Shown piece by piece: positions 1 through 64,000 of a stretch of 64,000 nucleotides of DNA. Source of the stretch: Opitutales bacterium (GTDB lineage Bacteria; Verrucomicrobiota; Verrucomicrobiia; Opitutales; Opitutaceae); the NCBI GenBank assembly GCA_018700525.1, contig JABITN010000136.1, positions 1 to 64,000 on the forward strand, read 5' to 3'. Position numbers and translations under genes: made by a program. The stretch's first letter is position 1; every line of letters begins with the position of its first letter. Under the pieces are notes generated by a model that was not told the DNA's origin, made no database searches, and saw only the letters and a list, made by a program, of their open reading frames with translations.

Positions 1-178
1 AGCGAGCCGTAGTTGTTTTGCCAGTACCTCTTGGTCCGACAAATAAATACGCGTGGGCAATTCGATTCTGATTGATCGCATTCTTGAGGGTGCGGACGAC
101 ATGGTCCTGCCCAACGAGATCGTCGAATTTCTGTGGGCGCCACTTTCGAGCAATTACCTGATAGCCAACCGAAGACAT
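1..178 (-). CDS. dnaX: DNA polymerase III gamma/tau subunit, N-terminal part (cut by window edge)
   Basis: The minus strand from the ATG at 178 reads [20 protein letters not shown], then LVGQDHVV, and ends near the Walker A motif GPRGTGKTT at about residues 48-56. This is the conserved start of the clamp-loader ATPase DnaX: the RKWRP..F.D..GQ..V..TL.NAI signature followed by the P-loop. DnaX forms the motor of the clamp loader that puts the beta sliding clamp on DNA during replication. Only the first 59 or so residues are inside the window, so full length and any tau extension cannot be judged. An SRP RNA gene lies about 220 bp upstream on the same strand, a neighbourhood seen in other bacteria. 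Confidence 0.93.
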
Positions 179-269
179 AGGAATTGGATTAACCGCAAAC
201 CTCGCGAAGAACGCAAAGATTTTCTTTAGAGACTGTTGAATAAAACACGAATCGCTCTCTCCTGTATCC

Positions 270-349
270 TGTAGGAGCGGGTTTATCCCGCGATAGTTTC
301 GATTAAAAAAAACGGCAAAGAGGAATCGCGAGATAAACCCGCTCCGACA
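270..349. repeat. 80-bp dispersed inverted repeat, family A, copy 1
   Basis: The left arm TGTAGGAGCGGGTTTATCCC (270-289) continues with GCGAT, and the right arm is nearly its reverse complement (about 325-349), so the RNA would fold into one long hairpin. A second copy of the same length and arrangement lies at 63253-63333. The middle parts also match (both have GAGGAATCGCG before the right arm), so the copies are homologous elements rather than unrelated hairpins. This copy sits between ffs and dnaX. It resembles REP or MITE-type intergenic elements; no transposase is nearby. Confidence 0.75.
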
Positions 350-395
350 TTATCGTATTCACCTCCCATCACTCTACTCTTTAAAAGGGGGGGCA

Positions 396-500
396 AAAGG
401 TGGCCAGGCACCCTACGGCGCATGTAGAGCGTGACTACCGTTGCTGCCTTCCGACCCTGGCGGAGTTTGCCCGACCGACATCGCATAGGACCTGACCGCC
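396..500 (-). ncRNA. ffs: Signal recognition particle RNA, small bacterial type (4.5S)
   Basis: On the minus strand the sequence GGCGGTCAGGTCC (from about 500) pairs with the 3' end GGTGCCTGGCCACC near 399. Between them lie GGTCGGGCAAACTCCGCCAG and GTCGGAAGGCAGCAACGG, the hallmark of SRP domain IV with its GGAA tetraloop and asymmetric internal loop. The run of T after the 3' arm fits the transcript end. The RNA binds Ffh and FtsY to target nascent membrane and secreted proteins. The ends are estimated from base pairing. A 67-codon open frame across this RNA is an artefact. Confidence 0.9.
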
Positions 501-556
501 GATGAACCTGACGCTCCTCTTTCGGGATTCAATACCAAACTTCAAGAATTGCTCGA

Positions 557-1300
557 TTAATTCTCCGAGGCCGATTCTTCCTCGAGCTCCGGCTCCGGAT
601 AAACGCGCATTCGTCGAATTTCGACCTGAACCCTAAGTGAATCCGCCCTCCTCGGCGGCTTAATCAGCACCAAAGTACCATACTCCGGATGCGCTCTAAA
701 TCCCGTAGAATACACGATCTTCCACCGGTCGCCCGCAACGACAGCCAATTCGATCGGCATCTCGCCAATCGCCTCCGCATCATAATTCAAATCCGCCCCA
801 AACCCAAAATCCAGAGGAAACGAGTCATCGCCCAGTCGACCCATCAGTCGAGCCCCAGTCAAATTGAAGAAACGAATCGTTCCCCCTTCGAAAATCCCCG
901 GACTCTCGTCCGCAACCATAACCGTATAAGGCAAATTCCGAACAACGTCGCGTTTCGCCAGAAACACCAGCAAAGCCCTAGAATCGATATCATCGAAATT
1001 CACGACTGCCACCACTTGCTCGAACTCACGACCCTGCTCATCCTTTAAGATTTTGAAAAACGAGACCTCATCAGCTCCCTCCGGCAATCGTTGCACGGTC
1101 GTTCGAAATCGAGGATCAAACGCGATCTCAACGACCTCATCATCCGCATCGTAGTAATGAAGACCTTCGAAAAGATCGTCTCCAAACGCGCGGGCCGTGA
1201 AGAGAAAGGAATCATCCAAAGCCGCCGCGTTGGACACATCCACTCCAACGCTCAAACGAGCGAACGCAAAAAGCAGCAAGCAAACCCCTCGGATTCTCAT
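557..1300 (-). CDS. Secreted protein of unknown function, last gene of the pseudopilin operon
   Basis: This 247-residue protein starts with a hydrophobic stretch (LLLFAFARLSVGV) that looks like a signal peptide. The rest has no helix-rich or membrane segment; it alternates short hydrophobic and charged stretches, suggesting a beta-rich fold. The last 12 residues are acidic. I recognise no domain. Its ATG overlaps the stop codon of the preceding large pseudopilin gene by the ATGA arrangement, so the two are probably translationally coupled. Being locked at the end of the five-gene pseudopilin operon, it may be a periplasmic partner or substrate of the pilus-like fibre. That role is inference only. 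Confidence 0.75.
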   Translation of the reverse strand: MRIRGVCLLLFAFARLSVGVDVSNAAALDDSFLFTARAFGDDLFEGLHYYDADDEVVEIAFDPRFRTTVQRLPEGADEVSFFKILKDEQGREFEQVVAVVNFDDIDSRALLVFLAKRDVVRNLPYTVMVADESPGIFEGGTIRFFNLTGARLMGRLGDDSFPLDFGFGADLNYDAEAIGEMPIELAVVAGDRWKIVYSTGFRAHPEYGTLVLIKPPRRADSLRVQVEIRRMRVYPEPELEEESASEN

Positions 1301-4300
1301 AGCTCGTCCCCCGTCATCCAGCGAAACGCGATTACCTTAAATTGGCGGCCAAACTCGCCGGGAGCCTCTCCCGTTGGTGCCATAACATCTCCGCTATTCG
1401 GATCCGTTGAATGTTTCGCATGCGTGCGCTGCACAATCGCCTCGCAATACGCTCGAGCCAAAATCTCTTGATCATCAAAAGGGTTAACCGCATCGCCATA
1501 CGCTCGAATCACGAACGTATCGCTACGAGCAGACAAAAACGGAGCGATCGCGGTCAACACGTCTTGTTGAGTCAAATAACTAGACGTGTAAGTTTCCGTA
1601 TTCGTTCCATTAAGACCCGCTTCGCTTATCGCCGTCTTAATAACGCCCGAATCGATAAAATCCTGCAAACTTACAAAAGGCCCCATTGGAGCAATCGTCC
1701 CTTGTCGCCGCGCTCGAATCCCCTTCACTATTTTCAAAGCGAAAAGCTCTATCTCCGCATCGGAAAACGACCGCAGTCCTTTGCGAAACCGTTCGCGGGT
1801 TACATCATCCGCATCTGTAGCATAAACTCCCTGCCACGTCTCCTCGGCCGACTGCGAAAAACGGAGAAACTGATTCGAGCCTGCCAAATTCAACTCAGTC
1901 GCACCACCTGCACCATCAGCATACTCCCAAGCCCCCAATCGAATGCTCTTCAACAATGAAGCCCACGCTTCCACGGAAGTTGAATTAATATTAAACGCTC
2001 CATTTAGATAAAGGTGCTTTGCAGAATCTATATTTATTACGTCATTAATCGGAGGATTACCCGCAACCGTCATCCGTCCATTCGGCAGAGCATCCCCAAC
2101 CTCCCAATTGGTAGAATCGACCTGCGGTACTGTAGAAAGGAAATATCGGTCAAAAACATCGTTAATCGATCCTGCAGCGCCCGCCGTCACCGCATCCGCC
2201 AAACTCATCCCCAAGTGCCCTCGCACTCCTGATGGAAACTCCGCCATTTGCAAAGCACCCAATGAAAGAAACTCCTGACGCGGAAGCTCGAAAATCGGAA
2301 TATTGTGAGTCACATCAGGAGAACCAATATCATTGTGCCCTAATAACCCAACGGCGGAAGCTTCAAAGAAATGCTCAACAGAATTGGCATTTCCGGGAAG
2401 CTTATAATCTGAATCGAACATCGAACTCAGTACCCCTGGATTCAAGGCTCCGCTTCGAGGATCAAAGCCAACCCAATCGACATCAGAATCTCTCGGATCC
2501 CCAACTTCCCACACATACGCGATATTTGGAAATTCTGTATTCTTAACGGGAACAGGACTCGTATTCATAGATAAATACGCTCCTGTATTTACTCGGAATT
2601 CGCTAACAACTTCGCCATCGATTTCCAAATCAAATTCAGGGGTCCAAGCAGGAATATCAAAATAGATACGATCCAAAATGTCACCCCTACCCGAAGATGG
2701 GCTCGCAATAGAAGTGTAATCCGGTAGTCCACTTGTATAGAATTTCAAAGGATCTTCAGCCGGGGGGGCAGATGATTCGGCTAAAAATACTCGATTCGTA
2801 CCGTCTAGCGGATCAAATACTCCGACAAATGAACGCGTTTCCCCTGGGTTCCATTGCTCCCCCAGCCCACTTGCTGTAATTTCGAACTCAGTAACGCCAG
2901 ACATCAAATCGGAAAACCCGACTGGATCACTAGTTAAAAAGGTTACGGATGCCCGAGTATAAGTGGCCCTAAATCCATCCGACCCCGAGACCACATGAGG
3001 ATTCTTCAACCGAAAAACGAGCGGCGTTGTCGTCTCAATAGCACTCGTATATGGATTCATCAGCCGAACGCTAAATTCCAATTGACCCATAACCGCACTT
3101 GTTTCCGTAATTGGAGCCAAATTCGGAGCGATCAGACGCACCGCCAATTTCATTCCCGTCAATACCGGCGCTATTGAAGGACGAGGACTGCCTACACCGA
3201 ATATGGTCTCCTTTGCCCCTATCTCATAAACCCGCGTCAATGCACTGGGCGAAGTAGAAACCAAAGCTCCAACATTCAAATACGGCATCAACGTATCATT
3301 AACAAAAACATCCGGACTGGAATCCGGAAAATCGACCGACTCCATTACAGATAGATCTCTCCTCAACCCTCCCCTCTGCGTATCCACGATCAACCCACGA
3401 GAAAGAGAAGCTGCATCATGAAACCGCAATAGTACGTCATTATACGTTAGCCCATCCAACATTGATCTAACAGTACTCGATCCTGCTGCCCTATATCCTT
3501 CCCTTAACGCAAGATCACTAACAATAGACCCAAGACGAGCGTCGGTCGCAACCAACTGCCTTGAATTGACTTCCCAGTGGTTTCGATGTCCTAACATTTG
3601 CAAAAGGCGAATTTGATCCGGGGTTCCGATATTCTCAGTTAACTCATCAGCATCATCATCGATCGAATAACCATCATGCATTACATCCGGCACAGAGTCT
3701 TTTATAAGATAACTAGCCTTCACCCCGTTATCCCCAACCCAATAAGCATAATGGCCGATCGCCGCCTCTACGGCATCGTCCATGCCAACAATATTTTCCG
3801 ACTCCACCGCTATTTTAGGTACGGAAATATCATGTAACGCCTGATCGGCTCCTGAGTTTTTGGGTTTAGCCGAGCTCTCTCCAACGAGTTTCACGAGATC
3901 ATTCGAAGTGTTTAATCCTGCGACAAATGGATTCACACCTTGAGAATCACTCGTCAAATCGTAATCCTCATCCAGCGGACGGGTCACCAACCATACCGGA
4001 GTATCCGTTGTATTATCCACATTCCAAACTCCAGTCCAATGAGGTTGATGCACATTGCTAGTGCCTACAACCGATGGATCATTAAAATCCTCATCAAGAG
4101 TTGCACGGTTTCCATCGGCCGTCGCCGTAATCCGCTGGTCTGGACCTGCGAATTCCTGCAAATCTCCCAATGCCATCTGCAAAGCCAAACGCGCATTCGC
4201 CCTTGCTATTCGGAGTCCTTGATCATACCGGCTTGAAGCAGATTCCACTTGAGTCAGCGACACCAAAGATAGTGCAAGCAAAAGCACAATGCTGGCCAAT

Positions 4301-4365
4301 GAAAATACAAGGATCAGAGCGAATCCCTTGCGGTCCCGAAAAGCGAATCGTTTACGAAGGTCCAT
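1297..4365 (-). CDS. Verru_Chthon cassette protein A-like, large GspK-like pseudopilin
   Basis: The protein (about 1022 residues) opens with a short basic segment, then KGFALILVFSLASIVLLLAL, a prepilin-like leader and transmembrane helix. It lacks the usual Glu at position 5 after the Gly cleavage site, as is known for the tip pseudopilin GspK. The following helix contains ANARLALQMALGDLQ, typical of PilX/GspK-like and Verru_Chthon cassette A proteins. The very long rest is probably periplasmic. I chose the ATG at 4365 rather than the in-frame start 72 bases upstream, because GGAAAGGGAGGG lies just before it and it touches the stop of the preceding gene (TAGAATG). The family was named from Verrucomicrobium and Chthoniobacter; its function is unknown. 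Confidence 0.85.
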   Translation of the reverse strand: MDLRKRFAFRDRKGFALILVFSLASIVLLLALSLVSLTQVESASSRYDQGLRIARANARLALQMALGDLQEFAGPDQRITATADGNRATLDEDFNDPSVVGTSNVHQPHWTGVWNVDNTTDTPVWLVTRPLDEDYDLTSDSQGVNPFVAGLNTSNDLVKLVGESSAKPKNSGADQALHDISVPKIAVESENIVGMDDAVEAAIGHYAYWVGDNGVKASYLIKDSVPDVMHDGYSIDDDADELTENIGTPDQIRLLQMLGHRNHWEVNSRQLVATDARLGSIVSDLALREGYRAAGSSTVRSMLDGLTYNDVLLRFHDAASLSRGLIVDTQRGGLRRDLSVMESVDFPDSSPDVFVNDTLMPYLNVGALVSTSPSALTRVYEIGAKETIFGVGSPRPSIAPVLTGMKLAVRLIAPNLAPITETSAVMGQLEFSVRLMNPYTSAIETTTPLVFRLKNPHVVSGSDGFRATYTRASVTFLTSDPVGFSDLMSGVTEFEITASGLGEQWNPGETRSFVGVFDPLDGTNRVFLAESSAPPAEDPLKFYTSGLPDYTSIASPSSGRGDILDRIYFDIPAWTPEFDLEIDGEVVSEFRVNTGAYLSMNTSPVPVKNTEFPNIAYVWEVGDPRDSDVDWVGFDPRSGALNPGVLSSMFDSDYKLPGNANSVEHFFEASAVGLLGHNDIGSPDVTHNIPIFELPRQEFLSLGALQMAEFPSGVRGHLGMSLADAVTAGAAGSINDVFDRYFLSTVPQVDSTNWEVGDALPNGRMTVAGNPPINDVINIDSAKHLYLNGAFNINSTSVEAWASLLKSIRLGAWEYADGAGGATELNLAGSNQFLRFSQSAEETWQGVYATDADDVTRERFRKGLRSFSDAEIELFALKIVKGIRARRQGTIAPMGPFVSLQDFIDSGVIKTAISEAGLNGTNTETYTSSYLTQQDVLTAIAPFLSARSDTFVIRAYGDAVNPFDDQEILARAYCEAIVQRTHAKHSTDPNSGDVMAPTGEAPGEFGRQFKVIAFRWMTGDEL

Positions 4366-4366
4366 T

Positions 4367-5320
4367 CTATAACCCTCCCTTTCCACCGACTCTAATATAA
4401 CGTCGATACAGCCGAGATTTTTTTTCGACGGTTTCAACCCAAAGACTATCGTCTCCCGCCTCTTCCATTTCTAGAATTTCATCCGCTCCGTCTTGATTCA
4501 AAACACGTAGAAACACTTCAACAACATCCGGGTATCGATCTTCATCATCCGCCGCTTCTAAAAATGTCGATCCTCGATGAAACAGACTTTCAACCGATGA
4601 CTCTAACGCGCTACTCTCATCCGCTGGAAAGATCAATCGCAGACCGTCCGGCGCATCATCTCCGCTAGGGTCCTGGTTCACTGGATCAGTTTCATAAACA
4701 TACAAACGCACACCAAAATCCACCACATTGATCGCAAGAATATTTCCTCGGTCCGTGCCAACAATATAACCACTAGCTCCCAAATACATCCCACTTTCAA
4801 AATCGAAAACATCACTCGACGCGTCAATCAAAGCAGCCTCCGCCTCAAGAACGGTCGCCTTCATCGAAGCTACGTTTCTATATAACATATAGCGAGCCTC
4901 ACCCACGCCATCCTTTATGGTCGTGCGAATAATCCGATATCCTACGGCATTGAAACTCGGTGCGGCGGTAAACATTCGCACCCATGATCCAGCCCAGCCG
5001 TATTGATGCAGAGACGGGTCAAAGCCATCGGCAATCGGGCGTTTGGTTCCGCCTTCCCATTTCGCACCCGAATTGTCATTCAACACATCGACCGCAAACA
5101 TCACATCATCGCCTTCCCGAAAAAACGCCGATTCGAAATCGCGGGCGATTGTATCCAAAGCGCCTCGCCCCTCCGTTTCACGCGCTACCGAATCGCCCAC
5201 ATGATCCCAAGCAATTACGAAGTCGCGCCCAATCGATATGAAGAAATAGCCGATTACGGCAGTGACGCCCAAAGCGGCCATCAGCTCGATCAAAGTAAAT
5301 CCGTTTCGGCTCACTCTCAT
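4367..5320 (-). CDS. Verru_Chthon cassette protein C-like, GspJ-like pseudopilin
   Basis: The 317-residue protein begins MRVSRNGFTLIELMAALGVT, a textbook type IV prepilin/pseudopilin leader with Gly before the cleavage site and Glu at position 5, followed by one transmembrane helix. After the helix comes RGALDTIARDFESAFF, resembling the post-helix segment of GspJ-type minor pseudopilins. It should be processed by a prepilin peptidase and sit in a periplasmic pseudopilus. Its start overlaps the stop of the gene upstream by four bases (5317-5320), and its stop abuts the next gene, so it is in a tight operon. Assignment to cassette family C is from leader, size and gene order. Confidence 0.85.
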   Translation of the reverse strand: MRVSRNGFTLIELMAALGVTAVIGYFFISIGRDFVIAWDHVGDSVARETEGRGALDTIARDFESAFFREGDDVMFAVDVLNDNSGAKWEGGTKRPIADGFDPSLHQYGWAGSWVRMFTAAPSFNAVGYRIIRTTIKDGVGEARYMLYRNVASMKATVLEAEAALIDASSDVFDFESGMYLGASGYIVGTDRGNILAINVVDFGVRLYVYETDPVNQDPSGDDAPDGLRLIFPADESSALESSVESLFHRGSTFLEAADDEDRYPDVVEVFLRVLNQDGADEILEMEEAGDDSLWVETVEKKSRLYRRYIRVGGKGGL

Positions 5321-5856
5321 TTGCTCAAAACAACCGGCAGAACCAACTGCTGCAGCCCTTCTGCGTTGTCTTCATTATTGACAAACCCTCCCTCGGAATC
5401 GGAAACGAATATCGGCCAAATAACATTAAACAAAAATACACGATAAGCATCGCTTGCATTGTACGCGTAATCAACCGGAGCAGTGACCGTTACTTTATAA
5501 TATTTCTCGCCATCTGCCATCGACACTCCGTTTTGCTCAATCGATTGCAAATCCTGACTGCCATAGAATTCCACATCGCTCGAAAGAAAGGATTCATTGA
5601 AGACATCGTACGCAAGATCTTCTCCGATCGGGCCAGCCCCCGCATCAACAATCGTCGCCCCCCTCAATTCAAGCTCTAGCAACGATTTTATTTCGACCGC
5701 ATTCGGAGCCTGTAAATCGGTCTCGGAATCTCGATACGACAAGGCAACCAAACCAATAGCCGGTACCACAATAATTGCAAAGACCGCCAAAGCCAAAACC
5801 ACCTCCAACAAACTGAAAGCCCATGATTTACGATTTTCGTTCCACTCCCTTTTCAT
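5317..5856 (-). CDS. Verru_Chthon cassette protein B-like, GspI-like pseudopilin
   Basis: This 179-residue protein has a basic start and then SWAFSLLEVVLALAVFAIIV. This is a prepilin leader with Ala instead of Gly before Phe but with Glu at position 5 kept. The LLEVvLALAvFA pattern is characteristic of GspI minor pseudopilins and of Verru_Chthon cassette B. It ends with a beta-rich C-terminal part. It overlaps the upstream gene at 5853-5856 and the downstream gene at 5317-5320. In type II secretion, GspI nucleates the pseudopilus tip with GspJ and GspK, and the homologous order here suggests a similar tip role. Confidence 0.83.
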   Translation of the reverse strand: MKREWNENRKSWAFSLLEVVLALAVFAIIVVPAIGLVALSYRDSETDLQAPNAVEIKSLLELELRGATIVDAGAGPIGEDLAYDVFNESFLSSDVEFYGSQDLQSIEQNGVSMADGEKYYKVTVTAPVDYAYNASDAYRVFLFNVIWPIFVSDSEGGFVNNEDNAEGLQQLVLPVVLSK

Positions 5857-6632
5857 AAGGCATCCGGATCGTCCACCGCGTAACTAACGCCATTAAGTCG
5901 AAGCATAACCCCTTTGGCTTGCTCGCTATTCTCGAACAGCAAGCCACCACCACTTTCATACCGTGCCAACCCTACGACCAAGTGATTACTTTGCGAACCA
6001 CCCGCAGCCGAGCATACAGAAAAACCTACGCCCTTCACGCGACCATCCGGACCGAATTGATAGCCAATCCAATTCTGTTCCTCACCTGTCGCCGCATCAA
6101 GAGCGACTGTACTCATAACCGGATACTCGATCGCTCCAATCGCTTTCGTCGAAACCCCATTTGAACAATGATACTGACTTCGAACATCCGGATCGGCTCC
6201 CGCCAATGGCCACAAAGCATCGAAACCAAACCCATCCGTCTCAGCATCTTCACTGGATTGCGGAACAAAATAAACGCCCTTGGGTAAATAGACTCCCGAG
6301 TGAGCCGCTTTCCAATTCGTTGAATTGTACTCCTCTTCCACAATCACGCCTGCGTATCGCAGAAACTTTTCCTCATCGGCGCTATCGTAGTTAATGATGA
6401 GCATTGCATTGCTCCCTTGCATAATTGCTTGATTGCGAGCGAAACGGAGTAATCCGTGCAATGTATTCCGAGCCGCGTTCACCGCCCCAGGAGGAGAGCT
6501 CGCTTGATAAGCGACAAAGCCCATAGTCGAGAGCGTTATCATAATAGAGAGCACGACGAGCATCTCCAACAACGTAAAACCGCTTTTCGAACGCCCCTGG
6601 CCCCTTAACTGTTTCCTTCGGTAAACCATCAC
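5853..6632 (-). CDS. Verru_Chthon cassette protein D-like, GspH-like pseudopilin
   Basis: The 259-residue product has a basic N-terminus then SGFTLLEMLVVLSIMITLST, a clear pseudopilin leader with Glu5 and a single transmembrane helix. After it comes AARNTLHGLLRFARNQAIMQ, very like the GspH/FimT pattern (a..L...l..aRs.Ai). The C-terminal part is predicted to be a periplasmic beta domain. It is the second gene of the operon, overlapping the GspG-like gene by four bases. The family match is to Verru_Chthon cassette D; equating it with GspH is my inference from the post-helix motif and position. Confidence 0.83.
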   Translation of the reverse strand: MMVYRRKQLRGQGRSKSGFTLLEMLVVLSIMITLSTMGFVAYQASSPPGAVNAARNTLHGLLRFARNQAIMQGSNAMLIINYDSADEEKFLRYAGVIVEEEYNSTNWKAAHSGVYLPKGVYFVPQSSEDAETDGFGFDALWPLAGADPDVRSQYHCSNGVSTKAIGAIEYPVMSTVALDAATGEEQNWIGYQFGPDGRVKGVGFSVCSAAGGSQSNHLVVGLARYESGGGLLFENSEQAKGVMLRLNGVSYAVDDPDAL

Positions 6633-7204
6633 TGAGCATAGATGTTATCCAAATTCTTAGAATCGCTTTGATTCTTTTTGCCAGCTAGGGTCACTTCGCT
6701 ATACTTGCCATCAGGCCCCGCCGAAAACAGCACGTAGTTGAAATTCTCCCAATCTTCGTCATCCGGATCGAATCGGTACCGATATGGATTGCCCCAAGGA
6801 TCGACGATCGCATTCAGCAGAACCGCAGGCGTTTCACCGACAATCGGAAATTCATCGCTGCCAAACTCCATAGCATTCCGATCAATCAGAATTTTGAAAT
6901 TTCCAACTTCGCCGTTCGGAGCAAGGCGACCAGCCAATGCGTTAAACAGAATATCCTCCATCGAAGAAAGTCCCGCTACTGTCATTTCTTTGGGATACTC
7001 GCCAAAAGTCCCCTTATAGTCCTCGAGCATTTGCTGAATTCGAACCATATCCGTGCTCGCACGTTTTCCCGAAGAATCGCCCAAAACACCGCTAAAGCTC
7101 ACAGCCAAGATCCCAGCGAGGATGACGATGATCGAAATCGTCCCGATCAATTCAATGAGCGTAAACCCCTGCCGCTTTCTAACCTGTTCCCTTCCGACTC
7201 GCAT
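6629..7204 (-). CDS. GspG-like major pseudopilin
   Basis: The protein (191 residues) starts with a basic leader and then QGFTLIELIGTISIIVILAG, a canonical pseudopilin signal and helix. The C-terminal half contains DPWGNPYRYRF and then FSAGPDGK. These match the GspG signature (DPWGNPY ... SxGxDG) that forms the calcium-binding region of major type II secretion pseudopilins. It is the first gene of the operon; the intergenic space of 130 bp to acs holds the likely promoter. The usual GspG is about 140 residues, so this one has an extended middle and tail. No secretin, GspE or GspF gene is in the window, so the assembly machinery must be elsewhere. Confidence 0.88.
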   Translation of the reverse strand: MRVGREQVRKRQGFTLIELIGTISIIVILAGILAVSFSGVLGDSSGKRASTDMVRIQQMLEDYKGTFGEYPKEMTVAGLSSMEDILFNALAGRLAPNGEVGNFKILIDRNAMEFGSDEFPIVGETPAVLLNAIVDPWGNPYRYRFDPDDEDWENFNYVLFSAGPDGKYSEVTLAGKKNQSDSKNLDNIYAQ

Positions 7205-7334
7205 CTACCCACTCCTTATCACCTCCACCGGAACTGCGCACCCGCTTTGTTAACGATGAAGGTGTAATAAAGATGAAGGTTGAAGGCATAAGGTTTATAA
7301 GGAGAGCCCTTCCTCGAACCTTCATCCTTACGCC

Positions 7335-9278
7335 TTATCCCGCCTGGAGAGCCTTCACTACGGAAACGTCTTCGAGCGTCGTGGTGTCACCGTGAATCTC
7401 TTTGCCCGCTGCGATGTCCTTGAGTAAGCGACGCATGATTTTACCGCTACGCGTTTTCGGCAACGCTGGAGCGAAACGAATTTCGTCTGGCTTGGCAAAC
7501 GCTCCGATCTCTCCGCCGACATGATTTCGCAAAATCGCCTTCAGTTTGTCATCACCTTCAATACCTTCCTTTAAAGTAACGAACGCGACAACGGCGCTGC
7601 CCTTTACTTCGTGAGGCCGGCCGACGATCGCCGCTTCCGCAACGGAATGATGGCTAACCAAAGCACTTTCGATCTCCGCAGTCCCGAGTCGGTGTCCGGA
7701 AACATTCAATACATCATCAATTCGGCCGACAATCCAGAAATACCCGTCTTTGTCTTCTCGGCAACCATCGCCGCAGAAATACACGCCGTCGTACTCGCTC
7801 CAATAAGTATCCTTGTACCGCTTATTATCGCCATAAAGCGTACGCAACATCGATGGCCAAGGCTGGGTAAGCACAAGCTTGCCGCTCTCTCCTTTACGAA
7901 CTGCCTTTCCTTCGTCGTTAAAAACTTTCGCAACTACTCCGAAAAACGGTAAACCCGCCGAGCCAGGCTTCGACGCCACCGCTCCAGGCAAAGTAGTGAT
8001 CATGATGCCGCCCGTTTCGGTTTGCCACCATGTATCCACGATCGGACAACGCCCGCCGCCAACTGTCTTGTGATACCACTTCCAGACTTCCGGGTTGATT
8101 GGCTCGCCAACCGATCCTAGCAAGCGCAAGGAACTCAAATCGTGTTTCTTGATGTGCTGGTCGCCCCATTTCATGAACGCACGAATCGCCGTCGGGGCCG
8201 TGTAGAAGATCGTTACCTTGTGCCGGTCCACGATCGACCAAAAGCGATCCGGTCCCGGTTCATTCGGCGCACCTTCGTAAATTACGTTCGTACCGCCATT
8301 GCTCAGAATTCCATAAACCACATAACTGTGACCCGTAATCCAGCCGATATCAGCCGTGCACCAATACGTGTCGCTCTCCTTCAGATCGAAAACGTACTTC
8401 GACGTAATCGTCGTCCCAAGCAAATAACCTCCACTGGTATGCAAGACGCCCTTTGGCTTCCCGGTACTGCCACTTGTATATAGAACGAATAGCGGCGTTT
8501 CGCTATCGAATGCCTTCGCTTTATGCACATGCGACGCTTCAGCGATCACATCGTGCCACCAATAATCGCGGCCTGCTTTCATACTAACGCGATTGCCGAT
8601 ACGTTTAAGCGTGATCACGCTTTCTACCGACTTACAGCCCTTTAGAGCCGCATTTACGTTTTTCTTGAGATCGATGATTTTACCGCGGCGCCAACCGCCA
8701 TCAGCCGTAATTACGATCTTGGCCGAGCAATCATTGACCCGATCCTTTATCGATTCCGAGCTAAATCCACCGAAAATCACCGTGTGGATCGCTCCTATCC
8801 GAGCACAGGACAGCATAGCCACAACTGCCTCCCCAACCATCGGCATATAAATGGCAACTCGATCGCCCTTCTTCACGCCGAGCGCTTCAAGTGCATTGGA
8901 GAACTTACAGATCTCTACATGTAACTGCCTGTAAGTTAGAGTCTTCTGATCTCCAGGCTCTCCTTCAAATATCAATGCGGCCTTGTTTTCTCGAGGCGTA
9001 CCCAAGTGACGATCGACGCAATTCTCGCAAACATTGAGCTTCCCGCCAACAAACCATTTCGCGTGCGGTTCTTTCCACTTGAGAGTCTCCTTCCATGGCT
9101 TCCGCCACTGCAGCAAATCTTTTGCTTGAGTATTCCAAAACTTTTCTGGATTGTTAACAGATTCCGAGTAAAGCCTCTTGTATTCGGCCATACTTTGAAC
9201 GGCAGTCTCTTTTCTGAATTCCTGAGAAGGCGAAATCTTTTCACCATCTCTCGCTACTGAAGTAATCTTGTCTGCCAC
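7335..9278 (-). CDS. acs: Acetyl-CoA synthetase (AMP-forming)
   Basis: The 647-residue length is normal for the family. The enzyme turns acetate, ATP and CoA into acetyl-CoA through an acetyl-adenylate. Visible signatures are the ANL-family P-loop [11 protein letters not shown] near residue 270, the WWQTETGG motif around residue 415, and the C-terminal [12 protein letters not shown] near residue 613, whose Lys is the adenylation residue regulated by acetylation in other bacteria. The start is a GTG at 9278. It is oriented away from rho; the 224-bp divergent gap should hold both promoters. Confidence 0.95.
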
Positions 9279-9502
9279 AACTTTTCTTTGGTTTATATTA
9301 GTAAATCAACGGGGGGTTAAAAAGCCGGATACCAGCAAGATCGCAAACAAGGGTCAAGCTTCGGATCTGTGATCAGAATCTCATTTCTGATCAAATCGAT
9401 TTCACGAAACCATGCGAACATGGTATTTTACCGCGTTCGTATCCGCAATTAATTACAATAGCTAACCGTAAAAACTTACACCCGCTTTCAAACGCTAAGC
9501 GT

Positions 9503-10636
9503 ATGGCTGACGACAAAGACCAACAAAAAGAACAGACAGTAACCGTAGAAGGTGTCCTGGAAATCACTGATAAGAAGACCGGACAACTGCTCGACCTTAG
9601 CAAGAACGGCCGCCAGCGCCCGACTGATCCGTTTATACCAAAAGAGCTCATTCGGCGTTTCAAGCTAAAGAACGGCAGCTACATTGTCGCTCAGGCTACT
9701 GTAGATCCCCGTTTTCAAAATCCAAAGGTTCGATACATCGATTCCGTAGATGGCATGTCTGTCGACGAACGGCGTAAGAAGTTGGAGTTCACCCAACTCA
9801 CGACTATTACACCTGAGGAGCATATTAAGCTCGAAACCGACCAAAAGCGCCTGACCACTAGAGCCATCGACCTATTTTGCCCGCTTGGCAAAGGAACTCG
9901 CGGACTGATCGTCGCACCTCCTCGCACCGGCAAGACAACTTTGCTTACGCACATCGCCCAAGGCGTTGCGGCAAACCACCCGGATATTCATTTGATGATC
10001 CTGCTCGTGGACGAACGACCTGAAGAAGTCACCGATTTTCGCCGCAATATAGATGGCGAGGTCTGGGCGTCATCCAACGACGAAGAGCTTCATAACCACC
10101 TCCGCATCGCCGATCTCTGTATTGAGCGAGGCAAACGACTCGCGGAAACCGGTAGAGACGTCGTCATCCTAATGGACTCGATCACCCGTCTAGCCCGAGC
10201 GCACAACGCTTCCAAAAAATCCGGACGCACAATGTCGGGCGGTCTCGATATTCGCGCCCTCGAAAAACCGCGCCAGCTATTCGCAGCAGCTCGGAACACC
10301 GAAGAAGAAGGCAGCCTGACGATCGTCGCCTCCGCCTTGATCGAAACCGGAAGCCGCATGGATGATATGATCTTCCAGGAATTCAAAGGCACCGGCAACA
10401 TGGAGATGGTCCTCGATCGCAAGGTCGCCGAGATGCGTCTCTACCCGGCCATGAACATCGCTTCATCCGGAACGAGGCGCGAAGAACTCCTTATTCCCGA
10501 AGACGTTCTCGATGGTATTCACTTCTTCAGACGCGCTCTGGTTCAGCAAAAAACCGAGGACGCTACCGAAACGATGCTCACTCGACTCAGTAAAACCGAC
10601 AGTAACCAGGAGCTTCTCGACTTAATCAATCGCTAG
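9503..10636 (+). CDS. rho: Transcription termination factor Rho, short form
   Basis: The 377-residue protein carries the Rho ATPase core: Walker A PPRTGKTTLL at about residue 139, VDERPEEV near 166, DSITRLARAHN near 220, and the long R-loop/Q-loop region ending GTGNMEMVLDRKVAEMRLYP. It acts as a hexameric RNA helicase that terminates transcription. It is about 40 residues shorter than the E. coli protein and has no N-terminal helix bundle. The primary RNA-binding domain (roughly residues 15-80) is divergent: the usual GFLR strand is replaced by LLDLSKNG. The P-loop has RT where KA is common. It appears intact and monocistronic. Confidence 0.93.
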   Translation: MADDKDQQKEQTVTVEGVLEITDKKTGQLLDLSKNGRQRPTDPFIPKELIRRFKLKNGSYIVAQATVDPRFQNPKVRYIDSVDGMSVDERRKKLEFTQLTTITPEEHIKLETDQKRLTTRAIDLFCPLGKGTRGLIVAPPRTGKTTLLTHIAQGVAANHPDIHLMILLVDERPEEVTDFRRNIDGEVWASSNDEELHNHLRIADLCIERGKRLAETGRDVVILMDSITRLARAHNASKKSGRTMSGGLDIRALEKPRQLFAAARNTEEEGSLTIVASALIETGSRMDDMIFQEFKGTGNMEMVLDRKVAEMRLYPAMNIASSGTRREELLIPEDVLDGIHFFRRALVQQKTEDATETMLTRLSKTDSNQELLDLINR

Positions 10637-10712
10637 TCTTTGGAAATTAAATCGATTTCTGCCCACTTACTGCTTGATCTAGCTTAAACTGCTGGCAGAA
10701 AAGACTGCCTCA

Positions 10713-10734
10713 CTCCTCGATAGCTAGCGAGGAG
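10713..10734 (+). promoter_or_regulatory. Stem-loop 24 bases upstream of the 587-residue gene
   Basis: CTCCTCG (10713-10719) and CGAGGAG (10728-10734) form a perfect 7-bp stem with an 8-base loop. A second small palindrome GAGGAGCTCCTC overlaps its right arm, so two mutually exclusive foldings are possible just before the start codon at 10758. No U-run follows, so it is not a classical terminator of rho. A role in translation control is possible but unproven. Confidence 0.4.
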
Positions 10735-10757
10735 CTCCTCCTTACACAGGACTCTCT

Positions 10758-12521
10758 ATGGAAAGTTTCTCAGAACAGTGTCTCGACATGGCTCGCTCCA
10801 TGCTCAGCCACAATATGGATTCCATCAATCAAGATGGAACAATTACACCAGTCGAAGGCGAAGCGCCTCGCTTAGACGAATCCGGTCATGCCGCCCTCGC
10901 CATCGGCGAATTCTACCGCGCTACTGGTGAAACTGAAATCGACGGCAAGGACCTAATCGATCTCGCCGCACGCTGTATCACGGCGCAAGTATTCCGCGAT
11001 CCGCCACAGGAAAACGGCCTCGCTTATGCGACGCTCGCCCTCCTATCCTTCGGACCTTCCAAAGAACGCAACCCCGTATGGGAACGTCTCGTCGACGAGA
11101 CTCGCGAACGTCTCGACAAGCTATTACTCAACCGAAGTGACTACGATAATCACTGGCAAACGTTCAATATCGCCAAAGCGGTATGCCGTTTCAGCCTCGG
11201 ACTTTCCAAGAAAGACGAAACCGGTCGTCTCATCGAACGCTTCCTCGATCGTATCGGCGAAACCAGCTCGAGCGGCTACTTCGACGACGTCAATGACGGC
11301 ATCGGCGGCGATTTCTCCCTCCAGGGAGTCATGGCATTCGTCTTTACGCGCCAATCGCTTCAGCTGCACTCCAATCCAGGCCTCCGCGAACGCAAGCTTC
11401 CTAGCCTGCGTACCTACGCCGAGAAATATATCAAGATGCTACCCGACCTCGTCCGCGAAGACGGTCTCGGTTGGGCCTTCTCCAAAGGCTCTGGCGCCTA
11501 CGGACAGATGCACTTGATCAGTTTGCTCCTTCAAGGATTCCGTGACGGATGGGTTCCCGAAGATCGCAAGACCAAGTACTTCGACCTCCTGCGTCGCCTT
11601 TTCTACTTCTTCTACGCGACTTACCTCGATCAAGAACACGGCTACCTCGTTGTTCGCGACGAAGAACGTACCGCCCTGACGAGCCATACGACTCGCCTCT
11701 CCAATTTTGATGGTGCTCGCTTCTTGAGCCAATGGGCTCGCCTGTCGAAAGACATCAAAGCCCCTCCGGGAGCTGGTAGCGAGCCATTCAAGTCCGGTTG
11801 CCGTTTCGTCATCTTCGACAAATCGAACAAGAAGGAGCAAGGTCTCTTGCTTTATCGCAACGTCGATTCCGGTCTCCAAATCCAAATGCCGCTCGTTTCC
11901 TGCGGTTCGAAGACCACTGCGGATTGTTTGCCTTTCCCTCACTCGCCAGGGATCTTCGATTGGCCGAATAACGAATACTTGCCGATTATGATGCCGGAAC
12001 TCACCTTCCGCGGCGAAAAATTCATCCCAGCTTTCTACGGTAAAAAATGTACGACAGGCCTCGGCTTCAAGCGTTCATTCTACTTCCGCTACGAGCAGCC
12101 TGATCTCATCAATACAGACGAGAAAATGGTTACCGATATTGGTTCCTGCAAAGTCAGCTGGACCTTCGCTGGCAACAAAATCACAAGCGAATTCAGCTAC
12201 ACCGTAAAGAGCCAGATCACTCTGGATCATTTCCGTTACATGTTGGCGATCGGTGCGCCTCACTCGCACCACCGCATCGACTCGACTCCAATGCTCGGCC
12301 AAGAAGGATTGCGCTGCCAAGTGCTCAAGGACGATTTTCAAGGCACCTGGAAGAATACCGAAGTAGTCACTAACGACACCACTTATCGCACCAATTACGG
12401 TAACTTGCATTACCTTCAAACTCTGGAGCGCGAGCACCCGCTCATCATGCGCCCGGGGCAAACGTATAAGCTATCCGTATCGTTCGATCCCGATATCATT
12501 TCCGTCGGCGAATCGGTGTAG
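10758..12521 (+). CDS. Conserved-looking protein of unknown function, possibly alpha/alpha-toroid plus beta domain
   Basis: The protein has 587 residues and no signal peptide or membrane segment, so it is probably cytoplasmic. The first 330 residues are helix-rich with repeated pairs of amphipathic helices (LDESGHAALAIGEFYRATGE, NHWQTFNIAKAVCRFSLGL). The last 200 residues look beta-rich, with many aromatic residues and the segment GAPHSHHRID. This layout is like heparinase/alginate-lyase or glycosidase-type alpha/alpha toroids with a beta-sandwich, but I cannot assign a family. It sits alone between rho and hisF. Confidence 0.7.
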   Translation: MESFSEQCLDMARSMLSHNMDSINQDGTITPVEGEAPRLDESGHAALAIGEFYRATGETEIDGKDLIDLAARCITAQVFRDPPQENGLAYATLALLSFGPSKERNPVWERLVDETRERLDKLLLNRSDYDNHWQTFNIAKAVCRFSLGLSKKDETGRLIERFLDRIGETSSSGYFDDVNDGIGGDFSLQGVMAFVFTRQSLQLHSNPGLRERKLPSLRTYAEKYIKMLPDLVREDGLGWAFSKGSGAYGQMHLISLLLQGFRDGWVPEDRKTKYFDLLRRLFYFFYATYLDQEHGYLVVRDEERTALTSHTTRLSNFDGARFLSQWARLSKDIKAPPGAGSEPFKSGCRFVIFDKSNKKEQGLLLYRNVDSGLQIQMPLVSCGSKTTADCLPFPHSPGIFDWPNNEYLPIMMPELTFRGEKFIPAFYGKKCTTGLGFKRSFYFRYEQPDLINTDEKMVTDIGSCKVSWTFAGNKITSEFSYTVKSQITLDHFRYMLAIGAPHSHHRIDSTPMLGQEGLRCQVLKDDFQGTWKNTEVVTNDTTYRTNYGNLHYLQTLEREHPLIMRPGQTYKLSVSFDPDIISVGESV

Positions 12522-12611
12522 ATTGATTGCGGATTACTAATTGAAAATTACTGATTTAATTCAGCGGTTTTAAATTCGAAATCTTCAATCCACAATTTTC
12601 AATTCAGACGA

Positions 12612-13367
12612 ATGCTCGCAAAACGAATCATTCCCTGCCTTGACGTTCACGCGGGCCGCGTGGTCAAAGGCGTAAAGTTCAAAGAACTGCGCGATGCGGG
12701 CGATCCGGTTGCCTGTGCGAAAGCGTACGACGAGCAAGGTGCCGACGAACTCGTTTTCCTCGATATCACCGCATCGAGCGACGAACGGGAGATCATGCAT
12801 CACGTCGTCGAGCAAACCGCATCCGAATGCTTCATGCCCCTCACAGTTGGTGGCGGGCTTCGCAACTTGGACAACATCACTCAAATGCTGCACTCCGGGG
12901 CCGACAAGATCAGCCTCAACACTGCAGCGATAAACGATCCGGATCTCATTTTCCAATCCGCTCGCAAGTTCGGGAACCAATGTATCGTCGTAGCGATCGA
13001 CGCAAAACGCGACGGCGACAGTTGGCGCGTATTCACTCACGGCGGACGCAACCCTACGCCGCTTGACGCGATCGAATGGGCCAAGCGAGCGGTCTCGCTC
13101 GGAGCCGGCGAAATCCTGCTCACGAGCATGGACGCCGATGGAACGCTAGCAGGATACGACGTCGAACTAACGCGCCGCATTTCAGAATCGGTCGAAGTAC
13201 CAGTGATCGCCTCAGGCGGCGCCGGAAACTTGGACCATATGGTAGACGTGCTCAAAGAAGGCAAAGCCGATGCGGTCCTTGCAGCCAGCATCTTCCACTT
13301 CGGTACCTACGCAATAGAGCAAGCAAAACGCCACCTAGACAAAGCCGAACTCCCCGTTCGCCTTTGA
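12612..13367 (+). CDS. hisF: Imidazole glycerol phosphate synthase cyclase subunit
   Basis: The 251-residue TIM barrel begins [20 protein letters not shown], the near-invariant HisF start, with the catalytic Asp at residue 11. The second catalytic Asp lies in [11 protein letters not shown] at about residue 130. Phosphate-binding segments are visible in VGGGLRN and IASGGAGN. HisF uses ammonia from HisH to turn PRFAR into imidazole glycerol phosphate and AICAR in histidine synthesis. No other his gene is in the window, so histidine genes are scattered in this genome. Confidence 0.95.
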
Positions 13368-13405
13368 CCCATCCGCTACCAAATTCAACAACGAAGCCGC
13401 TCAGG

Positions 13406-14434
13406 CTACCCTCTAAGCCGTTGCGCTACTTCTCGAGAGAAATAGCTCAATATCATATCGGCTCCGGCTCGCTTAATCGCTAGCAAGGATTCGTCTCGGC
13501 TCTTCTCGTAATCCAACCAGCCCAATTGCGAAGCTGCATGGATCTGAGCATATTCGCCCGAAACCTGATAAGCCGCGACCGGAAGCGAGGTCGCATTCCG
13601 CAATTCGCGTACAATGTCCAAGTAAGGTCCAGCAGGTTTTACCATCACAAAGTCCGCACCTTCTTCCTCATCTAACAATGCATCCGCTATCGCTTCGCGG
13701 CGATTCGCCGGGCTGAGTTGGTACGTTTTCTTATCGAGTAACGTGGTCCCCCCCGCGCTAGCGCTACCGACTGCTTCACGGAACGGTCCATAATAGGCCG
13801 AAGCGAATTTCGCCGAGTAAGCCATAATCGCGGTATTTTCAAAACCTGCATCATCCAAACATTCGCGAACCGCTCCAATACGGCCATCCATCATGTCAGA
13901 CGGAGCAACGATATCGGCTCCCGCTTGTGCTTGCAGAACCGCCATAGAGCACAAACGCTCCACGGTTTCGTCGTTCAACACATAGTCGCCCGCCTCGTTA
14001 AGCACGCCATCGTGGCCATGACTCGTATAGGGATCCAAAGCCACGTCCGCCATCACCAGTAATTCTGGAGCCGCGGCCTTAATTGCCTTGATCGCTCTAA
14101 GGCCGAGATTCTCGGGATTGTTGGCTTCATTGCCCACCGCATCTTTCAACGACGGATCAATGCTAGGAAACAGAGCTACGGCCTTAATGCCCAAAGCCGA
14201 CAATTCGCGACACTCCGTCTCCAGGTCCTTCAAGTTCCGACGAAAAACGCCCGGCATGCTGCCTACTGCTTCCTTCTCGCCGTCTCCATCAATCGCGAAA
14301 AGCGGCGCGATCAGATCGTCTACCGCCAGGCGAGTTTCTTCAACCAAGGAGCGTATTGCCGCCGAGCGGCGCAATCGTCTTGGCCGACGGGCTAAATCGA
14401 GCTTGAAATCAACCAGGTTATCCGAATCGTTCAT
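13406..14434 (-). CDS. hemB: Delta-aminolevulinic acid dehydratase (porphobilinogen synthase)
   Basis: This 342-residue enzyme joins two 5-aminolevulinate molecules to porphobilinogen in tetrapyrrole synthesis. Signature segments are RRLRRSAAIRSLVEET at the start, the two Schiff-base lysines in AYSAKFASAYYGPFR (about residue 206) and VMVKPAGPYLD (about 263). The metal-site loop reads DVALDPYTSHGHDG: the cysteines of zinc-type enzymes are absent, which indicates the magnesium-type enzyme known from Pseudomonas. I prefer the ATG at 14434 over the in-frame start at 14518, because the extra 28 residues have no counterpart in the family. It converges with hisF. Confidence 0.94.
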   Translation of the reverse strand: MNDSDNLVDFKLDLARRPRRLRRSAAIRSLVEETRLAVDDLIAPLFAIDGDGEKEAVGSMPGVFRRNLKDLETECRELSALGIKAVALFPSIDPSLKDAVGNEANNPENLGLRAIKAIKAAAPELLVMADVALDPYTSHGHDGVLNEAGDYVLNDETVERLCSMAVLQAQAGADIVAPSDMMDGRIGAVRECLDDAGFENTAIMAYSAKFASAYYGPFREAVGSASAGGTTLLDKKTYQLSPANRREAIADALLDEEEGADFVMVKPAGPYLDIVRELRNATSLPVAAYQVSGEYAQIHAASQLGWLDYEKSRDESLLAIKRAGADMILSYFSREVAQRLRG

Positions 14435-14633
14435 AAAAATCGAGACAACTATGCAGGCTAACCCTATAATACGCAATTCCGAATCGCTCTTATCTGTAAT
14501 AGACTGCGAAAGCTGCATCCGAACCGCCTGTAGATTTTAAGACGAAGGTTGCCCAACTACAAACGTAGCCTAATCGTGCAACGCGAATAGGACGCAATTC
14601 GAGCAAGTGCTCACCGATTTTCTAAACATGACC

Positions 14634-16082
14634 ATGTCAGAAGTTACTTTCCACAATACACTCACTCGCCAAAGCGAACCCATCGAACCTACCAAAGGCA
14701 ATGTGGTCGGCATGTACTGCTGCGGCCCGACTGTCTACGCACAAGCGCATATCGGAAATTTTCGTACATTCCTCTCACAAGATGTAATGAGACGGACATT
14801 ACAAGTAGCCGGCTATAAAGTCCTCCACGTACGCAATCTTACCGACGTCGACGACAAGACTATAAAACGCGCCTTCGAAGAAGGCAAATCGCTCGGCGAA
14901 GTCACCGAACACTGGACTCGTGTCTTTCACGCCGATTGCGAACGCTTCAACATGCTCTCTCCACAGATCGAGCCCAAAGCAACTGATCATATTCAAGAGC
15001 AAATCGACATGATCGTCGCCCTCTTGCGAAGGAGGCACGCCTACACAACCGAAGACGGCAGCGTCTACTTCCGCGTGTCATCATTTGACGAATACGGAAA
15101 ACTCTCTCGCCTGAAAGAACGCGAACTCACCACGACCGCTGCCGATGCATCGCCCAACGACAGCGATGAATACGAACGCGACTCCATGGCCGACTTTGTC
15201 ATGTGGAAAAGTCGCAAGGAAAACGACGGCGACGTTTACTGGGACAGCCCATGGGGCGAAGGCCGCCCTGGCTGGCACCTCGAATGCTCCGCCATGGCAA
15301 TGAAGTACCTCGGTAATAACCTCGACATTCACTCCGGCGGCGAAGACCTCGTCTTCCCCCACCACGAAAACGAAATTGCCCAAAGCGAATGCTCCTGCAA
15401 CGACCACACCCAATTCTTCAAATACTGGGTACACTGCGCACATCTTCTCGTCGAAGACGGAAAAATGTCCAAAAGCCTCAATAATTTCTACACCGTCGAC
15501 GATATCGAAGCCAAAGGCTTCACTCCCGTTGCTCTACGCTACGCCCTCACCAGCGGCACCTACCGCCAGACCATCAACTTTACGATGGACTCGCTGCACG
15601 CTGCCCAAAGCGCCCTCGTCCGTCTTAAGAAATTCTCCGACGAAACCCTCTCTGCTGCCGGCCTCAAACGCACTGCTCTCCTAAAGGCGATCGACAAAGG
15701 CAAGCACAGTAAAGACAGCTGGGGTCCTCTCGCCAAAGCCTGGCAGACGCTCTCAACCGATCTCAATATCGCCGGAGCGCTCGGAGCCATATTCACTACG
15801 ATTAAAGAAACCAATACCGCGGAGCTCAATAATGAATCCGCTCAAGAGCTCGCCATCGCGTACCACAAACTTGTATACGCCCTCGGCTACGATCTCAATC
15901 AAATCGTCATTGGGAAGCCTAAGGTCGAGGCACCTGAAGAGATAAAAGCCCTCGCTCAACAACGCTGGAATGCCAAGCAAGCTAAAGACTGGGCAACCGC
16001 GGACCAAGTACGCGACGAGCTCCAATCCAAAGGCTATAAAATTCTCGACAGCAAAGACGGGTTCGAAATCGAGCAGCTATAA
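14634..16082 (+). CDS. cysS: Cysteinyl-tRNA synthetase
   Basis: From the ATG at 14634 the protein has 482 residues, normal for CysRS. The class I motifs are present: AHIGN (HIGH motif, about residue 40) and GKMSKSLNNF (KMSKS, about residue 277). Zinc ligands can be seen in CCGPTVY, WHLECSAMAM and the HHENEIAQSE region. The C-terminus contains WATADQVRDELQSKGYKILD, the conserved anticodon-side helix. A GTG at 14607 and an ATG at 14628 are alternative starts; no strong ribosome binding site decides between them. A HipA fragment follows after two bases. Confidence 0.95.
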   Translation: MSEVTFHNTLTRQSEPIEPTKGNVVGMYCCGPTVYAQAHIGNFRTFLSQDVMRRTLQVAGYKVLHVRNLTDVDDKTIKRAFEEGKSLGEVTEHWTRVFHADCERFNMLSPQIEPKATDHIQEQIDMIVALLRRRHAYTTEDGSVYFRVSSFDEYGKLSRLKERELTTTAADASPNDSDEYERDSMADFVMWKSRKENDGDVYWDSPWGEGRPGWHLECSAMAMKYLGNNLDIHSGGEDLVFPHHENEIAQSECSCNDHTQFFKYWVHCAHLLVEDGKMSKSLNNFYTVDDIEAKGFTPVALRYALTSGTYRQTINFTMDSLHAAQSALVRLKKFSDETLSAAGLKRTALLKAIDKGKHSKDSWGPLAKAWQTLSTDLNIAGALGAIFTTIKETNTAELNNESAQELAIAYHKLVYALGYDLNQIVIGKPKVEAPEEIKALAQQRWNAKQAKDWATADQVRDELQSKGYKILDSKDGFEIEQL

Positions 16083-16084
16083 GG

Positions 16085-16267
16085 TTGGGCGGCATCGCGC
16101 TCGGAGTGAACTCGCATTCGTACGAAGACCTCTTCGAAGTTATCGAAAAACTAGACCTTCCAAAAGTCGATGCACTACAGGCTTTCCGACGTATAGTTTT
16201 CAATGTCCTCGCACTCAACAAAGACGATCACGTCAAAAACTTCGGCTTTCAGCTGATAACGTCTTAA
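16085..16267 (+). pseudogene. HipA-like kinase fragment
   Basis: The open frame starts with a TTG two bases after the cysS stop and encodes 60 residues. The segment AFRRIVFNVLALNKDDHVKN matches the catalytic-loop region of HipA-family Ser/Thr kinases, where the conserved form is RxxFNxLxxNxDDHxKN. A whole HipA has about 430 residues with a catalytic core on both sides of this loop; here a stop follows nine residues later (FGFQLITS), and the N-lobe is missing. It is therefore a remnant of a hipBA-type toxin-antitoxin system, or less likely a tiny stand-alone gene. No HipB-like antitoxin was found. Confidence 0.7.
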
Positions 16268-16390
16268 CCAACATTTTTTAAAAATTTTAATAGTTTTGAT
16301 CGGAAATATTGAAAACCTGCCACTTCACAGCTGATTTTCATCAAAATAAAAGCCGCTTGCCAACATAGCGGATTTCAACCTCCTTTCTTT

Positions 16391-16418
16391 CACGAAATAC
16401 TATCAAACGAATTTCGTG
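16391..16418 (+). promoter_or_regulatory. Stem-loop upstream of thrS
   Basis: CACGAAAT (16391-16398) and ATTTCGTG (16411-16418) pair perfectly across a 12-base loop, about 50 bases before the thrS start. It could act in the thrS leader, where many bacteria control expression, but it could also be a decayed intergenic repeat, as 'TTCGTG' text recurs just downstream. No T-box signature is seen. Confidence 0.3.
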
Positions 16419-16470
16419 GTTCACATTTCATCCTATTCGTGAAAATTGGCGGTCAAACCACCTTCCAATA

Positions 16471-18267
16471 ATGAAAGCGCAAATGACTCCTCTCGAAGAA
16501 ATCCGCCACTCGTCGGCGCACATACTCGCTGCTGCCGTACTCCGACTTTTTCCGGAAGCTCAGCTCGACATCGGCCCACCCACCGACACGGGATTCTATT
16601 ACGACTTCGACTTGGATCACAAATTCACCGCCGATGACCTCGAGAAGATTGAGGCGGAAATGAAAAAAGTCATCAAGGAGAACCAAAAGTTCATCCGTAT
16701 GGAAGTGCCTCGCTTCGAAGCCATCCAAATGCTCAAGGATTTCGGCCAGGAAACCTACAAGCTCAGCCGTTTAGACGACATTCCCGATGACGAAGCGATC
16801 TCTTTCTACAAAAACGGCGAGTTTCTCGATCTCTGCGCCGGCACCCATGTCAACTACACTAAGAAAGTAAAAGCCTACAAACTGCTCAGCATCGCTGGAG
16901 CCTACCATCGCGGAGACTCCAACAACAAGCAACTTCAACGCATTTACGGCACAGCCTTCGCCACCAAAGACGAATTGGCCGAATACCTCGAAATGCTCGA
17001 GGAAGCCAAGAAACGCGACCATCGTCGTATCAGTAAAGAGATGCAGCTCTTCACGTTTGACTCCGAACAAGTCGGTCCCGGCCTCCCTCTCTGGATGCCA
17101 AAGGGAACCGTGCTCGTCGAGGAACTCGAAAAGCTGGCCAAGGAAACGGAATTCGAAGCAGGCTACGACCGCGTTCGCACACCGCACATAGCCAAAGAAT
17201 CCCTATATCTAACCAGTGGGCACCTCCCCTACTACGAAGAATCAATGTTCCCGGCAATGGAGTTCGAGGAAGAAGCTGGCGGCGATAAGGTCCGCTATTT
17301 CCTCAAAGCGATGAATTGCCCTCACCACCATAAGATTTTTTCCGCAGCTCCCCGCAGCTACCGCGACCTGCCGCTGCGTTTCGCCGAATACGGCACTTGC
17401 TACCGCTACGAGCAATCCGGCGAACTCATGGGATTGATGCGCGTTCGCTCGATGCAGATGAACGACGCCCACATCTACTGCACCTCCGAACAATTCGAAG
17501 CCGAATTCAATGCTGTCAACGAGATGTACCTTAAGTACTTCAAGCTTTTCGGCTTCGACAAGTACTTGATGCGTTTTTCCACTCACGATCCCAAGCAGTT
17601 GGGCAAGAAGTTCGTAGACAATCCCGAACTCTGGATAAAAACCGAAAATATGGTACGCGACGTTCTCGAAAAATCGGGCATCAACTACGTCGAAGTCCCC
17701 AACGAGGCCGCCTTTTACGGCCCGAAAATCGACGTCCAAGTCTGGAGCATCATCGGTCGCGAATTCACCATCGCCACCAATCAGGTCGACTTCGCCGTTC
17801 CGGCTCGTTTCGGATTGGAATACACTACGAGTGAAAACACCAAAGAGACGCCGCTATGTATTCACCGCGCTCCGCTCGGTACTCACGAACGCTTCATCGG
17901 ATTCCTCATCGAACACTTCGGCGGCGATTTCCCGACGTGGCTGGCACCTGAACAAGTACGTATTCTTCCAATTAGCGACAAGATCTCTGACTATGCCAAA
18001 ACCGTTTTAGCTGAACTCAAGGCCGTGGGCATTCGAGTGACGGCAGACCTCCATGCCGAAAAGCTAGGAGCCAAAATCCGCAAAGCCGAACTTGAGAAAG
18101 TACCCAACGTATTGATCGTCGGAGCCAAGGAAGCCGAAGAAGGTAGCGTATCCGTTCGTTCCCGTTTCGATGGCGATCGCGGCACTATGACCCTCGATGC
18201 TTTCAAGACCGACCTAGTTGACGCGATCCAATCCCGCAAACTCCAGTTCAAGCCCAAGGCTGACTAG
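16471..18267 (+). CDS. thrS: Threonyl-tRNA synthetase lacking the TGS domain
   Basis: The 598-residue enzyme begins directly with the editing domain: HSSAH at residues 14-18 and LCAGTH near residue 123 are the editing-site motifs that clear Ser-tRNA. The class II catalytic core follows with MNCPHHH near residue 281 (zinc Cys), the RYEQSGELMGLMRVRSM segment, and the C-terminal anticodon domain (VRILPISDKISDYA). E. coli ThrRS has about 60 more residues at the N-terminus, the TGS domain; nothing resembling it is encoded in the 200 bases upstream. All key catalytic residues I can check are present. Confidence 0.95.
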   Translation: MKAQMTPLEEIRHSSAHILAAAVLRLFPEAQLDIGPPTDTGFYYDFDLDHKFTADDLEKIEAEMKKVIKENQKFIRMEVPRFEAIQMLKDFGQETYKLSRLDDIPDDEAISFYKNGEFLDLCAGTHVNYTKKVKAYKLLSIAGAYHRGDSNNKQLQRIYGTAFATKDELAEYLEMLEEAKKRDHRRISKEMQLFTFDSEQVGPGLPLWMPKGTVLVEELEKLAKETEFEAGYDRVRTPHIAKESLYLTSGHLPYYEESMFPAMEFEEEAGGDKVRYFLKAMNCPHHHKIFSAAPRSYRDLPLRFAEYGTCYRYEQSGELMGLMRVRSMQMNDAHIYCTSEQFEAEFNAVNEMYLKYFKLFGFDKYLMRFSTHDPKQLGKKFVDNPELWIKTENMVRDVLEKSGINYVEVPNEAAFYGPKIDVQVWSIIGREFTIATNQVDFAVPARFGLEYTTSENTKETPLCIHRAPLGTHERFIGFLIEHFGGDFPTWLAPEQVRILPISDKISDYAKTVLAELKAVGIRVTADLHAEKLGAKIRKAELEKVPNVLIVGAKEAEEGSVSVRSRFDGDRGTMTLDAFKTDLVDAIQSRKLQFKPKAD

Positions 18268-18441
18268 AGCATCTACCCCAAGAACCGAACTCGAAGTGCT
18301 CTCGTAGCCATCAAAAAGTGGCCCGAGAAGTCTCGGCACGCAATTTCATCCACGCGATTAACCCAGCCTCGCACCATCTGAGGAAATCCGATTAATCTGT
18401 GGGGAAAATAATTCTAGCACTCTTTGGCCCTGTCTCCGCAC

Positions 18442-18801
18442 TTACTTATCCTCGCCAAAGAGTATACCGAACACCATCCGTCCGCCACTTGTCGGAATGA
18501 TGCTTTCGACTTCAGCCAACACATTCGTCCCGGTTAGATCCACGCTGCGATTTACCACAACCATCGATCCATCATCCATATGACCGACGCCCTGTCCGTC
18601 TGCTTTGCCTAATTTGACGATCTTCACGGAAACCGTTCCGCCAGTCGACCCGGAAATATCTGGAAACAAATAGGAAGCCGCCAAGCCACCGCTCGCGCAA
18701 AAGAGCACCATCACGATGCGAATAACTAAGATTGATTTATCGTTTATCCAAACTCGAACATTCCCAAACGGACCTCCCAGTATATAGAACCGCGAACTCA
18801 C
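18442..18801 (-). CDS. Membrane-anchored TRAM-domain mini-protein (PIN domain missing)
   Basis: This 119-residue protein has one transmembrane helix (SILVIRIVMVLFCASGG at about residues 23-39). It then continues straight into a TRAM domain with DGQGVGHMDDGSMVVV and, near the end, SGGRMVFGILF. Those are the C-terminal signatures of YacL/PilT-type PIN-TRAM membrane proteins, which normally have four helices, then a PIN nuclease domain, then TRAM. Here the other helices and the whole PIN domain are absent, as if about 200 codons had been deleted in frame. It could be a degraded gene or a functional RNA-binding membrane mini-protein. It stands alone. Confidence 0.65.
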   Translation of the reverse strand: MSSRFYILGGPFGNVRVWINDKSILVIRIVMVLFCASGGLAASYLFPDISGSTGGTVSVKIVKLGKADGQGVGHMDDGSMVVVNRSVDLTGTNVLAEVESIIPTSGGRMVFGILFGEDK

Positions 18802-18899
18802 TCGATGGCAAGATCAAGATTCTAGCACCCAATACACAGTGCAACAGGTCAGACTAAAGCGTCGCTGCCAGCCCTTGCTGGCGTAACTTGGGCCTTTTT

Positions 18900-19019
18900 T
18901 CACTCTCCTAAACGTATCACGTAAATAGCAATCGGGAGAACAATAAAAATCACCATCGCTATATAAATAACCCGTTTGGCTTTGCGTGCTGCTTCAGTCT
19001 GTTCTGGCGTTTCGTCCAT
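18900..19019 (-). CDS. Small single-pass membrane protein, 39 residues
   Basis: From the ATG at 19019 the frame reads MDETPEQTEAARKAKR, then a hydrophobic segment VIYIAMVIFIVLPIAIYVI, and ends RLGE. The layout (short charged N-terminus, a single helix, short basic tail) is that of a genuine small membrane protein. No homologue is recognised. It is divergent from the EVE-domain gene with about 30 bases between start codons, so the two may share a promoter region. Confidence 0.5.
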   Translation of the reverse strand: MDETPEQTEAARKAKRVIYIAMVIFIVLPIAIYVIRLGE

Positions 19020-19050
19020 CGCTTAATCGCATTCGAGCGTGAACGCTACC

Positions 19051-19463
19051 ATGCACTCCTGGCTCGTAAAGCAAGAACCGGAAACTACCCTTGGAAAAAA
19101 CTCGTCTCGGAAAAAAAGACCATCTGGGAAGGCGTCCACAACTACCAAGCCCGCAACTTCATGCGGCAAATGGCAAAAGACGACCTCGTTCTCTTTTGCC
19201 ACAGTGGCAAAGCCAAAGAGCTGGTTCGCCTCGCCAAGGTCGCCAAACCCGCCTACCCAGACCCCACGGCCGCCGAGGGCGACTGGTCGGCATTTGATTT
19301 ACAGGCGATCAAAGTGCTTGCCCAAACGATCTCCTTGAAAAAGATCAAAGCCGATCCCGAGCTCCAATCCATGCATCTCGTTCGCAATTCCCGACTTTCG
19401 GTGATGCCCGTCGACGCAAAAGAATTCAAACGCTTGCTGGACCTCGCCCAAACAAGTCTTTGA
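19051..19463 (+). pseudogene. EVE-domain protein, frame broken by one missing base
   Basis: The first frame (from ATG 19051) reads MHSWLVKQEPET and then loses homology. The frame shifted by one base reads YPWKKLVSEKKTIWEGVHNY and continues to the stop at 19463 with QARNFMRQMAKDD, FCHSGK, KPAYPDPTA and LVRNSRLSVMPV. Together they make a full EVE domain of about 137 residues: W.VK.EPE.Y.W..L, W.GVRNYQARN, HS, YPDPTA, R.SRLSV.PV. EVE domains bind modified bases in nucleic acids. The break is exactly at 19085-19086, where a Thr codon has lost its third base. Either the gene is recently inactivated or the base is an assembly error. It overlaps the next gene by four bases. Confidence 0.8.
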
Positions 19464-20323
19464 ATCTTTCCTTCGTGTTCGAAAAAATAACAGTCATCGC
19501 GCCTGGTCTACTAGGTGCCTCCATCGGCATGGCAGCCCACAGCCGGGGATTCGCCAAAAGGATTACCGTTTGGACCCGGCGTCCCGAGGCACGCGAGCAA
19601 CTCGCCCAGACCGATTGGTGCGACCAAGCGCCCGAACGTATCGAAGATGCCTGCTCCGGCAGCGAGCTCATAATCCTCTGCGCCCCGGTCCAACGCATTA
19701 TCGAGCTCGCCAAGACTATCGCTCCCCACCTCGACTCGAATCCAATCGTCACCGATGTCGGCAGCGTTAAAAGCGAGCTGAGTCGCGCCTGCACCGCCGC
19801 CCTCGGCTCCCAAGGGCGGTTCGTCGGTTCCCACCCCATGGCCGGATCAGAAAAAACCGGTATGGAGAACGCTAATTCCGACCTCTTCGTCGAGCGCGTC
19901 TGCTTCGTCACCCCTTTCGAAGAAACCGATCCCGAGGCCATACAGTCCGTATCCGAATTCTGGCAAGGCCTGGGATCTTTCACGATTACCGAAACGCCGG
20001 AACGACACGATGCCATAGTGGCCAACGTCAGCCACCTGCCCCACTTGCTCGCCTCCGCTCTAGCGACTCACCTCTCGAGTGATTTTCCGGATGCAGCCAA
20101 GTTCTGCGGCAACGGACTCAAAGACACCACCCGTATCGCTTCAGGCGACCCCGGCATGTGGCTGGAAATTATCGCGCAAAATCGAGCCGAAATTCTCCGA
20201 TCAATCGACGGCTTCGAGAAGGAGCTGAAAGAGCTCCGCTCGGTCATCGCAAACCAAAACGATTTCGAAACGCTAGTAAAACTCGCTAACGGAAAAGCCT
20301 TCCGCGATTCCCTAGACGACTAG
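19460..20323 (+). CDS. tyrA: Prephenate/arogenate dehydrogenase
   Basis: The 287-residue enzyme oxidatively decarboxylates prephenate (or arogenate) on the tyrosine route. The N-terminal dinucleotide-binding segment is ITVIAPGLLGASIG, with Pro where the first Gly normally follows Ala/Gly. GSHPMAGSEKTG near residue 126 holds the catalytic His. The C-terminal helical dimerisation region follows (VANVSHLPHLLASALA). It starts with TTG at 19460, overlapping the EVE stop; an alternative GTG is at 19473. It is followed after 17 bases by aroA, an arrangement common in many bacteria, so they are likely co-transcribed. Confidence 0.92.
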   Translation: MNLSFVFEKITVIAPGLLGASIGMAAHSRGFAKRITVWTRRPEAREQLAQTDWCDQAPERIEDACSGSELIILCAPVQRIIELAKTIAPHLDSNPIVTDVGSVKSELSRACTAALGSQGRFVGSHPMAGSEKTGMENANSDLFVERVCFVTPFEETDPEAIQSVSEFWQGLGSFTITETPERHDAIVANVSHLPHLLASALATHLSSDFPDAAKFCGNGLKDTTRIASGDPGMWLEIIAQNRAEILRSIDGFEKELKELRSVIANQNDFETLVKLANGKAFRDSLDD

Positions 20324-20340
20324 CGCCCTTTCTATTTTTC

Positions 20341-21687
20341 ATGCAGGATCCCTATCCAGTCCCTCCCTTCACTATACCCGCAGCTGCGAAAGTATCCGTC
20401 CCCGGATCGAAGAGCATCACTAATCGAGCCCTCATTCTCGCTGCATTATCGGAAGGTTCTACTCTCTTGGAAAACTGTCTTTTTAGCCGTGACACCGACA
20501 TCATGGTTCAAGCCCTCGTCGCTCTGGGCTTCGAGATCGAAGCCAACGTATCGGCTAAAAACATACGCGTCCGCGGATGCGCAGGAGAGATTCCAAACGC
20601 TAAAGCGAATATAGACATCGGAAACTCGGGCACTTCAGCTCGCTTCCTAACGGCAATGCTAGCAGTTCGCAACAGAGGTGAATATCAGCTCGATGGCGAC
20701 GATGCAATGCGGCGCAGGCCCATCCAAAAACTAGCCGACACGCTCATAGCTCTCGGGTGCGAAATTGAAACGACCAACGGATTCTTCCCTATCCGAATTC
20801 GTCCCCACGGACTCTCCGGCGCTTCGACCACCCTTGACGCCACCGAGAGCAGCCAATTCGTCTCAGCTCTCCTAATAGCTGCACCGCTCGCCCAAAACGA
20901 CATCGAAATCTCTCTTAGCAATCCGACAATTCGTCGCGGATACATTGATCTCACGCTGAAAATGATGCAAAGCTTCGGCATTCCAGCCGACAAACTGAGT
21001 TCAAGCGAATCGGCCTACCAAGTAAGAAGCTGCTCCTACATCGCTCCAAAAAGCAACTACGCGATTGAGAGTGACGCCTCAGCTGCTAGCTATTTTATCG
21101 CCCTTCCCCTCGCAACAGGCGGAACGATTGAAATCGACGGCGTAACCAAAAACTCGATGCAAGGCGACATCGCATTCGCCCAAATCGCCGAGAACGCTGG
21201 AGCAACCCTCGAATGGACTTCGCGTTCGCTCACCATCAGTTTCGATCGTGCAAACAAACGCCTCGGTTCGCTCAGCGATAACTATTACGCATTCAGCGAC
21301 ACCTTCATGACCGGAGCCGCAATCGCTCCCTTAGCCAGTCAAGCCACTCTCATCGAACGTATCGAGCACACGAGACACCAAGAATGCGACCGTATCGCGG
21401 CGATGGTCGACGGGCTCAAGCGGCTAGGCCAGCACACGCATGACAAACGCGCTTCCCTCGAAATCGCACCCGCGCCACTTCGACCCGCAACCATCGATAC
21501 ATTCGAGGATCACCGTATTGCGATGAGCTTCGCTATCCTCGGTTGCCAAGACCCATTTGAAAACGGCAAAGCATGGATACAAATCGCCGACCCGCTCTGC
21601 TGCCGTAAAACCTTTCCCAACTACTTCGACGTCCTCGAATCCGCCCGAGAGCAGAGTTTAAAAGCTTCAACAAATGCGACCCGGTAA
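20341..21687 (+). CDS. aroA: 3-phosphoshikimate 1-carboxyvinyltransferase (EPSP synthase)
   Basis: The 448-residue enzyme makes EPSP from shikimate-3-phosphate and PEP in aromatic amino acid synthesis. Signatures: SVPGSKSITNRALILAALS near residue 19, the PEP-site loop DIGNSGTSARF around residues 92-102, ESDASAASYF near 240, RHQECDR near 345 and EDHRIAMSFAIL near the end. The PEP loop has Ser and Ser where GNAGTA is the common form; this is within the family's variation. Located directly behind tyrA and in front of cmk. Confidence 0.95.
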   Translation: MQDPYPVPPFTIPAAAKVSVPGSKSITNRALILAALSEGSTLLENCLFSRDTDIMVQALVALGFEIEANVSAKNIRVRGCAGEIPNAKANIDIGNSGTSARFLTAMLAVRNRGEYQLDGDDAMRRRPIQKLADTLIALGCEIETTNGFFPIRIRPHGLSGASTTLDATESSQFVSALLIAAPLAQNDIEISLSNPTIRRGYIDLTLKMMQSFGIPADKLSSSESAYQVRSCSYIAPKSNYAIESDASAASYFIALPLATGGTIEIDGVTKNSMQGDIAFAQIAENAGATLEWTSRSLTISFDRANKRLGSLSDNYYAFSDTFMTGAAIAPLASQATLIERIEHTRHQECDRIAAMVDGLKRLGQHTHDKRASLEIAPAPLRPATIDTFEDHRIAMSFAILGCQDPFENGKAWIQIADPLCCRKTFPNYFDVLESAREQSLKASTNATR

Positions 21688-21731
21688 TAAAACGCACCCA
21701 GATACCCAGCAAAAGCTCTGAGCTATTCAAA

Positions 21732-21821
21732 TGGTAGCGGCCGATCTCCAAGCGGCCATTATTGTTAAAAGAATTGAACAATCAGATCATTCAATGGGCG
21801 CTCGGAGATCGGCCGCTACCA
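21732..21821. repeat. Dispersed inverted-repeat element, family B, paired copy
   Basis: The left arm TGGTAGCGGCCGATCTCCAA (21732-21751) continues GCGGCCATT, and the right arm (about 21793-21821) is its near-perfect reverse complement AATGGGCGCTCGGAGATCGG plus CCGCTACCA, giving a 29-bp stem. Single right-arm copies occur at 62211-62256 and 63451-63499. Because it lies between aroA and cmk and folds strongly, it may affect transcript stability or end the aroA message, although no U-run follows. Looks like a REP/BIME-type element. Confidence 0.75.
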
Positions 21822-21913
21822 AATCCACAAGGACTTCCACAACTCTCGCAATCCACCAATTTCATTCGTTTAAATTCAAATAATTCAGGTAGTCAAAACC
21901 TCAGCATAAATCC

Positions 21914-22582
21914 GTGACTCAATCAACTTTCATCATCATTGCTATCGACGGCGGAGCCGCAGCAGGTAAATCCTCCACCTCGCGCGGACTCAGCGAACGC
22001 TATAGCCTAATGCATGTCGACACCGGCTCTTTCTACCGAGCCACGACCCTTAAACTAATGGAAGCCGGAATAAAACCGAGCAACGATTCCACTCTAGAGA
22101 ACGGACTGGCATCTCTAAAGCTCGGCACGATGCTCTCCAACAATACCGCTTCGATCACTATCGATAATTGGGTACCCGATCATTCGATACGCAGCCAAGC
22201 GGTCAACGACAACGTATCTCACTATGCCGCTCTTCCGAAACTGCGCTCATTTCTCCTCGACTACCAGCGATCCCTAGCCGACGTGGCCCGCGATCGGGGA
22301 TTCGACGGACTTGTCATGGAAGGCCGGGACATAGGTTCAGTCATTTTTCCCGAAGCCGACCTGCGCCTCTATTTGCACGCGGACCCCGCAAAACGCGCCC
22401 AACGCCGAGCCAAAGAAGGCATATCTGATAGCATCGAAAAACGCGATCGAATAGACTCCTCACGCAAAGCCGCTCCCCTTCAGGTGCCCAAAGGAGCCAC
22501 TCTTGTAGATTCCTCCGAATTGTCGCTAGACGAAGTAATCGAAAAAGTCGCCACGATGATCGACTCTATCCGCTCTTCATGA
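21914..22582 (+). CDS. cmk: Cytidylate kinase
   Basis: The 222-residue enzyme phosphorylates CMP and dCMP. It begins at a GTG (21914). The P-loop GGAAAGKSST (residues 12-21) matches the family's GPAGAGKST, and VDTGSFYRA is the substrate-binding segment. MEGRDIGSVIFPEADLRLYL is the CMP-kinase hallmark. The LID region carries AKRAQRRAKEG. Its stop overlaps the start of plsC by four bases (ATGA), so these two genes form one translational unit. Confidence 0.95.
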   Translation: MTQSTFIIIAIDGGAAAGKSSTSRGLSERYSLMHVDTGSFYRATTLKLMEAGIKPSNDSTLENGLASLKLGTMLSNNTASITIDNWVPDHSIRSQAVNDNVSHYAALPKLRSFLLDYQRSLADVARDRGFDGLVMEGRDIGSVIFPEADLRLYLHADPAKRAQRRAKEGISDSIEKRDRIDSSRKAAPLQVPKGATLVDSSELSLDEVIEKVATMIDSIRSS

Positions 22583-23226
22583 AATTCGACAAAAAAATCT
22601 ACTGGATTAGCTTTTGGATAATAAGAGCCTTCTATCAGACTCTTCTTAAAGGCGACATCCAAGGACTCAACAACGTTCCTTCCGCTGGTCCCATCATCCT
22701 CGCTTCCAATCACGCCAGCCACCTCGACCCGCCACTGCTAGGCTGTAACGTCTTTCGCATCGTAACCTACTTCGCTCGCAAAACACTGTGGAAACCGGGC
22801 CTCGGCACTACTTGGATGACCGCAGTCGGAGCCATCCCCATCGACCGTGATGGAGCATCGGATATCAAAGCCATGAAGAGCACCCTTAAAGCTCTCAAAA
22901 ATGGCGGCGTCCTTACGCTCTTCCCCGAAGGCACCCGCAGCCCCAACGGCAACTTACAAACCGCCAAACCAGGCATCGGCCTCATCGCCGCCAAATCGCA
23001 AGCTGCGGTCGTACCCTGCCGCATTTTCAATGCGCACAAAGCACTTTCCAAAGCCTCTAAACTCCCCAATTTCGACATTGCTATTCACATCGTATACGGA
23101 AAACCCCTACAGCCCAAAGACTACGATCCTGGTACAGCCGCCGGAAAAGCGCGCTACCAACAAATCGCCGACAACATAATGACGGCGATCAGCAAAATAA
23201 AACGCCCTCTACCCAAAGCCATCTAA
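22579..23226 (+). CDS. plsC: 1-acyl-sn-glycerol-3-phosphate acyltransferase
   Basis: The 215-residue protein has the acyltransferase motif I NHASHLDPP (HxxxxD, about residue 45) and motif III FPEGTRSPNG (about residue 115), with VGAIPIDRDG between them. It adds the second acyl chain to lysophosphatidate at the cytoplasmic face of the membrane in phospholipid synthesis. A hydrophobic N-terminal stretch (YWISFWIIRAFYQTLL) probably anchors it. Coupled to cmk by an ATGA overlap, as in several other phyla. Confidence 0.92.
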   Translation: MKFDKKIYWISFWIIRAFYQTLLKGDIQGLNNVPSAGPIILASNHASHLDPPLLGCNVFRIVTYFARKTLWKPGLGTTWMTAVGAIPIDRDGASDIKAMKSTLKALKNGGVLTLFPEGTRSPNGNLQTAKPGIGLIAAKSQAAVVPCRIFNAHKALSKASKLPNFDIAIHIVYGKPLQPKDYDPGTAAGKARYQQIADNIMTAISKIKRPLPKAI

Positions 23227-23318
23227 CAGTTAGGGCTCGATCCCCTCGCGAGCTGCTCAACATCCTCTACCGACCTCTAGAAGACGGTCCTCCAGCTCCT
23301 CTGGTCGAAAACCTCTTA

Positions 23319-24178
23319 TTAGGGTTTACGTGGGACAAACGGGAATCGTTCAGTGATGTAGCAATGATAGATTCCATCCGGATATTCAGGAGTCAGACCG
23401 AATCGTCCCTAGCATTCATCCAAGTCTCCTTGATCTTCGACGTATTCATAATCCTCGACATAGCGACCGTCGAATGCGCCTACCGGCCCTTCGGGTTCCT
23501 CCGGTCGAGTTCCCATTTCAGTCGACCAGCTTGATTTCGTTTTCACAAAACCGCTTTTCGGATCATCCTATTTTTCGTTGCCGTAATTAGAATACACTGG
23601 AAACCCGTCAGCTGCATAGCCAACCATGGTTATTCGATCGCCTGATCCTCGATTGAGGATTACGCCGATTGGCAGACCGTGATAATGATAGGCTCCGGTC
23701 GGTTGAACATGCGCATTATTATCATCGACGCCTAAATTGATGTGCCCCGAGAGCACTTCGAAACGCCAACCTGATTCCCGGTCATATTACAGTATTCAGC
23801 GGTTCCTGGATCGAACGGAATCCCATTTAGGGCAGTACCGAATGGGCGACGGCCCAGTTCCGTCAATTTCATCGCCACTTCATGGTTAGCCGGTACACGC
23901 CATTTGTAAACCTGCGGCAAGATCGTATGCCGATTGCCCTTCCTAGGAAATTCGCCGTGATCATGATCTGGCACGCCGTTCCCTTCGATGAAGCGAAACT
24001 CGCCTTCCACGTAAATCTTCGAGTCCGCATCCGCGAGATCCACTGTCTCCGTGAGTGGAGGGTGCCCACCACCTGGTCCTGGTCGTCCCCCTGTCCCGGG
24101 TCCTCTACGCTCCCGTTCTTGTCCAACGAGCCAAACGATTCCCGATAATGCGATGATAAGCACGAGTGGTTTATTCAT
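23319..24178 (-). pseudogene. YHYH-domain secreted protein, broken by one frameshift and two in-frame TAG codons
   Basis: From the ATG at 24178 the frame has a signal peptide (MNKPLVLIIALSGIVWLVG), a Gly/Pro-rich linker and the start of a YHYH domain up to AEYCNMTGNQ. There one base is missing (about 23769), and the next frame continues WRFEVLSGHINLGVDDNNAH and AYHYHGLPIG. A TAG at 23568-23570 interrupts after NYGNEK; the same frame then reads DDPKSGFV ... GRYVEDYEYVEDQGDLDEC, a second TAG (23409-23411), and GRFGLTPEYPDG to a TAA at 23319. The restored protein would have about 286 residues. Function of the YHYH family is unknown. Three lesions make a pseudogene the best reading. Confidence 0.8.
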
Positions 24179-24333
24179 ATGCTATTTTATTCCCCCCATC
24201 ATGCCAACTCTAGCTCGCTTCAATTAGTTACGGTGGAAAATCTCCGGAGAGCACAACGAGCATCGTCAGTTTTCAATTACAAGTCGTTCGGATTCTCGCT
24301 TGGCAAATCAGGCCGGTCAGCTTTACTCGCCCT

Positions 24334-24714
24334 ATGATTAAATTTCTCCACACACGAATTCGCGTTAGCAACCTGGAAGCCTCCATAGATTGGTACTGCA
24401 AAAACTGCGGATTTACCGTTCTCAAACGCAACGACAAGAGTCCTTCAGGCAATCAGATCGTTCATCTCGAACTTCCTGGAAACGCTCACACTCTTGAGCT
24501 CACCCACTCTCCTGACTTCAAGGTCGAGTTCCCCGAAGACCTCATGCATACTTGCCTAGGCGTAGACGACATTGTCGAATACAGCCAAATGCTCGAAGAC
24601 AATGGCGAAGAAATTTGGCCCGCAGACTGGAAAACAAAGTTTACCTCAGGCGGATTGAAAATGGCCTTCATCACCGATCCAGACGGGTATGAAGTCGAGA
24701 TTCTAGAAAACTAG
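24334..24714 (+). CDS. VOC-family (glyoxalase I-like) metalloprotein
   Basis: The 126-residue protein has the paired beta-alpha-beta-beta-beta units of the vicinal oxygen chelate fold. Likely metal ligands are His6 (FLHTRIRV), Glu in HLELPG/LELTHS, His in MHTCLGV (about residue 70), and Glu in GYEVEILE near the C-terminus. This is the H-E-H-E pattern of lactoylglutathione lyases. It resembles GloA, which detoxifies methylglyoxal, but many VOC proteins have other substrates. It stands alone after the broken YHYH gene. Confidence 0.82.
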   Translation: MIKFLHTRIRVSNLEASIDWYCKNCGFTVLKRNDKSPSGNQIVHLELPGNAHTLELTHSPDFKVEFPEDLMHTCLGVDDIVEYSQMLEDNGEEIWPADWKTKFTSGGLKMAFITDPDGYEVEILEN

Positions 24715-24758
24715 AAGTGTCTTTGCCCAAAACCCAGGGATGCTGCAATCTCCCAAAT

Positions 24759-25196
24759 TTACCCTAAAGTGTTTTTTACGGCCGCCGAAGCAAACCGCAT
24801 ATCCAAAGAGGATCCATGCTCCTTTTTTAAGGCAGCCATAACCAACCCCATTTCTTTCATCGATGTCGCTCCCGTTGCTTCGATCGCATTCGCAACCAAT
24901 TTCGGGTATGCCGCTTCATCCAATTTGGAAGGCAATAAAGCCACTAGTAATTCCATGCATGCCTTCAGCTCTGTCGCTTGCTCATCTCGGCCTGCCTTCG
25001 CAAAAGCATCGAAAGATTCCTTGAATTTTCCTGCCTCTTTCTCGACTACTGCCAACATCTTCGCTTCGTCGAAATCCTGGTTCGCCCGAACCTCTCCCTC
25101 CTGAATTGCAGCCAATGCGGCCCCATAAGCTTGGGTCGCACTCGCATCGCGGGCGATCCGAGCTTTTTGGTGAAGGTGCTTAAGCTGATCTTTCAT
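24759..25196 (-). CDS. YqeY / GatB-YqeY domain protein
   Basis: From the ATG at 25196 the product has 145 residues, normal for YqeY. It begins MKDQLKHLHQKARIARDA, followed by EEGEV-like AIQEGEVRANQD, EAGKFKESFDAFAKAGRDE, LLPSKLDEAAYPKLVANAIE and ATSMKEMGLVMAALK. These match the conserved YqeY pattern, including the C-terminal ATS.KDMGKVM.AL segment. The family resembles the tRNA-binding tail of GatB; its role is not firmly known. The frame is open upstream to 25289, but that extension is not family-like. Confidence 0.8.
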   Translation of the reverse strand: MKDQLKHLHQKARIARDASATQAYGAALAAIQEGEVRANQDFDEAKMLAVVEKEAGKFKESFDAFAKAGRDEQATELKACMELLVALLPSKLDEAAYPKLVANAIEATGATSMKEMGLVMAALKKEHGSSLDMRFASAAVKNTLG

Positions 25197-25320
25197 CGAA
25201 CTGGCATCTTCTCTCGCAACCCGAAGAAAGCAATAAGGGAATTTCCCAAACACAATCGTAGGGCCTGCAATCGCTGACCCAGCAACCATATTCCAGGCTT
25301 CGAGCCGTTTCCTTCTAGAC

Positions 25321-26253
25321 CTAGCGCACCGATACTACGTCCGAACCAGGAAAATCGCTTGGAATACTCTGCGTCACTGTGCCAGTAGCTGCCCATTCCG
25401 TACCACGTTGCAGCGTCACAATGAAACCAACACAGTTTAGAGCCTTCACGCTTAAATCATCGTCTTTGTTGCAGTGCCCCAATGTCGTATGGAAAACGCG
25501 TCCTTTGCCGTAACGAATATCCATCAGCATCGGCTCGTTATTACCCGTTCCTCGAGCGATCTTCTCCGGATCCGCACTCGCCGTAGCCAAGATCGTCACA
25601 TTTTGAGCCGGTCCGCGCAAGCGACTGTAAATCTCGTCATGAGCATGCAACCAACTCGCAGGAAGTCCCTTCATGACTGGGTGCTCAGGGGCTCGAGTCA
25701 CCACTTCGAAATCATGTTTCGCCGGGTGGGTGGCCGAACCAGGAGTTTGCAGCAATTTCATCCCGCCCTCGAACCAGTGAATTTTCGGGCCAAAACCATC
25801 GCCTCTACCACCCCAACCGCCAACGCCAATCATCTCGTTGAATCCTGGCCAATCGCCAAACGCATTGTCGGTCGCATGCACGGAAACCAATCCGCCTCCA
25901 TCCCCAACGAATTTCTCCAAAGCGCTTTTAATCGCCGCAGGCCAGGTATCGCCTTCGTAATCTAAAACCACCACGTCATATCCATCAAATTCCGGCAGGA
26001 ATCCCGACATGTCCTCTCCCTGAGCAGGCGAGACAACCGTAGAAACCTCGAAATGATTCACTGCAGCCAGGTGCTTTTCCATCAAAGCGCTGCTCAGTTT
26101 CCAATTGTGATACATGCTACTCTGCCCAGTTAGCAGCATCACTTTCACTTCCGAATCACTCGAGCTCGACGTGCAAGAACACAACATCATGGCAAACAAA
26201 ACAGCGGCTCCCGACCAGTGAGCCACTTTAAGAATAGGGGAAGTTTTTTTCAT
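25321..26253 (-). CDS. ThuA-domain lipoprotein
   Basis: The 310-residue product starts at the ATG at 26253. It has a lipoprotein-type signal (AAVLFAMMLCSC, probable lipidated Cys), followed by a Ser-rich linker. The body is a ThuA (class I glutamine-amidotransferase-like) fold: KVMLLTGQSSMYHNW, YDVVVLDYEGDTWP, GGGLVSVHATDNAFGDWPGF, HDEIYSRL, GKGRVFHTTLGH. ThuA proteins are linked to trehalose/disaccharide use in rhizobia, and many secreted homologues occur in this phylum. The start overlaps the stop of a possible 22-residue reading frame. This is one of three ThuA proteins in the window. Confidence 0.87.
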   Translation of the reverse strand: MKKTSPILKVAHWSGAAVLFAMMLCSCTSSSSDSEVKVMLLTGQSSMYHNWKLSSALMEKHLAAVNHFEVSTVVSPAQGEDMSGFLPEFDGYDVVVLDYEGDTWPAAIKSALEKFVGDGGGLVSVHATDNAFGDWPGFNEMIGVGGWGGRGDGFGPKIHWFEGGMKLLQTPGSATHPAKHDFEVVTRAPEHPVMKGLPASWLHAHDEIYSRLRGPAQNVTILATASADPEKIARGTGNNEPMLMDIRYGKGRVFHTTLGHCNKDDDLSVKALNCVGFIVTLQRGTEWAATGTVTQSIPSDFPGSDVVSVR

Positions 26254-26318
26254 AATACAATTGAGATGACTCCCGAAACGATCGCTAATCCCCATACAAA
26301 AGCAATCCGAGAATACAT
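26250..26318 (-). CDS. Possible 22-residue hydrophobic leader peptide coupled to the ThuA gene
   Basis: The frame reads MYSRIAFVWGLAIVSGVISI plus VL and stop. It is preceded by GAAGGAGCGAGGACC, a strong Shine-Dalgarno sequence at good spacing, and its TGA overlaps the ATG of the ThuA lipoprotein (ATGA). The combination of a ribosome binding site, a single hydrophobic helix and start/stop overlap favours a real translated small membrane peptide. A longer in-frame version starting at 26468 is less likely. No homologue recognised. Confidence 0.4.
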   Translation of the reverse strand: MYSRIAFVWGLAIVSGVISIVL

Positions 26319-26520
26319 GGTCCTCGCTCCTTCGCGTTCGCAGAGAGTTTCGCTACGCAAGCAAATAGCAGTCAGCTTACAACGCATATGGGGCTCCTCG
26401 GTCAGTTGCACAACCTTCTTTGGCCAGAGTTTGTTTTGACGTAGTGAAACGAAGACGGAAAGAGCCATCTTTTTTCCCGAAAAGCACCCTATGAAATGCC
26501 AGGAAGGGATGACAGAAATG

Positions 26521-27255
26521 CTAAAACGGAGCCTTCGACTTGGCTAAAAAATTAGCGGACTTCCCCCCGATCGAATACGTAATCTCGGTCTCCATGCAAT
26601 GGAGACAAAGTCGTTTGATTCCTCGAGTACTCGCAATCGACTTATTCTTCTGAAAGTCACCGTAGGTTCGGTCGCCCACGATCGGCGTTCCACGCTTCGA
26701 CGTTTGAATACGCAACTGGTGCGTCCGCCCGGTTAGCGGCATTAATGTCAAAAGGCTCATCGCTGGCATTCCCGGAATCTGCTTTGAAGCCACCAAACGC
26801 GTTTCCGCGCTCAATCCGCTGCCTTCCGAAACCCGCAAACCGCCCTGAGCTTTCTTAGTGGTCAAACGATCCTTCCAAACCGGCGGTCCCTTCCGCGTAA
26901 AACCGAAAACCAAAGCGGCGTAAACTTTCCTGACCTGCTTCTTCTCGAAGGCCTTCAATACTTCGGTTCTCACAAACGCGTTCGTCGTCAGCAAAACCAA
27001 CCCTGAAGTCGCCGAATCCAAACGATTTAGCAAATAAACCCAACGCGGCCCATCCTCTTCTCTCTCAATTCGATAAGCTTGTTTCTTGTCATCGTAATCG
27101 GCCTCGAGCAATGCTTTGCCGAAATCACTCTTTCTATTCGGGTGCGACAATACTCCCGCCGATTTTTCCACCGCCATCAAGCCATTGACATCGCACGCGA
27201 CCAGCCGAACGCCCTTCGTCCACGGCAAAACTCGTGCTCTCGATAATTCACTCAC
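26521..27255 (-). CDS. RluA-family RNA pseudouridine synthase
   Basis: The 244-residue enzyme has the family's catalytic segment LLNRLDSATSGLVLL near residues 75-89; the Asp is the nucleophile, and Asn replaces the usual His of HRLD. The C-terminal motif PLTGRTHQLRIQTSKRGTPI plus VGDRTYG is also diagnostic. There is no S4 domain, so it is a short form such as RluA/TruC. It isomerises uridines in rRNA or tRNA; the target site cannot be told from sequence. Confidence 0.9.
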   Translation of the reverse strand: MSELSRARVLPWTKGVRLVACDVNGLMAVEKSAGVLSHPNRKSDFGKALLEADYDDKKQAYRIEREEDGPRWVYLLNRLDSATSGLVLLTTNAFVRTEVLKAFEKKQVRKVYAALVFGFTRKGPPVWKDRLTTKKAQGGLRVSEGSGLSAETRLVASKQIPGMPAMSLLTLMPLTGRTHQLRIQTSKRGTPIVGDRTYGDFQKNKSIASTRGIKRLCLHCMETEITYSIGGKSANFLAKSKAPF

Positions 27256-27417
27256 TCCTCGAAATCCAAGCCCATTCGCACCAGCCTGACAACCCGTTTC
27301 GGCAACAAGGTTTCGTGAAGCGCCTTGGTTTTAAGAATTACTTTCAAACCCAAGATAGATCGATATTATCCAAATCCTAGCTTGGCTAACGCTAAAGCTT
27401 CGCTAATTTACGACATC

Positions 27418-29187
27418 ATGGACTCACCCAGAGAGCTTTCTGACGCGCTTAAGTCGATCGGCCAAGAAACGCTGAACGTCGATTTGAGCGACGACGACGC
27501 AACACTCGAAAACATATCTGTTGCGGATCTACGCAAGGCTCTCGAAGCCGCCCACACCCTCGGGCGACAGGGTGAGCAGAAAAGGGAGATTGAATCGACT
27601 CTTCTTTTCTGGCAACTGATGGAATCGCTTCCCGACCACGTTTTCTTCAAAGACCGGCGGAGTAGATTCACCTGTATCAACCACTCCCTCGCCCAATTTT
27701 TCGGGTTCAATCACCCCGACGAAGCGATCGGCAAATCTGATTTCGACCAATTCCAAAAGGAATACGCTACGGCAAAATTCGAAACCGAACAAGAAATCAT
27801 CAAAACCAGACAGGGCTGGTATTTCAGAGAAGAAAGAGATCTGCACAGCGATGGTAGAGAAAAATGGGTACTCACCACTAAACTGCCTTTATACGATCTC
27901 AACGGCGATATCTGCGGAACGTTCGGACTCTCCCGCGACATTACCGACCAAAAACGTGCTGAACTCGAACTCGATCGGCAGCATCATCTTCTAGACGCTA
28001 TAATAAAGATCATGCCTTGTCGCATCTTCGTGCGCGACGCCAACGACCGTTTCCTCATGATCAACGAAGAATACCGAAAAGCATTCGACCTGAAAACGCG
28101 GGAAGAAGTGGTCGGCAAAAAACTCTCGGAAATTCGCGACAACGATCAAGCCCGACGGATCGAGGACATAGACGCAGAAATTATCCGAACCGGTAAACCC
28201 GTTATAAACGACCTCGAGTTTAGTCAAAGCCTCCTCGGGAAACAACGCTGGGTACTCAATTCAAAAGTTCCCCTCATGGGCTTAGACGGCAAACCCGAAG
28301 GCATCGTAGGCATGACCCACGACATCACCGAACAAAAGCACGCTGAAGAGCAGGCTCGAGCCACCGGTGAAGTGCTCGCTAAGAAAAATCAGCAATTCGA
28401 AACCGAACTGCTCGTGGCTCGCCAACTCCAAGAGCAACTCATGTCCATGGGATTCGACGACCGTCCGATGTTGAAGCGAAGCGGTAAGCGTTGGAACCTT
28501 GAAGCCAGCTATCTCTACACGCCGAGCCATCACCTCGCGGGCGATTTCTTTTACTTAATCCCGATTAGCGAAAACCAACTCGGCATTCTCGTTTGCGACG
28601 TCATGGGCCACGGCATCAAAGCCGCCCTTGTCACAATGCTCATTCGCGGTCTAATGCTCGAAACGCCCGTCCTCCTCGGTGAACCCGACAAAGTCCTCCA
28701 ACATCTCAACGAAGCACTCACCGCCCTCGCCGAAGACGAGAGGTTTCCACGGTTCGTTACTGCCCTATATACGGTCATAGATCTTGATAATGGCGAAGTT
28801 CGTCTCGCAAACGCCGGCCACCTAGCCCCCATTTGGCGCGTACAAGACACCTCCGGCACTCACTTCGAGCTCTGCCCTGTCGAAAAAATCGGCCCGGCAC
28901 TTGGGCTCATTCCTGAAGAGATATTTAACTCCAATCAATTCCTGCTTACAGACATGACCGAGATTCTCTTTTTCACAGACGGCATCATTGAACAAAAAAC
29001 GAAAAGCGGAGAAGAATGGGGAGTCGAAAACCTAGAAGAAGCAGTGCTCGACCATGAAAGCGACGAATTGCCTGAGCAACTTCGCGCCATCGCCGAAGAA
29101 CTCAAAGAAGTCGCAGGAGCAAAAGAACTTTCAGACGACGTTTGCATTATCGCCGTCCGCCTTTCTCCAACCGAACAATCAAGCTAG
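27418..29187 (+). CDS. PAS-PAS-SpoIIE sensor phosphatase
   Basis: From the ATG at 27418 the protein has 589 residues. After a helical N-terminus there are two PAS domains (about residues 65-185 and 190-310), each opening with a similar segment (LMESLPDHVFFKDRRSRF and IIKIMPCRIFVRDANDRF) and closing with GLSRDIT / GMTHDIT. A short coiled coil (EEQARATGEVLAKKNQQFET) leads to a PP2C-type SpoIIE domain with AGDFFYL, GILVCDVMGHGIKAALVTML and ILFFTDGIIE, which hold the metal-binding Asp residues. No membrane segment. Such proteins typically dephosphorylate anti-anti-sigma factors; no partner-switch genes are adjacent. Confidence 0.9.
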   Translation: MDSPRELSDALKSIGQETLNVDLSDDDATLENISVADLRKALEAAHTLGRQGEQKREIESTLLFWQLMESLPDHVFFKDRRSRFTCINHSLAQFFGFNHPDEAIGKSDFDQFQKEYATAKFETEQEIIKTRQGWYFREERDLHSDGREKWVLTTKLPLYDLNGDICGTFGLSRDITDQKRAELELDRQHHLLDAIIKIMPCRIFVRDANDRFLMINEEYRKAFDLKTREEVVGKKLSEIRDNDQARRIEDIDAEIIRTGKPVINDLEFSQSLLGKQRWVLNSKVPLMGLDGKPEGIVGMTHDITEQKHAEEQARATGEVLAKKNQQFETELLVARQLQEQLMSMGFDDRPMLKRSGKRWNLEASYLYTPSHHLAGDFFYLIPISENQLGILVCDVMGHGIKAALVTMLIRGLMLETPVLLGEPDKVLQHLNEALTALAEDERFPRFVTALYTVIDLDNGEVRLANAGHLAPIWRVQDTSGTHFELCPVEKIGPALGLIPEEIFNSNQFLLTDMTEILFFTDGIIEQKTKSGEEWGVENLEEAVLDHESDELPEQLRAIAEELKEVAGAKELSDDVCIIAVRLSPTEQSS

Positions 29188-29209
29188 ACCAAAACAATCC
29201 CCTCTATTT

Positions 29210-29989
29210 ATGCTCACTGTTATTTCGCCTGCCAAAACGCTTAATTTCGAAACGCCCAGTGCCTGCACTGATTTCACCCGGCCAAAATTTCTGTCGCAAT
29301 CTCGAAAGCTAATCCAAATATTGGGTACGAAAACGAACGAAGATATAAAGTCTCTGATGTCGCTCAGCGACAACCTAGCGGAGCTCAATGTCGATCGATA
29401 TCGCAAGTGGAAAGCCCCCGCAAAAATTGGAGCAACCGCTCGTCAGGCAATCTACGCCTTCATGGGCGACGTCTACCAAGTCCTTGATTTCTCATCATTG
29501 AAACCCAGCGACAGAACCTTCGCCCAAGACAACCTCCGCATACTTTCCGGGCTCTATGGAATTCTCAAACCACTCGATCTTATTGCTCCTCATAGACTAG
29601 AAATGGGAACCTCCCTCTCAAACGAATACGGACGCTCTCTTTACGCATTTTGGGGAGATACTCAAACCCGCTTCATCAATCGTGAAATCAAAAACCACGA
29701 CAACCCAACGCTACTCAACCTAGCATCGGACGAATACTTTAAAGCCATCAAACCCAAAACGCTTAAAGCGAGAATCGTTACTCCACGCTTTCTCGATTCA
29801 AACGACGGAAAGACCTACAAGGTCATGAGTTTCTACGCCAAACGAGCCCGCGGAGCAATGACCCGATGGGTCATCGAAAACCGGATCGATAGCTCAGAAC
29901 AAATCGTCGAATTCAAAGCCGATCGTTACCGCTACGACTCAAAACGCTCCGAGGAGAACCAACCCGTCTTCACGCGCTCTCACGCTTAG
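29210..29989 (+). CDS. yaaA: Peroxide stress protein YaaA (DUF328)
   Basis: The 260-residue protein starts MLTVISPAKTLNFETP, the conserved YaaA N-terminus. It further shows LMSLSDNLAELNVDRYRKW, AIYAFMGDVYQVLDF, LSGLYGILKPLDLIAPHRLE and MSFYAKRARGAMTRWVI, all family hallmarks. YaaA limits intracellular iron and DNA damage under hydrogen peroxide stress in E. coli and binds DNA. The open frame extends upstream into the phosphatase gene, but the ATG at 29210, 22 bases after that gene's stop, fits the family. Confidence 0.93.
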   Translation: MLTVISPAKTLNFETPSACTDFTRPKFLSQSRKLIQILGTKTNEDIKSLMSLSDNLAELNVDRYRKWKAPAKIGATARQAIYAFMGDVYQVLDFSSLKPSDRTFAQDNLRILSGLYGILKPLDLIAPHRLEMGTSLSNEYGRSLYAFWGDTQTRFINREIKNHDNPTLLNLASDEYFKAIKPKTLKARIVTPRFLDSNDGKTYKVMSFYAKRARGAMTRWVIENRIDSSEQIVEFKADRYRYDSKRSEENQPVFTRSHA

Positions 29990-30071
29990 CAAAGCCTAGG
30001 GTCGTTCAAAAAACCTAGGGCATACGCACAGAGGTATACCCGTCAACCCGGCTGAAAAACCATCCAAAACC

Positions 30072-30224
30072 ATGCCGCGCTACGACTTCGCTGCACGCGG
30101 GACTCCCGTGGATTTTGCCACACCTCAGTTGTTTGGGCCCAAAAAAACGCCAACCTCTAAAAAGAAACGAGCCTGGCAACCCATTCCAGGTGGGACACGA
30201 CGTCTCGACGCGATTATTCAGTAA
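30072..30224 (+). CDS. Possible small basic protein, 50 residues
   Basis: The frame from ATG 30072 ends AIIQ at a TAA that overlaps the end of the convergent flavoprotein gene by about ten bases. It is rich in Lys, Arg and Pro (KKTPTSKKKRAWQPIPGGT). There is no clear ribosome binding site and no recognisable family. It may be chance or a remnant. Confidence 0.25.
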   Translation: MPRYDFAARGTPVDFATPQLFGPKKTPTSKKKRAWQPIPGGTRRLDAIIQ

Positions 30225-31803
30225 CCCCAATCGCTGCTTCCGCACAACGCATTCCATCCAATGCCGCCGACACGATTCCGCCAGCGAAACCAGCCCCTTC
30301 GCCACATGGATACAAACCAGCCAGTTCCGGATGCTCCAATGTATCCGAATCTCGAGGTATTCGAACGGGCGAACTCGTTCTCGTCTCAAAACCGACCAAT
30401 ATCGCATCTTGAGTCACGAATCCGTTCATCAGTTTTCCGAATTCCCTCAATCCTCCTTGAATTCTAACTGCAATATCCCTCGGAAGCAGCTCGTGAATCG
30501 GAGCTGGAGTTAAACCGGGAACGTAACTCGTATCAGGCAAATCTTGCGAATCTCGATTCTTCAAGAAATCCCGCATCCGCTGGGTAGGAGCCTTTTGCTT
30601 GCCACCGCCAGCTTGGGAACCGATTTGCTCCAATTGTTTTTGATAAGCCATACCCGCCAAAACACCATGCTCTTCTTGAAAATATTCCGTGTCTTCCGGC
30701 TCGATGGTTACCACGAAACCGCTATTCGCAAACGGCGAATCGCGACGCGCCAAAGACATGCCATTGACTACGACCTCATCATTCTCCGTCGCAGACGGAA
30801 CGATAAACCCGCCTGGACACATGCAAAACGAATGGACTCCTCGATCAAGAATCTTCGTTGCCAGACTATAGCTCGCTGCCGGTAACATCGCGTGCCGCGT
30901 TGCCACTCGCTTAATTGAATACTGGATACTATCGATTAATGCCTGAGGATGCTCGATTCGCACGCCCATCGCAAATGGCTTCTGCTCGAGCCGCACACCC
31001 TCCTTGACCAATAGGCGATAAATATCTCTCGCGCTATGCCCCGTCGCCAAAACCACAGCGTCACCCACAAACTCACGACCATCTTGGGTAAACACGCCTC
31101 GCAAACGCTTACCCTCCGCATCGCGAATCAAACCTTCCACGCAAGCTTCAAAATGAACTTCGCCTCCGCTCTTCAAAATTGTCTCACGCATCGAACGCAC
31201 GACATTCGGCAATAAATTCGAACCGATATGCGGATGCGCATCAATTAGTATTTTAGGCGGAGCCCCGTGCTCCACAAACGTCTCGTAAACTTTGCGGACG
31301 GGACCTCGCTTGGTCGCTCGGGTGTACAACTTACCATCGGAAAACGTACCTGCGCCGCCTTCCCCGAAACAATAATTCGAATCTTCGCCAACCTGTCCTT
31401 CTTGTAATATCGGTGCCAAATCGAACCGACGAGCGATCGCGTCTTTTCCCCGTTCAAGCAAAACCGGTTTCCAGCCAAGCTCGATCGCCTTCAAAGCCGC
31501 GAACATTCCAGCCGGTCCCATCCCGACGATGACCAAGCGTTTCGCATCGCTGCTAGCATCCGGATAGTCAGGCGAATACTCCTTTTCAGGAGGCAAAGAA
31601 CCGCCAACGGAAACCTCTAGCCGGAGCTGAACTTTGATACGCGCACGGCGGGCATCGATAGAATGCTTCTTCAAACGAATCTCGCCAATAGCGGCAGCGT
31701 CGATCTCCAACTGCTTAGCAGCCTCTTCCCGCCAAAGCGATTCGTCATCCGACTGTTCAAGAGGGAGCATTAGACTAATTGTGTGAAATCTCGGTTCATT
31801 CAT
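30214..31803 (-). CDS. FAD-dependent oxidoreductase of the COG2509 type
   Basis: The 529-residue protein has about 90 N-terminal residues (a small domain with KKHSIDARRARIKVQLRLEV), then a Rossmann FAD-binding motif VIVGMGPAGMFAALKAIELG (about residues 92-111) and LLERG. CFGEGGAGTFSDGKLYTR and VLATGHSARDIYRLL follow, and near the end LYPCGEGAGFAGGIVSAALD, the second FAD contact. This arrangement belongs to a widespread group of uncharacterised soluble flavoproteins. The substrate is unknown. No partner gene is close. Confidence 0.88.
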   Translation of the reverse strand: MNEPRFHTISLMLPLEQSDDESLWREEAAKQLEIDAAAIGEIRLKKHSIDARRARIKVQLRLEVSVGGSLPPEKEYSPDYPDASSDAKRLVIVGMGPAGMFAALKAIELGWKPVLLERGKDAIARRFDLAPILQEGQVGEDSNYCFGEGGAGTFSDGKLYTRATKRGPVRKVYETFVEHGAPPKILIDAHPHIGSNLLPNVVRSMRETILKSGGEVHFEACVEGLIRDAEGKRLRGVFTQDGREFVGDAVVLATGHSARDIYRLLVKEGVRLEQKPFAMGVRIEHPQALIDSIQYSIKRVATRHAMLPAASYSLATKILDRGVHSFCMCPGGFIVPSATENDEVVVNGMSLARRDSPFANSGFVVTIEPEDTEYFQEEHGVLAGMAYQKQLEQIGSQAGGGKQKAPTQRMRDFLKNRDSQDLPDTSYVPGLTPAPIHELLPRDIAVRIQGGLREFGKLMNGFVTQDAILVGFETRTSSPVRIPRDSDTLEHPELAGLYPCGEGAGFAGGIVSAALDGMRCAEAAIGVTE

Positions 31804-31970
31804 GGCTCAACCGCAACAACTGATACAAGCCTCATCCCCCGTCCAGCTCAAAGCGAAGCGTAGGAAATTCGACTTATCTCGATGCGAGAAAATCGCGGCA
31901 CGTAACAAGCCACTCTCCCACTGCTCTTGCCAAACCCAGACTCCCTCCCCAAACTCCCCGATTCTAAAGC

Positions 31971-32933
31971 ATGAGTACATTATTCAGTAATTTCATAACG
32001 GTTTTCGAAGCCGTAGCCCAGATCGGCGTCGTCATGCTGTTCGCCGGATGGCTGGTTAGGCGCAACATCATCCCAGCTGGAGGAGTTAAACTCATTTCCG
32101 ATGTAGTCATCAACGTCTTCCTGCCCTGCCTCATTTTCTCGAACATCGTCGTTCGCTTTCAACCTTCGGAATTCACAGGTTGGTGGCTCCTACCTCTTTC
32201 GGCAACGCTTCTTCTTTTGATCGGCTGGTCCATCGCCCAGATCCTATTCTGCAAGGCAGGCGAGGCCCGCCGCGAGCTTATCCCGTTAGCCTTCTTACAA
32301 AACGCGGCGTACCTCGTCCTTCCAATAGGCAAGATTATCCTCAAAGAAGACTTCGATCAATTCGCCCTTTATTGTTTCCTCATCTTGCTCGCAAACAACC
32401 CCTTACTTTGGCTAATCGGGAAACACTACCTCAGACGCCGCGAAACGAGAGAAGTTTTCAAATGGCAAAGGCTGCTCAGTCCTCCGATTTACGCTAACAT
32501 CATAGCCCTTACCCTAGTAATAACTAACCTTCGCGACTTTGTACCAAGCGTAATTACCGAAACCGCTTCCTTTCTGGGCGAAGGCGCCATTCCCATTGCA
32601 ACCTTCGCGCTCGGTGCATCGCTCGGCAGCCTCAACCTCAATTTTCGCCGCTACCTTAAACCGGGCAGCTTGGTCATCCTCCAAAAGCTCTTCCTCATTC
32701 CCGCCACCATCCTTGGAATAATGGCCTTCGTCCCCTGGCTGCGATCCGACCCCATTCTTATCCTGCTGTTCATCCTGCAAGCCGCATCTGCTCCGGCAAC
32801 CTCGCTCATTCTTCAAAGTAAAAGCTACAGCGACAACTCCGAACGTGTCGGCACCATCATCGTAATGTGCTACATCGTATGTATCATTTCAATACCTCTC
32901 TGGGTAGCCATCGCCCAAGCCCTCTACGGCTAG
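31971..32933 (+). CDS. AEC-family permease
   Basis: The 320-residue protein has about ten hydrophobic segments in two halves, with the AEC hallmarks VVINVFLPCLIFSNIV in the first half and ILLFILQAASAPATSLILQS in the second. The family transports auxin in plants and organic anions such as malate in bacteria. Substrate here is unknown. An inner-membrane location is clear from hydropathy. No adjacent enzyme points to the substrate. Confidence 0.87.
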   Translation: MSTLFSNFITVFEAVAQIGVVMLFAGWLVRRNIIPAGGVKLISDVVINVFLPCLIFSNIVVRFQPSEFTGWWLLPLSATLLLLIGWSIAQILFCKAGEARRELIPLAFLQNAAYLVLPIGKIILKEDFDQFALYCFLILLANNPLLWLIGKHYLRRRETREVFKWQRLLSPPIYANIIALTLVITNLRDFVPSVITETASFLGEGAIPIATFALGASLGSLNLNFRRYLKPGSLVILQKLFLIPATILGIMAFVPWLRSDPILILLFILQAASAPATSLILQSKSYSDNSERVGTIIVMCYIVCIISIPLWVAIAQALYG

Positions 32934-33064
32934 AGAATCAATGCGAATATGAATAATCCGAGTCCGACGGCCTCGAACCGCCTGATAAGTTTCCTGGGGC
33001 AACCGAGCCCCCCGGCTCCATTTCTCTCTCGTCTCAATATATCATTTTCAACGTTCACTCTCCT

Positions 33065-33346
33065 ATGCCATCGCGCGGAAGACATCAAAGCACATCCAAA
33101 GAATGCCACCAGGCCATGAAAAAGATCGAAGCGATAGAGGGAGTCATCGGCGTCATCATAGGACGCTCCTATGGTGGAAAATCGCTCGGCAAAACCAGTC
33201 GCACCGGAGCCGTTAAGATCCAACGAAAACAGTCTGGCGGCCTCAAGGCAGTCACCCAAACCGCCAAAGGCCTCCAGGAACTCTTCATTCGAACCGAAGC
33301 TAACGCTGAAGACGGGGTAATCGAAGCAATCGAGCAACTGCATTGA
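33065..33346 (+). CDS. Small DUF2103-like protein
   Basis: The 93-residue product contains KKIEAIEGVIGVIIGRSYGG and later SGGLKAVTQTAKGLQELFIR, ending IEAIEQLH. The pattern 'IE.I.GV..VI.GR ... GLK.....G.QE.FI.T' resembles DUF2103 proteins of archaea and cyanobacteria, which have been described as possible metal-binding proteins; the match is from memory and moderate. The opposite-strand frame over the same bases has biased, low-complexity composition and is taken as a shadow. It lies between the AEC permease and the CDF exporter on the same strand. Confidence 0.6.
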   Translation: MPSRGRHQSTSKECHQAMKKIEAIEGVIGVIIGRSYGGKSLGKTSRTGAVKIQRKQSGGLKAVTQTAKGLQELFIRTEANAEDGVIEAIEQLH

Positions 33347-33421
33347 ACCGTCCAATTTCAATCAATCGCCGCGTATTCGATTCGCCATGCTCGCAAAAAC
33401 TCGAATTATTAACCGAACAAA

Positions 33422-34333
33422 ATGAGTCACCATCATCACTCTCACGAAGAAACATCCGATCGAGGCCTTCTCTGGGCTGTCGTCATCAACCTCGGTCTAT
33501 CCATTTTCGAATTCACGGCTGGCATCATTGCCGGAAGCACAGCCCTCATGGCTGATGCCTTGCACAACACAAACGATGCAACAGCCCTCCTCATAGCCTT
33601 CATTGCTCGAAGAATTTCCCGCAAAGGAGCAGACCGAGAATACACGTTTGGCTATCGACGAGCCGAGCTCATCGGAGCGATGATCCAGCTTACCGCTCTC
33701 ATTCTCATCGGACTTTATTTCCTCTACGAAGGAGTCATCCGATTCCTCAATCCAGAAACTATTTTGGGAGGTTGGATGATGGCCGCATCAGGCGTCGCCC
33801 TCGTAGTCGACCTCGGAACGGTCTGGTTGCTTTGGGCGATGTCCAAAGGTAGCCTCAACGTCAAAGCCGCTTTCCTTCACAACCTCACTGACGCTACTGC
33901 ATCGCTCGCGGTCATGGCAGGAGGAGCCGCCGTGTATTGGCTTTCCTGGAATTGGGTCGACCCAGCACTCACGCTGCTCATCGCTGGATACATCCTATAC
34001 ATGTCCATCGGCCTCATTAAACGTACATCCAAGATTTTAATGCAAGCAGCCCCCGAAGGCCTCGATCTCGAACAATTAAAAACGGAAGCCGAAAATATAG
34101 AAGGCGTTTGCGAACTTCACCACATCCATATCTGGGAGCTCGACGAGCATCATCGATCTTTCGAATCCCACATTGTAATATCCGACGAAAGCATTCTTCA
34201 ACAGGACACGATTAAATCGGAAATCAAAGCTCTCCTGAAAGAGCGCTTCCAAATTGGCCACTCCACATTGGAATTCGAAACCCAATCAAAAGCCTGCTCG
34301 GAAGGGAACAATAGCTTCATCCCTGCTCATTAG
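33422..34333 (+). CDS. Cation diffusion facilitator (zinc/cobalt exporter type)
   Basis: The 303-residue protein opens with MSHHHHSHEE, a His-rich metal-binding tail, followed by six membrane helices. Metal-site segments are ALMADALHNTNDA in helix 2 and FLHNLTDATASLAV in helix 5, the H/D quartets of CDF transporters. A cytoplasmic domain follows (residues about 205-290) with CELHHIHIWELDEHHRSFES, typical of ZitB/CzcD. It exports divalent metals, probably zinc, in exchange for protons. No metal regulator is next to it. Confidence 0.93.
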   Translation: MSHHHHSHEETSDRGLLWAVVINLGLSIFEFTAGIIAGSTALMADALHNTNDATALLIAFIARRISRKGADREYTFGYRRAELIGAMIQLTALILIGLYFLYEGVIRFLNPETILGGWMMAASGVALVVDLGTVWLLWAMSKGSLNVKAAFLHNLTDATASLAVMAGGAAVYWLSWNWVDPALTLLIAGYILYMSIGLIKRTSKILMQAAPEGLDLEQLKTEAENIEGVCELHHIHIWELDEHHRSFESHIVISDESILQQDTIKSEIKALLKERFQIGHSTLEFETQSKACSEGNNSFIPAH

Positions 34334-34415
34334 CGACAAGGCTGGGCAACGCCGTCCAGCGAAACGAGAAGTAGCTACGCGCGGGACTAGCGCCGGAGTC
34401 CCTCTCCCGCCAAGT

Positions 34416-35309
34416 TTAGAAAAGTTCCGGCAGGGCGGCCTTGCACGATGCGGGCGTACCATCCGCTTCCTTGAAGACCTTGTAGTACGCATCCTTAGAA
34501 ATAACCGAATTGCTTGTACTGCGATAGTGATACTGTAACGCCCGTCTACAATTGGACGACGAATTCACAGGAGTCTGGTGCGGTAGGTTCCCGTGAAAAA
34601 CCAGCATGCCGCCTGACTTTAATTCAACCGGAATCGCCAAGGCTGGATCGATTCGACCCGTTACTATTTCGCAATCAAAAGTATGATGATGACGCAACGG
34701 CCCTAACTTGTGAGCCTTCGCCACCACTCGCATGCAGCCGTTTTCAGCCGTCGCATCATCAAGAGCAATCCAAGTACCGATAACCTGATCCATATTTTCA
34801 ACAGCGAAATACGCATTGTCCTGATGCCACGGTTTTTCAACTCCACCATTAGCGGCTTTCACTAACGCCATCGTCTGATAACGCTCAACCGCTTGACCAA
34901 GCAAGCTCCTGACGACTCCTTGAATGCGGGGATGCGAGGTATATATACGATTAAACACAGGAGCCTCATCCTGAAAATCCTGCGTCTTGCGAACGTTTAG
35001 CACCAATTCATCCAATTTATCCGGACTCGGCTCGTATCCGGGTTCCAATTGAACGAAACACTTGCTGCTCCTAGACCGAAACGAAGCGCCCCCATAATTC
35101 GAATCGGCGCCAGTCATGGGCCGATACTCGGCCACTTCATCGTTAAATGCAAAAGACCGGGCAATATCAATCAAGCCCTGACGGGACTCCTCCACCTCAG
35201 CTGGACTTAAAGCATTCTCGAATGCCAAAAAGCCATCGCTCCAATATGCGGAAATCTGTTCCTCGCTCAACTCCGTCGGACAATCTGGGTATATCGTTCT
35301 AGCACTCAT
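34416..35309 (-). CDS. Phytanoyl-CoA dioxygenase (PhyH) family protein
   Basis: The protein has 297 residues from the ATG at 35309. The iron/2-oxoglutarate site is visible: WHQDNAYF gives His and Asp (about residue 155), LPHQTPVNSS gives the second His, and RRALQYHYRS provides the Arg for 2-oxoglutarate. These are Fe(II)/2OG hydroxylases acting on lipids, ectoine or small metabolites. Neighbouring sugar genes suggest a small-molecule substrate, but none can be named. An in-frame start 21 bases upstream is possible. Confidence 0.88.
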   Translation of the reverse strand: MSARTIYPDCPTELSEEQISAYWSDGFLAFENALSPAEVEESRQGLIDIARSFAFNDEVAEYRPMTGADSNYGGASFRSRSSKCFVQLEPGYEPSPDKLDELVLNVRKTQDFQDEAPVFNRIYTSHPRIQGVVRSLLGQAVERYQTMALVKAANGGVEKPWHQDNAYFAVENMDQVIGTWIALDDATAENGCMRVVAKAHKLGPLRHHHTFDCEIVTGRIDPALAIPVELKSGGMLVFHGNLPHQTPVNSSSNCRRALQYHYRSTSNSVISKDAYYKVFKEADGTPASCKAALPELF

Positions 35310-35500
35310 ATAGCTTCCATTGATGACCACAATCTGTGGACTTCAATACCTATAGATGAAAAGCAACGCCCCAGGCGATGCATTTGAAGAGTTTATCGTA
35401 AGTCACCCCGCCCTACGTAATTCATGACGCCACCACCCAATACCCAAGATCAAGCTTCGTGATTGACCAATCCTTCAATCCAACCAAGGAATTTTGACCA

Positions 35501-37243
35501 ATGAAGAATCGCTGGAACGAAAATGAAGCTGCCCAATTCGCCAACGACCCACAGGGTATGCGAGTCTACACATCCAGACTACTGGGACAGGAACCAGAAC
35601 TGGTTCTTCACGGCGGAGGCAACACATCCGTCAAAATGACGACATCCGATTTTTTTGGAGACTCCGTCGAAGCTTTATTCGTGAAGGGAAGCGGTTGGGA
35701 TTTAGGAACCATCGAAAAAGAGGGATTCGCCCCAGAGCGTCTAGACGTATTGAAACGCCTCGCTGAATTCGACTCGCTTTCCGATTCCGATATGGTCGAG
35801 CAACAACGTATCGCGCTGCTCGATTCGAAAGCTCCCAATGCTTCAGTCGAAGCCATTCTCCATGCCCTTATCCCCTTCCGCTACGTAGACCACACTCACG
35901 CCAATGCAGCGATCGCCATCTGCAATACCGAAGACGGCGAGCAACGCATACGAAAGCTCTATGGCGACCGCGTCATCGTCATCCCCTACGTCATGCCAGG
36001 ATTCGCTCTAGCCAAGCTGGTTTACCAATTAACCCAAAACGTGGACTGGAAAGCTTACGAAGGAATGATCCTCATGAATCACGGTGTATTCACTTTCTCC
36101 AATGACGCGCGAGAATCATACGAGCGAATGATCAACTTAGTGAACAAAGCGGAAGAATACCTCCAAAACAAAAATGCTACTCGGACCGCAATTGCCGAGG
36201 GAAAGCCCAGCGTTCTGGAACTTGCTTTAATACGTCGAAATGTATCCGAAATTCGAGGACTTCCGATCATCGCCCAATGCGACCGGAGCCCCGAAGCGGT
36301 CGGCTATTCCAACTTACCCGACCTACCCTCCTTCGCCGCTCAGGGACCGCTGACTCCAGATCATTCGATTTTCGCCAAACGCATTCCCGCGATCCTAGAC
36401 GGTGATCCCCTGGAAGCTCTCGATTCATACGCAACGGACTACCGTGCCTATTTCGAGCGCAACGCTAGCGAGGGGCTGACTTGCCTCGACCAAGCTCCGC
36501 GCTGGGCAATTTGGCCAGGACACGGCATCCTTTCATTCGGCCTCAACGCCAAAAACGCTTCGGTCATCGGCGACATCGCAATCAACACCTCCCAAGTCGT
36601 CCAAATGAGCCAGGCGCTCGGAGGATGGGCGCCGCTCAGCGAAAGCGACGTATTCGAAGTTGAATATTGGGAACTCGAACAAGCGAAACTGAAATCCAAC
36701 AAGGGCTCTGCTCCCCTCGAAGGAAAAATCGCTTTGGTAACTCAAGCCGCATCGAAACTAGGGGTGACCTCCGTCCACACCCTCCTCGCTCAAGGCGCTG
36801 CAGTCATCGCGTTGGATCGTGACCCGAAAATCGTATCGGCATTCAACTCGCCCGCATGCCTCGCTCTTGCGTGCTCAATCGGTGACACCAATGCTCTCAG
36901 ACTTGCCATGGAACAGGCCACCGAAACATTCGGTGGATTGGATATTCTCGTCGTCAATAAGACATCGCAAACAAACGAAATTTCGTCGCTGCTACAGGTC
37001 GCAATTCCCTTTCTCGAACTAGGAATCAATCCGTCCATTTCTATCGTAGGAACAAATGCAGCTGCCGACTTACAAGAAGTCCACGATGCAACCCGCGAAA
37101 CATCGATTCACGTTAACTCCATCGATCCCAGTTCCCATACCGTTTACGCATCCTACCGAGCCGACAATTCAAGTGCCGTTCCCCTTTGCAGCCAAACCAT
37201 AGCTCGTATCGTAACGACCTCCGCAATCGAACGCCACGACTAG
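35501..37243 (+). CDS. Class II aldolase / short-chain dehydrogenase fusion with a degenerate SDR half
   Basis: Residues 1-370 form a class II aldolase/adducin domain: LVLHGGGNTSVK near the start, zinc ligands in VDHTHANAA (about residue 130) and MNHGVFTF (about 190). Residues 405-580 resemble the SDR half of bifunctional rhamnulose-1-phosphate aldolase/lactaldehyde dehydrogenases. However, the nucleotide motif reads TQAASKLG rather than TGxxxGIG, and the protein ends before a YxxxK active site. The whole is about 100 residues shorter than the usual fusion. The aldolase is probably active on a deoxysugar phosphate; the SDR half is probably not. The ATG at 35501 is preceded by GGAA. Confidence 0.85.
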   Translation: MKNRWNENEAAQFANDPQGMRVYTSRLLGQEPELVLHGGGNTSVKMTTSDFFGDSVEALFVKGSGWDLGTIEKEGFAPERLDVLKRLAEFDSLSDSDMVEQQRIALLDSKAPNASVEAILHALIPFRYVDHTHANAAIAICNTEDGEQRIRKLYGDRVIVIPYVMPGFALAKLVYQLTQNVDWKAYEGMILMNHGVFTFSNDARESYERMINLVNKAEEYLQNKNATRTAIAEGKPSVLELALIRRNVSEIRGLPIIAQCDRSPEAVGYSNLPDLPSFAAQGPLTPDHSIFAKRIPAILDGDPLEALDSYATDYRAYFERNASEGLTCLDQAPRWAIWPGHGILSFGLNAKNASVIGDIAINTSQVVQMSQALGGWAPLSESDVFEVEYWELEQAKLKSNKGSAPLEGKIALVTQAASKLGVTSVHTLLAQGAAVIALDRDPKIVSAFNSPACLALACSIGDTNALRLAMEQATETFGGLDILVVNKTSQTNEISSLLQVAIPFLELGINPSISIVGTNAAADLQEVHDATRETSIHVNSIDPSSHTVYASYRADNSSAVPLCSQTIARIVTTSAIERHD

Positions 37244-37443
37244 CATTTCAAGGCCTACCGCACTACAGCTTAACTCAAAACGCAGATTCGCGAGGGACTC
37301 GTGTTGGGTTTTCAAATAACACAGCAGTTTTACTTCAAGGTGACCCTATGCCAGGAACAAGCACATACCGCATGGCCAGATCAATTTATCAACTTAACAC
37401 CGCTAATTTCCTTCCGTCTTGCCAAAGAGATGCTCGGCCAAAT

Positions 37444-38162
37444 AGTATTGTTTCGTCTCCCCCGAGGCTGAAAGCGGCCCTTGTATCAGCCAGAGCCCAC
37501 AGGAAGCTATCAAGGGCATCGAATTGCCAGCAGGCTATCACCTCGAGCTCGTTCTGGCCGAACCTCATATCGGAGAACCCATCCTCGCCGTCTTTGATGG
37601 CAATGGTCGCATGTACGTTGCCGAAATGAGGACCTATATGCAAGACGCCGACTCCACTGGCGAGTTCGAACCTAGCAGCCGCGTATCGATGCACGAAGAT
37701 ACAACAGGCGACGGACAATATGACCGGCACACCATTTTCGCCGACAACCTCCTCTTGCCTCGCATCGTCCTTCCTCTCGACGATCGCGTGATCATTGGCG
37801 AAACCAACACTCTAGACCTCTACGCCTACCGCGACACAGACGGTGACGGCATATCGGACGAAAAACATCTCTGGTTCGAAGGAGGCCCGCACGGCGGCAA
37901 TCTCGAACACCAACCCAGTGGCCTAATCTGGGCCCAAGACAACTGGCTCTACACCACCTACAACGAATACCGCCTTCGATTCACAAACGGTACGGTCGAA
38001 AAAGAAGAAATCCCCCCAAATGGTGGCCAGTGGGGACTCACCCAAGACGACAACGGAAAAGTCTGGTTCGTCGATGCCGGCGGAGAACGCGGTCCGATCT
38101 TCTTCCAACAGCACATTCCCTATGGACAATTTTACATCGACGGCGAAGAAGGCGACGAGTAA
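37444..38162 (+). pseudogene. N-terminal fragment of a PVC-type beta-propeller (DUF7133-like) protein
   Basis: The readable part contains SPQEAIKGIELPAGYHLELV, FDGNGRMYVAEMRTYMQ, VSMHEDTTGDGQYD, GNLEHQPSGLIWAQDNW and GGQWGLTQDDNGKVWF. This is the start of the large secreted 'membrane-bound dehydrogenase'-type propeller proteins of Planctomycetes/Verrucomicrobia, usually several hundred residues longer and often ending in a c-type cytochrome. Here the frame begins after a TAG (37441-37443) with no proper start; the first possible start is a TTG at 37524. It stops at 38162 with no further homology, and no signal peptide is present. A remnant. Confidence 0.75.
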
Positions 38163-38249
38163 CAGTCCCCGGCAGAACTCAAAGTTTTCCCCTGAGGCTA
38201 CTTCGGTAAGACAGGCTGAGCCGACCCACTCCGCCACCAAATAATAAAG

Positions 38250-38275
38250 CATCCCCGGGGCAAGCCCCGAGGTAT
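38250..38275. terminator. GC-rich stem-loop between convergent genes
   Basis: CCCCGGGGC and GCCCCGAGG pair across a two-base loop with one mismatch. It lies between the propeller remnant (plus strand) and the ThuA gene (minus strand) and is followed on the minus strand by an AT-rich stretch. It could end the ThuA transcript, but without a clean U-run it may equally be an intergenic repeat. Confidence 0.35.
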
Positions 38276-38330
38276 TTCAGAGGTAGCGACGAAGCACCCT
38301 TCGAGGCATTTACCCGGAGGGAATAAAGGC

Positions 38331-39353
38331 TTATTTTGCCGCTTTTTCAACCACGGCAACCGGAGCCAAAGCGCTTCTCAAAGACCCTGCTTCGGACGTT
38401 GGAGTTGCATCGGCTTTCACAAAACCGAGGGCGTAAAGAATCCCGTCATATATGTGCCGCATAATAGCCTCGTTCTCGTAAGTCTCTTCGCGGTGACCCA
38501 AATTAGTGTAGAACAGTCGACCCTTGCCGATCTCACGTACCCAAGAAACGGGTACTTCGCGTTTACCAGGTCCGTAAACCTTGCCGAACTTTTCTACGCT
38601 CTTCGGATCCGTCAATCGATCGCTAACCGCAGCCTTGGTCATATCCAAACTCACAAGAATGCGCAGATTGCTTTCTCCTTCGAAATTCGAAGGCCTGTAC
38701 TGATAAATCTCGTCCGTGTGCCAAAAACCCTTCCCATCAAACGCCTGGTTCAAGACGTGCTCGGAATCGTTGAGCTTGAATGCCCAATTTCCGCCGCCTC
38801 CCCAAGGGTGACCGTTGAACTGTCCCCCCATCAACGAGACTCCGGTGTCCCACTCATAGAAATTGTCACTGGCTGCGTGAATGCCAATCAATCCCCCGCC
38901 ACCTTCGACAAATTTCTGGACCGCTTCGCGCTGACTTGCTTCGGGGAATTTCAAATGCGTCGTGCTATTGAAAAGAATCGCATCGAACCCCTTCAGATAC
39001 TTCTTGCTGAAAACCTTATAATCGTCTGCCAGCTCAACGGTGAATGCATGCGTCTTGCGGGACATTTCCTGCAACGCGAAGTTAGCCGTTGGAATCGATG
39101 TGTGGATGAATCCCTCGCTGCGCCAAAAAACCAACATGCGCTTCGGCTTCTTCAGTTTTTTCTTCTTCAATCCCGACTTCGAAGGTTGGGCCTGGCTAAT
39201 CTCCATCTTGGTCGCCCGACTGATTGGCTTGAAACGTTCTGCTGCGCGTTCTTCCCAAATCGTAGATTTTCGACTCTGGGCAGGAAGCGAAAGACTACCC
39301 ACCAAAAAGACGGTTAGCGAACAAAAGACGAAAGACAAAAGATTACGTTTCAT
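38331..39353 (-). CDS. Secreted ThuA-domain protein
   Basis: The 340-residue protein has a signal peptide (LLSFVFCSLTVFLVGSLSLP, cleavage probably after AQS) and a Lys-rich linker. The ThuA domain follows: RMLVFWRSEGFIHTSIP, FDAILFNSTTHLKFPE, GGGLIGIHAASDNFYEW, GQFNGHPWGGGGNW, FWHTDEIYQYR and GRLFYTNLGHREETY. The HTDE segment holds residues conserved in secreted ThuA proteins, which are often annotated as trehalose-utilisation proteins without direct proof. It ends in a low-complexity Ala-rich tail. Convergent with the propeller remnant. Confidence 0.9.
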   Translation of the reverse strand: MKRNLLSFVFCSLTVFLVGSLSLPAQSRKSTIWEERAAERFKPISRATKMEISQAQPSKSGLKKKKLKKPKRMLVFWRSEGFIHTSIPTANFALQEMSRKTHAFTVELADDYKVFSKKYLKGFDAILFNSTTHLKFPEASQREAVQKFVEGGGGLIGIHAASDNFYEWDTGVSLMGGQFNGHPWGGGGNWAFKLNDSEHVLNQAFDGKGFWHTDEIYQYRPSNFEGESNLRILVSLDMTKAAVSDRLTDPKSVEKFGKVYGPGKREVPVSWVREIGKGRLFYTNLGHREETYENEAIMRHIYDGILYALGFVKADATPTSEAGSLRSALAPVAVVEKAAK

Positions 39354-39722
39354 ATTAATTAAAGGATTTTGAAAGAAGGATAATAAAAACAGCCCCTAAC
39401 AAAATGGGCGAAACGGGAATTGCGAACCAATTATTGGTAACCGTAAACAGCCCTTCACGACGAATCCACCACCCAATGAATCGCAGATCTATTAGTAGGA
39501 TACGCCATTCAACTGAACGCAGTCTGCGACACCCCCTCGTGTGGCTGCTCTGTTTTATCAATTTTCAGCCCAGAGGGCATAGGACAAAGACATCCTCGAA
39601 TCCTCCTCAATCCAATCTCTCGCTCGACATTCGCCGAAAACCAAGAAACCTTGGCTTTCATTCATTTCGGGTTTTGCCTCGAGAATCGAACATCTAATCC
39701 AACTTCAACCCCACCAGGACTT

Positions 39723-41384
39723 ATGAATCCTCTCCTTATCGCTCTAATTGGAATGGGAATCGTCGTAAGCGGAATTCTCGCTTTGCGAATGCACGCATTT
39801 CTCGCCCTCATCCTAGCCGCTTTCTGCGTAAGCATCCTGACTTCCCAGCAAAAGGTACTCGAGTATTCGCTCAATACCTACGCAATCGAGATCGTCGAAG
39901 CCGATGGCAATTCGGTCAGCCTAAAGAAAAAACCGATCCAAGGCAGATCGAGCATTCTTAGAGAAAACCCCCAAGGGATCCTGGAAGTCATTGGCTCGGG
40001 CGATATCGTTTTAACCGAATCCCAAGGTGAGGAGGATTTATTCAATGCCCAACTACGTATAAACGGAACCGGAACGAGTATCCAAACTTCCGATCGCATC
40101 ATCCATGATACGCAACTCGCCGCGTCCAACAAAGAATCGAAGAAAAACTGGGGACAACGAATCGCCGACGGACTGGGCAGCACACTCACCAAAATCGCAC
40201 TGCTTATCGCTATGGCCTCGATTATCGGGAAATGCCTCATGGACAGCGGCGGCGCCGAACGCATCGTCCTTAGCATAGCGAAGGCCGTTGGTGAAAAACG
40301 CCTCCCTCTAGCCTTCATCGGAAGTGGATTCACCCTAAGTATTCCCGTATTTTTTGATACCGTATTCTACCTGCTCATACCGCTGGGCAAAGCCATGCGG
40401 GTAAAAACCGGCAAGAACTACTTGCTCTACGTGCTAACCATTATCGCCGGTGGAACAATGGCTCACTCTCTCGTGCCACCCACTCCCGGACCGCTATTCG
40501 TGGCAGCGGAGATGGGTATCGATATTGGATTGATGATGATTGGCGGTATCTGCGTCGGCATCTTCACAGTCGGTTCCGGTTATCTTTGGGCTCTCTACGC
40601 AAACAGTCGCTGGGAAGTCCCTTTACGGGCTTCGGAAGAATTAACTCAAAAGGATCTCGAAGCGATTGCGAACCGCGACGAATCCGAATTGCCCGGATTG
40701 AGCCTTTCACTATTTCCAATTCTATTGCCCGTAGTTCTGATGGGGGGAGCGACCGTTATAGCAATGATCCTCGGGTCAAGCGAAGCCCCATCCGCGGCTC
40801 TTGTCTCATTGAATTCCATCATGAAGATCCTTGGCGACAAGAACATAGCGATGACGATCTCCGCCATTTTCGCGATGGTCCTGCTCCTCCGCTCCAACAC
40901 CTCCAGCAAACCAATCAAAGACCAAGTTCAGTCAGCGCTCTCTAGCGGCGGCATCATAATCCTGATAACAGCCGCTGGCGGTACGTTCGGCCATGTACTC
41001 CGCCAAACGGGAATCGCTTTCACTATCCAGGATTTAATGCCTGCCGTCCAATCTAGCCTGATCCCTCTAGCATTTTTCATCTGTATGCTCATAAGGACAG
41101 CCCAAGGGTCATCAACGGTCGCGATGATCACTGCAATCGGAATCGTAGCTCCCATCATCGCCGCTCAAGACCTAAGCTATCACCCAATCTATATCGCTCT
41201 CGCAATTGGCTGCGGATCGAAACCTATCAGCTGGATGAACGATTCCGGCTTCTGGGTCATTTCCAAGATGAGCGGTCTGACCGAAAAGGAAATGCTCAAG
41301 ACCAACACCATAATGGGAATCATTATGGGTACCGTTGGTCTCGCCGTTTGCATGATCGGCGCCGCGATTCTCCCTATGGTTTAG
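39723..41384 (+). CDS. GntP-family gluconate/organic acid permease with an inserted loop domain
   Basis: From the ATG at 39723 the protein has 553 residues. Helices 1-2 (LLIALIGMGIVVSGILALRM, AFLALILAAFCVSIL) are followed by about 100 mainly hydrophilic residues (about 45-145). Then the GntP core resumes with GLGSTLTKIALLIAMASIIG, SGGAERIVLSIAKAVG, IPVFFDTVFYLLIPLG, MAHSLVPPTPGPLFVA and AQGSSTVAMITAIGIVAPII. GntP permeases normally have about 440 residues with a short loop at that point. The family moves gluconate and related sugar acids with protons. The neighbouring sulfatase and SMP-30 lactonase fit a sugar-acid substrate. Confidence 0.88.
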   Translation: MNPLLIALIGMGIVVSGILALRMHAFLALILAAFCVSILTSQQKVLEYSLNTYAIEIVEADGNSVSLKKKPIQGRSSILRENPQGILEVIGSGDIVLTESQGEEDLFNAQLRINGTGTSIQTSDRIIHDTQLAASNKESKKNWGQRIADGLGSTLTKIALLIAMASIIGKCLMDSGGAERIVLSIAKAVGEKRLPLAFIGSGFTLSIPVFFDTVFYLLIPLGKAMRVKTGKNYLLYVLTIIAGGTMAHSLVPPTPGPLFVAAEMGIDIGLMMIGGICVGIFTVGSGYLWALYANSRWEVPLRASEELTQKDLEAIANRDESELPGLSLSLFPILLPVVLMGGATVIAMILGSSEAPSAALVSLNSIMKILGDKNIAMTISAIFAMVLLLRSNTSSKPIKDQVQSALSSGGIIILITAAGGTFGHVLRQTGIAFTIQDLMPAVQSSLIPLAFFICMLIRTAQGSSTVAMITAIGIVAPIIAAQDLSYHPIYIALAIGCGSKPISWMNDSGFWVISKMSGLTEKEMLKTNTIMGIIMGTVGLAVCMIGAAILPMV

Positions 41385-41478
41385 TATTTTATAGCAGCTC
41401 AGAGCTTTAGTCTGAGCATAGCACATCCGAACAGTAGGCTCAGATAGCACCTCCGAGCCACAATTCTTCCGACATCCC

Positions 41479-43026
41479 ATGAAGCTTCCCTACCAATCTT
41501 CCAATAGATCGCGGTCGCTCTTCGCCTCCCTGACGATCGTCACTGCGATCCTAATCCTGGCTTCTCGATCATTAGTAGCGGACAAACCTAACATCCTCTA
41601 CATCTACACGGACGATCAATCCGACCGGACCGTCAGTAGCTACGAACGATCTCAACCATGGGTCGACACGCCGAACATCGATCGACTGGCATCCAGCGGC
41701 GTTCGCTTCAAACATGCCTACAACGGCACATGGTGCATGCCCGCTCGAGCTACCTTCCTGACCGGGAAATTGCAATACGGAGTACAATCGATGCGCATGG
41801 AAGGCGACTATCCAGGTAGCGAATACGATCCGAAAAAAGCGCCATTCTGGATGTCTTCTTTCAAGAAAGCTGGATACACCACCGCTCATATCGGAAAATG
41901 GCACACCGGCACGGATACAGGCTACGGTCGCGATTGGGACCACCAAATCGTATGGAATCGCCCCAAATTCCCCGAGAACTCGGGTAATTACTACGATAAC
42001 CAACTCATCTCTTTCAACGGTAGCGAAGCTAAAATGACCAAAGGTTATTCCACTGACAACTACACCAAGTGGGCAACCAACTATATCGAAGGCCAAGGAC
42101 GAGATGGCAAAAAACCCTGGCTTCTTTGGCTTTGCTTCGCCGGAACCCACGGCCCTTTCACCCCCGCCGATCGTCACGAAGGAACAATCGACCCTAAGGT
42201 AAACATACCCTTACCCACCGACATTTTTGGCCATCGACCAGGAAAGCCCCAGTACGTCAAAAAACGCCAAGCCTGGAAACGAGCCAGCGACGGAAAACTC
42301 TACACTAACCGTCCTCCAAAAGGCGGCGAGTTCTTCGAAAGCTCCAGACGCTACCAAGAAACCGCCATGAGCCTGGACGAATCCGTCGGCATCCTCGTCG
42401 AAACCCTCAAAGCGAGTGGACAATTCGACAACACGCTAATCGTATTCACCTCCGACCAGGGATTCGCTTGGGGCCAGCATGGCTTCCAGCATAAGATCGC
42501 TCCTTACGACGCAAATATATCCTGTCCTCTCATCATTTCCTTCCCAGGAAGAATCACCGAAGGCCAAGTCTGTAAAACACCCGTCGGAGGCCAAGATCTC
42601 GTACCAACGCTCTTCAATTTCGCCGGTGTAGCAATGCCCTGGAAAATGCATGGCCGCGACATTACGCCGCTCTTGAACAATCCAGAGGCTGAGAGCGACC
42701 ACACCGTTTTAATGGCCTACACAGCTCGCTCTTACGGAGCGGACACAAACACACTGCCATCCACTGAAGACGGAAATTCCGAAATCCCTTGGTGGGTTTC
42801 GTACCGAAAGGACAATTATAAATACATCGTCAACCTCATCCCAGATGAAATCGACGAACTTTATGATGTAAATGCCGATTCCGACGAAATGACTAATTTA
42901 GCATTCTATCCTGAATACCAACAAACAGTCGCTCAACTCCGACAAGAACTCTTAGCTGAACTCCGACGAACCGACTGCCCCTTCGTCGACCAAATCCCAG
43001 TACGGCCGTTTGCCCAAAACTGGTAA
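41479..43026 (+). CDS. Secreted sulfatase (formylglycine-dependent)
   Basis: The 515-residue protein has a signal-like N-terminus (LFASLTIVTAILILASRSLV), then the sulfatase start DKPNILYIYTDDQSDR, whose paired Asp residues bind calcium. The modification signature CMPARATFLTG (Cys86) matches CxPxR for conversion to formylglycine. HIGKWHTG provides catalytic Lys and His, and VFTSDQGFAWGQHGFQHK contains the second metal-binding region. It should hydrolyse sulfate esters on a carbohydrate, probably in the periplasm. A formylglycine-generating enzyme is needed but not encoded here. It lies about 95 bases after the GntP gene. Confidence 0.92.
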   Translation: MKLPYQSSNRSRSLFASLTIVTAILILASRSLVADKPNILYIYTDDQSDRTVSSYERSQPWVDTPNIDRLASSGVRFKHAYNGTWCMPARATFLTGKLQYGVQSMRMEGDYPGSEYDPKKAPFWMSSFKKAGYTTAHIGKWHTGTDTGYGRDWDHQIVWNRPKFPENSGNYYDNQLISFNGSEAKMTKGYSTDNYTKWATNYIEGQGRDGKKPWLLWLCFAGTHGPFTPADRHEGTIDPKVNIPLPTDIFGHRPGKPQYVKKRQAWKRASDGKLYTNRPPKGGEFFESSRRYQETAMSLDESVGILVETLKASGQFDNTLIVFTSDQGFAWGQHGFQHKIAPYDANISCPLIISFPGRITEGQVCKTPVGGQDLVPTLFNFAGVAMPWKMHGRDITPLLNNPEAESDHTVLMAYTARSYGADTNTLPSTEDGNSEIPWWVSYRKDNYKYIVNLIPDEIDELYDVNADSDEMTNLAFYPEYQQTVAQLRQELLAELRRTDCPFVDQIPVRPFAQNW

Positions 43027-43202
43027 GAGCGGGTTCTCCCCAGCGATCGCCACACCCCAAAGCTCAAGCGCCTAAACCTAAACCCTTAAAAACCACGAAG
43101 GACACGTAGGCACCGAGAGAATCAGATCTATAAAACCTCATACTGCTTATAAGATCGTTATAGCTTCACAACTAAGTCCAATCACTTCGTGGGCGAACAA
43201 TT

Positions 43203-43292
43203 CTATTTCTTCTTTGCCGTTTTGGCCGCCTTTTTATATGCTTTCTTCATCGCGATATCCGTCCGACCTTCCATTTCTGGATAAAGGGCCAT
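43203..43292 (-). CDS. Possible 29-residue lysine-rich peptide
   Basis: The frame from ATG 43292 reads MALYPEMEGRTDIAMKKAYK and ends KAAKTAKKK before TAG. It starts eight bases after the stop of the secreted-protein gene at 43301 and has the same orientation, so it could be co-translated, or it could be the tail of a once longer frame. No family recognised. Confidence 0.3.
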   Translation of the reverse strand: MALYPEMEGRTDIAMKKAYKKAAKTAKKK

Positions 43293-43300
43293 AGCCGAAG

Positions 43301-43803
43301 CTATGCCTTTTGGTACTCAACACTTCCGCTGTGCTGGACTTGCAAATACACGATATAGTCATCTGCGCTATTCAAAGAACGGTCAGTCTTCTTAATAAAG
43401 GCCGTACCGCCAATAGCCGTAACCGCTCCCATTTGCTTACCCTTTTTCTTGGCCGCACCACCGCCAAATCCGCCAAACGGAATTTTCGAACCTAAAGCTT
43501 TGCCAACAGCCGATCCTGCTTTCTCGCTAACCGCAGCACCCCCTTGCGCATTCAACGCCTTCTCTGCCCACTCCGTCAATTCCCTGTCATTGGCAAACGG
43601 AACCATGAACTTGCCTTTCGAGCCATCTAACGATGCAGGCGCTTCCAATTCAATAGTCATCTCACGATACTTTTCCACAACCTCGTTGATTTTGTTGATG
43701 ACGACTTGAGCCTTAACCACATCGGCCATCGAAGCAGCCGAGCCAGTTAAAGCCGAAAGAAAATTACGATCATCGCAGTAAAGGATTTATAGGCAGTCTT
43801 CAT
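43301..43803 (-). pseudogene. Secreted protein of unknown function; signal peptide broken by one missing base
   Basis: The main frame (ATG 43729) encodes 142 residues beginning MADVVKAQVVINKINEVVEK, with a Gly-rich centre (PFGGFGGGAAKKKGK). In-frame upstream the DNA reads LSALTGSAAS without a start. One base out of frame, MKTAYKSFTAMIVI begins at ATG 43803. Joining the two by restoring one base in the T-rich stretch around 43755-43761 gives a perfect secretory signal of about 25 residues and a protein of about 167. The present frame could still be read from 43729, but without export. I do not recognise the domain. Confidence 0.65.
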
Positions 43804-44016
43804 CACGATCTGTTGTTCATTAATTAGGCTTGGGAGAACCTCTCTGGTAGCAATATAACCAACATCGAGTACTTAAAAATGAGTCATTCTTTAAGGATTA
43901 CACCAAACATTCGCCAAGGAGAAAATGCTATTCTACTCTCTATAACCTCCATAAGAGCCTCCTCGAGCTCACAATTGACTTAACATCCCTCTAAACGAAG
44001 CCTATTCTATAGCCAT

Positions 44017-45030
44017 ATGTTTTCAAAATCGATTTCCCTCCTCGCGGCGATAATAGCAATCCCTTCTTTTCTTATCGCTCAAGATTCGGTCAATTTCCCC
44101 TCAATTGGCGAAGTACTACGATTCGATGATAAAATGGATATGCTTGTCGCCGACGGTGTAGAAATTGAAGTCCTCTCTTCCGGGTTCGCTTGGAGCGAAG
44201 GTCCCGTCTGGGTCAAAGAAGGAAATTTCCTCCTCTTTTCGGATGTACATCGCAACAAAGTCATCAAATGGACTGAAGGAATCGGAGCAGAAATCTTTCT
44301 CGAGCCTTCAGGGTTCACCGGTATCGGTCACTACAGTAGGGGCCTTGGTAGCAATGGATTGGCCATCGATTCCGCAGGCCGACTCATCTCCTGCGAACAT
44401 GGCGACCGCCGCATTTCCTCCATGACTTTCAATGAAGGGAAAGTGACCCTAGCCGACAACTATAACGGTAAGCGATTTAACAGCCCCAACGATCTCGTCA
44501 TCAGCAAAGAAGGTCGAATCTACTTCACCGATCCCATCTACGGACTACCATTGAGATGGGATGACCCCACTCGCGAACTCGATTATGCCGGCGTTTTCCT
44601 TCTCGGGCAGGATGGTTCTGTAAGCTTGCTGACTAAAGAGCTGAAATACCCGAACGGCGTAGAGCTTTCGCCCGACGAAAAAACGCTCTACGTCGCCCAA
44701 TCCGATCCCGACAACCCGATTGTCATGGCCTACCCCATCGAAAAAGACGGAACGACCGGCAAAGGAAAGCTGCTATTCGATGCCAAACCTCACAGTCATC
44801 TCGGCGGCGGCAATCCTGACGGGCTCAAGGTCGATCAGAACGGCAACCTCTGGATCACCGGCATGGGAGGCGTCATGGTGGTTAGCTCCAAAGGCAGGTT
44901 TCTAGGTCAAATCTCCACGGGTGAGCTGACCGCCAACTGCGCATGGGGCGGCGATGGATCCGTTCTCTACATCACCGCCGACACCTACCTATGCCGTATC
45001 CAAACCCAAGTTAAAGGTCGCGGATTCTAA
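44017..45030 (+). CDS. Secreted SMP-30/gluconolactonase-type protein
   Basis: The 337-residue protein has a signal peptide (FSKSISLLAAIIAIPSFLIA) and a six-bladed propeller of the SMP-30/gluconolactonase family. Visible segments: EGPVWVKEGNFLLFSDVHRN (metal-binding Glu in the first blade), GSNGLAIDSAGRLISCEHGD, FNSPNDLVISKEGRIYFTDP (Asn-Asp metal site), YPNGVELSPDEKTLYV and GNPDGLKVDQNGNLWITG. Such enzymes open aldonolactones. Next to GntP and the uronate isomerase genes, a sugar-lactone substrate is reasonable. Export makes it periplasmic. Confidence 0.92.
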   Translation: MFSKSISLLAAIIAIPSFLIAQDSVNFPSIGEVLRFDDKMDMLVADGVEIEVLSSGFAWSEGPVWVKEGNFLLFSDVHRNKVIKWTEGIGAEIFLEPSGFTGIGHYSRGLGSNGLAIDSAGRLISCEHGDRRISSMTFNEGKVTLADNYNGKRFNSPNDLVISKEGRIYFTDPIYGLPLRWDDPTRELDYAGVFLLGQDGSVSLLTKELKYPNGVELSPDEKTLYVAQSDPDNPIVMAYPIEKDGTTGKGKLLFDAKPHSHLGGGNPDGLKVDQNGNLWITGMGGVMVVSSKGRFLGQISTGELTANCAWGGDGSVLYITADTYLCRIQTQVKGRGF

Positions 45031-45066
45031 GGAAATCTCCCTAAAATTCCTTAACTAAGAACTTCA

Positions 45067-45330
45067 CTACACCCATGTATCAAATCCCCTCAAACCCAAT
45101 ACCCGCTCTTTGTGTAACAAGCTCCCTTTCAGCACACCAGCATCTCCCTTCGGACCGAAATTCAGCATAGTGTCCGAAATAAACGGGCCAGTATCCATCA
45201 GGTTCCACCAATCGGCGTCCGGCATCGTTGCAGCCCGCTTCAGAGGACGGTCTCCGGACCTTTCGGCGGCGGCACTAGCCTCTGCTGCAAGCCCTAAACA
45301 GGCCAAGGAAATGAGTAAAGTACGTGGCAT
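45067..45330 (-). pseudogene. Truncated N-terminus of a DUF6797-like secreted protein
   Basis: From the ATG at 45330 the frame has a signal peptide (MPRTLLISLACLGLAAEASA) and then WWNLMDTGPFISDTML, LKGSLLHKERVLGLRGFDTW and a stop, 87 residues in all. 'D.GPF.S.T....P...vlKGi.i.lg....v.FDt' resembles the opening of large PVC-specific secreted proteins with a DUF6797 domain and a C-terminal cytochrome, which run to many hundred residues. The rest is gone. A small functional secreted protein cannot be excluded. Confidence 0.5.
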
Positions 45331-45508
45331 GCTGAGAAATGATAATAATTTCTCATACGTAACGAAAATTCCGCAGGAAAGACCTCTATTCTCCCTAAAA
45401 ACCAATCTTTGGACAGATTTTTCAAACCAGGCGTTTGCCGATCAGAACCACGCTGTACCACTAAGTAGCTAAGCGAGAGACTCGCGTAGGTTCTGCAAAG
45501 GCTAAACC

Positions 45509-46912
45509 CTAACGCGTTATTCCAAAATAGCTCTCAGCATTCGCGTAGCAAATATTGCGTACCATTCCACCGACTAATTCCATGTCTTGGGGAATTTCTC
45601 CGTTTTCAACATCCGCACCAATAAGATTACACAACACTCTCCGAAAGTATTCGTGGCGCGGATACGAAAGAAAAGAACGCGAATCGGTCAGCATTCCCAC
45701 GAATCGCGACATCAACCCCAAATTAGATAGAGCGTTCATCTGAGCCTCCATGGCCTCCTTCTGATCCGAAAACCACCAACCCGAGCCAAGTTGCATTTTG
45801 CCTGGCGTGATTCCATCCTGAAAATTCCCCAGCATCGTCGCTACCGCGTAATTGTCAGACCAATTTAGATTATACACAACCGACTTAGGCAATTCTCCTG
45901 TCTGCTCTAAACTATCGAGGAAACTTCTTAGTTTCGCGACTTGCGGAACATCCCCAACAGAATCGAATCCCGTATCCGGGCCAAGCTTTTGGGACATACG
46001 CGAATTGTTCTGGCGCATCGCTCCCAAGTGAAGCTGCATCGTCCAATTCTTCTCTGCATTCCAACGACCAACCTCGCGCATCACGTAAAACGCAAACTGC
46101 TCTTTCTCTTCAATCGAAGCCGCCTCACCACTGCGAGCCTTAGAATAGATCACGCTGACTGCGCTCCGACTCGTTTCCGCATAAAAGCAACGCTCCAAAC
46201 CATGGTCTGTCAAACGACCTCCCATTTCATGAAAGAAATCATGACGCGACTTAAGCGCCTCGAGAAACGCTTCGAAGGTATCCGCCGAAACTCCCGAAAC
46301 CTCCGATAAACGATCCGTCCAAGCATTAAAGGCTTCCGGAGCATCGACCATCAACCCCTTGTCCGGGCGAAACGTCGGAACCACTTTCGTACCCAAGCCC
46401 AGCGACTGAATAGCCTGGTGATGTTCTAAACCATCAATCGGATCGTCCGTAGTCCCAACCACCTTCACCTTAAAGTCCTTCAAGATCCCATGAGCACTAA
46501 GCGACTCCGATTTAAGAAGCTCGCTCGTCGTATCCCAAATTTCCTTGGCCGTATTTTCATTAATCAAAATATCGATCCCGAAATAGCGCTTCAGCTCCAA
46601 ATGGCTCCAATGGTACAAAGGATTTCGCAACATATGAGGCACCGTCTCACACCACGCCATGAACTTATCGAAAGGATCCGCATCCCCAGTACAAAGCTCT
46701 TCAGCAACGCCATTTGCCCGCATGGCCCGCCACTTATAATGATCGCCTTCCAGCCAAATCTCAGCCAGATTTGAAAAACGCCGATTGGTCGCCACATCCT
46801 TAGGGGGCAAATGGCAATGGTAGTCGTATATCGGTTCGTTTTTTGCGTAGTTATGATACAACTCGCTCGCCGCATTGCTCTGTAAAAGGAAATCGTCGTT
46901 GATAAATGCCAT
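45509..46912 (-). CDS. uxaC: Glucuronate (uronate) isomerase
   Basis: The 467-residue enzyme interconverts D-glucuronate and D-fructuronate (and galacturonate and tagaturonate). It starts MAFINDDFLLQSNAASELYH and has the metal-binding YDYHCHLPPKDVATN near residue 30, LYHWSHLELKRYFGI, VVGTTDDPID, LHLGAMRQNNSRM and FVGMLTDSRSFLSYPRHEYF. These are all UxaC hallmarks, and the length is normal. It lies 44 bases downstream of the putative epimerase gene in the same direction, so the two form an operon. Confidence 0.95.
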   Translation of the reverse strand: MAFINDDFLLQSNAASELYHNYAKNEPIYDYHCHLPPKDVATNRRFSNLAEIWLEGDHYKWRAMRANGVAEELCTGDADPFDKFMAWCETVPHMLRNPLYHWSHLELKRYFGIDILINENTAKEIWDTTSELLKSESLSAHGILKDFKVKVVGTTDDPIDGLEHHQAIQSLGLGTKVVPTFRPDKGLMVDAPEAFNAWTDRLSEVSGVSADTFEAFLEALKSRHDFFHEMGGRLTDHGLERCFYAETSRSAVSVIYSKARSGEAASIEEKEQFAFYVMREVGRWNAEKNWTMQLHLGAMRQNNSRMSQKLGPDTGFDSVGDVPQVAKLRSFLDSLEQTGELPKSVVYNLNWSDNYAVATMLGNFQDGITPGKMQLGSGWWFSDQKEAMEAQMNALSNLGLMSRFVGMLTDSRSFLSYPRHEYFRRVLCNLIGADVENGEIPQDMELVGGMVRNICYANAESYFGITR

Positions 46913-46955
46913 AAGATTATGAATACTTAATACTATAAACTATCGGTCAGTTTGA

Positions 46956-48818
46956 TTAACCAGCGATCTCCTTTAGAAACCCTTCCCAGCTCGTATAATT
47001 CTCAAGTCTATCCTTCGCCGCATCACATGTTTCCGTGCTAGCCAGGCCCGTATTGCGAGCCAAGAATACGATATACTCCGCAACCCGCCGAGCAAACCGC
47101 AATTGCCCCTCATCGCTGATCGTGTAAAAACGTTCCCGCTGACGATAACCTGCCGCCGAGTGATCGCCCAATGACGCTTTCTCGGCTTTACCGTCCGCCG
47201 CAAGAACATAGAGGAAATTATACTCGAACCAAAACATGTGGTCCGGGTTCGGCGTCAAGGCTTCCAATGCCGAACGACAAGAATCGGGCGACTCGAACAC
47301 ATCGGTCGACACCTTCTCGAATTCAAGAGCGTCGACGATGAACTCACGGGCCATCTTCTGCTCGGTATCTTCCGCGCTGAACGCGCCCGCGACCGCGAGC
47401 TCCAACGTAAACGCATGCCAATCCTTCCACAAAGCCTGATCCTCTACATTTGGAGAACCGTGCAAAGCGATCCCCATTTCGTAAGTGTAACGACCACTCG
47501 TTTTAATCTCTAGATTCCCTCCAGTCACCTCGCCCATCACCTGGTAATTCTCGGCTGATTTCCCAGATCCAGAGTGGAAACCAATGCTGACGTCGAAAGC
47601 CTTGCAGACTTCCCATTGCGCCGTCGCCAACTCGCGCAAGCGATCATTACACGGAAACGGTATGTTCTTCTGAAAACCAAATGCGGGGGCCACAAATTGA
47701 ACCGGCATATCCATCTCGATGCATAAGGCCAACATGATCGCCGTCGTTTCCGGCGTGGTCAGTCCCGGCAATTCATCGATAGACAACTCGCGTAAATACG
47801 AACAACCCGCCTCCGTTGTAAAGGCCGCCTCGCGAGCTAGGCGATACTTCTCATCGCGAACCTTCATTTTCTTCATCGCCGGCCACACGTAGCATAACAA
47901 TCCGTCCAACTCAGCCTGGTCTAAACTCAGCCCAGCTCCGTTGACCCGCTTAGCCACATTGGAAACCAAGTCTGCTGCAATCTCCGATTCGACAAACGAA
48001 CGTCGGTCCGCTTCCGACTCAAGCGTCTCCGTCAACGCCAACTCTGGCGATATATCGAATGTGATGTATGAAGCGAACAAACACCCCGTGACCAGTTGGT
48101 CTTCTCTCACATCGAATTTTCCGCCGATCGGCTGATGATCCGCATTGAAACTCCACGCAATCCCGCGTTGATGAAATCCAGTCTTTAGCTTCGCCATCAC
48201 GCAGCCATGACTCATTCCCTCCACCGATTGACCCTGATGTCCTTCAGGAACATTCGTTCCGATAAACGGAAACGGTACCGTATCCAACTCGTCCGCCAAC
48301 ATCACATCTACGTCATATACCAATTCCCGCGGAATGCTATTTTGATTGGCAGTCATCCCAATACCTAGATTAGCCATCGCCCAATCGACTCCCGGCCAAT
48401 GCAAAGTAGTGAAACGAGCTCCGATTCCCAACGTACTCTTACCGAGATTGCCACCCGCACTCGGAAAAATCGCGCTAGTTGGATTGACCTCTTGGACTCG
48501 ATTCTTGATCGCGACTAGGTTCTCCAGACTGGCTGGAAAATAAACGAATCCTCCAATCTCCGCTCTATCCGAAAGCCCCGTATCAAGACCATCACTCGCC
48601 CCGCTCAGTCGCCAAGCGTGATCCCCATTAATATCCTCGACGACAACCCATTGTCCTGCGGCCGTATTAAATGCACTCTTTTCATGAACGACGACCCTCT
48701 CGCCAGAAGTCAAATTTCCCTTTAACTCATCCCAGTCTAAACAAAAGTCAGGACTGATACATGGGTTTTGAGCAATGCGGATAGCGTTATCCAAAAGAAA
48801 TCGATTGATGGCTTTCAT
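46956..48818 (-). CDS. uxaE: Probable tagaturonate epimerase (UxaE-like)
   Basis: The 620-residue cytoplasmic protein contains FNADHQPIGGKFD, IGFHSGSGKSAENYQVMGEV and LEIKTSGRYTYEMGIALHGS. These resemble the substrate/metal-binding segments of the UxaE family first assigned in Thermotoga, which epimerises tagaturonate and fructuronate. The N-terminal 200 residues (LGIGARFTTLHWPGVDWAMA) also fit a TIM-barrel-like start. The direct operon with uxaC strongly supports a uronate role: together they would convert galacturonate-derived tagaturonate to fructuronate. My identification is from memory of the family and its context. Confidence 0.75.
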   Translation of the reverse strand: MKAINRFLLDNAIRIAQNPCISPDFCLDWDELKGNLTSGERVVVHEKSAFNTAAGQWVVVEDINGDHAWRLSGASDGLDTGLSDRAEIGGFVYFPASLENLVAIKNRVQEVNPTSAIFPSAGGNLGKSTLGIGARFTTLHWPGVDWAMANLGIGMTANQNSIPRELVYDVDVMLADELDTVPFPFIGTNVPEGHQGQSVEGMSHGCVMAKLKTGFHQRGIAWSFNADHQPIGGKFDVREDQLVTGCLFASYITFDISPELALTETLESEADRRSFVESEIAADLVSNVAKRVNGAGLSLDQAELDGLLCYVWPAMKKMKVRDEKYRLAREAAFTTEAGCSYLRELSIDELPGLTTPETTAIMLALCIEMDMPVQFVAPAFGFQKNIPFPCNDRLRELATAQWEVCKAFDVSIGFHSGSGKSAENYQVMGEVTGGNLEIKTSGRYTYEMGIALHGSPNVEDQALWKDWHAFTLELAVAGAFSAEDTEQKMAREFIVDALEFEKVSTDVFESPDSCRSALEALTPNPDHMFWFEYNFLYVLAADGKAEKASLGDHSAAGYRQRERFYTISDEGQLRFARRVAEYIVFLARNTGLASTETCDAAKDRLENYTSWEGFLKEIAG

Positions 48819-49106
48819 GAAAATTATTGCGAAATCACTAAAATGAAAAAACGAAAATTCGAGTCAAACCCCTACACGTGTTAGATCCGAAACACCACCC
48901 AATCGCGATTCTTATAAAAGTGAAAGCGCAAAATGGTAAAACACGATATACTCCTCGATTTCGCGATAAACTGCTGATCGGTCTAAGTTTGTCATTTAAA
49001 GCCTTGATAGCCATCACGCAAATTTCCAAGCTCCGCTCGTTACCAAAGTCCATCCAAGGAACTCATTCAACCATCACCTCAACGAAACAACATTCTCTCA
49101 TTCCCT

Positions 49107-49910
49107 ATGCCAATCATTCAATCTAACGGAATCCAAATGAACTACGAGGAACGCGGCAGCGGCGATCCCCTAATCCTCATCATGGGTATCACCGCTCCCG
49201 GCGCTGTATGGGAAGCCCATGCCGATCTCTGGAGCCAGAACTACCGCTGCATCCTCGTCGATAATCGCGGCATCGGACTCACCGACAAACCCGAAGGCGA
49301 CTACGATAGCGCCATGATGGCCGACGATTACGCAGGCCTAATGGATGCCCTCGGAATCGAATCCGCCCGCGTGGTCGGCGTTTCAATGGGATCCATTATC
49401 GCCCAACAGCTTTGCCTCCGCCATCCGCAAAAAGTGACCAGCGCCGTGCTCATGTGTCCTTGGGCGCGCTGCGACCGATACGCCAAGTCGATCTTCGAAC
49501 ACATGAAAGCCTGCTTCGCCCACCTTTCTCCAGCCCAATTCATGGAATGGATACAGCTGCTCATTTTTACCAAGCCAGTCTGGGACAACGACGAATCGCA
49601 CGGAGGATTGCTCGAAGGGCGCCAAGGCTTCGCCAACGGCCCGAGTCCCCAACCGCTTCACGGCCTCGAAGGCCAAGCCGCAGCCTGTATTAACCACGAT
49701 GTTTACGACCAGCTCGGAAAGATCTCCCAGCCCTGCCTCGTAATCGGTGGCAAGAACGACATCTTCACGCCGATCTGGATGGGCCAGGAAGTTGCCGCAG
49801 CCATTCCTAACTGCGACACTTATTTCTACGACGACGCCGGTCACGCTTTCCACTTCGAAAAACTCGACGACTTCAATCCGAGAGTCCTCGATTGGCTTCA
49901 AGCCCACTAG
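49107..49910 (+). CDS. Alpha/beta-hydrolase
   Basis: The 267-residue protein shows the fold's landmarks: DPLILIMGITAPGAVWEAH (oxyanion region), VDNRGIGLTDKPEG, the nucleophile elbow RVVGVSMGSIIAQQL with Ser near residue 93, an acid in VIGGKNDIFTP, and His in YDDAGHAFHFEK. No signal peptide. The close match to 3-oxoadipate enol-lactonase-like and lipase-like hydrolases does not identify the substrate. A strong terminator follows at 49931. Confidence 0.9.
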   Translation: MPIIQSNGIQMNYEERGSGDPLILIMGITAPGAVWEAHADLWSQNYRCILVDNRGIGLTDKPEGDYDSAMMADDYAGLMDALGIESARVVGVSMGSIIAQQLCLRHPQKVTSAVLMCPWARCDRYAKSIFEHMKACFAHLSPAQFMEWIQLLIFTKPVWDNDESHGGLLEGRQGFANGPSPQPLHGLEGQAAACINHDVYDQLGKISQPCLVIGGKNDIFTPIWMGQEVAAAIPNCDTYFYDDAGHAFHFEKLDDFNPRVLDWLQAH

Positions 49911-49930
49911 TCGCCAATCCCAATTCCGAA

Positions 49931-49960
49931 AAGGAGAACCACACCGGTTCTCCTTTTTTT
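49931..49960 (+). terminator. Rho-independent terminator after the alpha/beta-hydrolase gene
   Basis: GGAGAACC (49933-49940) and GGTTCTCC (49946-49953) form a perfect 8-bp stem with a 5-base loop, preceded by A residues and followed by seven T. It sits about 20 bases after the hydrolase stop and 36 bases before the next gene, so the two genes are separate transcripts. Confidence 0.9.
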
Positions 49961-49995
49961 CTCTCCCGCGCCCTCTCAATCTCTCCGTACTGAAA

Positions 49996-50938
49996 ATGCC
50001 CATAAATTCTGAAATCAACTCAATCGGCCTCGGCACATTCGCCATGGGTGGAACTCGTTGGAAAGCCAGCTGGGGGTCCCAAAAACGAAGCGACCTCGAT
50101 CGCGACCATCCACAAAGCGCTCGACTCCGGTATCGAGTGGATCGACACAGCTCCCGCCTACGGCCTGGGCGTTGCTGAAACCGTAGTCGGCAAAGCGCTC
50201 GCCGAACGGAGCGAAAAACCATTCGTCGCCGCCAAGCTTGGTCGCTGTTGGAATGAAAAGCGTGAACTCGGTTCCAATCTCGACCCAGCATCCATTCGCC
50301 AAGAATGCGAAGATAGTCTCCGCAGACTGAATACGGACGTCATCGACCTATACCAAATCCACTGGCCAATCCCCGACGAAGGGATCGAAGATGCATGGAG
50401 CACTGTTGCCGACCTGAAACAAGCTGGAAAAATCCGCTACGCAGGCGTATCCAATTTCAGCGTCGAACAGCTGAAACGTTGTCAGCCGATTATGCCCATC
50501 GACACGCTCCAATCTCCTCTAAGCCTCCTTAAAACCGCCCTGCTCGATTCGATCGTCCCCTTTTGCCGGGAACAAAACATCCAAGTCCTAGCCTACAGCC
50601 CTATGCAAAAAGGCTTACTCCTCGGCAAAGTCACGTCCGCTTGGGTCGAGTCACTCGCGAAGGATGATCACCGAAAAGCCGATCCAAAATTCCAAGAACC
50701 TCTCCTAACTTCAATCAACCAGCAAGTCCAAGCCGCCCACGACCTTGCCAGAACCAAGGGACTCACCCTACAACAACTCGTCGTCGCATGGACCACTTCG
50801 ATCCCCGGAATCGCCGCCGCCATCCTAGGCTGCCGCACTTCCAGCCAAGCCGAAGCCGCTGCCTCTTGCCAAAACGCCACTCTTGACCCCGAAGCCAAAA
50901 CCGCCCTAGAAAGTATTTTTCACATAGACCCCTTTTGA
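49996..50938 (+). pseudogene. Aldo/keto reductase, frame broken by an extra G in a run of five
   Basis: From ATG 49996 the frame reads MPINSEINSIGLGTFAMGGT and RWKASWG, then loses homology. Dropping one G from the run at 50073-50077 restores GPKNEATSIATIHKALDSGI, EWIDTAPAYGLGVAETVVGK and the rest to the stop at 50938, giving 313 residues. Catalytic residues are all there in the corrected protein: Asp and Tyr (WIDTAPAYG), Lys (VAAKLG) and His (YQIHWP). The family reduces carbonyl groups with NADPH. The 296-residue frame from 50048 has an out-of-context start and lacks the first strand. Homopolymer position suggests an assembly error or a very recent mutation. Confidence 0.85.
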
Positions 50939-50995
50939 CTGAATCGTATTGGTACGCCCGGGGCGGTGTGCTAATCACTCGATCCATTCCGACCA

Positions 50996-53900
50996 ATGAT
51001 TAGAAATCCCCTCCCCCAGCTATCCTCAGTCACGATACCTCTCGGCACATGGCTAGCGATGTTCGCTATTCAATCATGCGAAGCGGATACGGTCGATTTC
51101 AACAAGGATATTCGTCCCATCCTCTCTCAAAATTGCTTCCAATGCCACGGTCCAGACGAAACCAAGCGAAAGGGGGGATCCAAGGAAACCGGCCGTTTGC
51201 GTCTCGACACCGAAGACGGTTCAAGAATGGATCTCGGTGGTTACGCGGCTCTCGTTCCGGGCAAAGTCGATGAGAGCGAACTTTTTTATCTAATCACTGC
51301 CGATGACGATCAGGACCTCATGCCACCTCCTAAGCATGGAGACTCCCTCAAACCCGATCAAATCGCTCTCATAAAACGTTGGATCGAAGAAGGTGGCAAC
51401 TACGACCAACACTGGGCTTACAAAAAGCCAACCCGTCCACCAGTCCCCAAAACCGCCTCGGAGGATTTCACCCTTCGCAACCCAATCGATCATTTCGTTG
51501 CCCGAATCCTTGTAACCAATAATCTAACACAATCGCCTGAAGCCGACAAAAACGCCCTCGCCCGCCGAGTTGCTCTCGATTTAACAGGCCTGCCGCCCAC
51601 TCCCGAAGAAACCGAGGCTTTCATTTCCGACTCAACTTCCGGAGCTTATCAACGTTACGTCCAGCTCCAATTAAACAAACCGGCCTTCGGCGAGCACTGG
51701 GCGCGCATGTGGCTGGACCTAGCACGCTATGCTGATTCCGCCGGATACGCCGACGACCCCTTGCGCACCATCTGGGGATTTAGGGATTACGTAATTAGCT
51801 CGTTTAACGAGAACAAACCCTTCGACCAATTCACTATCGAACAGATTGCAGGAGATCTACTACCAAATCCTACCACGGAACAACTGGTCGCTACCGCTTT
51901 CCATCGAAACACGAAAACCAATAGCGAGGGCGGCACCAGCGACGAAGAGTTTCGAAACGAAGCCGTAGTCGACCGCGTCAATACAACCATGAGCGTTTGG
52001 ATGGGCACTACCATGGCTTGCGCTCAATGCCACACGCACAAATACGACCCTATTACACAGGAGGAGTATTTCAAAGTGTTCGCTATCTTCAACAGCACCG
52101 CCGACGAAGATCGAAAAGACGAGAAACCGCTCGTCTCACTATTCTCCGAAGAGCAAAAAGCTGAAAAAGCCGCTCTCAAGACGACGATCGCATCACTAGA
52201 AAGCGAGCTTCTTTCCAAACTCTCCCAGCCTAATCAACAAAAGCGAAAATTGAATTGGGAGAGAGCCATTTTGAGCGGAGCCGGATGGCAGGCATTGAAA
52301 CCATTGCCAGGCGATATGACCGCCATTTCCAAAACTCCTTTCACGCTCGAGTCCGACAATGCGATTTCAGTAACCGACAACACAAGACCGCAAGACACCT
52401 ATACGATAGCAGCCGAATTACTAGCCGACACAAACCTTGTCACAGGAATCAAACTTGAAGTATTCCCCGCGAATAGCAGAGACAACACAAGCTCGACCGA
52501 ATCCGAAGATTGGGTACTCAACGGTTTTGAAGCTCGGATACTGCCCGCGGACATCAAACCCAATACCGAGGCCAAAGAGCTTAAGAAGATACCCAAACTC
52601 AAATTCTCCAGTTCAAACGCATCCTTCGAACAAGAATGGTACAACCTTAGCGACGTCTACACCGGTTCTAACTCAGATCGATTTTCGGGCTGGGCGGTCC
52701 AAGGTAATCTCAATACGAAAAACGAAGCTGTCTTCGAATTGGAAAACCCCATCGAACTTGCCCTAGGGGAAAAGCTTCAATTCAAATTGATTCACAATTT
52801 TCCGAACAAAAAAATCAAACGGTTCCGAATCTCCGTCAGCGACGATAGGAAGCCCATCCCGGCGCTCTCCAAAAAGCTCGCCCCCACAATGGCCAAACGT
52901 CCAAGAAAACGAACCCAGGCGGAAAAGGAATCCCTTCTGGAATTCTTCGCTCAATTCGATCCCGAGCCAAATGAAATTCATGCACGGATCGCCAAAGCCG
53001 AAACAACGCTTGCTACCATCAAACCGCTTACGACTGTGCCGGTAATGGCCGAATTAACCGGAAACCGGGCGCGCAAAACACACCTCCAGTATCGAGGCAG
53101 CTTCATGGACAAGGGCCCGGAAGTCACTGCAGGGCTTCCATCCGAGATTCACCCATATTCTAAAAGCTCGAAACCGGATCGGCTCAGTCTCGCCAAATGG
53201 CTAGTCGACGACGACAATCCACTCACCGCTCGCGTTGTGGTCAACCGGTTCTGGCAGGCCTTATTCGGTATCGGAATTGTAACGACTGGCGAAGACTTCG
53301 GCTCGCAAGGCGATCTACCATCTCACCCAGAACTTCTGGATTGGCTTTCAATCGAGTTCATGGAAAACGATTGGAATGTAAAGCACTTGCTCGAACTAAT
53401 AGTTACCTCCGCAACCTATCGGCAAAGCTCGAAAGTCGATTCCGAGAGCTATCAACGCGACCCAGACAACCGCCTTTTCGCCCGCGGTCCTCGATTCCGT
53501 ATATCAGCCGAAACGGTACGCGACCAAGCGCTCGCTGTCAGCGGACTCCTTAGCGAAAAGCTGTACGGTCCTTCCGTCAAACCGCCTCAGCCGGAACTCG
53601 GACTCAAAGCCGCTTTTGGGAGCCCGACCGACTGGACAACCAGCGAAGGGAGCGACAAATATCGCCGAGGAATCTACACTTCCTGGCGACGATCCAACCC
53701 CTACCCGTCCATGTCGGTCTTCGATGCTCCAAGCAGAGACGTTTGCATCGTTCGTCGCGAACGAACCAATACGCCTCTCCAAGCCTTGGTTACACTAAAT
53801 GATCCCGTTTACATAGAAGCATCGCAAGCTCTAGGCCGAGTCTTGCAATCCACAGAAGGAACTCTAAACGACAAAATCGCTCAGGGGCTTCGGCAATGCC

Positions 53901-54115
53901 TCGTCCGCCCTGCTTCAGAAAAGGAAATCGCGACGCTGGCTAACTTGTACAACGCCACCCAATCGCGTTTTGCCAATGCCCCCGAGAGCGCTTTGCAAAT
54001 GGCGACAAACCCCATTGGGCCGCTTCCGGACGGAGCCGATACCTCCGAATTCGCAGCCTGGACAGTAGTTGCCAATGCCTTGCTCAACCTCGACGAAATG
54101 TTTCTAAAACGATGA
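50996..54115 (+). CDS. PSD1 (Planctomycete cytochrome c) / DUF1549 / DUF1553 protein
   Basis: The 1039-residue protein has a hydrophobic start, then [20 protein letters not shown] with the single heme-binding CxxCH. A low-spin-like segment follows ([35 protein letters not shown]). DUF1549 covers roughly residues 150-370 ([41 protein letters not shown]), with a variable middle. DUF1553 lies in the C-terminal 300 residues ([46 protein letters not shown]). It always pairs with DUF1501 genes in PVC bacteria, as here with an ATGA overlap. Function is unproven; links to polysaccharide breakdown have been suggested. Confidence 0.93.
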
Positions 54116-55554
54116 ATCCAATACTCGAAAACATTCAAAACGCTACCCGGCGCCATTTCTTAAAGCAAACCTTCGCCGGGCTTGGAGGAATCGCTTTGGG
54201 CTCGCTCGTAAACCCTTCTCTCGCATCGTCGATATCCGACCCGCTCGCACCCAAAAAACCGCATTTTCCGGCCAAAGCCAAAAACGTCATTTATCTCCAC
54301 CTCACAGGTTCCCCTCCCAACCTGGATATGTATGATTACAAACCGGAATTGATTAAGCGCGACGGCCAAAACTGCCCAGCTGAATTCATCGAAGGCAAAC
54401 GATTCGCATTTACCTCGGGGACGCCGAAGCTTCTGGGAACCGAGAGAACCTTTAAGCAATACGGCAAAGGTGGCCTTTGGATGTCCGACGCGATCCCCCA
54501 CCTCCAAACCGTCGCCGACGAGATGTGCATGATCCATTCGATGAATACGGATCAATTCAATCACGCTCCAGCCGAACTGTTCACCCTGACCGGTTCGTCT
54601 CGCCCTGGACGCCCCTCCTTGGGTTCCTGGGTTACATACGGACTTGGATCCTCCAACAAAGATCTACCTGGCTTCATCGTTCTCATTTCAAGCGGCACAC
54701 AACCAAACGGAGGCAAGAATTCTTTTGGTTCCGGCTTCCTTCCATCGGTTTACCAAGGTGTGCAATGTCGTTCAAAAGGCGACCCGGTCCTTTACGTTTC
54801 AAATCCCAAAGGCATGGATCGAGAAACGCGCCGCATGAGCCTTGATGCTATTCAAGAAATCAACGAGTTGCACGCCGACGAATACGGCCATCCGGAAACG
54901 CGTACGCGAATTTCCCAATACGAACTCGCTTACCGCATGCAAACTTCGGTTCCCGAAGTGATGGATATCAAAGCCGAGCCTAGCAAGCTCATCGAAGACT
55001 ACGGAGCCGAACCCGGAGCTTCGAGTTTTGCCAACAATTGTCTGCTTGCCCGCCGTCTCGTCGAAAAAGGCGTTCGCTACGTTCAACTTTTCGACTGGGG
55101 ATGGGATTTCCATGGGACAAACGACAAGAATGGCCTGCGAGGTGGTCTAACCGACAAATGCGCCTCGGTCGACAAACCGATCGCTGCTTTAATAAGAGAT
55201 TTGCGAGATCGCGGTTTGCTCGACGAAACACTCATCATTTGCGGTGGCGAATTTGGACGCACTCCATTTCGGGAGGGCCGCACCGCTGCATCGAACGTTC
55301 TTGGCCGCGACCATTATCCCGATTGCTTTACGATGTGGATGGCCGGTGGCGGAGTTAAAGGCGGCTACAGCTACGGTGCGACCGACGAACTAGGGTTTTC
55401 CGTAACCGAAAACAAAGTACACATTCACGATTTTCAAGCGACTATCATGCACCTATTAGGCTGTGATCACGAGCGCTTGACCTACCGGTTTCAAGGCCGC
55501 GATTTCAGGCTCACCGATGTCCATGGAAAAGTAGTGAAAGACCTCATCGCGTAG
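54112..55554 (+). CDS. DUF1501 protein (sulfatase-like fold)
   Basis: The 480-residue protein begins with TRRHFLKQTFAGLGGIALGS, a twin-arginine-like export signal. It contains NVIYLHLTGSPPNLDMYDYK, MIHSMNTDQFNHAPAELFTL, RRLVEKGVRYVQLFDWGWDF, ICGGEFGRTPF and GRDHYPDCFTMWMAGGGVKG, the standard DUF1501 landmarks. The fold is related to alkaline phosphatases/sulfatases, but the Cys/Ser formylglycine motif is not present. It overlaps the preceding PSD1 gene by four bases and surely acts with it. Confidence 0.93.
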   Translation: MNPILENIQNATRRHFLKQTFAGLGGIALGSLVNPSLASSISDPLAPKKPHFPAKAKNVIYLHLTGSPPNLDMYDYKPELIKRDGQNCPAEFIEGKRFAFTSGTPKLLGTERTFKQYGKGGLWMSDAIPHLQTVADEMCMIHSMNTDQFNHAPAELFTLTGSSRPGRPSLGSWVTYGLGSSNKDLPGFIVLISSGTQPNGGKNSFGSGFLPSVYQGVQCRSKGDPVLYVSNPKGMDRETRRMSLDAIQEINELHADEYGHPETRTRISQYELAYRMQTSVPEVMDIKAEPSKLIEDYGAEPGASSFANNCLLARRLVEKGVRYVQLFDWGWDFHGTNDKNGLRGGLTDKCASVDKPIAALIRDLRDRGLLDETLIICGGEFGRTPFREGRTAASNVLGRDHYPDCFTMWMAGGGVKGGYSYGATDELGFSVTENKVHIHDFQATIMHLLGCDHERLTYRFQGRDFRLTDVHGKVVKDLIA

Positions 55555-55700
55555 TTCGAGAACTTTCTATTCCACAATCGAAAATCTCGCAGATTTCCTG
55601 AATTGACAGCTCCCGAGCAATCGGGACTCTGCTGAAAACATCCCATCCCCGGGGAGTACATATAAAATCCGACCAATACCCTAATTTCTCTCTATCACGA

Positions 55701-57158
55701 ATGACAGATTCAAGCTTTGATAAAGATCTCTTCCTCATTTACTTCAGCATTTACATCGTCGCCATGGTCATCCTCGGCTGGTGGGTATCTCACAAGCAAA
55801 AGACAGGCGACGATTTTCTTCTCGGTGGTCGAACAGTTCCTTTCTTCCTAGTATTGGGTACGACCATTGCGACAATGGTGGGAACCGGATCGAGCATGGG
55901 AGCTGTAGGGAAAGCCTATGCACAAGGCTGGGCAGGCGCTTTATTTGCAATTGGCGGAGCTATAGGGCTTTTCTTTTTGGCCAGATTCTTCGCAGACGTG
56001 CGCAAGTATAATTTTATGACGCTCTCGGAAGAGATATCCTTTTACTACGGCGGGAATCGTCTCATCAAGGGAATCGTTGGCCTGATTATATTCTTCGCAT
56101 CCGTCGGCTGGCTTGGGACTCATATTCTAGGTGGAAGCCTTTATTTAAACTGGATTGTCGGAATCGATATGACGGCCGCTAAGATTATCGTCGCCTCCGG
56201 ATTTACGATCTACGTAATCATCGGCGGGTACACTGCAGTTGTTTGGACCGATACCATTCAAGCGGTCATCTTGTTTTTCGGATTCATTCTGATGGGCTTT
56301 CTTTGCCTCAACAAAATCGATGCCTGGAATCACTCTGAAGTTCTTTTCGACCCGCAGTACTTCGCTTTTCTAGACTCGAGCAACATTCTCACTTCTCTAA
56401 CTGTCGTTATCAGTATCTTTATAAGCGTCGTAACCGTTCCATCATTCAGGCAACGCATCTACTCTTCCAAAGATAAATCAACAGTTCAGAAGAGCTACTA
56501 TATTTCAGGTTTCTTGTACCTTCTCTTTGCAGTCATTCCCGTAATCATCGGCATCACCGCATTCAACCTCGTGCCAGGATTGACGAAAGCCGATCACGCG
56601 TTTCCCGAGCTCGTCACTACGATTCTTCCAACAGGAATCGGTATAATCGTTCTAATTGCTGGACTGAGCGCGGTTATTTCATCTGCCAGCTCCGATGCGA
56701 TTGCCGGCACATCAATCCTCCTTCGCGACCTTTTCATACTCTTCACCGGCAAAATGCCACCAAAAGAAAAAGCAATCTCCTACTCACGCTACGGAGCCAC
56801 TTTTACATCCGTTTGCGCTGTTCTCTTTTCTCTCCTATCCGATAATATTTTCGATTACATCAAAGATATGGTCGGCATTGTTATGAGTGGCATGTTCGTC
56901 TGCTGCATGTTCGGCAGATTCTGGAAGCGCTGCAATTGGCAAGGCGGAGTCGCTGCCATGATAACAGGATCGACCACCGCTTTAATCATCGTCTTCAATC
57001 CCGAATGGAAAGCGATCTACGGCGGGGTAACGATTCCTTCGGTTATCGTATCCACAATCTTCTGCGTGTTGGTGAGCCTTATTACTCCTCCAGATACCAC
57101 CACCGACGAAGAAGCGCTCGCATCCCTCGAAAAGGAGCGCGAAGCGTTTAGCTCCTAA
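55701..57158 (+). CDS. Sodium:solute symporter (SSS family)
   Basis: The 485-residue protein has about thirteen hydrophobic helices. The first two, WWVSHKQKTGDDFLLGGRTV and LGTTIATMVGTGSSMGAVGK, carry the sodium-site Thr/Ser region. IIGGYTAVVWTDTIQAVILF and IAGLSAVISSASSDAIAGTS are SSS signatures. Substrates of the family include sugars, organic acids and amino acids. Its position between PSD1/DUF1501 genes and a sugar-alcohol-type dehydrogenase suggests a carbohydrate or sugar acid. Confidence 0.92.
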   Translation: MTDSSFDKDLFLIYFSIYIVAMVILGWWVSHKQKTGDDFLLGGRTVPFFLVLGTTIATMVGTGSSMGAVGKAYAQGWAGALFAIGGAIGLFFLARFFADVRKYNFMTLSEEISFYYGGNRLIKGIVGLIIFFASVGWLGTHILGGSLYLNWIVGIDMTAAKIIVASGFTIYVIIGGYTAVVWTDTIQAVILFFGFILMGFLCLNKIDAWNHSEVLFDPQYFAFLDSSNILTSLTVVISIFISVVTVPSFRQRIYSSKDKSTVQKSYYISGFLYLLFAVIPVIIGITAFNLVPGLTKADHAFPELVTTILPTGIGIIVLIAGLSAVISSASSDAIAGTSILLRDLFILFTGKMPPKEKAISYSRYGATFTSVCAVLFSLLSDNIFDYIKDMVGIVMSGMFVCCMFGRFWKRCNWQGGVAAMITGSTTALIIVFNPEWKAIYGGVTIPSVIVSTIFCVLVSLITPPDTTTDEEALASLEKEREAFSS

Positions 57159-57235
57159 GCGAATGGAATAGTTAGGGTGGCATTGCCAAGGCCCTTCGAC
57201 CTTTCGACCGAAACCCCTCGCTTTACTAGCTTTAA

Positions 57236-58276
57236 TCAGGGCGTCAAGATCACCTTCGTCAGACCTTCGTTCCCTTTGTGCAAACGAGCAAACCAATCCG
57301 CTCCTTCTTCGAGCGGCTTAACTTTGCTAATCAAACAATCAACGTCTATCATACCTCGAGCGATTAGGTCCAAGCACGCAGGATATTCACCGGCCGAAGC
57401 GCAGGTCCCAATCAGCATTAATTGTCGGGTAACGATTTCCTGCAAAGGCATATCAACTGTTTTCGCCAAGTTGCCGACGAGAGTACAGCTCCCCCCTTTT
57501 CGCAACGAAGCAATCGCACCCTGAACCGTAGGCGCGATCCCTACAGCTTCGAAAGCCAAGTCAGCACCGCGTCCGCCAGTCGCTTCCCGGATCGCATTAG
57601 GTACGTCGACCTTTGAAGGATCGAGCCCTAGATCTGCCCCTAGTTTTTTAGCCGTCTCGAGCTTACCTACATCAAGATCGACGACTGCCGTAAATCCACA
57701 ACCCGCAGCCTTCAAAGCCTGAAGGCAAAGCAAGCCAATCATTCCACCACCGAAAACGACCGCGGAATCCCCCAAATTCATCGGAGTCCGAGCAACCGCG
57801 TGCACCGCTACCGAAACGGCCTCGACCATCGCTGCTTGCTCGAAAGAAATAGCATCCGGCAAACGGTACAAAATATGAGCCGGTACCGCAACGTACTCCG
57901 CAAATGCGCCGTAACGCCGATAGTCATCGCACGAAACCCCCAACACCATGCGATTATCGCAAAGATTCACTTCTCCTCGTCCGCAATGCCAACACTTGCC
58001 ACAATAGACGGTAGAATCGAACGTCACACGATCGCCTGCCTTCCACTGGCTATCAACCGCGGAACCCACTTCGGAAATCGTTCCGGCCGCTTCATGCCCC
58101 ATCACAATCGGCGGAATACGCCGACCACTCGAGCCGTCCATCCCATGCACGTCGCTACCGCAAATGCCGCACGCTTTTACGCGAATTAACACTTCATTAT
58201 CCTTGATGCTTGGAGATTCGATATCCTTGTATTCGAATTTCTCGTACTCAATTAGTTCTAAGGCTTTCATATTCAA
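57236..58276 (-). CDS. Zinc-dependent medium-chain alcohol dehydrogenase (sugar alcohol type)
   Basis: The 346-residue enzyme has the catalytic zinc segment KACGICGSDVHG and GHEAAGTISEVG, the structural zinc cysteines in YCGKCWHCGRGEVNLC, and the NAD-binding VVFGGGMIGLLCLQALKAAG. The acidic residue at the end of the second strand (VVDLD) suggests NAD. It is closest in pattern to galactitol-1-phosphate 5-dehydrogenase and sorbitol/threonine dehydrogenases. It converges with the symporter gene. Confidence 0.9.
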   Translation of the reverse strand: MNMKALELIEYEKFEYKDIESPSIKDNEVLIRVKACGICGSDVHGMDGSSGRRIPPIVMGHEAAGTISEVGSAVDSQWKAGDRVTFDSTVYCGKCWHCGRGEVNLCDNRMVLGVSCDDYRRYGAFAEYVAVPAHILYRLPDAISFEQAAMVEAVSVAVHAVARTPMNLGDSAVVFGGGMIGLLCLQALKAAGCGFTAVVDLDVGKLETAKKLGADLGLDPSKVDVPNAIREATGGRGADLAFEAVGIAPTVQGAIASLRKGGSCTLVGNLAKTVDMPLQEIVTRQLMLIGTCASAGEYPACLDLIARGMIDVDCLISKVKPLEEGADWFARLHKGNEGLTKVILTP

Positions 58277-58600
58277 AAGGGATACAATAATTCAGAGGGA
58301 CGAAACAAAGGCCCCCAAAGCTAAAAGCATGACTCGGCTTGAGCATCCGTAAACGTATAAATGAGAAATTTCGGAATAAAGTGCCGCTTCACGGCCCACC
58401 TCGCAAATAGAAAACGATCCTCTTTCGACACCTGCCGAACGCCGAACCATCAAACAATCTCAAACCTCTCCGGGTAAACCGCATCTCCTGCCAGTCCTAG
58501 AACCCATTTGAAAGCGGTTGAGAACGGTTGACGTCCTATTGGTTAAAAACCAACCTCTCTCGTTAGCTACCTCATCCGCTCTACAAGCTAGAATATCTCG
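58277..58600. other. Intergenic region without recognisable gene
   Basis: This 324-base gap between divergent genes holds no convincing reading frame, RNA or repeat. It should contain the promoters of the dehydrogenase (minus) and of the unknown exported protein (plus), but no promoter stands out clearly. Confidence 0.6.
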
Positions 58601-59482
58601 ATGAACCTACTATCCAACTCCAAAGCCATAGGCCTCTTTTTCCTGATTTTCATAGCCTTTACAGGCCTCTTTGCCGCGAATCAGGTCGTAGTTCACTCAC
58701 AGGCTTCCGAAGCATTTATGACCCAAAGAGCGCTCGACGATAAAAAGGAATTCTACACCTATCATTTTTACAAGGGACGGTTTCACGGAGGAAATCGAGC
58801 AGATCCAAGTATGAATAGAATGTCGTTCAATGACATTGTTTTCGACATGGCAAACCACCTCCAAAAGCAAAACTTCTACCCCGTTCAGGAAAATGAGAAA
58901 AGCGATTTACTGATAGTCGTTCACTACGGCGTGACCTCGATCCAACAATCAACAGACAAAATGTTGGGCTACACTTCCCTTGAGGATAAATTGGGGGCGG
59001 CGGCCTCATCCGCTCAAAGCGCAGGCGGCGGAGAAATCACGGGAGCGAGCATCAATGCCGCCTCCGACTTAGCTTTCGTTGGCAATGCAGATATAGCTGC
59101 AAACGAAGCCAATGAACTCTCTGCCAGATATCAAGCACAACTCGTCGGTATGGAGAAAGCGTACAGCGAAAGCATAGGACCGCGCGAAGAATTCGAATAC
59201 AAATTTCTTTTAAAAGACGAGCGCTATTTCGTAATACTGATGGCATACGACTTTCAAAAAATGCAACGAGGCGAAGCTGAACTGCTATGGTCCACCCGAT
59301 ACAGCATTCGCTCGGTCGGGCAATCATTCGAACGAGCGATTAAAGACATGAATCTCGTAGCAGGCAACTACTTCGGGAAACATCTAGACGATATAGTCAA
59401 AAAGCGCGTAACCGACAAGTCGCGTGTAAAACTCGGGAAAATCGAACTCGTCGACACCGAACCCGAGGGAGAAGTGAAATAA
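58601..59482 (+). CDS. Exported protein of unknown function
   Basis: The 293-residue protein has a signal peptide (AIGLFFLIFIAFTGLFAANQ), then an alpha/beta region with DLLIVVHYGVTSI and, after a Ser/Ala/Gly-rich linker of about 60 residues, a second part with YFVILMAYDFQKMQRGEAEL and LLWSTRYSIRS. The spacing 'sDLLi.vhyg ... yfVil.aYDf ... ElLWsTr.SiRs.G..F..a' is like exported DUF4136-type proteins, which bind at the outer membrane, but the match is weak. No adjacent gene gives a hint. Confidence 0.7.
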   Translation: MNLLSNSKAIGLFFLIFIAFTGLFAANQVVVHSQASEAFMTQRALDDKKEFYTYHFYKGRFHGGNRADPSMNRMSFNDIVFDMANHLQKQNFYPVQENEKSDLLIVVHYGVTSIQQSTDKMLGYTSLEDKLGAAASSAQSAGGGEITGASINAASDLAFVGNADIAANEANELSARYQAQLVGMEKAYSESIGPREEFEYKFLLKDERYFVILMAYDFQKMQRGEAELLWSTRYSIRSVGQSFERAIKDMNLVAGNYFGKHLDDIVKKRVTDKSRVKLGKIELVDTEPEGEVK

Positions 59483-59723
59483 TATTTCACAAACCGCAGC
59501 GAGACCAGCATCTCCAATACGTTAAAATAAAGAGAACTCGGAACAAATTTCCAGGTGCCTCTAACGCTGTAGGTGGTTATCTATTACAGGAATAACAGAA
59601 CAAGCCTTCGTCGTCCATTGGCTCGGCGCCGTAGTGACGTGAAGGTGTGAGATCGACCGCCACTAATTTCAACAACGAAACAAGCTCAAGCATTTATCCG
59701 AAAAGAGTAAAACCCTATTATCC

Positions 59724-61025
59724 TCAACCATCAATCCCAGGAACGTCCCAGTCCTTGAGTATCGGATGCTCGTTAGGGTCAAAGGTCCACGTATCGCTTC
59801 CAGGTGCTTGATTGTAGGTGCTGGGACCACGTGGCTTACCGAAGAAAAACTCTTCAGCGAAGTCGAAAATAGCATTAAATTCTTCCGGTCCCTGATCATG
59901 CCCTTTTTGACCGTATTCGTTCTCGGAGCCTCGCCAGTGAATTCTACACCAATCGCCAGCCCCCATCCAAGAATAGATTTCCATTCCTGCTCGCACGCCC
60001 ACTTCGTGAGCTAACGCATTGTTAATGCGATCTCCCAGCGCATTGAAGTTAATGAGCGGTCTCGGTGCGATAAGAGACACTAATGTGGGAGCATCCCATG
60101 GCTGCTTATTTTGCTTTCCTACAAAATTAAAATAATGAGGATGATACCAATGAGCATTCTTTCTTAGAAAATTTTCTGCATAGTCCATTTCACCACGATA
60201 CCCTTTCGGATCTCGCTGCCGCGTCGAACCAAGCGAAAACGGCCCTCCCGTCGATGGCGCAACAATCGCAATGCGTTCGTCGAAAATGCCGGCCGCCATA
60301 GCTGCTTGCCCTCCCCGGGAATGGCCTGTTACGATAATTTTTTCCATGTCGACCATACCCAATCGGTCGAGCGCATCGATAATTGGCTGATACGCCCACC
60401 CCCACGCTGCGATTGTATAGAAGTCGAATTCTGGATACAGCGGAAAAATACCTTCTTTACGCCCCACATTGGACATTTCATCAGGAGCGACCTCTTCCCT
60501 CTCGAATTCCACGACAGCATATCCTCGGCGAACACCTTCCGCCATGCTGTATGTCGGATTCGGGTGTCCGTGTTCCGGGGCATTATTAATCAAAACTGGG
60601 TATCTGTTCCTTGCCGCAGGCCGCCACAAATTGAATGTAAACGAGTGAGTCAGGCCATTTCTCGAAATGGTAATTCGAAACCCTTCCTTACGCCCTTTTA
60701 CGGTAGTGTCCGGCGGATTGTATTCCTCTCCTAAAAATTGCTCAACCGAAAGTTCATCTCTCGTTGGCCGAGGCGGAACGGACCCATACAAATAACGTTG
60801 AACGAGTGCCTTTAAATACTCTCGCTGAGCTGGCCATTCCTCCAAGCTTAATACGCGACTCCCGTCTGGTTTCAAAAATGGATCGGGATGCATGGGATTG
60901 TCAGGCAATCGATCCACCGAATGAAATTCATATTTCAAATTTTGCGTGCAACCACAGGAAAAAGTAACAATCGCCACCGCATATCCTAAAGTTCGAACAA
61001 AATACCGCCTCCAAACAAACACCAT
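59724..61025 (-). CDS. CE15-like glucuronoyl esterase / acetyl xylan esterase-like hydrolase
   Basis: The 433-residue protein has an N-terminal export signal, perhaps a lipoprotein signal (YAVAIVTFSCGC). The alpha/beta-hydrolase core has IIVTGHSRGGQAAMAAGIFD, where GxSRxG with Arg after the nucleophile is typical of CE15 glucuronoyl methylesterases. IVAPSTGGPFSLGSTRQRD, HWYHPHYFNFVGKQNKQPWD and SLIAPRPLINFNALGD also fit, and the catalytic His is probably in KGHDQGPEEF. CE15 enzymes cut the ester between glucuronoxylan and lignin. With uxaC nearby this would supply glucuronate. Confidence 0.8.
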   Translation of the reverse strand: MVFVWRRYFVRTLGYAVAIVTFSCGCTQNLKYEFHSVDRLPDNPMHPDPFLKPDGSRVLSLEEWPAQREYLKALVQRYLYGSVPPRPTRDELSVEQFLGEEYNPPDTTVKGRKEGFRITISRNGLTHSFTFNLWRPAARNRYPVLINNAPEHGHPNPTYSMAEGVRRGYAVVEFEREEVAPDEMSNVGRKEGIFPLYPEFDFYTIAAWGWAYQPIIDALDRLGMVDMEKIIVTGHSRGGQAAMAAGIFDERIAIVAPSTGGPFSLGSTRQRDPKGYRGEMDYAENFLRKNAHWYHPHYFNFVGKQNKQPWDAPTLVSLIAPRPLINFNALGDRINNALAHEVGVRAGMEIYSWMGAGDWCRIHWRGSENEYGQKGHDQGPEEFNAIFDFAEEFFFGKPRGPSTYNQAPGSDTWTFDPNEHPILKDWDVPGIDG

Positions 61026-61079
61026 ATTTTAGACATAGCGCGCATTCAGGCTCAATGCATTATCTATCTTCGTCTACTT

Positions 61080-61445
61080 TTACTGAGCAACCAAATCTCC
61101 CGAGCCTCCCCACTTACTTGGCAAGTCCTGATATTTCGGTAATCCAACCTGCACCTCGAAAACACTCTCTTGGCAATGAATATGACAAATCGCCTCATGA
61201 ACGTAACCAGATTTCGCTAAGATCGCCGCATAAACGACCGTTCTGCCATTCGGCTTGCGATTCAATATACCCGACCCGCAGCGGCGACACCAAAAACGAT
61301 GACTCGTCCCTGTATCGAAGCCATCGAGTAAGTCTTCGCCTTGGACAATTTTGACATATTCATTCTTCCACAAGGCCCACGCATTAATTGGCGCAGCATG
61401 CCACAACCTGCAAGATTCGCAATGGCAAAAGCCAGCGTTTCCCCT
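61080..61445 (-). pseudogene. GFA/CENP-V-type zinc protein, N-terminally truncated
   Basis: The frame opens after a TAG (61446-61448) and reads GNAGFCHCESCRLWHAAPIN and onward, with FWCRRCGSGILNRKP in the middle and QDLPSKWGG at the end. The CHCxxC and CxxC zinc sites are those of GFA-family proteins, but the first site's partner (usually GSCLCG) and about 25 residues are missing. The only internal ATG lies after the first zinc motif (61406). It is most likely a decayed gene of the group annotated as glutathione-dependent formaldehyde-activating enzyme. Confidence 0.7.
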
Positions 61446-61474
61446 CTAAGAACTTCTAAACCACTGGGCGACAA

Positions 61475-62193
61475 TATCCAGACCAGTTATATTTTTAACG
61501 CGTTAACAGTTACCCTAGTCATAAACTGAAAGCGTCTTCATCCATAACCCATCGATACTTTCACACTGTAGGGAGAGCGATCCCAATGGCCAATCAATTA
61601 ATCATTACAATCCTTGTACAAAGCGACTCCTGGCACTCGCTTAACGTCTACCTGATCACATGGGGTCTATCAATTGACCCAGGGCAATCACCATTTAGGA
61701 ATATTCTAGCCCGATAAAAGCGGCTTTGCCCAACATAACCTAGGGCCTTAACCGAATTCGAGACAATATCAGGCAACCCGTTGGCCCAACAGTCAACTAT
61801 CGCAGTACACTCGCGACCTATTTACCACAGTTGGGAGGAACCGAGTCGATTCGACCCACCAAATTCACTGATAGATCGATGATCTGCAACCAGCTTCGGG
61901 CCATTCAGTCCAAACGGAACAAGCCGAAACTCGGAATCCAACACCATACTCAAGCGCTCGCGTAGCGACCGACGTTTTTCGCGTCAATTTGGGAGATTAA
62001 GAATACAGAGAAAAAATGGCCTCCAAAAGGCGCAAAAGATATCTAGCTATTTTTGAAGCCAAATACGCGGTCACCCTCAGGCGATTCATCCGACCCACGA
62101 TCATCCCTTCATTCAATTTTTTGCGCCTTTTGCGCCTTTTTGCGGCTAAAAATAACACCAAGAGGTTAAACTCGCGCCAATGTACTCAACCGG
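61475..62193. other. Gene-free region with a TTTTGCGCC-type tandem motif
   Basis: No reading frame here has convincing coding character. At about 62117-62151 the sequence contains TTTTTTGCGCCTTTTGCGCC and then TTTTTGCGGC, a short imperfect tandem of a 'TTTTGCGCC' unit. A reversed-sense version (GGCGCAAAAG) lies at about 62023-62033, so the two could pair. The rest is featureless to the eye. Confidence 0.5.
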
Positions 62194-62210
62194 ATCATTT
62201 GGCTAAAGAA

Positions 62211-62256
62211 TCTGAGCGATTACATCGTTCAGTGTGGCTGCTCGGAGATCGGCCGC
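62211..62256. repeat. Dispersed repeat family B, single-arm copy
   Basis: TCTGAGCGATTACATCGTTC followed by an arm with GCTCGGAGATCGGCCGC matches the copy at 63451-63499 and the right arm of the element at 21732-21821. The similarity to the 63.4-kb copy begins about 17 bases earlier (GATCATTT). It lies in the leader region of the ThuA gene that starts at 62330. Confidence 0.7.
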
Positions 62257-62329
62257 ATTTGAACTCTTGATGACAAAGCTTGTCCACATGAGCGCTTTGT
62301 GCCGTAAATTCAACGTAACCCATAAAACT

Positions 62330-63181
62330 ATGATGAAAACCTTATCTCGTTCCCTTCTACACTCGCTACTCGCTGCTTCCATGCTTTTCGGAGCCACTCT
62401 AACTGCCCAGGCACAAAAATCGCCTAAGCCCCTAAAAGTCCTCCTAATCACCGGCGGTTGCTGTCACGCATACGCTAGTCAAAAAGGTATCCTTAAAGAA
62501 GGGATCGAAGCGCGGGCACATGCCATCGTAACTCAAGTCCACACAGACGATTCCACCACCAACCCTCCACTCGCCATCTACGGAGATCCCGACTACGCAA
62601 AGGGTTATGACGTGGTGATCCACGACGAATGCGCTGCAGCGATGGCCGACATTGAAACGGTTAAAGGCGTCCTCGCTCCTCACCGAAACGGTATTCCCGG
62701 CGTCAATCTTCACTGTGCCATGCACAGCTACCGCACTGGCAACCACAAGGAAGCCTCTAATGCCGGTACAAACAATAGCCTATGGTTCGATTACCTCGGC
62801 ATTCAATCTAGCGGCCACGGCCCCAAGGAACCTATAGCGATCGAAATCGTCAAAAAGAAGCACCCGATCACCAAAGTCCTCAGTGACTGGGCGACCATTA
62901 ACGAAGAGCTTTACAACAACGTTCAGATTTTCGAATCCGCAAACGGGCTCGCAAAAGGTTTCCAACACCAGAAAGAACGCAAATTGAAGAATGGCAAAGT
63001 CACTCCTGCTCAAGATGCAGAAGCAGTCGTTGTCTGGACGAATGAGTATCACGACACACGCGTTTTCAGCACGACTATCGGACACTACGACGAAACGGTC
63101 GCTGATGATCGCTACCTCGACCTTGTAACTCGCGGACTACTCTGGAGCTGCAAAAAGCTCAACGACAACTACCTAAAATAG
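62330..63181 (+). CDS. Secreted ThuA-domain protein
   Basis: From ATG 62330 (another ATG follows immediately) the product has 283 residues, with a signal peptide (LLHSLLAASMLFGATLTAQA). It shows PLKVLLITGGCCHAYASQKG, YDVVIHDECAAAM, IPGVNLHCAMHSYR, EELYNNVQIFESANG and VWTNEYHDTRVFSTTIGHYD, which fit the ThuA fold of secreted PVC proteins. The frame is open upstream to 62234 through the repeat, but those residues precede the signal peptide and are unlikely. This third ThuA protein differs clearly from the other two. Confidence 0.9.
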   Translation: MMKTLSRSLLHSLLAASMLFGATLTAQAQKSPKPLKVLLITGGCCHAYASQKGILKEGIEARAHAIVTQVHTDDSTTNPPLAIYGDPDYAKGYDVVIHDECAAAMADIETVKGVLAPHRNGIPGVNLHCAMHSYRTGNHKEASNAGTNNSLWFDYLGIQSSGHGPKEPIAIEIVKKKHPITKVLSDWATINEELYNNVQIFESANGLAKGFQHQKERKLKNGKVTPAQDAEAVVVWTNEYHDTRVFSTTIGHYDETVADDRYLDLVTRGLLWSCKKLNDNYLK

Positions 63182-63252
63182 GTCTTCCCAACAGGGCATT
63201 CAAAGGTAGGGAGGAACGGCTCGGTCCTCTTGGAAACTGTTTGATAAGTCAA

Positions 63253-63333
63253 TGTAGGAGCGGATTTACCCCGCGATTGTGCCGGTTCGCATAAAATGCA
63301 AATGAGGAATCGCGGGATAAACCCGCTCCTACA
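63253..63333. repeat. 80-bp dispersed inverted repeat, family A, copy 2
   Basis: The left arm TGTAGGAGCGGATTTACCCC and right arm CGGGATAAACCCGCTCCTAC are inverted, with GAGGAATCG just before the right arm as in copy 1 (270-349). It lies about 70 bases downstream of the ThuA stop and could serve as a transcript-end hairpin. The two copies sit near opposite ends of the window. Confidence 0.75.
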
Positions 63334-63450
63334 GAATAGTGAAAAAAAGATTTTCGACTTATTAAACTGCTGCTCAAATAGAGCATCCCCGAGGCATTCA
63401 ATAGGTTGCGACCGATCTTCCCGCTCAGCGAGATCATTTTCATCAAAGCG

Positions 63451-63499
63451 TCTGAACGATTGCATCGTTCAATGGCCGCTCGGAGATCGGCCGCTACCA
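63451..63499. repeat. Dispersed repeat family B, single-arm copy
   Basis: TCTGAACGATTGCATCGTTC followed by AATGGCCGCTCGGAGATCGG and CCGCTACCA. It matches the right arm of the paired element at 21732-21821 and the copy at 62211-62256. It lies in the 373-base gap between the ThuA gene and the right-hand gene; that gap also holds family A copy 2 and a CCCTTCGACAAGCTCAGG string (about 63516-63533), and no gene. Confidence 0.7.
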
Positions 63500-63554
63500 A
63501 AATTCGGCCCGAAGCCCTTCGACAAGCTCAGGACCTGCCCGCAGACTCACGCCT

Positions 63555-64000
63555 CTATTTAGCAAACCTTACGACGCCAAAATATTGCGGTGCGTGAAAG
63601 CTGAAATCATCCGGATCACCAGGAGACCATTGACTTGCCTGTCTATTCACCTTTCCTCCCAAGCGATTAAGGTTCATTCGCCACTCGTCGCCGCTAAGAG
63701 GCGGCGTATGAACAGCGACCTCCGCAAATGACGAAAACGGAATTGCGATTTCCAAGGTCCAACTTCGATCAATGTCTGTATCATCATTTAAAGTACCGTC
63801 AATCGTCGTCGCAATCTTCACCAAAGGGTCCCAAGTCGCTTTCGTACCTGGACCTTCCGGATGAATGTGCTCGAGAGAAGCCCCGAGAACATTCATTTCC
63901 ACATTAAAGTACTTATTTAATTCAGCAGGGTTCGGAGATGTAAAGACCTCCACGCAATCGTCCTCGTAAACCGGACTATCCCGTTCGGTATGCTCTCCTG
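63555..64000 (-). CDS. CBM9-like carbohydrate-binding protein, C-terminal part (cut by window edge)
   Basis: The frame is open to the right edge and reads EHTERDSPVYEDDCVEVFTS near the edge, then KYFNVEMNVLGASLEHIHPE, SWTLEIAIPFSSFAEVAVHT, DEWRMNLNRLGGKVNRQASQ and HAPQYFGVVRFAK at the stop. 'PvyeDdcVEvF', 'W..EiaIPf..' and 'W..N..R' are landmarks of family 9 carbohydrate-binding/DOMON-like sugar-binding modules. The 148 residues seen cannot show whether a catalytic domain precedes it. It may belong with the esterase and uronate genes. Confidence 0.75.
   Translation of the reverse strand, partial: GEHTERDSPVYEDDCVEVFTSPNPAELNKYFNVEMNVLGASLEHIHPEGPGTKATWDPLVKIATTIDGTLNDDTDIDRSWTLEIAIPFSSFAEVAVHTPPLSGDEWRMNLNRLGGKVNRQASQWSPGDPDDFSFHAPQYFGVVRFAK

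What the first reader, a model, noticed from the sequence alone, without database searches (positions are those of the whole stretch)
1297..7204. Verru_Chthon cassette is colinear with GspG-H-I-J-K
The five genes run in the order GspG-like, D, B, C, A. Leaders and post-helix motifs match, in that order, GspG (DPWGNPY ... GPDG), GspH (L..aRn.Ai), GspI (FSLLEVvLALAvFA), GspJ and the Glu5-lacking GspK. This suggests that the Verru_Chthon cassette is a phylum-specific pseudopilus with a giant GspK-like tip (about 1022 residues), not an unrelated gene set. A tip this large could present a binding or enzymatic surface.
Basis: partly seen in the sequence, partly recalled or inferred. Interest (0 to 1): 0.6.

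Follow-up and report, generated by a model that had tools for sequence, protein, structure and literature searches.

The report
Pseudopilus operon with giant tip protein
A six-gene operon in a Verrucomicrobiota bacterium encodes parts like those at the tip of a protein-secretion piston, with a tip protein about three times the usual size, and it carries no motor genes of its own.

Summary
On the minus strand G-D-B-C-A (7204 to 1297) run in the order GspG-H-I-J-K. The predicted structure of A matches GspK (Z 12.1-12.8; next 4.0), that of C matches GspJ and one Thermus pilin (Z 10.2-11.1; next 4.1). G is GspG-like by sequence; D and B are GspH- and GspI-like by sequence only. Verru_Chthon models score the window proteins far below cut-off. 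Among 46 units with B, C or D upstream of A, none breaks the order.

New: (1) a sixth gene, Z (557-1300), without known relatives, is in the operon; all 32 Z-positive genomes carry A. (2) Nine related cassettes, six at the same acs-rho site, have a 411-446-residue A lacking about 515 residues of the window A, and no Z. (3) No motor genes were found in 121 loci, but A co-occurs with a type IV pilus-type ATPase (35 of 42 A-positive genomes, 2 of 15 A-negative); a kinship-aware test was not significant. (4) 36 of 83 A genes have no pilin neighbours. Best reading: a pseudopilus with an enlarged tip, driven in trans. No enzymatic role is supported.

The parts
6629..7204 (-). G: GspG-like major pseudopilin, 191 aa
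   Evidence: TIGR01710 8.3e-12 (below cut-off), PF08334 31.4 bits over its gathering score 21; hhalign 99.6% to canonical GspG, 97.7% without the first 55 residues
5853..6632 (-). D: GspH-like minor pseudopilin, 259 aa, GTG start
   Evidence: TIGR01708 1.8e-9 over residues 17-96, below cut-off; hhalign 97.6% to canonical GspH, 29.8% without the first 30 residues; not folded
5317..5856 (-). B: GspI-like minor pseudopilin, 179 aa
   Evidence: TIGR01707 0.003 in the leader only; 18 of 20 relatives hit gspI; hhalign 94.8% over 21 leader columns; not folded
4367..5320 (-). C: GspJ-like minor pseudopilin, 317 aa
   Evidence: AlphaFold2 model, pLDDT 76.5; eight GspJ-type entries at Z 10.2-11.0; gspJ hits 7 of 21 relatives, best 1.4e-9, not the window protein
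1297..4365 (-). A: giant GspK-like cap, 1022 aa, no Glu at +5
   Evidence: AlphaFold2 model, pLDDT 75.5; three GspK entries at Z 12.1-12.8, next 4.0
2335..3681 (-). A residues 229-677: main part of the sequence that short A proteins lack; predicted Ig-like stretch within it at residues about 396-609
   Evidence: alignment with nine short A proteins; Ig-like rows only at Z 4.0 or less
557..1300 (-). Z: sixth gene of the operon, 247 aa, signal-peptide-like start, overlaps A by 4 bases
   Evidence: open frame; beside A in 72 of 91 units with 1.2 kb downstream in hand; no relative in NCBIfam, Pfam or PDB
7335..9278 (-). acs-like gene, synteny marker upstream of the cassette (not part of it; name from recall of the family)
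   Evidence: its homologue lies beside most of the cassette loci listed, including six of nine short-A loci

Best explanation
The operon makes a second set of T2SS-type pseudopilins without a motor of its own: G, then H (D), I (B), J (C) and K (A). D, B, C and A form a tip complex capped by A. A is a GspK whose helical-domain region is enlarged by about 500 residues, so the tip carries a large extra module. Z is exported and works with that module. The filament is primed by this tip and assembled by a motor encoded elsewhere, more likely the type IV pilus-type cluster PilB-PilT-E-F than the canonical T2SS; the tip then binds a surface, polymer or cargo. Shown: gene order, operon structure, predicted folds of A and C, absence of motor genes at the locus, co-occurrences. 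Inferred: the complex, the export and role of Z, the choice of motor, and binding as the function.
For: GspK is the only fold standing out for A and GspJ-type chains for C. A lacks Glu +5, as tip caps do (PMC10191384, passages). No inverted order in 83 units. No ATPase, platform, secretin or prepilin peptidase homologue in 121 cassette loci. Nine short A proteins keep the core and lack both the added sequence and a neighbouring Z; all 32 Z-positive of 57 genomes are A-positive. The T4P-type ATPase is in 35 of 42 A-positive and 2 of 15 A-negative genomes, p 2.4e-6 uncorrected. Precedent: ComZ, a GspK-like tip pilin with an inserted domain (PMC6561018, abstract and passages).
Against: Beyond the helix, sequence profiles do not link A, B or C to K, I or J. 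Seven A-positive genomes lack the ATPase; G025 (100% complete), G017 (97%) and G028 (96%) have a cassette without it. The pair test on a GspK tree is not significant (median p 0.125), and A is not clustered on that tree (11 changes, 10.2 in shuffles), so it is a poor guide to kinship. Ten of 42 A-positive genomes lack Z, among them ones with giant A such as G017 and G020. 36 of 83 A units have no pilin neighbours. The complex was not modelled; D and B were not folded.
Confidence: 0.55

Rival explanations
1. The set is assembled by the cell's own T2SS. A is an alternative giant cap that replaces canonical GspK and changes which proteins are pushed out; solitary A-Z pairs are further exchangeable caps on the same piston.
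For: A complete T2SS operon is in the genome. Canonical GspK is in 40 of 42 A-positive genomes. G, D and the GspK fold are of T2SS type. G025, with a cassette, lacks the T4P-type ATPase orthologue but has canonical GspK.
Against: Canonical GspK is also in 11 of 15 A-negative genomes, so the T2SS predicts A poorly (p 0.036). The cassette brings its own G, which a mere cap swap would not need.
Confidence: 0.28
2. A and Z are not filament parts. A uses a prepilin-type leader and a GspK-like scaffold as a membrane-anchored periplasmic or surface protein with Z, and the pilin genes are accessory.
For: 36 of 83 A units have no pilin neighbours; A-Z alone is the second commonest pattern (31 of 121 loci).
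Against: 42 of 83 units have the complete ordered set. Other genes for a filament exist in trans. On a tree of A the two arrangements cluster (8 changes, about 27 in shuffles), so solitary A may be a derived use.
Confidence: 0.13
3. The likeness to GspJ and GspK is an artefact of the shared leader helix and of AlphaFold2 having been trained on solved pseudopilins.
For: Profiles beyond the helix are silent for A and C. The alignments have only 26 and 21 rows. Foldseek alone gave no match at E <= 0.001.
Against: Two separate models each pick the partner expected from gene order, with a gap of 6 or more Z units to the next rows, over ranges that reach the C terminus. The GspK model hits 16 of 26 giant and 9 of 9 short A proteins at E <= 1, best 9.9e-8 and 2.5e-8, mostly over its first 65-75 positions; one short A has a second weak stretch at model 181-228 (E 0.115).
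Confidence: 0.04

Closest known systems
T2SS pseudopilus tip complex GspH-I-J-K with GspG (XcpUVWX; PMC6211770, passages)
   Same: Gene order, predicted folds of J and K, cap without Glu5, GspG-like major subunit
   Different: No D/E/F/L/M genes at the locus; K is 1022 residues against 320-380 in canonical relatives; extra gene Z; canonical T2SS present separately
Verru_Chthon cassette proteins A-D (NCBIfam TIGR02600, 02598, 02599, 02596)
   Same: Weak hits by 19 of 26 A, 15 of 20 B, 21 of 21 C and 14 of 15 D relatives at E <= 1
   Different: Window proteins far below the cut-offs or without a hit; the models bear no function, and no paper in the held library names them
Thermus ComZ (PMC6561018, abstract and passages)
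   Same: GspK-like tip pilin with a large inserted domain
   Different: In ComZ a beta-solenoid of about 380 residues sits between the last two strands; here the added sequence starts after residue 228, well before the C-terminal strands, in the region where GspK has its helical domain (inferred), and has no beta-solenoid match
Modular pilins of Streptococcus sanguinis type 4 pili (PMC10191384, passages)
   Same: Extra domain on a tip pilin
   Different: There the domains are described as adhesive; here the fold and ligand of the added sequence are unknown
Cyanobacterial hps pseudopilins (PMC4284469, passages)
   Same: A set of pseudopilin genes; the HpsC model hits 18 of 21 C relatives, best 1.5e-8
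   Different: hps genes lie with glycosyltransferases and serve polysaccharide secretion; one D relative touched the HpsA model at E 0.08

Membership tests
T2SS minor pseudopilin GspK (protein A) | GspK fold, pilin domain plus helical domain | tested here: met
   Model of A: Z 12.1-12.8 to three GspK entries, next 4.0; a prediction, not a solved structure
T2SS minor pseudopilin GspK (protein A) | Prepilin leader, no Glu at +5 | tested here: met
   0 Glu in 117 rows that cover the column, of 158
T2SS minor pseudopilin GspK (protein A) | Curated NF037980 cut-off (130 bits) | tested here: not met
   No hit to the window A; 16 of 26 relatives hit weakly. By the curated model A is GspK-like, not a filed GspK
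T2SS minor pseudopilin GspK (protein A) | Complex with I and J at the tip | not testable with these tools
   No complex prediction available
T2SS minor pseudopilin GspJ (protein C) | GspJ fold | tested here: met
   Eight GspJ-type entries at Z 10.2-11.0, tied with Thermus TTHA1219 at 11.1, so T2SS and T4P origin are not separated
T2SS major pseudopilin GspG (protein G) | T2SSG domain over the Pfam gathering score | tested here: met
   PF08334 31.4 bits against 21
T2SS major pseudopilin GspG (protein G) | Curated TIGR01710 cut-off (88.85 bits) | tested here: not met
   45.3 bits
T2SS minor pseudopilins GspH (D) and GspI (B) | Curated cut-offs TIGR01708 (80) and TIGR01707 (44.35 bits) | tested here: not met
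   37.8 and 18 bits
T2SS minor pseudopilins GspH (D) and GspI (B) | GspH and GspI folds | not tested
Complete type II secretion system | GspD, E, F encoded with the pseudopilins | tested here: not met
   None in 121 cassette loci; a separate complete operon on contig C62
Verru_Chthon cassette (TIGR02596/02598/02599/02600) | Curated cut-offs | tested here: not met
   16.1, 14.0, 13.2 bits and no hit for the window proteins
Type IV pilus minor pilin set with PilX | PilX_N domain in the cap | tested here: inconclusive
   2 of 26 A relatives, best E 0.27; not the window A

The most novel reading that the evidence does not exclude
A hybrid filament: T2SS-type pseudopilins with a giant exchangeable cap, assembled and possibly retracted by the T4P-type PilB-PilT-E-F motor, with Z as the dedicated partner of the cap's added module. 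Solitary A-Z pairs would be spare caps, so that these bacteria hold a set of tips that one filament can swap.
Probability: 0.2. Interest if true: 0.75.

Novelty: new variant of a known kind. Interest (0 to 1): 0.55.

Why it matters
It gives an uncharacterised cassette a concrete identity, a pseudopilus tip set with an oversized GspK, and it supplies a natural comparison: the same chromosomal site with and without the added sequence and Z. If the tip is a receptor or cargo selector, it could help explain how polymer-degrading Verrucomicrobiota handle large substrates. In one relative a pseudopilin is among 17 genes raised on alginate (PMC13274419, passages); the passages do not say whether it belongs to this cassette.

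Tried and rejected
Profile-profile comparison as the main proof: with leaders removed it links only G, and weakly D, to their T2SS counterparts; A's C-terminal part alone gave 3.2% against canonical GspK, lined up on the NvNS/NvNT motif, and no PDB relative. The A profile found nothing among PDB sequences at E <= 10, whereas the canonical GspK alignment found XcpX at 3e-18, so that control worked. PF03934 was dropped as a GspK marker because in the own genome it hit an unrelated-looking 802-aa frame; I fetched that stretch and did not analyse it. An enzymatic reading of the added sequence: Foldseek's best rows were GH16 enzymes at E 0.012-0.02, probability 0.07-0.10, rmsd 19-22, read as noise; VIA rows over about 395-609 were mostly Ig-like at Z 4.0 or less; residues 229-690 alone found no PDB relative at E <= 1. 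Z has no relative in NCBIfam, Pfam or PDB beyond chance hits. A first count of residue +5 in A was circular because the pattern excluded Glu; it was replaced by alignment columns. I first took the ATPase of contig C169 for an orphan; in five of six fetched relatives it lies beside a PilB-like gene.

Rows dropped: L049 was in A1 but left out of A3 and A4. Proteins without a recognisable leader were left out of A2-A5. The A tree used the 83 units with 4 kb upstream out of 106. The C tree used 68 distinct C proteins above 150 bits with a leader and at least 250 residues. The 35/7/2/13 table counts an orthologue at 48% identity and 530 bits or more (the next hit has 470 bits) plus two partial hits at 87% and 57% (G006, G021); the threshold was set after seeing the list. 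The pair-test tree is of canonical GspK, 51 of 57 genomes, with long and weak rows, among them G033.

Papers: no paper in the held library names Verru_Chthon or the TIGR numbers. 'Verrucomicrobia' with 'GspK' gave three papers that look unrelated (listing only). Passages only: PMC6211770, PMC10191384, PMC13274419, PMC12487129, PMC4284469; PMC6561018 abstract and passages. Other listed papers: listing only.
Full report
Observation. Five open frames on the minus strand, 7204 to 1297, follow each other in the order G, D, B, C, A. G/D, D/B, B/C and A/Z overlap by 4 bases and C/A lie one base apart, so the operon has six genes; the sixth, Z (557-1300), was not in the finding. The window begins at base 1 of its contig, so what follows Z is unknown. 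The likely start of A is the ATG at 4365, giving 1022 residues.

Sequence families. For the window proteins, G matches GspG (8.3e-12) and Pfam T2SSG, D matches GspH (1.8e-9, residues 17-96), B matches gspI in the leader (0.003), C has no GspJ hit at E <= 10, and A has no hit in NCBIfam or Pfam. Among relatives at E <= 1, GspH hits 15 of 15 D, gspI 18 of 20 B, gspJ 7 of 21 C (best 1.4e-9) and the GspK model 16 of 26 A (best 9.9e-8). Other pilin models hit many of the same proteins, such as ComGE in 19 of 20 B and HpsC in 18 of 21 C, so leader hits alone do not decide. The Verru_Chthon models hit most relatives weakly and the window proteins far below cut-off. With full mature sequences, profile comparison with canonical T2SS pseudopilins of related genomes puts the highest score of every row on the expected partner: G 99.6%, D 97.6%, B 94.8%, C 92.0%, A 30.6% (A against GspH is close at 29.8%). 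Without the first 30 residues only G (98.2%) and D (29.8%) keep a signal. By sequence alone the relation of A, B and C beyond the helix is not shown.

Structure. AlphaFold2 models of A and C, the only two jobs available, had mean pLDDT 75.5 and 76.5. VIA-align of Foldseek's candidates gives three entries above Z 5 for A, all GspK: XcpX 12.8 (rmsd 3.0, 218 of 259 residues), E. coli GspK 12.2 (241 of 280), the Xcp filament model 12.1 (253 of 295); the next is 4.0. For C the ten entries above Z 5 are eight GspJ-type chains at 10.2-11.0 and the Thermus pilin TTHA1219 (11.1 and 10.9); the next is 4.1. Foldseek by itself reported no match at E <= 0.001 for either. The aligned ranges run from the helix to the C terminus.

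Gene order. In 121 loci (the window, 40 stretches of unnamed relatives, 80 named records; some contigs occur twice) the commonest patterns are G-G-D-B-C-A-Z (32), A-Z alone (31) and G-D-B-C-A-Z (14); two rows printed C before B because of over-long open frames. Ordered by gene ends, 83 of 106 distinct A units with 4 kb upstream in hand give 42 complete runs, 4 partial runs, 1 with G only, 36 with nothing recognised, none in another order. In eight A-only loci that I read, no pilin gene lies next to A; one has a G-like frame about 7 kb away. On a tree of A the cassette and solo labels need 8 changes against about 27 in shuffles.

Added sequence and Z. The A profile is found in 168 of 288 genomes of the phylum at E <= 0.001, many by short N-terminal matches only. 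Nine short A proteins (411-446 residues, L228-L236) match the ends of the profile and little in between; aligned with the window A they lack 515 residues, mostly 229-395, 404-560 and 593-677. Six of the nine lie beside acs and rho homologues like the window, and none of the nine loci has Z. Giants have Z beside them in 33 of 40 cassette units and 22 of 33 solo units. All 32 Z-positive genomes among 57 are A-positive, while 10 of 42 A-positive genomes lack Z, some of them with giant A. On a C tree the nine are one group (support 70). Full-length giants also occur in other families of the order and in one more distant family (f38, best about 1e-193), so I infer that the short clade lost the added sequence and Z; this is at most one event, and the tree has no root. 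The added sequence is less conserved than the core (pair identity 0.165 against 0.323).

Machinery. A phmmer search with 12 machinery proteins of the own genome found no ATPase, platform, secretin or prepilin peptidase homologue in the 121 loci, whose flanks reach about 8-10 kb at most. The own genome has a T2SS operon on contig C62 with G, H, I, J, K, D, E, F and two genes at the place of L and M (the last two named from recall), and in all six ATPase-domain proteins, three secretins, one prepilin peptidase and four platform proteins. The ATPase-platform pair of contig C169 stands alone in the window's genus (L218, L275). In five of six fetched relatives its orthologues lie beside a PilB-like gene, in four with a PilT-like gene between (L275 is the exception), and coordinates suggest a neighbouring ATPase in 24 genomes. 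The ATPase is in 35 of 42 A-positive and 2 of 15 A-negative genomes, the two being 67% and 50% complete (Fisher p 2.4e-6, not corrected for kinship). Canonical GspK is in 40 of 42 and 11 of 15 (p 0.036). On a GspK tree five supported independent pairs agree in 4.1 and disagree in 0.0 on average, median p 0.125. Cassette genomes without the ATPase exist (G017, G025, G028). In two genera the motor cluster lies about 9-10 kb from the cassette, and in a third about 11 kb from a remnant of A. This favours a T4P-type motor without proving it.

Interpretation. A review describes H-I-J-K tip complexes capped by a subunit lacking Glu5 and assembly from tip to base (PMC10191384, passages). ComZ is a GspK-like tip pilin with an inserted domain of about 380 residues that binds DNA (PMC6561018, abstract and passages). 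The cassette fits this pattern with a different place and size of enlargement and an extra partner gene. I rate the identity of the set as likely, the motor as open, and the function of the added module as unknown beyond presumed binding.

Noticed in passing
L149 7905-11444; L160 7998-11710: Solitary A-Z pairs without pilin neighbours, for instance in Cerasicoccus frondis; 36 of 83 A units have no recognised pilin gene upstream.
   Followed up: partly
L219 8351-15909 (G000 contig C206): A further secretin locus with small genes that look like PilM/N/O and three pilin-like genes, one with a GspJ-like leader and one without Glu5; names by recall.
   Followed up: no
L053 7113-10300 (G007): In a complete genome of the same genus the A gene is broken by stops and frame changes, and Z is split too.
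   Followed up: no
L272 1183-2025 (G031): A C-terminal remnant of A lies directly beside acs with no G, D, B, C, apparently a decayed cassette.
   Followed up: no
L173: A complete cassette in a record titled Oxalobacteraceae (a metagenome bin), probably misnamed or mis-binned.
   Followed up: no
window 4367-5320 and relatives in A2: 18 of 21 C relatives hit the cyanobacterial polysaccharide-secretion pseudopilin model HpsC, best 1.5e-8.
   Followed up: partly
L036 5463-6209 and many other loci: A second G-like gene between G and D in the commonest cassette pattern, absent from the window.
   Followed up: no
L225 8373-9302 (G000 contig C267, about 100.6 kb): A 310-aa ATPase-domain protein further along the window's own contig, beyond the window.
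   Followed up: no
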